From assembly GCA_017450885.1 (NCBI GenBank), contig JAFSSR010000043.1:1-40436 (forward strand): a DNA stretch of 40,436 nucleotides. The letters run 5' to 3'. A program made the translations under genes and the position numbers. Positions 1 to 40,436 of this stretch are shown here, in pieces (position 1 is the first letter of the stretch; every line of letters starts with the position of its first letter). Source of the stretch: Clostridia bacterium (lineage in GTDB: Bacteria > Bacillota > Clostridia > Oscillospirales > CAG-272). The notes below the pieces were generated by a model. The model saw only the letters and a program-made list of their open reading frames with translations, did not search any database and had not been told where the DNA came from.

Positions 1-870
1 ACGGAAAAGCCGGACGAAAAGATCGTTGATAACTCCGGGCGCACCGTACTCGCGCCATACCGCGACAGCTCGAGCGCCTCTTTCGACCCCGCGATAGATT
101 CGGAATACGGGATAATGGTCGAGCGCGGGACCGGGCGTATAGTCGCCCGCCGCGATCCCGACGCAAAGGTCTATCCCGCCTCGCTTACAAAGGTGATGAG
201 TCTTATCGTCGCCGTGGAGAACTGCGGCAGTCTCGACGACACTCTGACCTTCACAAACGCGATCATCGACCCCGTTTTCAGGCAGGGGGCTTCGATGGCG
301 GGCTTTGACAACGGCGAGACCGTTACCCTGCGGGATATGCTCTACGGAATGATACTTCCGTCCGGGGCGGACGCCGCGGAGGGGATATGTATTTGCGTCG
401 CCGGCGACGACGAGCATTTCGTCGCCCTGATGAACGAGAAGGCAAAGGAATTGGGCTTGAAAAAGACCCACTTCGCCAACGCCTCCGGACTTCACGATCC
501 GGAGCAGTATTCGACCTGCACGGAGCTTGCGATCATCCTCGATTACGCGATACAGGATCCCACCTGCCGCACGGTGCTTTCGACCTACAAGTACACTACC
601 GCGCCGACAGAGCAGCATCCCGAGGGGATAGAGCTTACGAGCGATCTTCAGGCGCGTATGGAAGGCGGAGAGTCGGGCGTCGCGCGCATCCTGGGCGGAA
701 AGACCGGCTACGTCACCGAGTCAAAATACTGCCTCGCTACGTTCGCCCGCGCCGACGCGGACGGCAGGGAGTACGTTATAGTAACCTGCATGGGAAGCGG
801 GCGGTGGAAGCCGATATTCGACCATATAAACATCTGTAAAAAATACATAGGGGGACTCAGCATAGAATGA
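1..870 (+). CDS. D-alanyl-D-alanine carboxypeptidase (penicillin-binding protein, S11 family), 5' partial
   Basis: The frame is open from base 1, so the N-terminus, including the expected signal peptide, lies outside the window; 289 residues remain. The serine SxxK motif is seen as SLTK (about residues 61-64 of the fragment), and the KTG motif as GGKTGYV near the C-terminus. The SxN motif reads SGA (LPSGADAAEG), with Ala in place of the usual Asn. S11 enzymes act outside the membrane and trim the terminal D-Ala of peptidoglycan stem peptides. The stop overlaps the start of pepT by 4 bases (ATGA), so the two are probably co-transcribed. No C-terminal anchor helix is visible. The family call is secure; the exact paralogue (DacA, DacB or DacF type) is not. 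Confidence 0.88.
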   Translation, partial: TEKPDEKIVDNSGRTVLAPYRDSSSASFDPAIDSEYGIMVERGTGRIVARRDPDAKVYPASLTKVMSLIVAVENCGSLDDTLTFTNAIIDPVFRQGASMAGFDNGETVTLRDMLYGMILPSGADAAEGICICVAGDDEHFVALMNEKAKELGLKKTHFANASGLHDPEQYSTCTELAIILDYAIQDPTCRTVLSTYKYTTAPTEQHPEGIELTSDLQARMEGGESGVARILGGKTGYVTESKYCLATFARADADGREYVIVTCMGSGRWKPIFDHINICKKYIGGLSIE

Positions 871-2084
871 GAGCCTACGAAAGACTTATAAAATACACGA
901 CGTTCCCGACCGCCTCGGACGAGACGACAGGAAAGACTCCGAGCACCGACGTTCAGTTCGATTTTGCAAGGTATCTCGTCGAAGAGATGAAGGCTATGGG
1001 TTTCGCCGACGCCGAGGTCGACGGGAATTGTTACGTCATGGGGACCATCCCCGCCACCGATCCGGCGGTCAGGACGACCCTCGGGCTGATAGCGCACATG
1101 GACGTCTCCCCGGACGCTCCCTGCGAAAACGTAAAGCCCGTTCTCCATCCCGGCTACGACGGGGGGATAGTCGATATCTCCGCCGACGGCTCGATCAGGC
1201 TCGACCCCGCCGACTATCCTGTGCTCAAAAAATATGTCGGCAAGACGCTGCTCACCACCGACGGGACAACGCTGCTCGGCGCGGACGACAAAGCGGGTAT
1301 CGCGGAGATACTCACCGCCGCCGAGAGGCTGATCAACGACAAGACGATAAAGCACGGTAAGATCCGCGTCGCCTTTACTCCCGACGAGGAGATCGGCGAG
1401 GGCGCCGACCACTTTGACGTCGGTAAATTCGGCGCCGACTTTGCGTTTACCGTAGACGGAGCGGCGGCGGGAGAGGTCGAATACGAGACCTTCAACGCCG
1501 CGGGCGCGACGGTCACGCTGACGGGCTTTTCCATACACCCCGGTGAGGCCAAGGGCAAGATGATAAACGCAGTTGATCTCGCCTTCGAGTTCGACCGTCT
1601 CCTCCCCGAAAAGCAGCGTCCGCAGTTCACCTCCGGCTACGAGGGATTTTATCACATGGTCGGCATAGAGGGCGGCGTGGAGAGCGTGACCTGCAGGTAT
1701 ATCATCCGCGACCATGACCGGGCAAAGCTCGAGGAACGCAAGGAGTTTTTCCGCCGGGCCGCCGAAATGATGAATGAAAAGTACGGCGAGGAACGCGCGT
1801 CCGTCTCGATAAGGGACAGCTACTACAATATGGCGGAGGTCGTTCTCAAGTATCCGCAGCTCCTCGAGGCGGCAAGGGCTGCCGCGCGCGCCTGCGGCGC
1901 GGAGCCGGTATCCGATCCCGTCCGGGGCGGCACCGACGGCTCGCGGCTCTCGTTTATGGGACTGCCTTGCCCCAATCTCGGGACGGGAAGCCACAATCAC
2001 CACGGCAGGGGAGAATTCGCCGTGGTCGAGGAGATGGACCGCGTGGTCGATATCCTCGTAGATCTTGTCGGACGGTTCGAGTGA
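867..2084 (+). CDS. pepT: Peptidase T (tripeptide aminopeptidase, M20B)
   Basis: This 405-residue protein has the usual PepT length. It carries the M20 metal-site motifs: AHMDVSPD (about 77-84), LLGADDKAGIAE (about 137-147), FTPDEEIGEGADHFD with the two catalytic and metal-binding Glu (about 170-184), TVDGAAAGE, and the late GTGSHNHHGRGEF segment with the last His ligand. PepT is a cytoplasmic di-zinc exopeptidase that removes the N-terminal residue of tripeptides. The start overlaps the carboxypeptidase stop in an ATGA, which implies translational coupling. A strong shared terminator follows at 2096-2136. Function is predicted with high confidence from the complete motif set. Confidence 0.95.
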   Translation: MRAYERLIKYTTFPTASDETTGKTPSTDVQFDFARYLVEEMKAMGFADAEVDGNCYVMGTIPATDPAVRTTLGLIAHMDVSPDAPCENVKPVLHPGYDGGIVDISADGSIRLDPADYPVLKKYVGKTLLTTDGTTLLGADDKAGIAEILTAAERLINDKTIKHGKIRVAFTPDEEIGEGADHFDVGKFGADFAFTVDGAAAGEVEYETFNAAGATVTLTGFSIHPGEAKGKMINAVDLAFEFDRLLPEKQRPQFTSGYEGFYHMVGIEGGVESVTCRYIIRDHDRAKLEERKEFFRRAAEMMNEKYGEERASVSIRDSYYNMAEVVLKYPQLLEAARAAARACGAEPVSDPVRGGTDGSRLSFMGLPCPNLGTGSHNHHGRGEFAVVEEMDRVVDILVDLVGRFE

Positions 2085-2095
2085 TCTCCGTATAA

Positions 2096-2140
2096 AAAAC
2101 GTATCCTCCGTCTCGTTGAGACGGAGGATACGTTTTGTTT
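2096..2140. terminator. Bidirectional rho-independent terminator between pepT and the SLH gene
   Basis: A perfect 19-bp stem pairs 2096-2114 with 2118-2136 around a tiny GTT loop. The core arm is GTATCCTCCGTCTC, flanked by A and T runs on both sides. The genes on either side converge, so it can end transcription in both directions. Confidence 0.9.
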
Positions 2141-2175
2141 ATCGCCGTCGGTCATCCGGGCGACGCCGTGACCGT

Positions 2176-3897
2176 TTATTTGAAATTCAAGAAATACAGA
2201 TCGCTCAAAGTGATTTTGCCGACCTTGTCTGTGCCGAAGATCTTGCCTTCCATTGCGTGCAGGCCGTCCGTCAGCACCTCGTTCATCTCGCGCAGGAAAA
2301 ACTGCTTCATCTCCGCCTTGCCGTTATACCGTCCGAACGCCGTCACGGTGTTGACGGAGGGGTCGGCTGATACGTTTGCCGATTTGATCCATCCGCTTGT
2401 GATCGCGGAATAGTCGCCGTTTCCCTTTTCGTCCCAGAAGACCTCATATTCATACGACGTGCTGACGTACTGCATATTGAGCTTTATCTTGAGAGTCCCG
2501 GCGTACTTCCCGGACGAGGTGTCATAATACCGGGAACGCATTTCCGTTATTATCATGTTTTTCATGGAGGGGATAACGGTGACCGTGCAATAGTAGTTCG
2601 CGTTATTAACGATGTTTTTGCAGTCTATGCAGAGACCGCCCGGATACTCGTCCGACTCGCGCTCCGCGTTGAGCTTCAGATAATACCGCAGCTTTTCGGA
2701 TATATTCGGAAAGACCTCCGCTCCGCACCTTGCGCATATGCCGTTGGAGGTGGTGTGTCCGAGAGCGGGGATCGGCTCTTGCCGCTGAGATCCGCAGGTG
2801 GCGCAGGTGTACGTTTTTATCCCGTCTGCCGTGCAGGCGGGATCCCGCGTGACCTTTCCGGCGTCCCATTTGTGCCCGAAAGCGGGGATGGCCTCTCTGC
2901 GCGTGCCCTGACATACCCTGCAGGTAAACGTGCGTACGCCGTCCTTATCGCAGGTCGGCTCTTTTGTTACTTCGCCGGAGTTCCATTTGTGTCCCTTCGC
3001 TTTGACGTACTCCTCGCGGGTCGTCTTGCAGACCGAGCAGGTGTACGTCCACACTCCGTCGACCTCGCAGGTCACCTCTCTGGTCAGAACGGGATATCCG
3101 TAGTTATGCCACGCCTTCAGCGTTACCGTCATGGTGCGGCCGGAGCCGTCGAGCGCGCGGTATTCGGTCACTCCGTCCGTCGTGCAGGTGCGCGCGGTAA
3201 TAACTCTGCCGTTGTCCCACGGGATGCCGTATTTTTTCAGAAATGATGAAAGTATCACCGCCGCCTGAGAGCGCGAGGCGGGGGAGAGCGGGGACAACCT
3301 GCCGCCGCCCGTGCCGGAGATAAATCCCTGACCTACAGCCCAGGCGAGAGCGGTCCTCGCCCAGCGCGAGACCTCGCCGCGGTCGGTGTACGGGGTGAGA
3401 TCGGCGATCTCGGAGACGTCGGCGTTTTTTCGCTTTGCGACGTTATACAGGAAAACCGCGAGCTGTTCTCTGGTCACCGAAGCGTTGGGACTGAATTTCC
3501 CGTGACCGGTGCCGGAGGTGTATCCGTTCCTGTACGCCCATTCCACCGCGTTGAAGTACCATTTTCCGGGCAGAACGTCGGTGAAGCTCGGCTCGGTATA
3601 TTTCTCTTTTGCAAGCTCGGCGTTGAAGAGTATCTGCACGAACATAGCGCGGGAAAGGACGGTGTTGGGCGAGAAGGTCTCGTCGGCGGTGCCGGACATA
3701 TATCCGTACTTGTAGCACCAGAGCGCGGCGTCCGTGTACCATTTTCCGTTCGGCAGATCCTTGAACGGATTGGACGGCAGGGTGACGGCGGTATCGTCGA
3801 TCGCCAGGGTCTTCGTACCGTTCGCAAGGGAGGTTGTACCGACAAAAGCGGTCAAAAAGACGACGAATATCAGAACAAAACAGACGCTTTTTTTCAT
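2176..3897 (-). CDS. SLH-domain surface protein with Cys-rich GHxW-type repeats
   Basis: 573 residues. An N-terminal signal peptide (MKKSVCFVLIFVVFLTAFVG) is followed by three SLH domains at about 43-90, 103-150 and 168-215, with motifs such as FKDLPNGKWYTDAALW and FTDVLPGKWYFNAVEWAY. SLH triplets normally bind pyruvylated secondary cell-wall polymer, so the protein is probably non-covalently wall-attached. Next come about four repeats built on a TCxxDG - YTCxxC - IPAxGHKW pattern, with paired cysteines suggestive of small metal- or disulfide-stabilised modules. The last ~170 residues are not recognised. An AGGAGG ribosome-binding site precedes the start, and a good promoter lies at 3945-3973. 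The gene seems monocistronic. Its role is unknown beyond cell-surface attachment. Confidence 0.88.
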   Translation of the reverse strand: MKKSVCFVLIFVVFLTAFVGTTSLANGTKTLAIDDTAVTLPSNPFKDLPNGKWYTDAALWCYKYGYMSGTADETFSPNTVLSRAMFVQILFNAELAKEKYTEPSFTDVLPGKWYFNAVEWAYRNGYTSGTGHGKFSPNASVTREQLAVFLYNVAKRKNADVSEIADLTPYTDRGEVSRWARTALAWAVGQGFISGTGGGRLSPLSPASRSQAAVILSSFLKKYGIPWDNGRVITARTCTTDGVTEYRALDGSGRTMTVTLKAWHNYGYPVLTREVTCEVDGVWTYTCSVCKTTREEYVKAKGHKWNSGEVTKEPTCDKDGVRTFTCRVCQGTRREAIPAFGHKWDAGKVTRDPACTADGIKTYTCATCGSQRQEPIPALGHTTSNGICARCGAEVFPNISEKLRYYLKLNAERESDEYPGGLCIDCKNIVNNANYYCTVTVIPSMKNMIITEMRSRYYDTSSGKYAGTLKIKLNMQYVSTSYEYEVFWDEKGNGDYSAITSGWIKSANVSADPSVNTVTAFGRYNGKAEMKQFFLREMNEVLTDGLHAMEGKIFGTDKVGKITLSDLYFLNFK

Positions 3898-3944
3898 CGG
3901 GCCCTCCTTGTCGATCTATCGTTTATCCGGGTTTATTTTAATAT

Positions 3945-3973
3945 ATTATATCATTAAACTCCCCTTTTTTCAA
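3945..3973 (-). promoter_or_regulatory. Sigma-A-type promoter for the SLH gene
   Basis: Reading the minus strand, a -35 TTGAAA (3973-3968), a 17-bp spacer and a perfect -10 TATAAT (3950-3945) precede the SLH gene by about 48 bases. Confidence 0.75.
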
Positions 3974-3990
3974 CCCCCGGAAAAAACGGC

Positions 3991-4029
3991 AAAAAGAAAG
4001 CCCCGCGATATGCGGGACTTTCTTTTTTT
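3991..4029 (-). terminator. Terminator of the ylxM-ffh-rpsP-khpA operon
   Basis: A hairpin with AAAGAAAG-x-CCCGC arms around a GATAT loop lies 13 bases past the khpA stop. It has T-rich tracts on both sides, so it would work on the minus strand for khpA and might also stop transcription on the plus strand. Confidence 0.85.
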
Positions 4030-4041
4030 CAGGCAATACGT

Positions 4042-4278
4042 TTACCTGATGTTGACCGTCACTTTCTGACCGGTGCGCGCGGAAGCCACGCGCATGATAA
4101 GACGCAGCGAATGTGCGATCTTACCGTGCCTGCCGATGACCTTGCCCATATCGGAGGGAGCGACAGTGAGCGTGAGCACGAGCTCGTCGCCCTTGTTCTC
4201 CTCGACTATGGAGATCTGGTCGGGGTATTCTACGATGGCGCAGACCATGTCAGAAAGAATTGTTTTCATATCCGCCAT
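4042..4278 (-). CDS. khpA: KH-domain RNA-binding protein KhpA (YlqC family)
   Basis: This 78-residue protein is almost entirely one KH domain with the GxxG loop seen as IGRHGKIA, and it ends in QKVTVNIR, typical of the family. KhpA proteins bind RNA in the cytoplasm, often as a heterodimer with KhpB/Jag, and affect cell elongation and small-RNA biology in other Firmicutes. It is the last gene of the SRP operon, 22 bases after rpsP. In many Firmicutes rimM and trmD follow next; here a terminator closes the operon instead. Two nearby Met codons (residues 1 and 4) make the exact start slightly uncertain. Confidence 0.93.
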   Translation of the reverse strand: MADMKTILSDMVCAIVEYPDQISIVEENKGDELVLTLTVAPSDMGKVIGRHGKIAHSLRLIMRVASARTGQKVTVNIR

Positions 4279-4300
4279 AGCTTACTGCCCTTTGCCGGAC

Positions 4301-4546
4301 TCAGTCTATCGCGCCGGTCTTCTTGAGCAGGGACTTAACGGTATCGGTCGGCTGAGCGCCGTTGGCGATCCAAGCCTTGGCCTTCTCGTTATCGATCTTG
4401 ACAGCGGCGGGATCCACCATGGGATCGTAAGTGCCGATCTCCTCGATAAATCTTCCGTTGCGGGGCGAACGGCTGTCCGCTACGACAACGCGGTAGAAGG
4501 GGTTTTTCTTCGCACCGATTCTTCTCAGTCTGATTTTTACTGCCAT
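4301..4546 (-). CDS. rpsP: 30S ribosomal protein S16
   Basis: 81 residues, the usual S16 length, beginning [20 protein letters not shown] and continuing with the family-typical [22 protein letters not shown] segment. S16 is a primary assembly protein of the small ribosomal subunit that binds the 5' domain of 16S rRNA. A GGAGG site lies 9 bases before the ATG. It sits between ffh and khpA, the standard Firmicute arrangement. Confidence 0.97.
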
Positions 4547-4586
4547 TTTTGTTTCCTCCGTTTATGGAATATTATTTTTTATTTTA

Positions 4587-5921
4587 TCAGAAGGGAAGCT
4601 TGAACTTGCCCTTTTTGCCAAACCGCCCGGAGGCGAATTGTTTCATCATCTTGCGGGTGGAGTCGAACTGCTTCAGCAGCTTGTTGACCTCCTCAACGCT
4701 GTTTCCGCATCCGGCGGCGATGCGCTTTTTGCGGGAGGCGTTGATAAGATCGGGATCGTTCCTTTCTTTAGGAGTCATCGAAAGGATTATCGCCTCGTAG
4801 CGGTCGATCATCTTTTCGTCGATCTTTGCGTCCTTCAGAGCGCCCGCTTTCATGCCGGGGATCATTCCGAGAAGCGACTCCATCGAGCCCATCTTGCGGA
4901 GCTGTTTGAACTGGTCGAGGAAGTCGGCGAGGGTGAAGGTGTTCTCGCGCATCTTGCGCTCGAGCTCCGCCGCCTGCTTCTCGTCGTACGCCTGCTCCGC
5001 TTTTTCGATAAGCGAGAGCACGTCGCCCATACCGAGTATGCGGGAAGCCATCCTGTCGGGATGGAAGGGCTCTATCTGATCCAGCTTCTCGCCCATACCT
5101 ACGAACTTTATCGGCTTGCCGGTGACGTAGCGTATCGAGAGCGCCGCGCCGCCGCGTGTGTCGCCGTCCAGCTTGGTGAGTATGACGCCGGTGATGTCGA
5201 GAAGATCGTTGAAGCTCTGCGCCACGTTTACGGCGTCCTGACCGGTCATCGAGTCGACGACAAGGAGTATCTCGGTGGGGGAGACCTCTTCTTTTATCTG
5301 CTTCAGCTCGCCCATCAGCTTTTCGTCAACGTGCAGACGGCCCGCCGTGTCGAGGAAGACCATATCGTAGCCGTTCTTTTTCGCGTAGGCGACCGCCTCT
5401 TTCGCTATGACCACCGGGCTTATCTTGTCGCCCATCTCGAATACGGGGATGTCGAGCTTGCCGCCCACCACCTTGAGCTGTTCTATCGCCGCCGGACGGT
5501 ATACGTCGCAGGCGGCAAGCAGCGGGCGCTTGCCCTGCTTTTTGTACATTCCCGCCAGCTTGCCGGAATGGGTGGTCTTACCGGAGCCCTGCAGACCGCA
5601 CATCATGACGACGGTGGGCGGGGCGGAGGCTATGGTCAGCTTGGAGTTCGTGCCGCCCATAAGCGCGGTAAGCTCCTCGTTGACTATCTTTATCACCTGC
5701 TGGGCGGGCATCAGGCTCTCCAGCACCTCCGCGCCGACGGCGCGTTCGGTGACGGTGTTGATGAACGCCTTGACTACCTTGAAGTTAACGTCAGCTTCGA
5801 GGAGCGCGAGCTTTATCTCGCGCATGCCCGCGCGAACGTCGGACTCGGTCAGCTTGCCCTTGCTGCGGAATTTCTTGAAAGCCTCGGAAAGCTTATCGCT
5901 TAAATTGCCGAATACCGCCAT
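4587..5921 (-). CDS. ffh: Signal recognition particle protein Ffh
   Basis: 444 residues, full length. The N domain (about 1-90) is followed by the G domain with P-loop GLQGSGKTT (about 109-117), DTAGRLHVDE, TKLDGDTRGGAAL and the closing GMGEKLDQIEPFHP. The Met-rich M domain (about 310-444) binds SRP RNA and signal peptides. Ffh delivers nascent membrane and secreted proteins to the FtsY receptor. Its ribosome-binding site (GGAGGG) lies inside the last codons of ylxM, 6 bases upstream, so the two are translationally close. The gene order ylxM-ffh-rpsP-khpA is conserved in Firmicutes. Confidence 0.97.
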   Translation of the reverse strand: MAVFGNLSDKLSEAFKKFRSKGKLTESDVRAGMREIKLALLEADVNFKVVKAFINTVTERAVGAEVLESLMPAQQVIKIVNEELTALMGGTNSKLTIASAPPTVVMMCGLQGSGKTTHSGKLAGMYKKQGKRPLLAACDVYRPAAIEQLKVVGGKLDIPVFEMGDKISPVVIAKEAVAYAKKNGYDMVFLDTAGRLHVDEKLMGELKQIKEEVSPTEILLVVDSMTGQDAVNVAQSFNDLLDITGVILTKLDGDTRGGAALSIRYVTGKPIKFVGMGEKLDQIEPFHPDRMASRILGMGDVLSLIEKAEQAYDEKQAAELERKMRENTFTLADFLDQFKQLRKMGSMESLLGMIPGMKAGALKDAKIDEKMIDRYEAIILSMTPKERNDPDLINASRKKRIAAGCGNSVEEVNKLLKQFDSTRKMMKQFASGRFGKKGKFKLPF

Positions 5922-5927
5922 TTATTA

Positions 5928-6278
5928 TCAGCCCTCCTGACTCTCTATCCTTCGTAATTCGTTTATCACGTCGCGAAGATCGACGCCGCTGTTTGCGGCT
6001 ATCTCCTCGAGACGGTCGGTTATCCGTTCTATCTCCCCACGCACGGTAAGGAAGCGGTGAAGCAGACCCAGCTTGCTTTCGTACTCGCGCAGAGCCGCCT
6101 CACTTTTTACTATGCGATCGCGCACGCCCGGACGCGTCAGCCCGGTGATGTCCGCTATCTCGGAGAGGGAAAGATCGTCGTTTACGTACATCTCGACCGT
6201 CTCGCGCTGCTTGTCGGTCAGCATATCGCCGTAGAAATCAAGCAGCATGGAAAGGTCGATATTCTTTTCAAGCGACAT
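5928..6278 (-). CDS. ylxM: YlxM family (UPF0122) HTH protein, SRP-associated
   Basis: 116 residues. The central segment DKQRETVEMYVNDDLSLSEI followed by TGLTRPGVRDRI is a sigma-region-4-like helix-turn-helix, and the C-terminal half is helical and charged. YlxM is encoded just upstream of ffh in Firmicutes and has been proposed to modulate SRP or act on its operon; its precise job is poorly settled. The GGAGGG site 7 bases before the ATG fixes the start. A strong promoter and a palindrome-rich leader lie directly upstream (6314-6383), compatible with regulation by a DNA- or RNA-binding protein, possibly itself (inference). Confidence 0.93.
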   Translation of the reverse strand: MSLEKNIDLSMLLDFYGDMLTDKQRETVEMYVNDDLSLSEIADITGLTRPGVRDRIVKSEAALREYESKLGLLHRFLTVRGEIERITDRLEEIAANSGVDLRDVINELRRIESQEG

Positions 6279-6313
6279 TTTTTAGCCCTCCGTTCTTTCG
6301 CGGATCGGGAAGA

Positions 6314-6373
6314 GTAAAGCGATTTGCTTTACAGTAAAGCAAAACACTTTACACATTGTATCACGTGTAAAGC
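6314..6373 (-). repeat. Cluster of inverted GTAAAGC/GCTTTAC motifs in the ylxM promoter and leader
   Basis: Cores lie at 6314-6320, 6326-6332, 6334-6340, 6347-6352 and 6367-6373 in alternating orientation. Two perfect inverted repeats result: 10-bp arms TTTGCTTTAC at 6323-6332 and 6334-6343 with a single-base centre, and 8-bp arms CTTTACAC at 6347-6354 and 6365-6372 that straddle the -10 box. The second could also fold in RNA as a terminator-like stem for the upstream fructokinase gene. Operator versus terminator cannot be decided by eye. Confidence 0.6.
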
Positions 6374-6383
6374 GTTTTGTCAA
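6355..6383 (-). promoter_or_regulatory. Promoter of the ylxM-ffh operon
   Basis: On the minus strand a consensus -35 TTGACA (6383-6378), a 17-bp spacer and -10 TACAAT (6360-6355) lie about 77 bases before ylxM. The -35 lies within 15 bases after the fructokinase stop. Confidence 0.8.
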
Positions 6384-6391
6384 GTGTTTTT

Positions 6392-7375
6392 TTATTCGCC
6401 TATATATTTTACCGTTTTCCTGCACTCCTCTATCTCCTCGTCGGCTGGGAGGGCTGGAGCGGCGCCGGTCTTGGTCGTTGTGAGCGATCCGCAGGCGTTC
6501 GCCCGGTCGAGGATGTCCTGCAGGGCGAAGGGGTCGAGGTCGGCTATCTCGTCGAGGGTCATATCGCAGACCGCCTTGAGTATGCAGCCGAGGAAGGCGT
6601 CGCCCGCGCCGGTGGTGTCGACCGTGGCGACGTCGTAGGTGGGGAGGCGCACGGCGTATTTGCGTGTGGCGATGTAGGATCCGCCCGCGCCCATCGAGAC
6701 GAGGGCGAGGGTCGCGCCCATATCGAGGAGCGCGTCTGCTCCGCGGCTGAGATCGTCGGTGCCGGTCAGCATGACAAGCTCGTTGTCCGAGACCTTGACG
6801 ATATCGGCGATCTCGGCGCCGCGCTTCATCTGCATGACGGCGGCGTCCTCGCTCTCCCAGAGCAGGGGACGGTAGTTGGGATCGAAGCTTATCATCGCTC
6901 CGTCGCGCTTTGCCTCCCGCGCGGCGACAAAGGTCGCGGTCCGCGCAGGATCGGCTGTAAGCGACACCGAGCCGAAATGGAATATCCGGCAGTCGCAGAG
7001 CAGGCAGGCGTCAAGCTCGCTCTCGCGGAGCATCAGATCCGCGCCCGGTTTGCGGTAGAAGGAAAAGCTGCGGTCGCCCTTCTCGTCAAGCGTGACGAAG
7101 GCGAGGGTCGTCGGTATCTCGCGGTCTATACGCAGTCCGGCGAGATCGACGCCGTAACGCGCCATATTGTCGGTGAGGAAACGCCCGTGGGCGTCGTCGC
7201 CCACCTTCCCGATAAAGCACGCCCTGCCGCCCAGCTTATTGACGCAGGCGAGCACGTTTGCGGGAGCTCCTCCCGGATTTGCCTCGTAGAGCGGGAGTCC
7301 CTTTGCGCTCAGTCCCGCGGGGGTGAAATCAATAAGCGCCTCACCGAGCGCTATCACATCGTAGGTTTTAGACAT
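6392..7375 (-). CDS. scrK: PfkB-family carbohydrate kinase, probable fructokinase
   Basis: 327 residues, normal for ribokinase-like fructokinases. The N-terminal GEALIDFTP, the NPGGAPANVLACVNKLGG signature 1 and the C-terminal DTTGAGDAFLG signature 2, with the catalytic Asp and the anion hole, are all present. Such enzymes phosphorylate fructose to fructose-6-phosphate with ATP in the cytoplasm. The FDPNYRPLLW segment is typical of the fructokinase branch, but substrate specificity is inferred. It lies 74 bases after the glucokinase gene with a terminator between them; no separate promoter was found, so expression may depend on readthrough. Confidence 0.85.
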   Translation of the reverse strand: MSKTYDVIALGEALIDFTPAGLSAKGLPLYEANPGGAPANVLACVNKLGGRACFIGKVGDDAHGRFLTDNMARYGVDLAGLRIDREIPTTLAFVTLDEKGDRSFSFYRKPGADLMLRESELDACLLCDCRIFHFGSVSLTADPARTATFVAAREAKRDGAMISFDPNYRPLLWESEDAAVMQMKRGAEIADIVKVSDNELVMLTGTDDLSRGADALLDMGATLALVSMGAGGSYIATRKYAVRLPTYDVATVDTTGAGDAFLGCILKAVCDMTLDEIADLDPFALQDILDRANACGSLTTTKTGAAPALPADEEIEECRKTVKYIGE

Positions 7376-7412
7376 TGTAATATCCTTTTTTAAAAAGTTA
7401 TGAAGGGCTTTA

Positions 7413-7442
7413 AAAGGGGGACTTTTTCAAAAGTCCCCCTTT
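7413..7442 (-). terminator. Terminator after the ROK glucokinase gene
   Basis: A perfect 14-bp stem with arms AAAGGGGGACTTTT pairs 7413-7426 with 7429-7442. It lies just past the glucokinase stop and before the fructokinase start on the minus strand, so it may allow partial readthrough. Confidence 0.8.
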
Positions 7443-7449
7443 GGCTCTC

Positions 7450-8406
7450 TTACTCCCCGATCAGCGCCGCGCCGATGATGCCGGCGTCGTTGCCCAGCTC
7501 GGCTATGCGGATGGCGGTCTTGATCTCGCGGGATGCGGCGCCGTACTGACGCTCGTCCACTATCTTTGTAAGGGGCTTGAGCAGATAATCGCCCTCGCCG
7601 CAGACTCCTCCGCCGATGCAGAAGACCTCCGGCTGGAATATGTTGACTATGTTGATCATTCCGGTAGCGAGATAGTCGATATACATATCGACCACTTCCT
7701 TACCGGCGCGGTCGCCCTGCTTTGCCGCGTTGAAGGCGGTGCGCGCGGAGGCTTTTTCGATATCGCCCTCCACCATATCCCACATCACGGTGTCTTTGGT
7801 CTCGGCGAGCTTTTCCTTGGTCATCCTGATGAGGCCGGTCGCGGAGGAGTACGCCTCCCAGCAGCCGTCGTTGCCGCAGGTGCAGTGCTTGCCGTTGTGC
7901 TCGATGATCATATGACCGAGCTCGGCGCCCGCGTAGTTGAAGCCGGAATAGAGCTTGCCGTCGATGACTATGCCGCCGCCCAGCCCGGTGCCGAGCGTTA
8001 TCATTATAACGTCGTCCTTGCCCGCGCCAGCGCCGACCTTCGCCTCGGCGAGCGCCGCGGCGTTGGCGTCGTTTTCAAGATAGACCTTCTTCGGGGCGGG
8101 GAGCAGGGAAGCCAGCTTGTCGCAGATGGGGTAGTGGAACATCTTGATATTGTTGCAGTACATGACGACTCCGTGCGCGGGATCGACCGTTCCGGGAGCG
8201 GCTATGCCGACGTACCCGATCTCATCCCACGAAATGCCCGTCCTTTCAACTAGGTCGCGGCAGAGACCCGCCATGTCCTCGATTATGCGGTCGGTCTCGC
8301 GGTGCGCCCCGGTGGGAACCTTGTCTTTGAGGACGATATGCCTCTCCTCGTCGCATATGCCTATGGCGATGTTGGTGCCGCCGAGATCGACTCCTATATA
8401 GTACAT
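7450..8406 (-). CDS. glk: ROK-family glucokinase
   Basis: 318 residues from the chosen start. The N-terminus MYYIGVDLGGTNIAIG is the ROK phosphate-1 motif, LENDANAAALAE carries the catalytic Asp, and GHMIIEHNGKHCTCGNDGCWE holds the His/Cys zinc site (CxCGxxGC) diagnostic of ROK kinases. These phosphorylate glucose, or a related hexose, with ATP. The frame extends 15 codons upstream, but GGAGG sits 9 bases before the ATG at 8406, and the family starts at this MxxIGVDLGG, so the shorter start was chosen. It is divergent from nagA; the promoter lies at 8442-8470. Confidence 0.92.
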   Translation of the reverse strand: MYYIGVDLGGTNIAIGICDEERHIVLKDKVPTGAHRETDRIIEDMAGLCRDLVERTGISWDEIGYVGIAAPGTVDPAHGVVMYCNNIKMFHYPICDKLASLLPAPKKVYLENDANAAALAEAKVGAGAGKDDVIMITLGTGLGGGIVIDGKLYSGFNYAGAELGHMIIEHNGKHCTCGNDGCWEAYSSATGLIRMTKEKLAETKDTVMWDMVEGDIEKASARTAFNAAKQGDRAGKEVVDMYIDYLATGMINIVNIFQPEVFCIGGGVCGEGDYLLKPLTKIVDERQYGAASREIKTAIRIAELGNDAGIIGAALIGE

Positions 8407-8441
8407 TTCGATTACCTCCGGTGTGTTATTTAATATATTAA

Positions 8442-8470
8442 ATTCTATCACATTTTTAACCGGTTGTAAA
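8442..8470 (-). promoter_or_regulatory. Promoter of the glucokinase gene
   Basis: Minus-strand -35 TTTACA (8470-8465), 17-bp spacer, -10 TAGAAT (8447-8442). It lies 36 bases before the chosen start, and the longer ATG at 8451 would fall upstream of the likely transcription start, which supports the shorter start. Confidence 0.65.
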
Positions 8471-8546
8471 GGGGCGAAAGATCGGTCGGTAAGGAAAAAT
8501 CAGAAAATAAAAAGAAAAAACTATAGAAAAATCTTAATTATTTTTC

Positions 8547-8575
8547 TTGTAAAATATCATAAATAGTGTTATACT
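8547..8575 (+). promoter_or_regulatory. Promoter of nagA and the ROK-like gene
   Basis: -35 TTGTAA (8547-8552), 17-bp spacer, -10 TATACT (8570-8575) in a very A+T-rich stretch of the divergent intergenic region. Confidence 0.6.
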
Positions 8576-8608
8576 TAATATGATTTTTCTTTAAAGAAGG
8601 CGATAAAA

Positions 8609-9760
8609 ATGGCGGAAAAAATGAAATTTATAGTAAACGGCAAAATAGTGCTTCCCGACGGTACGGTCGAGGGCAAGGCGCTCGCCTACGGAGAGAAGGT
8701 GTACGGTATAGTCGATCCTTTCGGACTCCCCGAGGGAGCCGAGGTCGTCGACGCGGGCGGGAACTACGTTTCGCCCGGATTTATCGACATGCACATCCAC
8801 GGCTATCTCGGCGCGGATACCTCGGACGGCGATCCCGCGGGGGTGCGGACGATGGCGGAGGGGGTACTCAAAAACGGAGTGACGACATTCCTCCCGACCA
8901 CAATGACCGTCTCCGAGGCGGAGATCAACGCCGCGCTCGACTCGGTGCGCTCCCTCAAAGCCGAAAGCGAGAGCTGGAACGGAGCGCGCATCGCGGGAGT
9001 CAACCTCGAAGGACCCTATATCAACCCGAAAAAGAAGGGCGCTCAGGCGGAGGAGCATATCAAGGCTCCCGACGCCGCGTTTATAAAGAAGAACGCCGAC
9101 ATCATCCGCATAGTCACGATAGCTCCCGAAATGGACGAGAACTGCGCCGCCATACGCGAGATCACGTCTGACACCAACGTGCGCGTCTCGATCGGTCACA
9201 CCGACGCGACATACGAGCAGGCGATCGAGGGCATCGAGGCGGGCGCGACGCACATCACCCACCTTTTCAACGCCCAGACTCCGCTCCATCACCGCAAGCC
9301 GGGCGTCGTCGGCGCCGCGCTGAAATATCCCGTCTCCTGCGAGCTTATCGCCGACACCTTCCACGTCCACCCCGGACTTTTCGGTCTGGTGTACGCGGTC
9401 AAGCGCGACAAGCTGGTGCTGATAACCGACTGCACCCGCGCGGGCGGTATGCCGGACGGCGAGTATTCGCTCGGCGGGCAGAAGACCTTTGTAAAGGGTA
9501 TCCAATGTCTTCTTGAAGACGGCACGATAGCGGGCAGCGTGCTCAAGCTGAACGCCGCCGTCCGAAATCTGCGCGATCACGCGGGCATCACCGTCGCGGA
9601 GGCGGTCGCCTGCGCGACGGTCAACCCCGCGAAGGCGCTGGGTATCGACGGCGAGTGCGGCTCGCTCGAGCCGGGCAAACGCGCCGATATTATAATTTTT
9701 GATGAAAATATTGAAATAAAGAAAGCGATAATCGCAGGAGAGGTCAGATATGAAAATTAA
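8609..9760 (+). CDS. nagA: N-acetylglucosamine-6-phosphate deacetylase
   Basis: 383 residues, the family norm. An amidohydrolase fold is shown by PGFIDMHIHGYLGADTSD (metal His pair), VNLEGPYINPKKKGAQ (metal Glu), SIGHTDATYEQA and THLFNAQTPLHHRKPG (metal His and substrate loop), and ITDCTRAGGMPDG (catalytic Asp). NagA removes acetate from GlcNAc-6-phosphate, a key step in amino-sugar use and cell-wall recycling. No nagB or GlcNAc transporter lies in the window. The next gene overlaps by 11 bases, so the two are probably one operon from the promoter at 8547-8575. Confidence 0.95.
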   Translation: MAEKMKFIVNGKIVLPDGTVEGKALAYGEKVYGIVDPFGLPEGAEVVDAGGNYVSPGFIDMHIHGYLGADTSDGDPAGVRTMAEGVLKNGVTTFLPTTMTVSEAEINAALDSVRSLKAESESWNGARIAGVNLEGPYINPKKKGAQAEEHIKAPDAAFIKKNADIIRIVTIAPEMDENCAAIREITSDTNVRVSIGHTDATYEQAIEGIEAGATHITHLFNAQTPLHHRKPGVVGAALKYPVSCELIADTFHVHPGLFGLVYAVKRDKLVLITDCTRAGGMPDGEYSLGGQKTFVKGIQCLLEDGTIAGSVLKLNAAVRNLRDHAGITVAEAVACATVNPAKALGIDGECGSLEPGKRADIIIFDENIEIKKAIIAGEVRYEN

Positions 9761-11120
9761 AGTCGCAGCCAAACTCGATCCCGGCTATATGCCGATACAT
9801 CTCGCCATGCTCGATTTCGAGCGCCGCGCTGCCGAGGAGGGGAGCGTTTCCGTCGCCGTCGCCGTGGAACGCGGCTCCGACCGCGTCAACGTCGTAAATA
9901 CAGCCGTCTTTGCGAGCGGACACGAGGACGAGAACTTCAACTACGTCGAAAGGCTTATAAAGTCGATGCTCTGGGTCTACGGCGGGTACAAGGTGATATT
10001 CGCCGGTCCGAAAAACGTCTTTGACCGCATCGACGCCGCCTACAAGCCGGACGGACTGCGCTCCTTCGACTATGGATTTATGGCAAAAGTGTTCGAGCAT
10101 CCCTTCGAGTGCGAGTACCGCGAGCTTGCAGATATGCCCGAGACCAAGGGCGCGTCTGCGTCTGTCGGACGCCACCTCGACGGCTGCCGCATCGGCTTCG
10201 ACGCCGGCGGAAGCGACCGCAAGGTCTCCGCGGTCATCGACGGCGAGACGGTATACTCCGAGGAGGTCGTATGGTTCCCCAAGACCTCCAAAGACCCGCA
10301 GTATCAGTACGACGGCATCCTCTCCGCCATGAAGACCGCCGCGTCGCATATGCCGCGCGTCGACGCGATCGGCGTCTCCAGTGCGGGAGTCATCATCAAC
10401 AACCGCCTTATGAGCTCGTCGATCTTTCTCGCGGTCAGCCCGGAGGATTACGAGCGCGTCGCAAAGAACGTATATCTCGACACCGCCCGTGAGATCGGCG
10501 ACGTTCCGGTCGAGGTGGCGAACGACGGCGACGTTACCGCACTCGCAGGAGCCATGGATCTCGGCGACAACAACGTCCTCGGCGTGGCTATGGGCACAAG
10601 CGAGGCGGGCGGCTACGTCGACGGCGACGGCAACGTCACCGGCTGGCTCAACGAGCTCGCCTTCGTACCCGCCGATTATTCAAAGGACGCTATGGTCGAC
10701 GAGTGGTCGGGCGACTACGGCTGCGGAGTGAAGTACTTCTCGCAGGACGCCGTGATCAAGCTCGCGCCCGCCGCGGGAATAGAACTCGATCCCTCGCTCT
10801 CTCCGGCGGAAAAGCTCAAGGTCGTCCAGGGGCTAATGAAAGAGGGGGACAGCCGCGCCGCCGCCATATATGAGACGATCGGCGTCTATTTCGGCTACAC
10901 CATCGCGTTCTACAGCAGATTTTACGATATAAAGCACGTCCTCATAATGGGACGCGTCACCTCCGGAGAGGGCGGACAGCTTGTGCTTGACAACGCGCAG
11001 AAGGTCCTCGACGCCGAATTCCCCGAGCTCGCGGAAAAGATCACGCTCCACATCCCGGACGAGAACAGCCGCCGCGTAGGGCAGTCGGTCGCCGCCGCAA
11101 GTCTGCCGGAGAGAAAGTAA
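9750..11120 (+). CDS. ROK-like ASKHA kinase-fold protein with an extra N-terminal domain
   Basis: 456 residues, about 140 longer than a standard ROK kinase. The first ~145 residues are an unrecognised domain (MKIKVAAKLDPGYMPIHLAM onward). From about residue 150 the ASKHA fold appears: IGFDAGGSDRKVSAVIDG as phosphate-1, GVSSAGVI, ANDGDVTALAGA with the probable catalytic Asp, and VAMGTSEAGGYVDGDG as phosphate-2. The ROK zinc motif CxCGxxGC is absent. An AGGAGAGG site and an 11-base overlap with nagA point to coupled expression, so an amino-sugar or cell-wall-sugar substrate is likely (inference). It could be a kinase or a sugar-binding regulator; no DNA-binding HTH is seen. Confidence 0.75.
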   Translation: MKIKVAAKLDPGYMPIHLAMLDFERRAAEEGSVSVAVAVERGSDRVNVVNTAVFASGHEDENFNYVERLIKSMLWVYGGYKVIFAGPKNVFDRIDAAYKPDGLRSFDYGFMAKVFEHPFECEYRELADMPETKGASASVGRHLDGCRIGFDAGGSDRKVSAVIDGETVYSEEVVWFPKTSKDPQYQYDGILSAMKTAASHMPRVDAIGVSSAGVIINNRLMSSSIFLAVSPEDYERVAKNVYLDTAREIGDVPVEVANDGDVTALAGAMDLGDNNVLGVAMGTSEAGGYVDGDGNVTGWLNELAFVPADYSKDAMVDEWSGDYGCGVKYFSQDAVIKLAPAAGIELDPSLSPAEKLKVVQGLMKEGDSRAAAIYETIGVYFGYTIAFYSRFYDIKHVLIMGRVTSGEGGQLVLDNAQKVLDAEFPELAEKITLHIPDENSRRVGQSVAAASLPERK

Positions 11121-11128
11121 GACGAGGG

Positions 11129-11181
11129 AAAGTACAAAGTTCAAAGTACAAAGTTCAAAGTTCAAAGATCAAAGTTCAAAG
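11129..11181. repeat. 7-bp tandem array (AAAGTTC/AAAGTAC), about 7.5 copies
   Basis: The heptamer AAAGTTC alternates with variants AAAGTAC and AAAGATC from just past the ROK-like stop. A two-copy remnant of the same motif (GTTCAAAGTTC) lies upstream of ccdA near 37410, so the unit recurs in the window. Confidence 0.8.
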
Positions 11182-11186
11182 ACGAG

Positions 11187-11300
11187 TCGCCGGTCGCCGG
11201 CGGGGCGCCGAAGGCGACACATACAAAAAAGCTCCTTCCCCCGCGGCGCAGCCGTGGGGAGGGGGAGCTGTCGCCGTAGGCGACTGAGGGGAGGGGCAAG
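11187..11300. repeat. Palindromic intergenic element with GGGGAGCT-GTCGCC-GGCGAC-TGAGGGG layout
   Basis: A long imperfect hairpin (AGCTCCTTCCCC paired with GGGGAGGGGGAGCT, about 11230-11269) is followed by a perfect GTCGCC-GTA-GGCGAC hairpin (11270-11284) and TGAGGGGAGGGG. Another GTCGCC/GGCGAC pair brackets 11187-11218. Similar GGGGAGCTGTC...GACTGAGGGG elements are, to my knowledge, dispersed in gut Clostridia genomes. No transposase is present. Confidence 0.6.
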
Positions 11301-11315
11301 GCTCGCTTCGCTCGC

Positions 11316-11341
11316 AATTAGGAATTAGGAATTAGGAATTA
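11316..11341. repeat. 7-bp tandem array (AATTAGG), 3.7 copies
   Basis: Three exact AATTAGG units plus AATTA. The period of seven matches the AAAGTTC array 135 bases upstream, but the sequence differs. A GTCGCC-TGC-GGCGAC palindrome follows at about 11345-11360. Confidence 0.75.
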
Positions 11342-11410
11342 ATGTGTCGCCTGCGGCGACGATTATTTGAAAACGTAAGGTGCTGTAACTTCGTTTTCGC
11401 ACCCAAACGC

Positions 11411-11445
11411 TGTCATTGCGAGGAGCGAAGCGACGCGGCAATCCG
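11411..11445. repeat. Dispersed repeat of the TCATTGCGAGGAGCGAAGCG type
   Basis: The stretch runs TCATTGCGAGGAGCGAAGCG then ACGCGGCAATCC, with ATTGC/GCAAT outer arms forming an imperfect hairpin. Elements of this kind are widespread short intergenic repeats in many bacteria. A 12-base inverted match (TCCTCGCAATGA) lies at 40295-40306. Confidence 0.6.
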
Positions 11446-11700
11446 TTTCCCCGCCTTCGAGGTCGTCAAATCCGAACGATGTTCAGCCGCCGCCTTTTCC
11501 TTGGGGGGAGGCGGCGCGGGCGTATACGGTCGCCCGCGACGAATGAGCAGTCCTGAAGATCAAACGATGTCCACTTACAGCGCGGCCTCATCTTCCGAAG
11601 GAAGCCCCGCTCGGTGAAGACGACCTCGTTCCCGTCCTGCGAGCCCCATTTTTCGTCACTTTCCATGTCGTGCTATATCAACTTTTTTTAAAAAAAACTT
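11446..11700. other. Gene-poor stretch with only a doubtful small ORF
   Basis: A 66-codon minus-strand frame (11466-11666) encodes a Trp-, Cys- and Arg-containing peptide with an Arg-rich end (PRKRRRLNIVRI). It has no ribosome-binding site and I do not recognise it. It could be a decayed gene fragment or chance. Nothing else is supported here up to the hisZ promoter. Confidence 0.3.
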
Positions 11701-11711
11701 TAACGCTTTAC

Positions 11712-11740
11712 TTGACTAATGCGATAAAGTGTGCTATAAT
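11712..11740 (+). promoter_or_regulatory. Promoter of the his operon
   Basis: -35 TTGACT (11712-11717), 17-bp spacer, perfect -10 TATAAT (11735-11740). The start codon lies only 41 bases beyond the -10, so there is no room for a T-box leader. A small CCGA-AAAT-TCGG hairpin with a T run (11743-11760) sits at the expected transcript 5' end. Confidence 0.8.
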
Positions 11741-11781
11741 ATCCGAAAATTCGGTTTTTCAATCATTCATCGGAGAAAAAT

Positions 11782-12870
11782 ATGATCTCACAATTCTGCA
11801 AGGATACCGCGGGCGAGCGCGATTTCGGCGCTCTGTACAGGCGCCTCGGCTACAAGCGCTTCCGTATGAGCCGCTTTGAGGAATACTCGCTTTACGCCGA
11901 GAACCGCAGCTTTCTGGTCAGCGACAGGGTGATAACCTTCAACGAGCCGGGCGGGCGCCTCATGGCTCTTCGTCCCGACGTAACGCTCTCCATCGCCAAG
12001 AGCTGCCCCGACGGAGGCGGTATCCAAAAGCTGTATTACAACGAAAACGTCTATCGCGTCGACGAAAGCTCGGGCGAGTTCCGTGAAATCATGCAGTCGG
12101 GGCTCGAATGTATGGGCGACGTTGACGTCTATTCGGTCTGCGAGGTGCTGATGCTCGCCGCCCGCAGTCTCGATATGATATCCGCCGACCGGGTGCTCGA
12201 CATTTCGGATATCAGCATCCTCGGCGCGGTCCTCGACGACGCGGGGCTCCGTGACGGCGCGCGCAAGCAGGCGCTTGGGCTTTTCGAGGCAAAGAACGCG
12301 CACGGACTGCGCGCTCTTTACGCTTCCTGCGGAGCCGATCCCGAAAAGGCCGAGCTCGCCTGCGAGATCTCCCAGATGTACGGGAAACCCGACGCGCTCA
12401 TCCCGCGTCTCAAAGAGATACTTCCCGCCGCGGCGCTCCCCGCGCTCGGCGAGCTCGAAGAGATAAACGCCCTGCTCTCGGAGATGGGAGTGGGCGGCGT
12501 GATGCTCGATTTTTCAATCGTCAACGATATGCACTACTACAACGGGCTGACCTTCCGCGGCTTCGTCTCCGGCTCTCCCCGTGCCGTACTTTCGGGCGGT
12601 CGGTACGACAACCTCATGTCCCGGCTCGGCAAAAACGCCAAAGCCATCGGCTTTGCCGTCTACCTCGACGCTATCGAAAGCATCGGCCGTGCGCCCGAAT
12701 GGGACGTCGACGTTAAGCTGGTCTACGACGGCTCCGTTACTCCCGCGCAGCTCATCGCCCGCGTCAGGGAGCTCACCGACGAGGGCAAGAGCGTCCGCGC
12801 GGTAAAGGGCAACGCCGGGGAAATACGCGCAAGGGAGACAGAATATCTCGGAAAGGGAGCGGCAGAATGA
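11782..12870 (+). CDS. hisZ: ATP phosphoribosyltransferase regulatory subunit HisZ
   Basis: 362 residues, a histidyl-tRNA synthetase-like catalytic domain without the anticodon-binding domain. It keeps class II motif 2 (FREIMQSGLECMG) and a motif 3-like end (SGGRYDNLMSRLGK then AIGFAVYLD). HisZ lacks aminoacylation activity and forms a hetero-octamer with the short HisG, conferring activity and histidine feedback. The adjacent hisG is indeed the short form lacking a C-terminal regulatory domain, which confirms the call. It is the first gene of the operon, with GGAG before the ATG, and it overlaps hisG by ATGA. Confidence 0.93.
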   Translation: MISQFCKDTAGERDFGALYRRLGYKRFRMSRFEEYSLYAENRSFLVSDRVITFNEPGGRLMALRPDVTLSIAKSCPDGGGIQKLYYNENVYRVDESSGEFREIMQSGLECMGDVDVYSVCEVLMLAARSLDMISADRVLDISDISILGAVLDDAGLRDGARKQALGLFEAKNAHGLRALYASCGADPEKAELACEISQMYGKPDALIPRLKEILPAAALPALGELEEINALLSEMGVGGVMLDFSIVNDMHYYNGLTFRGFVSGSPRAVLSGGRYDNLMSRLGKNAKAIGFAVYLDAIESIGRAPEWDVDVKLVYDGSVTPAQLIARVRELTDEGKSVRAVKGNAGEIRARETEYLGKGAAE

Positions 12871-13505
12871 AGGACGAGCTTATCAATATCGCGCTTCCCA
12901 AGGGGAGACTGGGCGAAAAGGTTTACGATATATTCGAAAAAGCCGGTTACGGCTGCCCCTCGATCCGCGAGAACAACCGCAAGCTGACCTTCGAGGATCA
13001 CGAGAGCGGCGTCCGTTATTTCTGGGTCAAGCCCTCCGACGTCGCGGTATACGTCGAGCGCGGAGCGGCGGACGTGGGCGTGGCGGGAAGCGACATCCTC
13101 GCCGAATACGGCCCGGACGTTTACGAGCTCTGCGACCTCGGGATAGGGAAATGCAGGATGTGCGTCGCCGGAAAGAAGGATCGCGGCGACGACACGTCGC
13201 GGGCTCTTCGGGTGGCGACAAAGTTCCCTGAATGCGCCAAGCGGTTTTATATGAAAAAGGGCCGCGAGATAGACATAATCCGTCTCAACGGCTCGATAGA
13301 GATAGCCCCGATCCTCGGTATGTCCGACGTCATAGTCGATATAGTCGAGACGGGAAAGACGCTCGCCGAGAACGATCTCGTCGTTTACGAGGAGATATTC
13401 CCGATAAGCGCGCGGCTGATAGCCAACAAGGTCAGCCACAAGTTCAAGAACGAAAGCATCAGCGCGCTTGCGGCGGGTGTGGAAAGGGTGTGTGCGGAAA
13501 AATGA
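12867..13505 (+). CDS. hisG: ATP phosphoribosyltransferase, short (HisZ-dependent) form
   Basis: 212 residues, matching the short HisG class. IALPKGRLGEKVYDIFEKAG opens the protein, GAADVGVAGSDILAE forms part of the catalytic domain, and DIIRLNGSIEIAP with SDVIVDIVETGKTL covers the PRPP-binding region. It catalyses the first step of histidine synthesis, ATP plus PRPP to phosphoribosyl-ATP, in complex with HisZ. Both ends overlap neighbouring genes by ATGA, giving tight translational coupling. Confidence 0.96.
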   Translation: MKDELINIALPKGRLGEKVYDIFEKAGYGCPSIRENNRKLTFEDHESGVRYFWVKPSDVAVYVERGAADVGVAGSDILAEYGPDVYELCDLGIGKCRMCVAGKKDRGDDTSRALRVATKFPECAKRFYMKKGREIDIIRLNGSIEIAPILGMSDVIVDIVETGKTLAENDLVVYEEIFPISARLIANKVSHKFKNESISALAAGVERVCAEK

Positions 13506-14782
13506 TAAAGATCCTTGACGCTTCGGCGCTCCCGGTCGAAAAGATACTCGAACGCTCCGACGCGACCTTCGACGTATCGGGGGCGGTCGCCGGCATCATC
13601 TCCGAGGTCAGATCGAGAGGCGACGCGGCGGTGAGAGAGTTTACCGCCCGTTTCGACAAGGCGGAGCTCGACTCTTTCGAGCTGACAGCCGATGAGTACG
13701 AAGAAGGCGCGAAGAACGCCGATTCCCGGCTCGTCGATGTAATGGAGCGCGCAGCCGCCAACATCCGCGAGTACCACGCGGCGCAGGTCCGTCACACCCG
13801 CGTGACCCGCGAGCGGGACGGGATAGTCATCGGTCAGCGCGTCATGGGCCTTTCCCGGGTCGCTCTCTACATACCCGGCGGGACCGCGCGTTATCCATCG
13901 TCGGTGCTTATGAACGCCATCCCCGCAAAGCTCGCGGGAGTAGGCGAGATAATAATGACCACCCCTCCGTCCAAGGACGGGACGGTCCCGTCCTCGATAC
14001 TTGCCGCCGCGAAGATCGCGGGAGTTGACCGCATCTTCAAACTGGGCGGCGCCCAGGCGGTAGCCGCTTTCGCATACGGAACGGAGAGCGTGCCGCGCGC
14101 CGACAAGATCGTCGGTCCGGGCAACGCCTACGTCGCCGAGGCGAAGAGGCAGGTTTATGGGATAGTCTCGATAGATATGATCGCCGGGCCGAGCGAGATA
14201 CTCGTCGTCTCTGACGGAAAGAACGATCCGCGCGTGTTGGCGGCGGATATGCTCTCCCAGGCGGAGCACGACAAGAACGCCTCTGCAGTGCTGATCACGG
14301 TCACCCGCGAGGAGGCGGAGGCGGTCTCAACCGAGCTCGAAAGGCAGATCCCGCTTCTTCCGCGCGAGGAGATCGCCCGCGCGTCTATAGAAAATAACGG
14401 CAAGATCATCATTACCGAAAGTATCGCGCAGGCGGTGGATATATCAAATCAGCTCGCGCCGGAGCATCTTGAACTCGCGGTCGGAGAGCCGTTCCTGCTC
14501 CTCCTGTCGGTCAAAAACGCGGGATCGGTATTTATGGGACGCAACTGTCCCGAGCCGCTTGGCGACTATTTCGCGGGGACCAACCACGTCCTCCCGACCG
14601 GAGGTACGGCGAGATTTTCAAGTCCGCTCTCGATCGACGATTTTGTCAAAAAGTCTTCGTTTACATACTACACCGCCGACGCGCTGGCTAAAGAATGCGA
14701 CGATATCGCGTATTTTGCGCGCGCCGAGGGGCTTGAAGCTCACGCGAGATCCGTGATCTCCCGGAAGGGGGAGGACAAATGA
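13502..14782 (+). CDS. hisD: Histidinol dehydrogenase
   Basis: 426 residues from the start MIKILDASALPVEKILERSD. The open frame extends 90 codons upstream, but that stretch lies within hisG, and the ATGA overlap at 13502 with the family-typical N-terminus decides the start. Zinc ligands appear in SQAEHDKNAS (Gln, His), PEPLGDYFAG (Asp) and GLEAHARS (His); GPGNAYVAEAKRQVYG and AGPSEILVVSDG are NAD- and substrate-site motifs. HisD oxidises histidinol to histidine in two NAD-dependent steps. It ends in an ATGA overlap with hisC. Confidence 0.96.
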   Translation: MIKILDASALPVEKILERSDATFDVSGAVAGIISEVRSRGDAAVREFTARFDKAELDSFELTADEYEEGAKNADSRLVDVMERAAANIREYHAAQVRHTRVTRERDGIVIGQRVMGLSRVALYIPGGTARYPSSVLMNAIPAKLAGVGEIIMTTPPSKDGTVPSSILAAAKIAGVDRIFKLGGAQAVAAFAYGTESVPRADKIVGPGNAYVAEAKRQVYGIVSIDMIAGPSEILVVSDGKNDPRVLAADMLSQAEHDKNASAVLITVTREEAEAVSTELERQIPLLPREEIARASIENNGKIIITESIAQAVDISNQLAPEHLELAVGEPFLLLLSVKNAGSVFMGRNCPEPLGDYFAGTNHVLPTGGTARFSSPLSIDDFVKKSSFTYYTADALAKECDDIAYFARAEGLEAHARSVISRKGEDK

Positions 14783-15849
14783 GCCGTTTCCTTATCGAAC
14801 GTCTCCGCCCGCTTGAGGAGTACGTTCCGGGCGAGCAGCCCCGTGATAAAAAGTACGTTAAGCTCAACACCAACGAGTCGCCCTACCCGCCGTCCCCGTC
14901 GGTCATCGCCGCGATCAACGCCGAAAGCGCCGCCGACCTTCGCCTCTATTCGGACCCGACCGGGCTCCGCTTGAAAAAGGCGCTCGCGGGATATTACGGC
15001 GTGGGAGCCGAGAACGTATTCGTGTGCAACGGCTCCGACGAGGCGCTGTCGTTCTTTTTCGCCGCCTTCTGCGGAACCGACGTACCGATCAACTGCCCCG
15101 AGATAAGCTACGGCTTTTATCCGGTGTTCGCGCAGTACTACGGCACGCCTTATAACGCCGTACCGATGGAGGACGATCTGTCGGTCGATCACCGCCGCTT
15201 CCTCGGCGTGAAAGGGCATATAATGATCGCCAACCCCAACGCCCCGACCGGTATAGCTCTCTCTCCCGACGAGATAAAGGAGATACTTGAAAGCGATCCG
15301 GACCGGCTGGTCTGCGTCGATGAGGCGTACGTCGATTTCGGCGCGCAGACGGCGCTTCCGCTGCTTGCCGACCATCCCAATCTCGTAGTGGTCCGCACCT
15401 ATTCCAAATCGCGCTCGATGGCCGGCGCAAGGCTTGGCTTCGCCTTCGCCGCGCCGGAGATCATCGCAGATCTCGAAAAGATCAAGTATTCGACCAATCC
15501 GTATAACGTCAACCGCCTGACTCAGTCGGCGGGAGAGGCGGCGCTCCTCGACGGAGAATACTACCGTGAAAACTGCCGCGCCATCATCCGCGACCGCGAG
15601 TTTACCGTCTCCGAACTGAAAAAGCTGGGCGGAGTGCTGACTCCGTCGACGGCAAACTTTATCTTTGTCAGATTTCCCGGAAAGGACGGGGGCGAGATAT
15701 ATCACGCGCTCAAGGAGCGCGGCGTGCTCGTCCGCCACTTCGGGCTGGAAAGGATAAAAGACTATCTTCGCATAACGATAGGAACGCGCGAGGAGTGCGC
15801 CGTCCTTATCGCCGAGCTGAAAAACATACTGGGAGGCAAAAATGAATAG
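14779..15849 (+). CDS. hisC: Histidinol-phosphate aminotransferase
   Basis: 356 residues, a fold-type I PLP enzyme. KLNTNESPYPPSPSV is the typical HisC N-terminus, NPNAPTG and DEAYVDFG hold the cofactor-binding Asn and Asp, and RTYSKSRSMAGARLGF carries the Schiff-base Lys. It converts imidazole-acetol phosphate plus glutamate to histidinol phosphate. The hisD stop overlaps by ATGA, and hisB begins 8 bases before the hisC stop. Aromatic aminotransferase activity cannot be excluded by sequence alone, but its place inside the his operon is decisive. Confidence 0.95.
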   Translation: MSRFLIERLRPLEEYVPGEQPRDKKYVKLNTNESPYPPSPSVIAAINAESAADLRLYSDPTGLRLKKALAGYYGVGAENVFVCNGSDEALSFFFAAFCGTDVPINCPEISYGFYPVFAQYYGTPYNAVPMEDDLSVDHRRFLGVKGHIMIANPNAPTGIALSPDEIKEILESDPDRLVCVDEAYVDFGAQTALPLLADHPNLVVVRTYSKSRSMAGARLGFAFAAPEIIADLEKIKYSTNPYNVNRLTQSAGEAALLDGEYYRENCRAIIRDREFTVSELKKLGGVLTPSTANFIFVRFPGKDGGEIYHALKERGVLVRHFGLERIKDYLRITIGTREECAVLIAELKNILGGKNE

Positions 15850-16432
15850 AACTTCCGAGATAAAAAGAAAGACCGCCGAGACCGATATCTTCCTCAGGCT
15901 TGATCTCGACGGGACAGGTATAGCCGATATAGATACCGGCGTCGGTTTTCTCGATCATATGCTGACCCTTTTCGCCCGCCACGGCAATTTTGACCTGACG
16001 GTCAGATGCGACGGCGACGTCCGGGTTGACTATCATCACTCGGTCGAGGACATAGGCATATGCCTCGGCAAGGCGTTCACCGGCGCGCTCGGCGACAAGG
16101 CGGGCATAAAGCGTTACGGCGATATCATCCTCCCGATGGACGAGGCGCTCATCCTCTGCGCCGTCGATATCTCCGGCAGGGGGCACCTCGCCTGCGATCT
16201 CGACATCCGCGCAAAGAAGATAGGCGATTTCGACACCGAGCTCATCGAGGAATTCTTCCTCGGATTAGTCCGCAATTTCGGCGTCACTCTGCATATCCGC
16301 AAGCTGGCGGGACGCAATTCCCACCACATAGCCGAGGGAGCGTTCAAGGCGTTCGCCCGCGCGATATCCGAGGCGGTCTCCGGCGATCCCCGCAACGCGG
16401 GACGCGTTCCCTCCACGAAGGGCGTTTTATGA
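15842..16432 (+). CDS. hisB: Imidazoleglycerol-phosphate dehydratase
   Basis: 196 residues, the monofunctional form with no fused phosphatase. It carries the metal-binding motifs GVGFLDHMLTLFARHG and DYHHSVEDIGICLG, and NSHHIAEGAFKAFARA in the second half-repeat. The enzyme dehydrates imidazoleglycerol phosphate to imidazole-acetol phosphate. It overlaps hisC by 8 bases and hisH by ATGA. No histidinol-phosphate phosphatase (hisN, hisJ or hisK) lies in the window, so that step must be encoded elsewhere. Confidence 0.96.
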   Translation: MNRTSEIKRKTAETDIFLRLDLDGTGIADIDTGVGFLDHMLTLFARHGNFDLTVRCDGDVRVDYHHSVEDIGICLGKAFTGALGDKAGIKRYGDIILPMDEALILCAVDISGRGHLACDLDIRAKKIGDFDTELIEEFFLGLVRNFGVTLHIRKLAGRNSHHIAEGAFKAFARAISEAVSGDPRNAGRVPSTKGVL

Positions 16433-17049
16433 TCGCCATCGTGGATTACGGCGTCGGCAATCTCTTTTCACTTGCGGGGTCATTTCGCGAGATAGGCGCA
16501 CCCGCGGTCGTTACAGGCGATGCCGACGAGCTGAAAAAAGCCGATAAAATAGTGCTGCCGGGCGTCGGGGCGTTTTCCGACGCGGCAAAAAAGCTGCGCG
16601 CCGGCGGACTTGACCGCGTTATCTGCGCGGAGGCGGCGGACGGCAAGCCGCTGTTGGGCATCTGCCTCGGGATGCAGCTCCTTTTCGACGTCAGCTTCGA
16701 GTACGGCGAGCACCGCGGGTTGGGGCTTATCCCCGGCAAGGTCGTCCCGCTGAAGGGGAGGATCCCGCCCGAACTGAAGATCCCGCACATAGGCTGGAAC
16801 CCGCTCTTCTTCCCGAAGGGGAGGGAAAAAAGCGCGCTGTACGGCGGCGTGAGCGAGGGCGACTGCGTATACTTCGTTCACTCATATTACGCCGCGGAGT
16901 GCGGCGATTTTGTCACCGCGACGGCGGAGTACGGTATACCCGTCACCGCCTCGGTCGAGAAGGACAACGTGTACGGAACGCAGTTCCATCCCGAAAAGAG
17001 CGGAAAGGTCGGGCTTTCGATACTAAAGGCGTTTGCCGAGCTGAAGTAA
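16429..17049 (+). CDS. hisH: Imidazole glycerol phosphate synthase, glutaminase subunit
   Basis: 206 residues from MIAIVDYGVGNLFSL at the ATGA overlap with hisB. The frame runs further upstream but inside hisB, so the overlap start is preferred. The class I glutaminase nucleophile Cys (about 79) is in GICLGMQLLF, and the His-Glu dyad is in TQFHPEKSG near the end. HisH releases ammonia from glutamine and channels it to HisF. Confidence 0.95.
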   Translation: MIAIVDYGVGNLFSLAGSFREIGAPAVVTGDADELKKADKIVLPGVGAFSDAAKKLRAGGLDRVICAEAADGKPLLGICLGMQLLFDVSFEYGEHRGLGLIPGKVVPLKGRIPPELKIPHIGWNPLFFPKGREKSALYGGVSEGDCVYFVHSYYAAECGDFVTATAEYGIPVTASVEKDNVYGTQFHPEKSGKVGLSILKAFAELK

Positions 17050-17060
17050 GGACGTAAATA

Positions 17061-17774
17061 ATGGATATTTTTCCTGCGATAGATCTCTATAAAAAAAAGG
17101 CGGTGCGCCTAAAACGGGGCGACTACTCAGAAATGACGGTCTATTCGGACGATCCGATTTCGGTGGCGCGATCGTTTTTTGAGACCGGCGCGGAGTTTCT
17201 TCACACAGTTGACCTCGAGGGCGCGAAGGACGGCACAACGCCGAATTTTGAGATAATAAAGGATCTCGCCCTCAATTCGGGATTGAAGGTGGAGATAGGC
17301 GGCGGTATCCGCGACAGCCGAACGGTCGAGCGTTATCTCGACGCCGGCGTTTGGAGGGTCATCCTCGGCACCGCGGCGATCTCCGATCCCGAGTTTCTCG
17401 ACGAGATGCTCGCCCGTTACGGCGAAAGGATCGCCGTGGGCGTGGACATAAAGGACGGACTTGTCGCCGTTCACGGCTGGCGTGAGGTGACGGGCAGGGA
17501 ATGCTTTGATTTCTGCCGCGAGCTTGAAAACAAGGGCGTTTCGACCGTTATCTGTACCGACATCTCCTGCGACGGTATGCTCGGCGGGACCAATATCGGT
17601 CTTTACCGCAGACTTGTCAGAAAATTCAAGATGAAGTTCGTAGCCTCCGGCGGGGTCAGCACGACCGACGATATCGAGACGCTGAAGGAGATGGGTATCT
17701 CCGGGGCGATACTCGGACGCGCGCTCTACGAAAAAACGCTCGATCTCGGGGACGCGCTCAAGGCGGCGAAATAA
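17061..17774 (+). CDS. hisA: ProFAR isomerase HisA
   Basis: 237 residues, a TIM barrel of two half-repeats. MDIFPAIDLYKKKAVRLKRG supplies the first catalytic Asp, and TDISCDGMLGGTN the second; VEIGGGIRD and VASGGVST are the phosphate-binding loops. The enzyme opens the ribose ring of ProFAR to give PRFAR. It lies 11 bases after hisH and 8 bases before hisF. Nothing suggests a dual PriA-type role. Confidence 0.95.
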   Translation: MDIFPAIDLYKKKAVRLKRGDYSEMTVYSDDPISVARSFFETGAEFLHTVDLEGAKDGTTPNFEIIKDLALNSGLKVEIGGGIRDSRTVERYLDAGVWRVILGTAAISDPEFLDEMLARYGERIAVGVDIKDGLVAVHGWREVTGRECFDFCRELENKGVSTVICTDISCDGMLGGTNIGLYRRLVRKFKMKFVASGGVSTTDDIETLKEMGISGAILGRALYEKTLDLGDALKAAK

Positions 17775-17782
17775 GAGGAAAA

Positions 17783-18541
17783 ATGATAACTAAAAGAATA
17801 ATACCCTGCCTCGACGTTCGTGACGGACGCGTGGTCAAGGGGGTCAATTTTGAAGGTCTGCGGGACGTATCCTCTCCGGTGGAGCTTGCCGATCACTACA
17901 GTCGCGGAGGCGCGGACGAGCTCGTATTTTACGATATCACGGCTTCGGCGGAAGGGCGCGCGCTCTTTACGGATATACTCCGCGAGACGGCGAGCCGCGT
18001 GTTCATCCCCCTCACCGTAGGAGGCGGGATCAACTCGCTCGACGATTTCGACCGGGTGCTCAAATGCGGCGCCGATAAGGTCAGCGTCAATTCCGGCGCC
18101 ATCCGCGATCCGTCGCTGATAGGGCGCGCGGCAAAGCGGTACGGCGACCAGTGCGTCGTACTGTCGGTAGACTGCAAGCGCGTCGACGGCAGGTTCACCG
18201 TATTTGCGCGGGGCGGCAGGGATAACACCGGCATAGACGCCCTCGAATGGATTAAAAAAGGGGTGTCCGACGGCGCGGGCGAGATAGTGCTCAACTCGAT
18301 AGACACCGACGGAGTAAAGGGCGGCTTTGATATCGAGATGCTGACCGCCGTCTGCAATATCGTCGACGTACCCGTTATCGCCTCCGGCGGGGCTGGGAGC
18401 GTCGAGCATTTTGTCGAACTGTTTAACAAGGTCCCGCGCGCGGACGCAGGACTTGCGGCGTCCATCTTCCATTTCGGCGAGGTGGATATTTCCGATCTGA
18501 AGGACCGGCTCGCCGCCGAGGGAATAAACGTAAGGAGATAA
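17783..18541 (+). CDS. hisF: Imidazole glycerol phosphate synthase, cyclase subunit
   Basis: 252 residues, a TIM barrel paralogous to HisA. RIIPCLDVRDGRVVKGVNF holds the first catalytic Asp, and LSVDCKRV the second at mid-barrel; VGGGINS and ASGGAGS are phosphate-binding loops. HisF with HisH makes imidazoleglycerol phosphate and AICAR. The loop NSIDTDGVKGGFD differs slightly from the common TSMDRDGTKxGYD but keeps the Asp. AGGAGA-type spacing follows to hisIE 4 bases downstream. Confidence 0.96.
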   Translation: MITKRIIPCLDVRDGRVVKGVNFEGLRDVSSPVELADHYSRGGADELVFYDITASAEGRALFTDILRETASRVFIPLTVGGGINSLDDFDRVLKCGADKVSVNSGAIRDPSLIGRAAKRYGDQCVVLSVDCKRVDGRFTVFARGGRDNTGIDALEWIKKGVSDGAGEIVLNSIDTDGVKGGFDIEMLTAVCNIVDVPVIASGGAGSVEHFVELFNKVPRADAGLAASIFHFGEVDISDLKDRLAAEGINVRR

Positions 18542-18544
18542 TCA

Positions 18545-19204
18545 ATGGATCTTGAAGAACTGAAATTTGACGAAAAAGGGCTCATTCCCGCGATAGTGGT
18601 CGACGCGGTGAGCAAAAAGGTGCTCACCCTCGCCTATATGAACAGAGAGAGCCTTGAAATATCAATAAAAGAAGGCCGCACCTGCTTTTGGTCGCGTTCC
18701 AGAAAGGAGCTTTGGCGCAAGGGGGAGACCTCCGGCAACGTACAGCATATCGTCAGCATAACGGCTGATTGCGACAAGGACGCTCTTGTCGTGCTCGTCG
18801 AAAAAGAGGGCCCCGCCTGCCATACGGGAAGCGAGAGCTGTTTCTTCAACGAGGTTTGGCGCTCGCCCGATCTCAACGAGTTCTCGCTTGAAGGACTGCT
18901 CAAGCTGATAGAGGGACGAAAGACCGAAAAGAAAGAGGGAAGCTACACCACCTACCTTTTTGAGAAGGGAATTGACAAAATACTCAAAAAGGTCGGCGAG
19001 GAGTCGACCGAGGTGATCGTCGCCGCCAAGGGGGGCAGCAAGGGCGAGACGGTATATGAGATCGCCGACCTCGTGTATCACGTGATGGTGCTTATGGCGG
19101 AGATGGGTATAAGCGGCGGAGATATAATCCGCGAGCTTGCCTCCCGTCACGTTATAGACCATAAAGAAAAACAGGTGACAAGTTCGGCGTCCGGAGTGGA
19201 ATGA
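18545..19204 (+). CDS. hisIE: Bifunctional phosphoribosyl-AMP cyclohydrolase / phosphoribosyl-ATP pyrophosphatase
   Basis: 219 residues with two domains. HisI (about 1-105) has TLAYMNRESLE, the metal motif ADCDKDAL and the zinc-cysteine segment GPACHTGSESCFF. HisE (about 115-205) has the MazG-like helices IDKILKKVGEESTEVIVAAK and EIADLVYHVMVLM with acidic metal ligands. Together they convert PR-ATP to PR-AMP and open its ring, steps two and three of the pathway. It is the last his gene, followed 20 bases later by a strong terminator. Confidence 0.95.
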   Translation: MDLEELKFDEKGLIPAIVVDAVSKKVLTLAYMNRESLEISIKEGRTCFWSRSRKELWRKGETSGNVQHIVSITADCDKDALVVLVEKEGPACHTGSESCFFNEVWRSPDLNEFSLEGLLKLIEGRKTEKKEGSYTTYLFEKGIDKILKKVGEESTEVIVAAKGGSKGETVYEIADLVYHVMVLMAEMGISGGDIIRELASRHVIDHKEKQVTSSASGVE

Positions 19205-19224
19205 TTTACTTAATCCTATAAAAC

Positions 19225-19258
19225 AAAAAGCGCTTCCGATATCTCGGAGGCGCTTTTT
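19225..19258. terminator. Bidirectional terminator ending the his operon
   Basis: Arms AAAAAGCGC-x-TCCGA and TCGGA-x-GCGCTTTTT around TATC. It sits between convergent hisIE and the lipoprotein gene at 19275-19634 and has T runs in both directions. Confidence 0.9.
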
Positions 19259-19274
19259 GCAGTAAGACGGATAG

Positions 19275-19634
19275 TTATTTCTTAACGAATACCATCTCGA
19301 CGCCGTCTTCGGAAATGGTGATCTCGTTGCCGTTGACGGTCGCTTTTCCGTCTTCGCCGTTGATCGTGATGGTCAGATCGTTGCCGTTCTGCTTCCAGGT
19401 GAGGTCTATGGTCTCGCCCTGAGAAGTAATGGTTCCTTTTCCGTCGGACTTAAGCTCCATGGAGAACATCTTTTCGACCTCGGAGGCGTCCTGTCCAAGC
19501 GTGGATGCGAGAGCCTCAAGGTCCATGCCCATTACGGACTTGACTTTGTAGCTCCCCTCGATACCGCCGCCGCAGGATGCGAGGACTGCCAGGCAGAAAA
19601 TAAGGCAAAGTGATACGCAAAGGATCTTTTTCAT
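19275..19634 (-). CDS. Small lipoprotein with a lipocalin-like beta-rich domain
   Basis: 119 residues. A type II signal peptide ends in the lipobox LASC with Cys21 as the lipidated residue, so it should sit on the outer face of the membrane. The mature part (GSYKVKSVMGMDLEALASTL, then alternating strands such as IDLTWKQNGNDLTITING) resembles lipocalin-like small lipoproteins common in Clostridia, but the match is by pattern only. The GGAG site and promoter at 19664-19692 show a monocistronic gene. Function unknown. Confidence 0.8.
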   Translation of the reverse strand: MKKILCVSLCLIFCLAVLASCGGGIEGSYKVKSVMGMDLEALASTLGQDASEVEKMFSMELKSDGKGTITSQGETIDLTWKQNGNDLTITINGEDGKATVNGNEITISEDGVEMVFVKK

Positions 19635-19663
19635 GATTTTACTCCTTAATATAGTGATATCAT

Positions 19664-19692
19664 ATTATATTATAGTTTGTGATGATAGTCAA
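19664..19692 (-). promoter_or_regulatory. Promoter of the lipocalin-like lipoprotein gene
   Basis: Minus-strand -35 TTGACT (19692-19687), 17-bp spacer, perfect -10 TATAAT (19669-19664), about 30 bases before the start. Confidence 0.75.
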
Positions 19693-19788
19693 TATCCATA
19701 CGGATGATTTTTTAAAAAATTCGCCGTATAAACCGTTCGATCACGGTTTTCGCGGCTATCGTGCGGCGCCGTCTGAAAGGAGAACAGA

Positions 19789-19822
19789 AAAAGAGGCCCG
19801 CACTATTGCACAGACCCCTTTA
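19789..19822 (-). terminator. Probable terminator after the second lipoprotein gene
   Basis: On the minus strand AGGGGTCTGTGC pairs, with G-U wobbles, to GCGGGCCTCT and is followed by TTTTTCTGTT. It begins about 20 bases past the stop at 19841. Confidence 0.5.
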
Positions 19823-19840
19823 AGGTTTTTTACGATCGGA

Positions 19841-20251
19841 TCAGTCTTCCGCTCCTCCGAGCGCTCCCGCAAGATCGAGATACCAGTCGCCGTCAACGAG
19901 CTTGGCGGGCATATCCTGAGTCTCGGTCTGACCGTTGGCGGAAACAGTAATGGTAAGAGTAGCCGTGGTCTTGCTGTCGTTGGTGTACTCGACCTTGTCA
20001 AGCTTGAGAGTCGCCGTCTCTTCTTCTTCGCCGCCGAAATCGTCAAGCAGAGAATCGAGATTGTCGCCCATAAGGCTCTTGAACAGCTCCTGAACGGACG
20101 GCTCATAGCACTCGAGTAAGAGCTTGGCGTTCTTTTCGGTGACCGCCTTCTGCATCTTATCAAAGAGCGATTCCGGACCTTTTGATCCGCAGGAAGCGAG
20201 TACGCCGAGGCAGAGGATCAAGCAAAGAACTGCGCAGAAAATCTTTTTCAT
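19841..20251 (-). CDS. Small lipoprotein, DUF4878/NTF2-like
   Basis: 136 residues. The signal peptide is nearly the same as that of the neighbouring lipoprotein (LCLILCLGVLASC versus LCLIFCLAVLASC), with lipid-carrying Cys21. The mature part starts with helices (LFDKMQKAVTEKNAKLLLEC), then strands ending VDGDWYLDLAG, the layout of DUF4878/NTF2-like accumulation domains. Function is unknown; such lipoproteins are usually surface-exposed. Its own promoter lies at 20282-20310. Beyond the signal peptide it shows no similarity to the neighbour. Confidence 0.8.
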   Translation of the reverse strand: MKKIFCAVLCLILCLGVLASCGSKGPESLFDKMQKAVTEKNAKLLLECYEPSVQELFKSLMGDNLDSLLDDFGGEEEETATLKLDKVEYTNDSKTTATLTITVSANGQTETQDMPAKLVDGDWYLDLAGALGGAED

Positions 20252-20281
20252 TGTTTTCTCCTTGAAAATAAAATATACTAT

Positions 20282-20310
20282 ATTATACTTTAAGATTTGC
20301 TATTTGTCAA
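20282..20310 (-). promoter_or_regulatory. Promoter of the NTF2-like lipoprotein gene
   Basis: Minus-strand consensus -35 TTGACA (20310-20305), 17-bp spacer and perfect -10 TATAAT (20287-20282). An 8-bp inverted repeat TTAAGATT/AATCTTAA brackets the -35 and could be an operator. It lies only about 30 bases past the trxB stop. Confidence 0.8.
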
Positions 20311-20338
20311 TCTTAAAATATCAATATGTGAAAGTTTT

Positions 20339-21262
20339 TTATAAGCTGTCGATAAACCTGCACGCCGCAAGGGCGGCGGTGGCTCCGTCCGCGACGGCTG
20401 TTGCTATCTGACGTACTCCCTTGCTCCGGCAGTCTCCCGCGCAGAAGATCCCCGGGGTCGCGGTCGTACAGCGTTCGTCCGCGTCGATGTACCCGTATTC
20501 GTTTAGTCCCGCCGCGTCCGCGAACGCCTCGTTTTCCGGGACCAGCCCGATGGCGACGAATATGCCGTCGAGATACATCTTTGATTCCTCGCCCGTTTCG
20601 GCGTTTTTCAGTTTCACCGCCTTCAGTGATCCGTTCTCGCTTTCAAACCCGGCTACTACCGTGTTGAAGGTGAAATCGACGTTATCACGCTCGCGGAGTT
20701 TAGCGGCGAGCCTCTCCTCCCCGGTAAGGAAGCCGAGGTTCTGGATAACGCTGACTCGGCTGCATCCTTCGGAAAGGAGCACCGCCTCCTGAAGCGCCGA
20801 ATTGCCCCCGCCGATGACCGCGACGTGCTGTCCCTTGTAGAACGCGCCGTCGCAGACGGCACAGTATGATATGCCCTCGCCGACCAGTTCGTCTTCTCCC
20901 TCAACTCCGAGCTGACGGTGTTTCGCGCCCGTGGCGATTATCACCGTCTTGCCGGTGCGGACGCAGCCTTCGCACTTGACGGCAAATCCGCCGTCCGACT
21001 TTTCTATCCCGGTCGCCCTGTCCATCTCGACCTCGGCGCCCTGGGCGAGCACCTGCTCGACCATCTTGTCGGCAAGCTCGTTGCCGGAGATCATCTCAAA
21101 TCCGGGATAATTCTCTATCTTCGGAGAGTGGGTGATCTGACCGCCGAAGCCGCCTTTTTCTATTATAAGAACGCTTTTGTCCGCCCTTAAAGCGTAAAGG
21201 GCGGCCGTGAGTCCGGCCGGCCCTCCGCCTATGACGACGACGTCATAGTCAATATTGCTCAT
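20339..21262 (-). CDS. trxB: Thioredoxin-disulfide reductase
   Basis: 307 residues, the standard low-molecular-weight TrxR. The FAD motif VIGGGPAGLTAALYALRA opens the protein, the redox disulfide is CAVC (134-137) in ISYCAVCDGAFYKGQ, the second dinucleotide motif is VIGGGNSALQEA, and GIFCAGDCRSKGVRQIATAV closes the FAD site. The HRQ... region is compatible with NADPH, but cofactor preference is not provable here. The gene lies 21 bases downstream of nrdD with no promoter between, so the two are co-transcribed, which suggests that TrxB reduces the redoxin domain carried by NrdD. Confidence 0.95.
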   Translation of the reverse strand: MSNIDYDVVVIGGGPAGLTAALYALRADKSVLIIEKGGFGGQITHSPKIENYPGFEMISGNELADKMVEQVLAQGAEVEMDRATGIEKSDGGFAVKCEGCVRTGKTVIIATGAKHRQLGVEGEDELVGEGISYCAVCDGAFYKGQHVAVIGGGNSALQEAVLLSEGCSRVSVIQNLGFLTGEERLAAKLRERDNVDFTFNTVVAGFESENGSLKAVKLKNAETGEESKMYLDGIFVAIGLVPENEAFADAAGLNEYGYIDADERCTTATPGIFCAGDCRSKGVRQIATAVADGATAALAACRFIDSL

Positions 21263-21283
21263 TGTATTTCCTTTCGACCGTTA

Positions 21284-23662
21284 TCAGACGGTTTCCGTCT
21301 TGGTCTCTTCGATGAACTTTTTGATGTTGGAGACGTTGGTGATCTTGTTGAAGTTTTCGCCGTCGGTGACGATAAGCGTCGGCGCCTGGCGCACGCCGTA
21401 TTTCTCAGTCATAGCGACGTCCTCTTCCGCGTCGACCACGGTGTATTCGATGCCCGCCTTCTGGAGAAGGGCTTTTGCTATCTTGCAGTTGGGGCAGGTC
21501 TTGGTGGCAAAGAGGATGAGGCTGCCGTTAGCCGAGACCTCTTCTTTTTCTTTTGCGGTCTCCGCCATACGCGGACCGTTGTGGGTGAGGTGGGAGTTGG
21601 CTATGACGTATTCCTTCCTGTCCTTGAATTCCTGCGCCTTGCCGTCGTTGAAGTTCTGAACCGGACGGTAATAGCCGGTGATACGGCTGTATACTTCGGT
21701 CTCCTTGCCGCAGTACGGGCAGGTGTAGAGCTCGCCGGTCAGATATCCGTGCTCGCGGCAGACCGAGTACGTCGGGGACATGGTGTAGTAGGGCAGCTTG
21801 TAGTTTTCCGCTATCTTGCGGACGAGATTTGCAGCCGCTTTCCAGTCGGGGAGCTTTTCGCCGAGGAAGGCGTGGAAGACCGTGCCGGAGGTGTAAAGCG
21901 TCTGGAGCTCGTCCTGAACGTCGAGCGCCGCGAAGATGTCCTCGGTGTAGCCGACGGGCAGGTGAGAGGAGTTGGTGTAGTAGGGAGTGCCGTTCTGGTT
22001 AGCCGTCTTGATATCGGGATAACGCTGCTTGTCGTGCTTTGCGAGACGGTAGGTGGTCGACTCGGCGGGAGTGGCCTCGAGGTTGTAGAGGTCGCCGTAC
22101 TTCTCCTGATAGTCGGAGAGGCGCTCGCGCATATGGTTGAGCACTTCGATGGAGAACTGCTGGGTCTTAGGATCGGTCATGTCGCCGCCAAGCCACTTGG
22201 CGTTGAGACCGACCTCGTTCATACCGATAAGTCCGATGGTGGAGAAATGGTTGTCGAAGGTGCCGAGATAACGCCTGGTGTAGGGATAGAGACCCTCGTC
22301 CATCAGCTTGGTGATGACCGTTCTCTTGATCTTGAGGGAACGGGCGGCAAGGTCCATCAGTTTGTCGAGGCGCTTGTAGAAGTCGGCTTCGTCCTCAGCG
22401 AGATATGCGATACGCGGCATATTTATCGTGACGACGCCTACGGAGCCGGTCGATTCGCCCGAGCCGAAGAAGCCGCCCGACTTTTTGCGCAGCTCGCGCA
22501 GGTCGAGACGCAGACGGCAGCACATGGATCTGACGTCGGAAGGCTCCATATCGCTGTTGATGTAGTTGGAGAAGTAAGGAGTGCCGTACTTCGCGGTCAT
22601 CTCGAAAAGGAGCTTGTTGTTCTCGGTCTCGGACCAGTCAAAGTCGCGGGTGATGGAGTAGGTCGGGATGGGGTACTGGAAGCCGCGTCCGTTGGCGTCG
22701 CCCTCGATCATCGTCTCGATGAACGCCTTGTTGACCATATCCATTTCTTTTTTGCAGTCTTTATATTTGAAGTCCATCTCCTTGCCGCCGACGATGCAGT
22801 TGAGCTCCGCCAGGTCGTTCGGGACGACCCAGTCGAGGGTTATGTTGGAGAAAGGAGCCTGCGTGCCCCATCTGGACGGGGTGTTGACGCCAAAGATAAA
22901 GGACTCTATGCACTTCTTGACCTCGCCGTAGGAGAGATTGTCCGCCTTTACGAAGGGGGCGAGATAGGTGTCGAAGCTGGAGAACGCCTGAGCGCCCGCC
23001 CACTCGTTCTGCATGATGCCGAGGAAGTTGACCATCTGGTTGCAGAGGGTGGCGAGGTGCTTTGCGGGAGCGGAGGTGATCTTGCCGGGAACGCCGCCGA
23101 GACCCTCCTGGATGAGCTGCTTGAGCGACCAGCCCGCGCAGTATCCGGTGAGCATGGAAAGGTCGTGCAGATGGATGTCGGCGTTGCGGTGCGCGTTCGA
23201 GATCTCCTCGTCGTATATCTCGGAGAGCCAGTAGTTTGCGGTTATCGCGCCCGAGTTGGAGAGGATGAGTCCGCCTACCGAGTAGGTGACGGTGGAGTTT
23301 TCCTTGACGCGCCAGTCGTTCGCCTTGACGTAGCTGTCTACCAGTTCCTTATAGTCAAGGATGGTGGACTTCATATTGCGTATCTTTTCGCGCTGCTTAC
23401 GGTAGAGGATGTAAGCCTTTGCGACGTCGGCGTAGCCCGCCTGGACGAGCACGCTCTCAACGCTGTCCTGTACGTCCTCGACGGCGATGAGGTCGTTCTT
23501 TATTTTAGGCTCGAAGTCGGCGGTGACCTTGAGCGCGAGGAAATCGATTATTCCGGGGGTGTAGTTCTTGTTTTGCGCGTCGAACGCCTTGGTGATCGCA
23601 GCCGTGATCTTGGAAATGTCAAAATCGGCGATTTTTCCGTCTCTTTTTGTGACCTGATACAT
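21284..23662 (-). CDS. nrdD: Anaerobic ribonucleoside-triphosphate reductase with C-terminal redoxin domain
   Basis: 792 residues. An N-terminal ATP-cone (MYQVTKRDGKIADFDISKIT, about 1-95) gives allosteric control. The glycyl-radical barrel follows, with a probable thiyl-region Cys pair in VRSMCCRLRLDL. The zinc site is CREH plus CPYC, and the glycyl-radical segment is RITGYYRPVQNFNDG. Unlike typical NrdD of ~700 residues, the last ~83 residues form a glutaredoxin/thioredoxin-like domain with CPNC (about 723-726) and a cis-Pro APT motif. It makes dNTPs without oxygen. NrdG, encoded just upstream, would install the radical. An NrdR-type promoter lies at 23834-23886. Confidence 0.95.
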   Translation of the reverse strand: MYQVTKRDGKIADFDISKITAAITKAFDAQNKNYTPGIIDFLALKVTADFEPKIKNDLIAVEDVQDSVESVLVQAGYADVAKAYILYRKQREKIRNMKSTILDYKELVDSYVKANDWRVKENSTVTYSVGGLILSNSGAITANYWLSEIYDEEISNAHRNADIHLHDLSMLTGYCAGWSLKQLIQEGLGGVPGKITSAPAKHLATLCNQMVNFLGIMQNEWAGAQAFSSFDTYLAPFVKADNLSYGEVKKCIESFIFGVNTPSRWGTQAPFSNITLDWVVPNDLAELNCIVGGKEMDFKYKDCKKEMDMVNKAFIETMIEGDANGRGFQYPIPTYSITRDFDWSETENNKLLFEMTAKYGTPYFSNYINSDMEPSDVRSMCCRLRLDLRELRKKSGGFFGSGESTGSVGVVTINMPRIAYLAEDEADFYKRLDKLMDLAARSLKIKRTVITKLMDEGLYPYTRRYLGTFDNHFSTIGLIGMNEVGLNAKWLGGDMTDPKTQQFSIEVLNHMRERLSDYQEKYGDLYNLEATPAESTTYRLAKHDKQRYPDIKTANQNGTPYYTNSSHLPVGYTEDIFAALDVQDELQTLYTSGTVFHAFLGEKLPDWKAAANLVRKIAENYKLPYYTMSPTYSVCREHGYLTGELYTCPYCGKETEVYSRITGYYRPVQNFNDGKAQEFKDRKEYVIANSHLTHNGPRMAETAKEKEEVSANGSLILFATKTCPNCKIAKALLQKAGIEYTVVDAEEDVAMTEKYGVRQAPTLIVTDGENFNKITNVSNIKKFIEETKTETV

Positions 23663-23798
23663 TTTTTGTTCCTTTCCTTCGCCCGGGGCGAGAATAAATT
23701 ATGTTTAGTAATTATATTTCAAATAATCAATTACAATTTAAATATACGGCGTAGCGGCGTCCGTCCCGCCGCAAAAGGCGTTCTTTATAAAATAAAAT

Positions 23799-23832
23799 GA
23801 TGTACTTGTTAAACGCTTTAAACAAGTACATC
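23799..23832 (-). promoter_or_regulatory. Perfect 12-bp inverted repeat at the nrdD transcription start
   Basis: Arms GATGTACTTGTT and AACAAGTACATC flank a 10-base AAACGCTTTA centre. On the minus strand the repeat starts 1 base after the -10 box and is followed by an ATTTTATTTTA tract. It could be an operator, an attenuator-like terminator or a 5' stabilising hairpin. Confidence 0.6.
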
Positions 23833-23833
23833 A

Positions 23834-23862
23834 ATTTTAGCACATAATATACCGTTTGTCAA
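23834..23862 (-). promoter_or_regulatory. Promoter of nrdD-trxB
   Basis: Minus-strand consensus -35 TTGACA (23862-23857), 17-bp spacer, -10 TAAAAT (23839-23834). The leader to the nrdD start is about 165 bases and includes a GCGGCG/CGCCGC hairpin at 23754-23772. Confidence 0.8.
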
Positions 23863-23886
23863 GACAAAAAACACAATATATTGTGT
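23840..23886 (-). promoter_or_regulatory. Pair of NrdR boxes over the nrdD promoter
   Basis: A perfect 16-bp palindrome ACACAATATATTGTGT at 23871-23886 matches the NrdR box pattern. A degenerate partner GCACATAATATACCGT (10 of 16 matches) at 23840-23855 starts exactly 31 bases away, three helical turns. It lies in the promoter spacer, and the perfect box is just upstream of the -35. This spacing is typical of NrdR repressor site pairs; nrdR itself is not in the window. Confidence 0.8.
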
Positions 23887-23937
23887 TTATCTCAAAAAAA
23901 TGCAACTATATCTTGTTCTACATCGTTTGACGGACGG

Positions 23938-24633
23938 TCACACCCCGCGGAGCTCGCAGGAACCGACGAAAGGCGCGGCGGCGGCGGCGAACCGTTCCAT
24001 TTCTTCCTTCGGGACGCCGTGAAGGGATGAGTCGATAAGCTCGCCCTTGTCGGAGAAGGCCTGGAGGAAATACCGCTCCGTACCTGATATCCATTCGCCG
24101 ATACGGCGGAGGTCGTCCTCCTCGTGGAATTCGCGGACGACGGTGGTGCGGAATTCGTACGGCACCGTTCCTTTTTTCAAAAACTCCACGGTGCGCTCCA
24201 CCGGAGCCGTGTCAAAGCCGGGGATACCGACGGTCAGCCCGTATTTTTCGCGGCAGTTTTTGATATCTACCGCGACGTAGTCGACAAGCCCCTCGGCGGC
24301 GAGAGCTTCGAGCCTTTCGGGGAAGGAGCCGTTGGTGTCGAGCTTGACGGCGTAGCCGAGCTCGCGTATCCTGCGAATAAAAACGTCTATATCGCGGTTG
24401 ATCAGCGGCTCGCCGCCGGTTATGCAGACTCCGTCAAGGACGCCCTGCCGCTTTTTAAGATGGGCAAAGACCTCCTCCTCCGATATCTCTCCGCCGCCGG
24501 CGAGCTCGCCGGTGACGAGAAGCGCGTTGTGGCAGAAGGGACAGCGGAAGTTGCATCCGCCCGTAAAGACGGTACAAGCCGTGTGACCGGGGTAATCGAG
24601 CAGAGTGAGTTTTGCAAGTCCGGACAGGTTCAT
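23938..24633 (-). CDS. nrdG: Anaerobic ribonucleotide reductase activating protein (radical SAM)
   Basis: 231 residues. The radical SAM iron-sulfur motif CxxxCxxC is seen as CNFRCPFC (Cys27, 31 and 34), followed by CITGGEPLI for SAM binding and VKLDTNGSFPE. The length and PFL-activase-like core match the longer NrdG type found in Clostridia. It uses SAM and reduced flavodoxin or ferredoxin to create the glycyl radical on NrdD. It is encoded upstream of nrdD on the same strand but belongs, by spacing (21 bases), to the preceding membrane and glycan gene string. GGAGGA precedes the ATG. Confidence 0.92.
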   Translation of the reverse strand: MNLSGLAKLTLLDYPGHTACTVFTGGCNFRCPFCHNALLVTGELAGGGEISEEEVFAHLKKRQGVLDGVCITGGEPLINRDIDVFIRRIRELGYAVKLDTNGSFPERLEALAAEGLVDYVAVDIKNCREKYGLTVGIPGFDTAPVERTVEFLKKGTVPYEFRTTVVREFHEEDDLRRIGEWISGTERYFLQAFSDKGELIDSSLHGVPKEEMERFAAAAAPFVGSCELRGV

Positions 24634-24654
24634 ATCGGAAATATCCTCCGGGTA

Positions 24655-25745
24655 TCAGTTGGTATTAAATCTGTCAAATATCAGCCACTCGTCTCCCACC
24701 TTGTGGATGAAGAGCGTGACGTCGAGGTACTCCTTGTAGTCGTCCCGCCCGCGCATATGGAGGATGTGGAGCAGCTTGACCCGGCAGGAGAAGGTGTTGT
24801 CGTCGAAGCGAGTGAATTCGGAAGCGCTCTCTTCGGCGAAATCGTAGCCGTTGTGATCCCATACAAATCCGGTCGCGGTGGTGCGGGTCTTCTCGTACAG
24901 CTCGGTGTCGGGTCGAGATATCTCGCCGCGGTGCGGAAGCCGGCGTCGTTCTGCATATAGGTGGCGTACGCCTCGGCGGCTTTTATCACATATTCGGAGA
25001 ACTCGGCTTCCAGCTCCTCGTCGTAGGCGAGGACGGCCTCGTAAACGCCTTCTTCTTCGATATAGTTGACGTCTACCGCCTTGCCCTTGCCGTTATCGGC
25101 TGTGACCGCGGGTTCGCAGAACAGCCCTTTTATCTCGTAGACGTCTTCTTTGGGAGCGGTCAGACCTTCGGGCAGATATTTGAAGCTGCTGATCCTTCTT
25201 TCCTCGCCGGTCAGATGATCGGAGCCGACCTGTATGCCGTTGAGATAGAGGGAATAACCCTCGGGCACGGCGCATTTTACCGCGAGCTTGCCGGAGGGAG
25301 CCTGTATCTCGCCGAACTTGTATTTCTTAAATCCGAAGGACGAGCGCTCGTCCTGCTCCACAAGCGTGAAGTTGAAAATGCTCTTGTCGCCCGATTTGAC
25401 GACGTACTTTATCCATTCTTTCTTGACGCCGCTCGAGACCTCGTAGTATGAGAGAGCTCCGCCGGACATCGCCTGATCGACGTATCCGCGCAGTATCTCC
25501 TCCGACTCAAATCCGCCGGACGTCGACTTTATCGCATCGACCAGCGCGGAGGTGTCGTCGGTGAAATACTGGGAGAACATCTCGGCGGCGAGGTATTTCG
25601 GCTGTACCGACTCAAAATCGCGGAGCAGAGCGTTGAGTACGATCAACGCCGCGATGAGCAGGACGGCAAGAAATATCAGAACGCCGACGTATATCTTAAA
25701 GAATTTCGATTTCGGCTTCTTTATTTTATTATTCTCTCGCGTCAC
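24655..25745 (-). CDS. Membrane-anchored protein of unknown function, frameshifted near its 3' end
   Basis: A Lys-rich cytoplasmic start, one membrane helix (about 15-42) and a large external part with strand-rich segments such as VPEGYSLYLNGIQVG. The continuous frame breaks at about 24910: after AARYLD it turns into Ser/Thr/Pro/Arg-rich nonsense ending at 24681. In the adjacent frame a natural sequence continues (DPDTELYEKTRTTATGF to GDEWLIFDRFNTN) up to a stop at 24655. Adding one C to the GACCC run would restore a 363-residue protein. It is either a recent mutation or a sequencing error. I do not recognise the family. It lies 2 bases after the glycosidase gene. Confidence 0.75.
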
Positions 25746-25747
25746 TG

Positions 25748-27373
25748 TCAGTCACCCCTTACGCAGAAATATGTCGGGATATAACGGGGGCTTGTGAAAG
25801 CCTTGAATTTATTTACCATGCCCTTGAGCTGATACTCGTCGAGCGTGGACTTGTCTATGTTGTACTTCTCGGCGTAGTCCTCGTAGTACATCATGGTCGA
25901 GGAGCCGCCGTCCAGCATACCCGCGGTGACGGCGCCGTACTGGACCAGCATGTCGATTACGTCGTCCTTCGTAGCGCCGAGACTGCTGGTGGAGCGTCCG
26001 TCGGTGACGAGGAAGATGACCGTGCCGTCCGCGCGCTGACCTATCGCCGTGCGCTGCGAGGTGCCGGTGTTCTCCTTTGCGTAGTACAGGTTGACCTTGC
26101 CGTCCTTGTTGTCTATAAGCACGTTGTTGTTCTGGAAGCAGACTCCGTCGCGTATGCCGAGCTCCTCCGCCTCTCTCGCGGTCATCGAGTTGGTCACGAC
26201 AAGTCTGTCGTTTTTATCGAAGCCCATGAAGGTGCGGCGCGCTCCGTCGTCCCAGACCTTGCTGCCGTTGGAGTAGGTGATCCCTATAGGGGCGGCGCCA
26301 GATCCCATTCCGCCGCCGTCGGCGAATTCGCCGCCGTTGATCGCGGCAAGCGGCTTTTCGCGCTCTACGCATTTGAAAAGGGTCATTCCCGCGGAAGCTC
26401 TCCTGAAGGCTTCCATGTTGGGGCTGGAGGTGGCGACGTATACCTTTGACGGATCCTTGATAAGCAGTATGTACGCCTTATATGTGGAGCCGTGTACCGT
26501 TTCGTAAATAATTCCGTCCGTAGAGTTTGCCCACTCGTCGACCGGCTCCTCGTCCGTCTTTCCGGAAGGATTTTTTGTCGGAACGGTATAGTCGTCGATG
26601 TCGATCTGATCGACGGTCAGTTTTTGCGAGTTTGCGATTATCTCGTCGACCGTCTCCTGCGACAGGAAGAGGTTGGGAACCCATTTTGTCGCGCTTGCCT
26701 GCATGGCGGAGAGGACGAGCGCGTTGCGCATCGTCTCGCTCGGTCCGTGAGCTATGCTGAATACGAGCAGGTATACGGAGAGTATGACGAACAGGAGAGC
26801 GGTGCCGATGCAGAGAAAGACCCTCTTTACGATCTTGCCCGCGGTGAGCCGCTCGCTCTGCCGCGCGTGCGCGGAGACGGGGTTTCTTTCCCGCGCGGCG
26901 GATGGAACCGTCTGCCGGACGTAGGGCGAGCCGTAGGTCACGGTTTTGACCGGAGCGGACGTCTTTGTCTGCGCTTGCGCCGCGGGGCGGGCGCGGACCG
27001 TCGAACTCTCGTCCGCGGCGGGGCTCGCATGGACCGCCGGACGCTGCCGGAGCGCCGGATCCTGCTGCGCCGCCGGACGCGGCTGCGCGGCGGGACGGGA
27101 CTGCGCCGCGGGGCGGGACTGTATGGCGGGTCGCGGTTGAGCGGTCGTACGGTGCTGCGCGGCGGCGGGCTGCTGTGCGGCAGGAGCCTGACGCGCCGCG
27201 GGATGCGCCTGAACGGTCTTGCGCTCCTGCGCCTCGGGACGCGGCTGCGCTGCGTGAGACGGAGCCGTCGAAGGCCTTGAAGCATGGGCTCCCGCGGTCC
27301 TTCCGTTGACCTTGACGGCCTTCGGGATGGTAGAACTTATGCTCGTTCTGTTTTTGTTTTCATTTTCATTCAT
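25748..27373 (-). CDS. Membrane-anchored phosphodiester glycosidase (NAGPA)-family protein with long disordered tail
   Basis: 541 residues. The first ~180 are cytoplasmic, low-complexity and rich in Ala, Gln, Pro and Arg (repeats such as QPRPAAQ), a strongly basic disordered tail. One membrane helix follows (about 184-207). The external part carries the NAGPA/DUF2233 motifs AINGGEFADGGG, RTAIGQRADGTVIFLVTDGR and GMLDGGSSTMMY. Family members cleave or bind phosphodiester-linked sugars and are often encoded with exopolysaccharide genes. It lies between a GT2-GtrA gene and the frameshifted membrane protein, fitting a cell-surface glycan role (inference). The substrate is unknown. Confidence 0.85.
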   Translation of the reverse strand: MNENENKNRTSISSTIPKAVKVNGRTAGAHASRPSTAPSHAAQPRPEAQERKTVQAHPAARQAPAAQQPAAAQHRTTAQPRPAIQSRPAAQSRPAAQPRPAAQQDPALRQRPAVHASPAADESSTVRARPAAQAQTKTSAPVKTVTYGSPYVRQTVPSAARERNPVSAHARQSERLTAGKIVKRVFLCIGTALLFVILSVYLLVFSIAHGPSETMRNALVLSAMQASATKWVPNLFLSQETVDEIIANSQKLTVDQIDIDDYTVPTKNPSGKTDEEPVDEWANSTDGIIYETVHGSTYKAYILLIKDPSKVYVATSSPNMEAFRRASAGMTLFKCVEREKPLAAINGGEFADGGGMGSGAAPIGITYSNGSKVWDDGARRTFMGFDKNDRLVVTNSMTAREAEELGIRDGVCFQNNNVLIDNKDGKVNLYYAKENTGTSQRTAIGQRADGTVIFLVTDGRSTSSLGATKDDVIDMLVQYGAVTAGMLDGGSSTMMYYEDYAEKYNIDKSTLDEYQLKGMVNKFKAFTSPRYIPTYFCVRGD

Positions 27374-27394
27374 TGTCTTTTTTCTATCTCCGGA

Positions 27395-28462
27395 TCATTT
27401 GTCTTTTTCAGCAAACACCCAATTTTTCTGGATATAATAGCTTCCGAAAAAGAGGGTGGTGTCCACCGCCAGCTTGAGCAGGCTCTGGATCACCGGCGCG
27501 TTCGCTCCGAGCGTCACCGCGAGCAGGTTGGTCAGCCCGGCTCCGAGGGCGCCTTGAACGATGACCAGCGAAAAGTATTTTATTCGTGTTCGGCGGTTGT
27601 TCGCCCCTTTGAAAACGATCTTCATATTTATAAAATAATTGAAGACCGAGGAGACGGCTCTGGCGATGATATATCTGATCGCTACCGCAAAATCCCCGCT
27701 TTCGCCGATCATCAGCAGCAAAAGATTGAAGACGGCGTAGTCTATGAGGAAGGAGACCACCGAGCTGGCGGCGTATTTGAGTATGTTTGCGTAAATGCGC
27801 ACGCTGTCGCGTATCACGCGAAAATGGGAGGTCGCGTTTTCGTCGATGTAGACCGTGCTTATCGGTATCTCGCGGTAGGGGATGCGGTTTTTCTTGAGGG
27901 CGAGCAGGGCGTTCGTCTCATACTCGTAGCGGTCGCCCTTCAGACCGCTCATCACCTCCATAGCGGTCGCGGGGATGCCGCGCAGACCGCTCTGGGTATC
28001 GGAGATCTTCATCCCCACTCCGGTACGGAAGATAAAGGAGGTCAGGTTGTTGCCGAACCTGCTCCGTCCCGGAACCTGCGGAAGGCTGAAGTCGCGCGCG
28101 CCGATGATAAAGGTGTCGGGCGTCTCGCAGAGCGCCCGGGCGACGGCGCATATGTCTTCGGCGGCGTGCTGCGCGTCTCCGTCCGCGGTGACGGCGCCGA
28201 CCCGCCCTTCGCGTTCCTTTGCGAAGAAGGCGAACGCCGTTTTCAGCGCCGCGCCCTTGCCGCGGTTGACCTCGTGGGTCAGCAGGGTACAGGCGGGATA
28301 GGCTTTGAGCGCGTCGAAATACTTCTTGCAGTCCTGCCTGCTCCCGTCGTCTATAACTATGATGTCGTCAAATCCCGCATCGGAAAGCCCGGAGACGACG
28401 CTTTCAAGCTTCTCGTCCGGGTTGTATGACGGTATTACGACAGAGACTTCATTCTGATACAT
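27395..28462 (-). CDS. GT2 glycosyltransferase fused to a GtrA-like membrane domain
   Basis: 355 residues. The N-terminal ~220 form a GT-A fold of the dolichol-phosphate-mannose synthase type, with VVIPSYNP, VIDDGSRQ, NRGKGAALKTAF and the DxD-like ADGDAQH (about 93-99). The last ~125 residues hold about four membrane helices resembling GtrA (YAASSVVSFLIDYAVFNLLL, then IQKNWVFAEKDK). Such fusions load a sugar onto a polyprenyl phosphate and help flip it outward for cell-surface glycosylation. It starts the operon that continues into the NAGPA-family protein; GGAGG precedes the ATG and the promoter is at 28586-28614. Confidence 0.9.
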   Translation of the reverse strand: MYQNEVSVVIPSYNPDEKLESVVSGLSDAGFDDIIVIDDGSRQDCKKYFDALKAYPACTLLTHEVNRGKGAALKTAFAFFAKEREGRVGAVTADGDAQHAAEDICAVARALCETPDTFIIGARDFSLPQVPGRSRFGNNLTSFIFRTGVGMKISDTQSGLRGIPATAMEVMSGLKGDRYEYETNALLALKKNRIPYREIPISTVYIDENATSHFRVIRDSVRIYANILKYAASSVVSFLIDYAVFNLLLLMIGESGDFAVAIRYIIARAVSSVFNYFINMKIVFKGANNRRTRIKYFSLVIVQGALGAGLTNLLAVTLGANAPVIQSLLKLAVDTTLFFGSYYIQKNWVFAEKDK

Positions 28463-28585
28463 CTATGCTTCCTCCGTTCGCTATCCATATGACTCCGTCT
28501 CCCACGGAAAAGTTCCCGGCAGCGGAAAAAAATAACGAAGAATTACTATCAATTTATACTATACTGTATATTTATCTATCATATT

Positions 28586-28614
28586 ATTTTATATCTTAGC
28601 GTCTGTTTTGTCAA
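28586..28614 (-). promoter_or_regulatory. Promoter of the GT2-GtrA operon
   Basis: Minus-strand consensus -35 TTGACA (28614-28609), 17-bp spacer, -10 TAAAAT (28591-28586). The leader to the start is about 120 bases and A+T-rich. Confidence 0.75.
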
Positions 28615-28682
28615 CAACTCCCGACCGAATATTACAAAGATTTTACGTTTTGATTTATTGGGTTTATTTGCCGCCCATCCGC

Positions 28683-28711
28683 TTGACCTTTTCCGAAAAA
28701 AGGTATATAAT
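28683..28711 (+). promoter_or_regulatory. Promoter of htpG
   Basis: -35 TTGACC (28683-28688), 17-bp spacer, perfect -10 TATAAT (28706-28711), with AGGAGG just before the ATG. No CIRCE palindrome is seen, so HrcA control is not supported. Confidence 0.8.
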
Positions 28712-28751
28712 ATAATTTCGGAATGAATTATCGGACAAGGAGGATATACAA

Positions 28752-30617
28752 ATGTCAGAAGAAAACAACAAAGAGATGAAGGGCGGCATCAGCGTCGATA
28801 CCGAACACCTTTTCCCGATAATCAAAAAATGGCTCTATTCGGAAAAAGAGATCTTTCTGCGCGAGATCGTTTCCAACGCGTCGGACGCGGTCACCAAGCT
28901 CAAAAGACTCGCTTCGCTCGGCGAAGCGAAGGATATAAACAACGGAGATTTCCGCATCACCGTCCGCGCCGACAAGGAGGCGGGCACGCTGACCGTATCC
29001 GATAACGGCATCGGCATGAACGAGGACGAGATCCGCCGTTATATCTGCCAGATCGCTCTCTCCGGCGCTCTCGATTTCATCAACAAGTACGAGGGCGAAA
29101 ACGGCGGAGCGGACGGCATAATCGGTCATTTCGGGCTCGGCTTTTATTCCGCGTTCATGGTCAGCGACAAGGTGGAGCTGATATCAAAGTCCTGGGACGG
29201 CAGTCCTGCCGTGGGCTGGGAGTGCAACGACGACGGCGAGTATGAGATCCTTCCGGACACGGAGAGGGAAGAACGCGGTACCGACGTCATTATGTATATA
29301 AACGAGGACGAGAAGGAATTCCTCGAGGAGAGGCGTCTAAGCGAGGTGCTCAACAAATACTGCGCCTTCGTCCCGGTCCCGATCTTCCTTGAAATAGCCG
29401 GCAAAGAGGAGCCGGAGCCCAAGGAGGGAGAGGAAAAGAAGGAGCCCGAGCCGATAAACGACACCCATCCGCTCTGGCAGAAGCAGCCCTCCGAATGTAC
29501 CGACGAGGAATACGAGACCTTCTACCACAAGGTCTTCACCGACTTCCGCGAGCCCTTCTTCCACATCCACATAAACGCCGACTATCCGCTCAATTTCAAG
29601 GGCATACTCTACTTCCCGCGCATCAACACCAAGACCGACGCGCTCGAGGGACAGATAAAGCTCTATTACAATCAGATATTCGTCTCGGACAGCATAAAGG
29701 AGCTGCTGCCCGACTATCTCCTGATGCTGCGCGGCGTCATCGACTGCCCCGAGCTGCCGCTCAACGTGTCGCGCAGTTATATGCAGAACAGCGAATATAT
29801 AAAGAAGATGGCGGCGCATATCACAAAAAAGGTAGCCGATAAGATCAATTCGCTGTTCAATACCGAGCGCGAGAAATACGAGAAGCTGTGGGACGATATA
29901 AAGCTGTTCGTCGAGTTTGCCGCCATACGCGACCGCAAGTTCTACGATAGGGTCAAGGACGCCCTGTTGTTCAAGCTGACCGACGGCCGTATGCAGACTG
30001 TCTCCGAGTATCTCGAGGCGGCGAAGGAAAAGCACGAAAAGACGGTCTACTACGTAGACGACGCGGTGTCGAAGGCGCAGTACGTCAAAATGTTCACGAA
30101 CGAGGGCATCGACGTAGTCCTTATGGACACCTTTATGGATACCCAGATAGTCACCACCCTTGAAATGAACGAGGGGATAAAGATGATCCGCGTCGACGCC
30201 GAGCTTGCCGACGCGCTCAAGGGCGACGGAGAGCAGTATGAAAACGAAAAGCTGGTCGAAGCGTTCAAAAAGCTGGGCGGAGAACACCTGACGGTTAAAT
30301 TTGAGAACCTGCGCGACGAAAAGACCCCCGCCATCCTCTCGATCTCCGAGCAGTCCCGCCGCTTCAACGATATGATGAAGATCTACCGTATGGCGGGCGA
30401 GGACGCGCCGGCGGGCGACCTCCCGACAGAGCAGACGCTGATACTGAACGCGAATTCGCCGCTGATCAAAGCTCTCGGGGCAAAGGAAGAGGTCAACGAG
30501 CGGGCGGTGAGACAGATATACTACCTCGCCCTCATTTCACAGCGTCCGCTTACGGCGGATGAGATGACCGCCTTCATGGACGACAGCTACGGCATGATCG
30601 GGGACGAGCTCAAGTAA
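28752..30617 (+). CDS. htpG: Molecular chaperone HtpG (Hsp90)
   Basis: 621 residues, full length. The GHKL ATPase domain shows LREIVSNASDAVTKLKRLA with the ATP-Mg Asn, DNGIGMNEDEI, and GHFGLGFYSAFMVSDKV as the lid glycine motif. A charged Glu/Pro/Lys linker (about 215-240) precedes the middle domain with LNVSRSYMQ, which holds the catalytic Arg loop. The C-terminal dimerisation domain is present; there is no MEEVD tail, as expected in bacteria. It is a cytosolic, ATP-driven chaperone. It has its own promoter and no visible terminator before the next gene's promoter. Confidence 0.97.
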   Translation: MSEENNKEMKGGISVDTEHLFPIIKKWLYSEKEIFLREIVSNASDAVTKLKRLASLGEAKDINNGDFRITVRADKEAGTLTVSDNGIGMNEDEIRRYICQIALSGALDFINKYEGENGGADGIIGHFGLGFYSAFMVSDKVELISKSWDGSPAVGWECNDDGEYEILPDTEREERGTDVIMYINEDEKEFLEERRLSEVLNKYCAFVPVPIFLEIAGKEEPEPKEGEEKKEPEPINDTHPLWQKQPSECTDEEYETFYHKVFTDFREPFFHIHINADYPLNFKGILYFPRINTKTDALEGQIKLYYNQIFVSDSIKELLPDYLLMLRGVIDCPELPLNVSRSYMQNSEYIKKMAAHITKKVADKINSLFNTEREKYEKLWDDIKLFVEFAAIRDRKFYDRVKDALLFKLTDGRMQTVSEYLEAAKEKHEKTVYYVDDAVSKAQYVKMFTNEGIDVVLMDTFMDTQIVTTLEMNEGIKMIRVDAELADALKGDGEQYENEKLVEAFKKLGGEHLTVKFENLRDEKTPAILSISEQSRRFNDMMKIYRMAGEDAPAGDLPTEQTLILNANSPLIKALGAKEEVNERAVRQIYYLALISQRPLTADEMTAFMDDSYGMIGDELK

Positions 30618-30631
30618 TTCCCTCGCGGGTA

Positions 30632-30660
30632 TTGCCAAACGCGCACGATTATTATATAAT
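30632..30660 (+). promoter_or_regulatory. Promoter of the TPM-domain gene
   Basis: -35 TTGCCA (30632-30637), 17-bp spacer, perfect -10 TATAAT (30655-30660), 27 bases before the ATG. Confidence 0.7.
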
Positions 30661-30687
30661 GGAAAAAATAGATCCGGAGTCCGAAAG

Positions 30688-31362
30688 ATGAGAATTAAAA
30701 AGACGATCACGGCAATCTGCGTATTGATATTCGCTCTGCTCGCCGCGGCGGTCCCCGCCTTTGCGGATCTTCCCGCAAGGCCGATAGGGACCTGCGTGCG
30801 CGATACGGCGGACGTCCTGCCCGACGAGACGTCGGAGGAGCTTGCCTCTATTACCTCCGCGCTCGCCGAAAAGAACGGCACGGGCATCTATCTCCTTACC
30901 GTTCCGGGATTTGAGGGCAAAAAAGCCCGCGACTACGCCGTCGCCGCCTTCGAAAAGTGGCAGCTGACCGGGCGCGAGGTCATCCTTGTCGTAGATACGA
31001 AGGACAGGGATTATTACGCTCTCGCAGGCTCGGAGGTCTCGGAATTCGTCGACTCCGAAAGCATAAAGGGAGTGCTCGCACGCGCCTTCGAGCCCGGCTT
31101 CGCTGCCGGAAATGACGGCGCCGCCGCCGTCTCGTTCTTCAATTCGTTTTCATCCGTGCTCGCGTCGGTCGATTTCCCGATCGTGTCAGAGTCGGGGAAC
31201 GTCTTCCTCCGGGTGGTCGTTGTGATACTGATCCTCTTATGCCTGTTTATAATCGGCGTGTTCGTCATCCGCACGGTCAATATCAACAGGTCCCGCAGAC
31301 GCCGCCGCGCCGCGCGATACGTCAACGGCCGTCAGCTCCCGGTCCGCAGACCGAGAAGATGA
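30688..31362 (+). CDS. TPM-domain membrane protein
   Basis: 224 residues. A signal peptide ending near AVPAFA is followed by a TPM domain (DTADVLPDETSEELASI, then GTGIYLLTVPGFEGKKARDYA and GREVILVVDTKDRDYYALAG). A membrane helix lies at about 170-195, and a very basic Arg-rich cytoplasmic tail (NRSRRRRRAARY to the end) follows. TPM domains are exported; roles in photosystem repair and metal-dependent phosphatase activity are known in plants and cyanobacteria, but the role in Firmicutes is unclear. The C-terminal codons contain a 14-bp direct repeat (CAGACCGAGAAGAT) that recurs just past the stop. Confidence 0.85.
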   Translation: MRIKKTITAICVLIFALLAAAVPAFADLPARPIGTCVRDTADVLPDETSEELASITSALAEKNGTGIYLLTVPGFEGKKARDYAVAAFEKWQLTGREVILVVDTKDRDYYALAGSEVSEFVDSESIKGVLARAFEPGFAAGNDGAAAVSFFNSFSSVLASVDFPIVSESGNVFLRVVVVILILLCLFIIGVFVIRTVNINRSRRRRRAARYVNGRQLPVRRPRR

Positions 31363-31393
31363 AAAACAGACCGAGAAGATAAAAGATGAATAT

Positions 31394-31440
31394 ATAACGG
31401 CCGGCGCCCTTTGCATACCGCAAGGGGCGCCGACCGTTAT
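31394..31440. terminator. Long G+C-rich hairpin between convergent genes
   Basis: 21-base arms (ATAACGG-x-CGGCGCCC core) pair with two mismatches around an ATACC loop. It lies between the TPM gene and the pectinacetylesterase-family gene, which converge. T runs are weak on both sides, so termination is probable but not proven. Confidence 0.6.
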
Positions 31441-31453
31441 ACCGTTAAAAAAA

Positions 31454-32473
31454 TCATTTAAGCAGGTCAAGTCCGAGCTTTCTGACCTTCCCGTTGACTG
31501 CGTCCATAAGCCAGTCGCATACCTTTACGCCGCAGGCTTGCTTTTTCCGGTGAAAGTCCTTGAAGCAGATGACGGTGTGCGTGGTGAGCGCGCGCGGATC
31601 ATCTTCCGGGATGTCTCCCCAAATAAACACGCCGCATTCGGGAACGTCGCGTATCAGGTCGATCACGAGGTCCCGCAGGAATTCAAAAAACACGTCTCCC
31701 GCGTCCGCCTTGTCCGCGTAGGTCGCCCCGTCGTAGTACATCTGATACTGGCTGAGAGTATCGTCTCTTACCGAGCAGGTGAACAGTATCTTGACCTTGT
31801 CGCCGTACTTCTTGTTGAGCGCGACTATGCAGTCGAGCGACCCGTTGTCCGTGGAGATGCAGTGATATATGCTCTCTTTTGAATGCCAGACGTTCTCGGC
31901 GTAGTAACGCCATTTCTCCATCCGGAGTATGCCGCTGTCGCAGAGCATGGTTATATTTTTGACGTTTGGGAAATAGTTGGATATCACGTCGTCGCAGAGC
32001 AGCGCCGCGGCAAAGCCGCCCGCGCTGAAGCCGGTCACAAGCAGAGCGTCCGGCTCGGGTATGTATTTCACGGCCTCGCGCATAAGCCCGGTATAGTTGA
32101 CGTATCCGTTGTGGTAAAGGATCTTTTTGGTCCCGTCGAGATCGGTGTAGGGGAACTCGGCGTTTCCGGTGTGAAAGTCGCCCGTCGAATAGGGGACAGA
32201 AATGACCGTCCAGTCGCGGAAGGGGTTGTCCTCGTCGCGCGAGGTGATGCCGGGAGTTTCAGACGGATGAAAATCGGAGGTGCGGGCATAGAAAGCGTGG
32301 CACGCCGTGTACTCGTCTGTGCTGACTCCTCCGCCGTAGAAATAGACTATTACTTTATTTTCTGAGCCGAGACGGACGTATCCCTGCCATTTTCCGCCCT
32401 CGGAGTTTTTTGAGCCTTCAGGCGAGATAGAATACCATTCCCCCACGCGGGGACCGTTGTTTTCCTGTGACAT
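31454..32473 (-). CDS. Pectinacetylesterase/NOTUM-family serine hydrolase, cytoplasmic
   Basis: 339 residues with no signal peptide. The oxyanion-hole motif VYFYGGGVS (about 43-51), VPYSTGDFHTGN (about 93-104, family signature) and the nucleophile GFSAGGFAA (Ser150) are clear; Asp237 or Asp238 and His299 (TTHTV) are likely triad partners. Members of this alpha/beta-hydrolase family remove acetyl or acyl esters from pectin or from lipid-modified proteins. Lack of a secretion signal suggests an intracellular acetylated oligosaccharide or other small ester. It is divergent from the clostripain-like peptidase; the promoter is at 32505-32533. Confidence 0.85.
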   Translation of the reverse strand: MSQENNGPRVGEWYSISPEGSKNSEGGKWQGYVRLGSENKVIVYFYGGGVSTDEYTACHAFYARTSDFHPSETPGITSRDEDNPFRDWTVISVPYSTGDFHTGNAEFPYTDLDGTKKILYHNGYVNYTGLMREAVKYIPEPDALLVTGFSAGGFAAALLCDDVISNYFPNVKNITMLCDSGILRMEKWRYYAENVWHSKESIYHCISTDNGSLDCIVALNKKYGDKVKILFTCSVRDDTLSQYQMYYDGATYADKADAGDVFFEFLRDLVIDLIRDVPECGVFIWGDIPEDDPRALTTHTVICFKDFHRKKQACGVKVCDWLMDAVNGKVRKLGLDLLK

Positions 32474-32504
32474 TTTTCACTCCAAAGCGTAGTTTATCTT
32501 TGTC

Positions 32505-32533
32505 ATTATACAACAAATCATCTTGTTTTTCAA
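32505..32533 (-). promoter_or_regulatory. Promoter of the pectinacetylesterase-family gene
   Basis: Minus-strand -35 TTGAAA (32533-32528), 17-bp spacer, perfect -10 TATAAT (32510-32505). Its -35 abuts the -35 of the opposing promoter. Confidence 0.7.
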
Positions 32534-32551
32534 TATGTTTGATGATATAAT
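32523..32551 (+). promoter_or_regulatory. Promoter of the clostripain-like peptidase gene
   Basis: -35 TTGTTT (32523-32528), 17-bp spacer, perfect -10 TATAAT (32546-32551). It shares base 32528 with the divergent promoter, so the two polymerases cannot bind together. Confidence 0.65.
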
Positions 32552-32587
32552 ATTTATAGAAATCCAAAAAAGTCATCGGAGGATCGT

Positions 32588-34936
32588 ATGAACAGACCCG
32601 GAGGCGGAAGACAGAGACATATAATCGGCAGCGACAGCGGAGGCGGCAGACGCGGATCAGGCCTCGGTACAGGTCCGGTCGGGCGCAAGCAGGGCTATTC
32701 CGGAAGACCGTTCGGCGGCGGAGGCGGAAGCGGCTCCGGAGGCGGTTTTCGCGGACGGTCGGGCGGCGGGATAAGCATTATCGCCGTCATTGTCATCGTC
32801 GCCTTTTTCGCTCTCGGAGGCGGAAATCTTTTCTCCGGGCTTTTCGGGGGAAGCGGAACGGGCGGGCTTCCCGTCTCCGGTAACGGGCTTTCCGTTCTCG
32901 GCTCGCTTATCGGCGCGCAGTCGGGCGAAAGCTGCGTAAGCACCGTATCGAGCGGATGGGTCGCCTCGCCGAACACCGGGAAACTCGATACGACGGTAGC
33001 CGAGGGCTCCCGCGCCAAATATACCGCCGTCCCCGCGGACGGATGCAAGGTCACGCTTATGGTGTATATGTGCGGGACCGATCTCGAATCGAAAAACGGG
33101 ATGGCTACCGCCGATCTCACCGAGATGACCAAAGCAAAGCTCGGCGCGGACGTCAACGTCATCGTCTACACGGGCGGGGCGAGAAAATGGCAGAACAAGA
33201 TAGTCAGCAGCAGCGTGAACCAGATCTACAAGGTAGAGACGGGCGGACTGCGCTGTCTCGTGAAGGACGACGGCAGGGACTCGCTCGTCAAGCCGGCGAC
33301 GCTCGCCCGCTTTATCAAATTCTGCGCGGATAAATATCCCGCGGACAGATATCAGCTTATCATGTGGGACCACGGCGGCGGCTCGCTGACCGCCTTCGGT
33401 TACGACGAAAAGAACCCCAATTCGGGCTCGATGACCCTGAAGGGGATAAACGAGGCTTTGACTTCGGCGGGTGTGAAGTTCGATTTCATAGGCTTTGACG
33501 CCTGCCTGATGGCGACGCTCGAGACCGGCCTCATGCTTTCGGATCACGCCGATTATATGATCGCCTCGGAGGAGACCGAACCGGGCGTGGGCTGGTACTA
33601 CACCGACTGGCTGACCAAACTGTCCGCAAACACCTCTATTCCCACGACCGAGCTCGGCAGGCAGATAGTCGACGATTACGTCACTTATTGCACCCGAAAT
33701 TGCAGCGGACAGAAGACCACCCTTTCGGTAGTCGATCTCGCAGAGCTCGAAAACACCGTGCCGGACGACCTGCGCTCCTTTGCGGTCAGCACCTCCGAAA
33801 TGATCGACGGCGACGGCTTCAAAAAGATATCCGACGCCCGCAGTACCGCTCGCGAGTTCTCTCCGTCGAGCAAGCTCGATCAGGTCGACCTCGTCCACCT
33901 TGCGTACAATATCGGCACGCCCGAGGCAAAGGCGCTCGCCTCATCTCTGCTCGGAGCCGTAAAATACAATAAGACCGCTTCGGTGATGAGCAACGCTTAC
34001 GGGCTCTCGGTGTATTTTCCGTATCAGCGCGTCTCGAAGGTCGATACGGCGGTCGAGACCTACGAAGCCATCGGCATGGACGACGAATACTCCCGCTGCA
34101 TACGGCAGTTCGCCAAACTTGAGACCGGCGGACAGTCGATCTCGAACGGCGGATCGACAAGCGTTTTTCCGTCGCTGTTCGGCGGATCGTACTCCTCGCC
34201 CCTGTCGGCTGAAAGCGTTCTGAACACGCTCGGCAGTCTCTTCGGCAGAGGGAATATCACCGATAAGTCCGCGGAGTTTGTCGCCGCCCACCAGTTCGAC
34301 GGAACAAAGCTGGTCTGGGAGGAAAAGTCCGGCGGCGTTGTAATGACCCTGCCCGAGGAGCAGTGGGAGCTGGTACACGATCTGCGGCTGTCGGTCTTCT
34401 ACGACGACGGCGAAGGGTATATTGACCTCGGGCTCGACTGTATCTACAATTTCACCGATGACGGCGATCTTGTGGGGACTTACGACGGGGCGTGGCTCGG
34501 CATCGACGGGCAGAAGGTCGCGGCGTACTGCACCGATCTGCACATCGACGGAAATGAAGCGACTTACACATACCGCGTGCCCGTGCTTCTCAACGGCGAC
34601 CGCGCCGATCTGATTATTATATTTGACGACGTCAATCCCTACGGCTATATCGCCGGCGCGCGCTACGATTACGTCGAGGGCGAGACCGAGACGGTGGCAA
34701 AGGAGATGACCGCACTCAACGTCGGCGACAAGATAGATCTTGTCTGCGATTACTACGACTACGACGGAAATTACCTCGACAGCTATATGTTCGGCGATCC
34801 GATCACCTATACGGGCAAGAACGAGATCGGCGACGTGATGATCGACGGGTCCAGAGCGAACGCGGCGTATCTGTTCACCGATATTTACAATAACGAATTC
34901 TGGACTCCGCAGATGAAGGTGACAAGCGGCAAGTGA
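32588..34936 (+). CDS. Membrane-anchored clostripain-like cysteine peptidase (C11)
   Basis: 782 residues. A cytoplasmic Gly/Arg-rich tail (about 1-60, with runs such as GGGGGSGSGGG) is followed by one membrane helix (about 62-78) and a Gly-rich linker. The C11 domain starts near 150 (CKVTLMVYMCGTDLES) and has catalytic His262 in LIMWDHGGGS and Cys306 in IGFDACLMA. A C-terminal beta-rich region of ~250 residues follows. Clostripain-like enzymes cleave after Arg or Lys and often self-process. Being anchored, it probably acts at the outer cell surface. GGAGG precedes the ATG and a terminator follows. Confidence 0.9.
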   Translation: MNRPGGGRQRHIIGSDSGGGRRGSGLGTGPVGRKQGYSGRPFGGGGGSGSGGGFRGRSGGGISIIAVIVIVAFFALGGGNLFSGLFGGSGTGGLPVSGNGLSVLGSLIGAQSGESCVSTVSSGWVASPNTGKLDTTVAEGSRAKYTAVPADGCKVTLMVYMCGTDLESKNGMATADLTEMTKAKLGADVNVIVYTGGARKWQNKIVSSSVNQIYKVETGGLRCLVKDDGRDSLVKPATLARFIKFCADKYPADRYQLIMWDHGGGSLTAFGYDEKNPNSGSMTLKGINEALTSAGVKFDFIGFDACLMATLETGLMLSDHADYMIASEETEPGVGWYYTDWLTKLSANTSIPTTELGRQIVDDYVTYCTRNCSGQKTTLSVVDLAELENTVPDDLRSFAVSTSEMIDGDGFKKISDARSTAREFSPSSKLDQVDLVHLAYNIGTPEAKALASSLLGAVKYNKTASVMSNAYGLSVYFPYQRVSKVDTAVETYEAIGMDDEYSRCIRQFAKLETGGQSISNGGSTSVFPSLFGGSYSSPLSAESVLNTLGSLFGRGNITDKSAEFVAAHQFDGTKLVWEEKSGGVVMTLPEEQWELVHDLRLSVFYDDGEGYIDLGLDCIYNFTDDGDLVGTYDGAWLGIDGQKVAAYCTDLHIDGNEATYTYRVPVLLNGDRADLIIIFDDVNPYGYIAGARYDYVEGETETVAKEMTALNVGDKIDLVCDYYDYDGNYLDSYMFGDPITYTGKNEIGDVMIDGSRANAAYLFTDIYNNEFWTPQMKVTSGK

Positions 34937-34955
34937 GGAGCCGGGACCTCATAGG

Positions 34956-35016
34956 GTCGGCTTTGCCGACAAGAAATCAAAAAAGGCGCTGAAAGTTCTT
35001 TTCAGCCCCTTTTTTC
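34956..35016. terminator. Terminator between the C11 peptidase and tcdA, preceded by a GTCGGC palindrome
   Basis: Arms AAAAAAGG-x-GCTGAAA (34979-34994) and TTTTCAGC-x-CCTTTTTT end at 35016, usable in both directions by the convergent genes. A perfect GTCGGC-TTT-GCCGAC hairpin (34956-34970) precedes it and resembles the GTCGCC palindromes at 11270. Confidence 0.85.
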
Positions 35017-35022
35017 TTACTG

Positions 35023-36075
35023 TTAACGGCTTCCCGCCGTTCCGCACAGATCCTTTATGACCTCCCCGGCAATGATAAGACCGACGACCGACGGGACGAA
35101 GGCTACGCTTCCGGGGACGGAGCGGCGGCTCGCGGGTCGGTTATCGGGAGTTTCGGAATTACTGAATACCGGGCTTATATGTTCGCACGAGTCGGAATAC
35201 ACGTTTTGGGACACGCGGCTCGCGGGTTGGTTATCGGGAGTTTCGGAATTACTGAATACCGGGCTTGTGTGTTCGCACGAGTCGGAATACACGTTTTGGG
35301 GCCCGCGGCTCGCGAGCTGGTTATCGGGAGTTTCGGAATTACTGAATACCGGGCTTATATGTTCGCACGAGTCGGAATACACGTTTTGGGGCCCGCGGCT
35401 CGCGAGCTGGTTATCGGGAGTTTCGGAATTACTGAATACCGGGCTTGTGTGTTCGCACGAGTCGGAATACACGTTTTGGGGCCCGCGGCTCGCGGGAGGT
35501 TCTTTAGAAAAGACGACCTTGAGCTTTTTCACTCCGCGTTCTCTCAACTCCCGCCGCATGACCTTCGCCAGCGGGCAGACCGACGTTTTGTATATATCCG
35601 CGACCTCGAACCGGGTCGGGTCGAGCTTGTTTCCCGCACCCATCGAGCTGATTATAGGTACTCCCGCGGCGTTCGCGCGCATTACCAGCTCGATCTTTCC
35701 CGTCACCGTGTCGATGGCGTCGATCACGTAGTCGAATTGAGTGAAATCAAATCCGCGCGCTGTTTCCGGCGTGAAAAACACCCTGTGCTTTGTCACCTTG
35801 CAGCCGGGTGATATGTCCTTTATCCGCTCCTCGCAGACGTCGACCTTGTACCTGCCTATCGTGCTTCCGAGGGCGATTATCTGCCTGTTCAGGTTGGAAG
35901 GCGCGACGGTGTCGTTGTCCACTATGTCGATCGCTCCTATACCGCTCCGGACGAGGGCTTCGACGGCGAAGCCGCCCACCCCGCCGACGCCGAATACGGC
36001 GACCCGCTTGCCGGCGAGCGTTTCGACCGCCTCTTCTCCGAGGAGCAGAGCCGTCCTTGAAAGCCTCTCATCCAT
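35023..36075 (-). CDS. tcdA: tRNA threonylcarbamoyladenosine dehydratase (ThiF/MoeB-like) interrupted in frame by a 30-residue tandem repeat
   Basis: 350 residues, versus about 230-270 for the family. The E1-like core shows VAVFGVGGVGGFAVEALVRSG (ATP site), DNDTVAPSNLNRQ, FDYVIDAIDTV and SSMGAGNKLDP. After KLKVVFSKEPP, four copies of a 30-residue unit containing NVYSDSCEH and SPVFSNSETPDN intervene before the conserved end GSVAFVPSVVGLIIAGEVIKDL. TcdA cyclises t6A to ct6A in tRNAs. A longer ATG at 36099 exists, but GGAGG and the family start MDERLSRTALLLG support 36075, overlapping the upstream gene by 8 bases. Activity is plausible if the insert loops out. Confidence 0.9.
   Translation of the reverse strand: MDERLSRTALLLGEEAVETLAGKRVAVFGVGGVGGFAVEALVRSGIGAIDIVDNDTVAPSNLNRQIIALGSTIGRYKVDVCEERIKDISPGCKVTKHRVFFTPETARGFDFTQFDYVIDAIDTVTGKIELVMRANAAGVPIISSMGAGNKLDPTRFEVADIYKTSVCPLAKVMRRELRERGVKKLKVVFSKEPPASRGPQNVYSDSCEHTSPVFSNSETPDNQLASRGPQNVYSDSCEHISPVFSNSETPDNQLASRGPQNVYSDSCEHTSPVFSNSETPDNQPASRVSQNVYSDSCEHISPVFSNSETPDNRPASRRSVPGSVAFVPSVVGLIIAGEVIKDLCGTAGSR
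35126..35496. repeat. 90-bp tandem repeat array (4.1 copies) inside tcdA
   Basis: Units lie at 35126-35215, 35216-35305, 35306-35395 and 35396-35485, plus an 11-base start of a fifth. About 83 of 90 positions are invariant. Two linked changes (CTTATATG versus CTTGTGTG) alternate A-B-A-B along the array. The unit is a multiple of three and is open in the coding frame and in two plus-strand frames. No spacers separate the units, so it is not CRISPR. Confidence 0.97.
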
Positions 36076-36652
36076 TGATTGCCTCCATCTTGCCCGCAAG
36101 GGTCTGGTCGATTATCTGCTGCATGATATCCTGCGTCAGCGCGCCGGTGACGTAGCCGAAAATGCTGCCGTCCGGGCTTATCATAAAGGTGGTGGGGTAG
36201 GAAACGACGCGGTATACGTCGAGCAGCGTTCCTCCCTCGTCCATCACCACGGGATAGGTGTATCCGTTGTCCGAAAGGAACGCTTTGACTCCCTCCGCGT
36301 CTGTTTCCCCCGACGCGTTGGGGAAGGCGACGCCCAGGATCGCGACCTCGCCGTTATCGCCGTATTTGTCGTACAGCGCCTGGATATCCGGCATTTCGCC
36401 GCGGCAGGGCGGGCACCAGGTCGCCCAGAAGTTGAGAAAGACCGCCTTGCCCTTGTAATCGGAGAGACGGCGGAGAACGCCGTACTGGTCGTACAGCTCA
36501 AAATCCGGCGCGGGAGTAGTTTCGCCGTCAGCCGTCTCCTGCTGTGTATCCGCCTGCGCTTTTCCGGTATCTTCGGCGGTCTCGCGGCTTTCGCACGAGA
36601 CGAGCATGACCGCCGCGAATACTATTAAAAACAGTACAAATATCCTTTTCAT
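36068..36652 (-). CDS. TlpA/ResA-like thiol-disulfide oxidoreductase lipoprotein
   Basis: 194 residues from the ATG at 36652, chosen for the GGAGGAG site and because a lipoprotein signal peptide follows at once (MKRIFVLFLIVFAAVMLVSC, lipid Cys20); the frame extends 11 codons upstream. An acidic linker leads to the AhpC/TSA-Redoxin fold with FLNFWATWCPPCRGEMPDIQ (CPPC active site) and the cis-Pro region SYPTTFMISPDG. It should reduce or isomerise extracytoplasmic disulfides using electrons from CcdA, encoded 13 bases upstream. It overlaps tcdA. Confidence 0.9.
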   Translation of the reverse strand: MKRIFVLFLIVFAAVMLVSCESRETAEDTGKAQADTQQETADGETTPAPDFELYDQYGVLRRLSDYKGKAVFLNFWATWCPPCRGEMPDIQALYDKYGDNGEVAILGVAFPNASGETDAEGVKAFLSDNGYTYPVVMDEGGTLLDVYRVVSYPTTFMISPDGSIFGYVTGALTQDIMQQIIDQTLAGKMEAING

Positions 36653-36665
36653 TGTCTCCTCCCGC

Positions 36666-37403
36666 CTACGACGCCAGCCGCGCAAAGAAGCCGGAAAGGT
36701 CGTCCATAAGCCCCGTTATCATCATTATTCCCATTATTATCATTATCACGCCGCCTATCCTGACGGTGTACTTTAAAATATTTCTGTGTTTCTTAAACAG
36801 GTCGAGCAGAGAGGCGGCGAACAGTCCGACCGCGAGAAAGGGAAGGACAAAACCGAGTGTGTAAACGCCGATCATCAGATAGCCCTTTGCGCTCGAGTCG
36901 GCTGACGCGGTCATCAGGAGAACGCTCGAAAGCGTTGGACCGACGCAGGGCGTCCAGGCGAAGCTGAAGGTAAAGCCCATCAGTAAAGCGGTCAGCGGAG
37001 ACATAGCCATTTTTGTCACCGTGAAAGGGAGCCGTCTTTCGCGTTCGATCACCGCGGAGCCTCCGAAAACGCCGAGCTGATAGAGCCCGAAGAGTATCAC
37101 GATCACCCCGCCGATCACCGAAAAGACACGTCTGCCCGATCCGAGAAATCTTCCGACGGCGGTCATCCCGAGTCCGAGCAGAAAGAAGGTGAAACTGATC
37201 CCGAGGACAAAAAAGAGGGTGTTTACCGCCGCCTTGCTCCGTTTATAGCGGAGCTTTCCGTCCGCATCCCTCGCCGCCGTGCCGCCCGACAGATAGCCGA
37301 CGTATACGGGCAGGAGCGGAAGAACGCATGGCGAAAAGAAGGACAGAAGTCCCTGCAGAAAAACCGTTATAGCCGGTACGCTTACGTCGATGTTGAAGTT
37401 CAT
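36666..37403 (-). CDS. ccdA: Cytochrome c biogenesis protein CcdA (thiol electron transporter)
   Basis: 245 residues with about six membrane helices. The conserved cysteines are in LSFFSPCVLPLLPVYVGYLSG (helix 1) and FAWTPCVGPTLSSVL (helix 4). CcdA passes electrons from cytoplasmic thioredoxin to outward-facing redoxins such as the TlpA-like lipoprotein encoded next. No cytochrome c synthesis genes lie in the window, so general extracytoplasmic thiol reduction is the more likely purpose. The promoter is at 37469-37497. Confidence 0.93.
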   Translation of the reverse strand: MNFNIDVSVPAITVFLQGLLSFFSPCVLPLLPVYVGYLSGGTAARDADGKLRYKRSKAAVNTLFFVLGISFTFFLLGLGMTAVGRFLGSGRRVFSVIGGVIVILFGLYQLGVFGGSAVIERERRLPFTVTKMAMSPLTALLMGFTFSFAWTPCVGPTLSSVLLMTASADSSAKGYLMIGVYTLGFVLPFLAVGLFAASLLDLFKKHRNILKYTVRIGGVIMIIMGIMMITGLMDDLSGFFARLAS

Positions 37404-37468
37404 ACGTCAGTTCAAAGTTCAGATATTACAGATAATTGAGAGGCGGGCGGCGCTGTTTTCGTACGTTA

Positions 37469-37497
37469 ATTCTATCATATTTTGCCCCGCGTTTCAA
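37469..37497 (-). promoter_or_regulatory. Promoter of the ccdA operon
   Basis: Minus-strand -35 TTGAAA (37497-37492), 17-bp spacer, -10 TAGAAT (37474-37469). A remnant GTTCAAAGTTC repeat lies in the leader. Confidence 0.7.
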
Positions 37498-37545
37498 GTA
37501 AAAATGTTTTGAACAAAAAAAGTTGAAAAAATCATCAAAACCCTA

Positions 37546-37574
37546 TTGACAATCGCGTGACCGCGTGCTATAAT
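37546..37574 (+). promoter_or_regulatory. Perfect-consensus promoter of the DUF1836 gene
   Basis: TTGACA (37546-37551), exactly 17 bp, TATAAT (37569-37574). Both hexamers are full consensus, unusual in a natural gene, and the spacer contains a G+C-rich near-palindrome (CGCGTGACCGCG). Confidence 0.85.
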
Positions 37575-37607
37575 CTAATAAACTCAAGGAAAGCGAGGTA
37601 AACCATT

Positions 37608-38156
37608 ATGGAGACCGTACCGGGCACCAATATCAAATTTGACTCGTCGGGATCGGTGTTTGAGCGGTTCAGCCCGTTCATCAGCGCGACGGACGGACTT
37701 TCGCTCGGGCAGATATGCAGCATCACGGGGCTTGAGCCTTTTATGATCCAGAACTGGGTCAAGCGCGGATTTGTCCCTCATCCGCTCAACAAGAAATACG
37801 GCAGGAGACACCTTGCCCGCATACTTTTGATATCATGCCTGCGCGATTCGATGCCCATCGACCGCATCGGCGCGATACTGATCTACATCAACGGCGATAC
37901 GAACGACGAGAGCGACGATATCATAACGGAGGACCGGCTTTTCGACTCCTTCTGTCTGTCGCTCAAAAGGTACACCGACACCCCGGATATGACGCCGGAG
38001 AACAGCATTTCGGAAACGCTCGCGTCGCTCGAAGTGACCGATCCGCAGGCGACCGAACGTCTCGGCAAAGCGCTTGCCGTCATGCTTTACGGATATATCT
38101 CCGGCGCGTACAAGCGTATGTCAGACGCCGCTTTCGCCGAAATGGTGAGGCAATAA
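37608..38156 (+). CDS. DUF1836 protein with MerR-like helix-turn-helix
   Basis: 182 residues. LSLGQICSITGLEPFMIQNW followed by VKRGFVPHPLNKKYGRRHLARILLI looks like a MerR-type winged HTH and matches the DUF1836 pattern common in Firmicutes; the rest is helical. It is probably a transcriptional regulator, but no target is known. No effector domain is recognisable. The perfect promoter suggests strong expression unless the gene is repressed, for example by itself (inference). The SPFH gene follows after 121 bases. Confidence 0.82.
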   Translation: METVPGTNIKFDSSGSVFERFSPFISATDGLSLGQICSITGLEPFMIQNWVKRGFVPHPLNKKYGRRHLARILLISCLRDSMPIDRIGAILIYINGDTNDESDDIITEDRLFDSFCLSLKRYTDTPDMTPENSISETLASLEVTDPQATERLGKALAVMLYGYISGAYKRMSDAAFAEMVRQ

Positions 38157-38277
38157 CCCAAAAGAACGTCCGTGTTTATAAGGGCGGGGACCTGCGCTCC
38201 GCTGTAAAAATATCATGTGAGGTATAACAATGAACGGCAATACCAAAAAGAGAATAATAATCGAAGGAGATAAAATA

Positions 38278-39129
38278 ATGAACAACAAGATCACAAAGAA
38301 AGCGATAATCATCATCGCGGTACTCGCGGTGCTCGCCATCGTGCTCGCCAACAGCTTCACCGTGGTCGAGGCGGGACACACCGGAGTGCTCGTCACGCTC
38401 GGCAAGGTCAACGAGACGGTGCTTCAGGAGGGCATACATATGAAGATACCCTTCATCCAGCAGTGCGTCAAGATCGACAACCGTATAGTCAAGCTCGAGG
38501 TGCAGACCGAGGCCTTTTCCAAGGACCTGCAGAGCGTAATGACCACGCTCGCCATCAACTACCGCGTGGACACGTCCAAGTCCTACAGCATTTATAAGAA
38601 CATAGGCGCAAATTACGAGACGGTGCTCGTCACCCCCGCGGTCAACGAGGTGCTCAAAGCGATAACCGCTAAATATACCGCCGAGGAGAGCGTCACCAAC
38701 CGCGCCCTTATCTCTGACGGACTCGTCGCCGGACTCAACGATAAGCTCAACGCCATAGGTCTTTACGTTACCGACGTCAACATCATCAACTTCGACTTCT
38801 CGGAAGCGTTTATAACCGCTATCGAGGAGAAGCAGGTTGCGCAGCAGAAGCTCCTGAAGGCCGAGACCGAAAAGCAGACCGCCATCAAGAACGCTGAGGC
38901 GGAGGGCGAGACCATCCGCATCAAGGCGAACGCCGAGGCTGATCAGATCAAGATCAAGGCGGAAGCCGAAGCGGAAGCCAACAAGACGATTGCCGCCTCC
39001 CTCACTCCCCAGGTCATAGAGAACAAGAAGCTCGAAAAGTGGGACGGCGTACTTCCCAAGGTCACCGGCGGCGCTTCCACCTTCGTCTCGGTGGACGACG
39101 TTGTGAACGGGACCACCCCTGAAAACTGA
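38278..39129 (+). CDS. SPFH/prohibitin-family membrane protein
   Basis: 283 residues from the ATG at 38278, which has AAGGAG 9 bases upstream; an in-frame ATG at 38230 has no such site and would add a hydrophilic stretch before the membrane helix. One N-terminal helix (IIIIAVLAVLAIVLANSF) is followed by the PHB domain (VEAGHTGVLVTLGKV through VNIINFDFSEAF) and an Ala/Glu/Lys-rich coiled coil (about 180-245). Such proteins form ring-like membrane scaffolds and regulate FtsH-type proteases or membrane microdomains. A strong terminator follows. Confidence 0.9.
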   Translation: MNNKITKKAIIIIAVLAVLAIVLANSFTVVEAGHTGVLVTLGKVNETVLQEGIHMKIPFIQQCVKIDNRIVKLEVQTEAFSKDLQSVMTTLAINYRVDTSKSYSIYKNIGANYETVLVTPAVNEVLKAITAKYTAEESVTNRALISDGLVAGLNDKLNAIGLYVTDVNIINFDFSEAFITAIEEKQVAQQKLLKAETEKQTAIKNAEAEGETIRIKANAEADQIKIKAEAEAEANKTIAASLTPQVIENKKLEKWDGVLPKVTGGASTFVSVDDVVNGTTPEN

Positions 39130-39137
39130 CGACGACC

Positions 39138-39166
39138 AAAGGACCGGGAATTTCCCGGTCCTTTTT
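39138..39166 (+). terminator. Terminator of the SPFH gene
   Basis: AAAGGACCGGGA and CCCGGTCCTTT arms around AATTT, followed by a T run, 9 bases past the stop. Confidence 0.92.
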
Positions 39167-39203
39167 GCAAAAGCCCGGCAAGGGCCGTATTGGTGAGATC
39201 GAT

Positions 39204-39737
39204 ATGAAAAGAAATATGAGACAATGCAAAAAAAGCTCCGACGGCACAAGGATCGCAAAACATCAGGCTGTCATTCTGCTTGCCGTTGGACTTGTGCTGG
39301 GGACCGTGTTTACCTTCGGGGTGAAGTACTGGAATAAAGGTATTTCCGTAAACGAGACCATTAAGGTCACGGGAACGTATCAGTCGTATCATATCAGGTC
39401 CGGGTACGAGGGACTTGTTAGGGAAAAAAGCGGAAAGGAAATCACGGTATGCTTTTCCGATATTGAAAACAAGTTCGTCGACTCCTCGTGCAATACCGAT
39501 GCGCTGCGCGAAAAATTGAGATCGGTCACGCCGGGGACGAAAGTCGAGATGCTCATACATCCCAACAGCCCGACCATAATGGAGATGCGCGCGGACGGGA
39601 CGGAGATCCTCTCGTTCGAGGACGCGAGCCGCGCTATGGCGAGTTCTTCCGCCGGGTTTATGCTGCTCGGACTGTTTTTGTACGCAATGGCAGTCTACGG
39701 CGGATATCTGCTTCTTTCCGGCAAGTGCGATAAATAG
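39204..39737 (+). CDS. Two-helix membrane protein of unknown function
   Basis: 177 residues from MKRNMRQCKKSSDG. The frame opens further upstream (39165) but that overlaps the SPFH terminator, so an internal ATG was chosen; the ribosome-binding site (GGTGAG) is weak. A helix at about 20-38 and another near 150-170 flank a ~110-residue soluble part with strands (KEITVCFSDIENKF, TKVEMLIHPNSPTIME), somewhat like DUF3592-type proteins. No function can be assigned. It lies 22 bases before the next membrane protein, likely co-transcribed. Confidence 0.7.
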   Translation: MKRNMRQCKKSSDGTRIAKHQAVILLAVGLVLGTVFTFGVKYWNKGISVNETIKVTGTYQSYHIRSGYEGLVREKSGKEITVCFSDIENKFVDSSCNTDALREKLRSVTPGTKVEMLIHPNSPTIMEMRADGTEILSFEDASRAMASSSAGFMLLGLFLYAMAVYGGYLLLSGKCDK

Positions 39738-39759
39738 ATGAAAGGAGATCATCGAAAAA

Positions 39760-40230
39760 ATGAAAAAACCAGGAAAAACTGAGAAAAGGATACTTAAAAT
39801 CAGAGTGTTTTTCATAGCCTCCGCCGTTTTTTTGGCGCTTCTCGGAACGCTTACGATAATCGGTATACTGAATGACGAAACGCGCCCGAACTGGCATGCG
39901 GCAATTTGCGCGATCCCGTTCGTCGTGATGATAATATTTGAGGCCGTCCTGTCTTTTCGTGTCCTTTCTTACGCGTTCCATATAGAGTTTGGCGATCATA
40001 ATACCATATTTGTGACAGGATTTGGCAATGTGTCTGTAAACAATAACGATGTTTATGAGGTGAGCGTAATCAAAGGCGTTTTTGCAGGAAAGCCGGAGAA
40101 GCTGACGATAAAATCGAATGACGGAATTAAAACACGCGTATTTAAATACAGGTCAAAGGTTTTCGGAGATGAAAACGAAGCGTTTGAAAAATGCAGAAGG
40201 TACTTTGACCGTGCCGTTTTTATCGGGTAG
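39760..40230 (+). CDS. Small membrane protein of unknown function
   Basis: 156 residues with AAGGAG before the ATG. A basic start precedes two membrane helices (about 15-35 and 46-68), then a soluble C-terminal half with a PH-like strand pattern (NTIFVTGFGNVSVNNNDVYE, KLTIKSNDGIKTRVFKY). G+C content is visibly lower than in most neighbours. It may work with the preceding two-helix protein, with which it shares size and topology, but this is only proximity. Confidence 0.72.
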   Translation: MKKPGKTEKRILKIRVFFIASAVFLALLGTLTIIGILNDETRPNWHAAICAIPFVVMIIFEAVLSFRVLSYAFHIEFGDHNTIFVTGFGNVSVNNNDVYEVSVIKGVFAGKPEKLTIKSNDGIKTRVFKYRSKVFGDENEAFEKCRRYFDRAVFIG

Positions 40231-40249
40231 TATTAATACACTATTATTG

Positions 40250-40276
40250 CCCGCCCGCGGGATCGCCGCGGGCGGG
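40250..40276. terminator. G+C-rich hairpin after the last gene
   Basis: Perfect 11-bp arms CCCGCCCGCGG and CCGCGGGCGGG around GATCG. No T run follows, so termination strength is uncertain. Confidence 0.55.
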
Positions 40277-40289
40277 TATCGAACACCGC

Positions 40290-40400
40290 GGACGTCCTCG
40301 CAATGAAGGCGTTCGGACAGGGAAAGATATTAAGTGCGCCGGATTAACAAAGCGCACCCGGCTTCGTAGGGCGGGGTTTTAACCCCACCGCCCAAGCAGA
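40290..40400. repeat. Intergenic repeat remnants at the right edge
   Basis: TCCTCGCAATGA (40295-40306) is an inverted 12-base match to the element at 11411. A hairpin GGGCGGGGTT-TT-AACCCC-x-CCGCCC follows at about 40369-40393. No gene is visible to the end of the window. Confidence 0.5.
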
Positions 40401-40436
40401 CGATCAGCGCGATCGAAAGATCCGTGCGCTGCACGC

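Follow-up and report, generated by a model that had tools for sequence, protein, structure and literature searches.

The gap between the genes for a ROK-family protein and a histidyl-tRNA-synthetase-like (HisRS-like) protein in the window, that is, in the whole 40,436-nucleotide stretch of DNA analysed here, is read as a pile-up of non-autonomous dispersed elements, the central one of which would be one end-repeat of a two-component system that couples a DUF559 gene with triplex-type repeats and is mobilised in trans; we give this reading a probability of about 0.6. The direct observations behind it are the repeat itself and its copy number, the bracketing of DUF559 genes by the repeat in distant lineages, an association of copy number with DUF559, and the mirror symmetry of the repeat's tail.

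Organisation and dispersal of the repeats

The window is contig C179 of the draft genome G000, which comprises 2,219,541 bases in 235 contigs. The initial annotation had described the gap as a mosaic of several unrelated dispersed repeat families lying side by side, and all of the motifs that it named were recovered, from the sequence, by TRF or by repeat search (Table 1). A 17-nt inverted pair (94%) flanks the middle of the gap on both sides. The stretch 11561-11781 has no match among the other own-genome loci compared, so part of the gap is non-repeat.

Table 1. Features of the intergenic gap and of the genes on either side
Feature	Position	Strand	Basis or remark
ROK-family protein gene (flanking)	9750-11120	+	PF00480, 6e-7
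AAAGTTC heptamer array, separately dispersed module	11129-11183	.	TRF (11129-11181), 7.6 copies, score 85; own breakpoints in self-comparison
GTCGCC palindromes	11186-11198, 11270-11284, 11346-11360		sequence
Inverted pair, left arm, GTCGCC-type palindrome, ...GGCGACACAT	11206-11222	+	repeat search, 17 nt, 94%
Central element, two hairpins, purine-motif triplex-type (PIT-like), ~72 bp	11228-11299	+	
Hairpin 1, pyrimidine arm AGCTCCTTCCCCC..., purine arm GGGGAGGGGGAGCT	11230-11269	+	DNA fold
GGGGAGCT...GACTGAGGGG hairpin	11262-11291		
Hairpin 2, GTCGCC GTA GGCGAC	11270-11284	+	DNA fold
Purine tail GAGGGGAGGGG, candidate third strand	11286-11296	+	sequence; mirrors purine arm minus one G
Composite dispersed repeat, ~160 bp (AATTAGG array, GTCGCC palindrome/hairpin, TCATTGCGAGG element)	11316-11478	+	
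AATTAGG heptamer array	11316-11341	+	TRF, 3.7 copies, score 52
Inverted pair, right arm, ATGTGTCGCCTGCGGCG	11342-11358	+	partner of 11206-11222; overlaps palindrome 11346-11360
TCATTGCGAGGAGCGAAGCGACGCGGCAATCCG element (the TCATTGCGAGG / TCATTGCG element)	11413-11445	+	16 matches in G000; without stable fold
HisRS-like protein gene (flanking)	11782-12870	+	PF13393, 2e-52

None of the motifs is single-copy in G000. The pattern AAAGTTCAAAGTTCAAAG for the AAAGTTC array gave 66 overlapping matches at 32 places and AATTAGGAATTAGGAATTA for the AATTAGG array 50 matches at 29 places, while with up to 3 mismatches GGAGCTGTCGCCGNAGGCGACTGAGGGG for the hairpin element gave 26 matches and TCATTGCGAGGAGCGAAGCGACG for the TCATTGCG element gave 16. 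Control patterns read backward had 0 matches each time, which rules out chance, and the copy numbers are probably too low because many copies sit close to contig ends.

Co-occurrence was scored within 400 bp, against the number expected when every copy is restricted to 10% of the genome. On this scale the AATTAGG array and the hairpin element stand together at 9 of 29 places (expected 2.6), the TCATTGCG element and the hairpin element at 5 of 16 (expected 1.4), and the AATTAGG array and the TCATTGCG element at 5 of 29 (expected 1.6). The proposed clustering of the families thus holds above chance for three of them and fails for AAAGTTC, which meets the other three at 1, 2 and 2 of its 32 places (expected 1.8 to 3.2) and, lacking any excess, was rejected as part of one compound unit. 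All four families occur together in this gap only, within G000. When the gap is compared with other loci of its own genome, recurrent breakpoints delimit the AAAGTTC array, the 72-bp element and the composite. Seven other contigs (C54, C65, C9, C93, C113, C158 and C164) repeat the composite in whole or for the greater part. The gap is a collage of these separately dispersed units, and several of the families listed in the initial annotation probably arrived jointly, because the composite is itself dispersed. The picture of a mosaic is borne out, then, and that of a site especially tolerant of repeated insertion is not: there is no sign of a special site, and identical modules are shuffled over dozens of gaps.

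The TCATTGCGAGG element resembles the CGTC-tagged REPs, as these are set out in the available part of PMC3733652, in its TGTC tag, AT...AT ends and CC tail, but has an outer stem of 5 bp (by eye) rather than 8-9 bp; on account of this stem and of a fold z of 0.41, without a stable fold, it was rejected as a full CGTC-REP. An element of the TCATTGCGA...GGCAATCC kind is also found with a quite different inner hairpin, AGCCCCAAAGGGGCT (L004, L011; G000:C98, C24), and has in this sense an exchangeable hairpin slot. Elsewhere in the window, at 35125-35496, a 90-bp unit is repeated about 4 times (95%) in frame within a minus-strand ORF, adding protein repeats of about 30 residues; the ORF is presumably TcdA/E1-like. 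At 40230-40436 the contig terminates in a CCTCGCAATGA fragment and GTAGGGCGGGGTTTTAACCCC, and since this end is repeat material the assembly probably broke there.

The central element

On one DNA strand the central element folds into hairpin 1, hairpin 2 and then an unpaired purine tail, with a z of -3.44 and with 0 of 200 shuffles folding equally well. Similar stretches lie at more than 25 other places in G000. Among copies in the same context the arms of hairpin 2 vary with their complementarity kept, for instance as CCCGGC/GCCGGG, GTCAGC/GCTGAC and GTCACGC/GCGTGAC. The covariance model R1, built from 38 of 62 distinct repeat sequences found at DUF559 flanks, matches 11234-11294 at E=5e-7, the window sequence being absent from its training set. 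A known structured RNA was rejected, with no Rfam match at E<=1, and a GTAG or GTGG tag at the hairpin foot is absent from the sequence 11228-11299.

DUF559 genes between inverted repeats

What could move such an element? An enzyme acting in trans had been envisaged in the initial annotation, and a candidate was found in the DUF559 genes bracketed by the hairpin element, along with one Y1 transposase (RAYT-type) gene near a different, GTAG-type repeat. The latter, the single Y1_Tnp gene of G000, lies on C160 (L106) among GTAGGG(G)CGGGG...CCCCGCCCTA repeats, which on one side of it form a tandem block; a Y1 transposase flanked by GTAG-type REPs is the arrangement described for RAYTs. Its own flanks being GTAGGG..CCCTA repeats, it was rejected as mobiliser of the central element.

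The search of G000 for DUF559 gave three matches, one of which contains an in-frame stop; each is bracketed by inverted copies of the element. Two of the proteins score 90.8 and 76.6 bits against PF04480 (cut-off 20.6; 167 bits for E. coli YcjD). Near-identical copies of the central element bracket the DUF559 genes on C33, and the gene on C101 has its own repeat, since a different variant stands on both of its sides. DUF559 is present in 68 of 146 genomes of the window's taxonomic family, here as a lone domain of about 120 aa. Inverted repeats that score z>4 relative to dinucleotide-shuffled sequence flank 36 of 73 DUF559 genes and 0 of 54 neighbour genes at the same loci, where the 73 loci are the 3 from G000, 30 from the family-wide search and 40 further high-scoring ones rather than all matches, and the 54 are those with a usable neighbour ORF. 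With a strict two-hairpin descriptor the same 73 loci divide into 25 with the repeat in both flanks, 21 with it in one and 27 with none; among 286 random windows 2 fitted the descriptor, and among 146 shuffled flanks none did. At many loci the two ends differ consistently, with GGTGGC..GACGGAGGG on the left and AGCTGTC..GACTGAGGG on the right, and the DUF559 stop codon often lies inside or adjoining the right repeat.

The arrangement recurs outside the family, mostly in Proteobacteria. A tblastn search of plasmid records found DUF559 in 48 records from many groups; in several of the 13 inspected, a C-rich hairpin repeat, of the CCCTCACCCTAACCCTCTCCC or CTTCTCCCC kind, adjoins the gene. S. meliloti has it on either side of the gene, and so, in a related form, does N. 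gonorrhoeae. A genome scan with the proteobacterial alignment kept 80 DUF559 loci, of which 79 were tested, one being too short. Inverted flanks at z>4 were found around 33 of these 79 genes as against 2 of the 75 control genes; one or both flanks held a C-rich hairpin at 76 of the 79 loci, as did 54 of 282 background windows. In E. coli ycjD is a DUF559 gene, present in 3365 of 5426 genomes; the repeat lies downstream of it. The Sphingomonas plasmid record NZ_CP155753 (L185) has a DUF559 gene between sufB and sufC, and the C-terminal end of its protein, PHPNPSPEGEGLEGL, resembles translated repeat.

Repeats and small selfish genes might also gather independently in permissive intergenic space, with DUF559 a mere passenger. 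Such a view would accommodate the co-occurrence of unrelated families in G000 and the background frequency of the C-rich hairpin in the proteobacterial set, but it sits poorly with the symmetric inverted flanks of DUF559 genes as compared with their neighbours in both sets of loci, with stop codons inside or adjoining the repeat, and with the C101 gene that has its own variant on either side. It is held to be improbable. The association between DUF559 and the repeat is strong.

The mirror tail and triplex-forming repeats

Read in mirror order, the purine arm reappears in the tail of the repeat (GGGAGAG...GAGAGGG, GGGGGAGAGG...GGAGAGGGGG, GGGAGAGGAAGG...GGAAGGAGAGGG), with T sometimes in place of A. 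Pairing in the purine-motif triplex is of the G.GC, A.AT and T.AT types, and a tail in mirror order fits the requirement of such a triplex. Among 81 distinct non-symmetric arms from DUF559 flanks the tail matched the arm better in mirror order in 40 and in direct order in 7, with 34 ties; full-length matches numbered 23 in mirror order against 3 in direct order, and 1 of 72 upstream of the hairpin. In the window copy and its own-genome variant the mirror match requires a one-base gap, and the ungapped tail of the C33 copy matches at 9 of 11 positions (shuffle p 0.6), which is not significant alone.

The block order of the PIT/TM repeats, namely a pyrimidine arm, a purine arm and a mirroring purine third strand, is found across the DUF559 flanks. 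PIT elements were reportedly the subject of Hoyne et al. 2000/2002. The available text of PMC4666352 (Holder et al. 2015), where that work is cited, gives 23 copies of the triplex motif in E. coli K-12 and more than 260 genomes that have it, reports that TM-ECO forms a triplex in vitro, describes inverted repeat pairs in E. coli, ties the motif to genome instability there, and holds that mobility genes were never found near the repeats; the terms 'DUF' and 'endonuclease' are absent from that text. Like PIT/TM-ECO, the repeats described here have a C-rich arm, a complementary purine arm and a mirroring purine tail, are intergenic and dispersed with frequent inverted pairs, and at several proteobacterial DUF559 flanks are of the GGGAGAGGG-TTA-GGGTGAGGG kind. 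In contrast to them, the second loop of the window copy and its relatives holds a further, variable hairpin, and the repeats bracket DUF559 where that paper, in its available part, reports no association with a mobility gene. The second linker of the window copy contains a 15-nt hairpin, beyond the loops of 1-6 nt that the search in PMC4666352 permitted, which is why two-hairpin copies were missed by it, and for the same reason the central element appears from its sequence to be a variant with an extra hairpin, rather than a plain member, of the known purine-motif intrastrand-triplex repeats (PIT/TM motif).

A role for the host could also be considered, in which the repeats are kept for function as terminators, mRNA-stabilising hairpins or nucleoid signals and DUF559 acts in repair, removing or tolerating their odd structure. 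The strong hairpins, the Vsr-like nature of DUF559 and the tie of triplex repeats to instability in E. coli (PMC4666352, available part) are in keeping with this. An earlier study cited by that source, however, saw no promoter or terminator activity for the motifs, and a repair role does not predict the inverted symmetry of the repeats around the gene, so that this explanation is given little probability.

Copy number and repeat dialects

The repeat was found by R1 in 67 of 68 DUF559-positive and 37 of 78 DUF559-negative genomes, and in at least 5 copies in 66 of the former and 25 of the latter, the model having been trained on DUF559 flanks of these same genomes, a bias that favours the positive ones. 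Net of two copies per gene, positive genomes exceed negative ones in 16 of the 20 genera holding both (p=0.012) and have fewer copies in the other 4, where about 41 candidates were scored per genome and high copy numbers are at-least values. Because of this training and of counts limited near 41, the association supports the link between DUF559 and the repeat rather than proving it. The repeats also fall into dialects: at least 3 copies of the CTTCTC/GATGAGG dialect were present in 11 of 16 genomes with S-type DUF559 against 7 of 30 (p=0.004), and the second of the two dialect tests, of M-type DUF559 with the other dialect, was not significant (p=0.13).

Relatives of DUF559 and insertion sites

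In the PDB the relatives of the DUF559 profile are 3hrl (endonuclease-like, 2e-23) and 3r3p (a mobile intron protein, 5.5e-6). We take 3r3p to be I-Bth0305I, reportedly the subject of Taylor 2011. These two matches make up the likeness of DUF559 to EDxHD/Vsr-fold endonucleases such as I-Bth0305I, from which it differs as a lone short domain, outside any intron or intein and bracketed by triplex-type repeats. A YcjD profile finds Vsr, according to the part of PMC1189080 available.

The main rival to mobilisation in trans builds on this kinship. Pre-existing inverted pairs of triplex repeats would be targets of DUF559 acting as a free-standing homing endonuclease: it would cut between the arms, and homology to the arms would let it be copied in, the repeats themselves spreading otherwise. 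Besides the mobile intron domain of 3r3p, the assignment of one DUF559 gene to the EDxHD homing family (PMC9403480, available part) and the existence of inverted pairs without a gene (G140:C21; Shinella; the E. coli pairs in the available text of PMC4666352) speak for it. Homing leaves unexplained, however, both the many single copies and a repeat copy number that tracks DUF559, and a lone DUF559 of about 120 aa is without the extra DNA-binding regions of EDxHD homing enzymes (PMC3943268, as far as available). We regard it as unlikely.

Clean insertion of a DUF559-repeat unit into an empty site was not found in the Sinorhizobium, E. coli and G139/G037 comparisons: Sinorhizobium Ak57 has a truncated DUF559 gene and not an empty site, in three E. 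coli strains without ycjD other genes follow sapF, and the empty site of G139/G037 belongs to a larger cassette and not to the DUF559 unit. An exact loss was seen, in that G097:C23 has the cargo-gene cassette of G139:C3 minus the DUF559 unit, joined at the 7-bp direct repeat CTCCCTT; slippage accounts for this as well as excision does.

The dsbA-smc gap holds a full-length DUF559 gene, a truncated DUF559 gene ending in repeat (S. meliloti Ak57) or a repeat pair of another type, the loci being L283 (S. meliloti Ak57), L183 (Sinorhizobium K101) and L284 (Shinella). A separate cassette with inverted ends CTCTAAAGGACAGTTTT has a different cargo gene in most copies (L118 737-2008, which is G139:C14; L301, which is G037:C13; L302, L303, L306, L308). 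It appears to be inserted in the loop of apparent intrinsic terminator hairpins, and the site that it occupies in G139:C14 has its empty counterpart in G037:C13, where the hairpin is uninterrupted.

A proposed DUF559-repeat system

Under the preferred reading, mobilisation in trans, a small DUF559 gene (PD-(D/E)XK, Vsr-like) would be enclosed by a repeat in two inverted copies. A single DNA strand of this repeat may form a hairpin, with its purine tail laid back as the third strand of a purine-motif triplex and with a linker that often holds a second, sequence-variable hairpin. We infer that the folded repeat, on single-stranded or extruded DNA, is recognised and then nicked by DUF559, after which the gene with its repeats, or the repeats alone, would be copied to other places through repair or strand switching. 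The role of DUF559 would then parallel that supposed for the RAYT transposases, which are thought to mobilise REP sequences (PMC6006769 and PMC3733652, both in their available parts).

By this analogy DUF559 and the triplex repeats are best read as a REP/RAYT-like pair, of which the window copy would be a non-autonomous derivative. As in the REPs with RAYT or TnpA-REP (REPtrons), and within what is available of PMC6006769 and PMC3733652, short palindromic repeats have many intergenic copies and flank the enzyme gene, each enzyme having its own repeat family. Unlike in REPtrons, the enzyme here is PD-(D/E)XK and Vsr-like and not a HuH tyrosine transposase, the GTAG tag is lacking and a mirror tail is present.

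MITEs are short, non-coding, dispersed sequences whose ends are common to a longer gene-bearing element. The window element is likewise short, non-coding and dispersed, and has end sequences in common with a gene-bearing unit, but it differs from MITEs in being without a classical transposase, and no target-site duplication was identified here.

More tentatively, and at somewhat less than even odds, DUF559 with triplex-forming ends might be a class of mobile element apart from the HuH, DDE and recombinase elements, in which a lone Vsr-fold nuclease reads an intramolecular triplex end. Such a nuclease might be the missing mobiliser of the PIT/TM repeats in lineages ranging from E. coli to the family of the window; the second, variable hairpin might be an evolving recognition module that separates gene and repeat families.

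Significance

Among the matches listed from the open-licence literature none links DUF559 or YcjD to triplex or inverted repeats, and none for the exact repeat strings is on topic by its title; reports elsewhere may exist. Triplex repeats are abundant in many bacteria and tied to instability, and the available text of PMC4666352 reports no mobiliser gene for them. The bracketing of DUF559 suggests what spreads this long-known, unexplained family of triplex-forming repeats. Seen as it is in distant lineages, the bracketing provides the repeats with a candidate enzyme and DUF559, a family of unassigned function, with a candidate role. Type strains of E. coli K-12 hold both ycjD and the repeats, so the hypothesis is directly testable.
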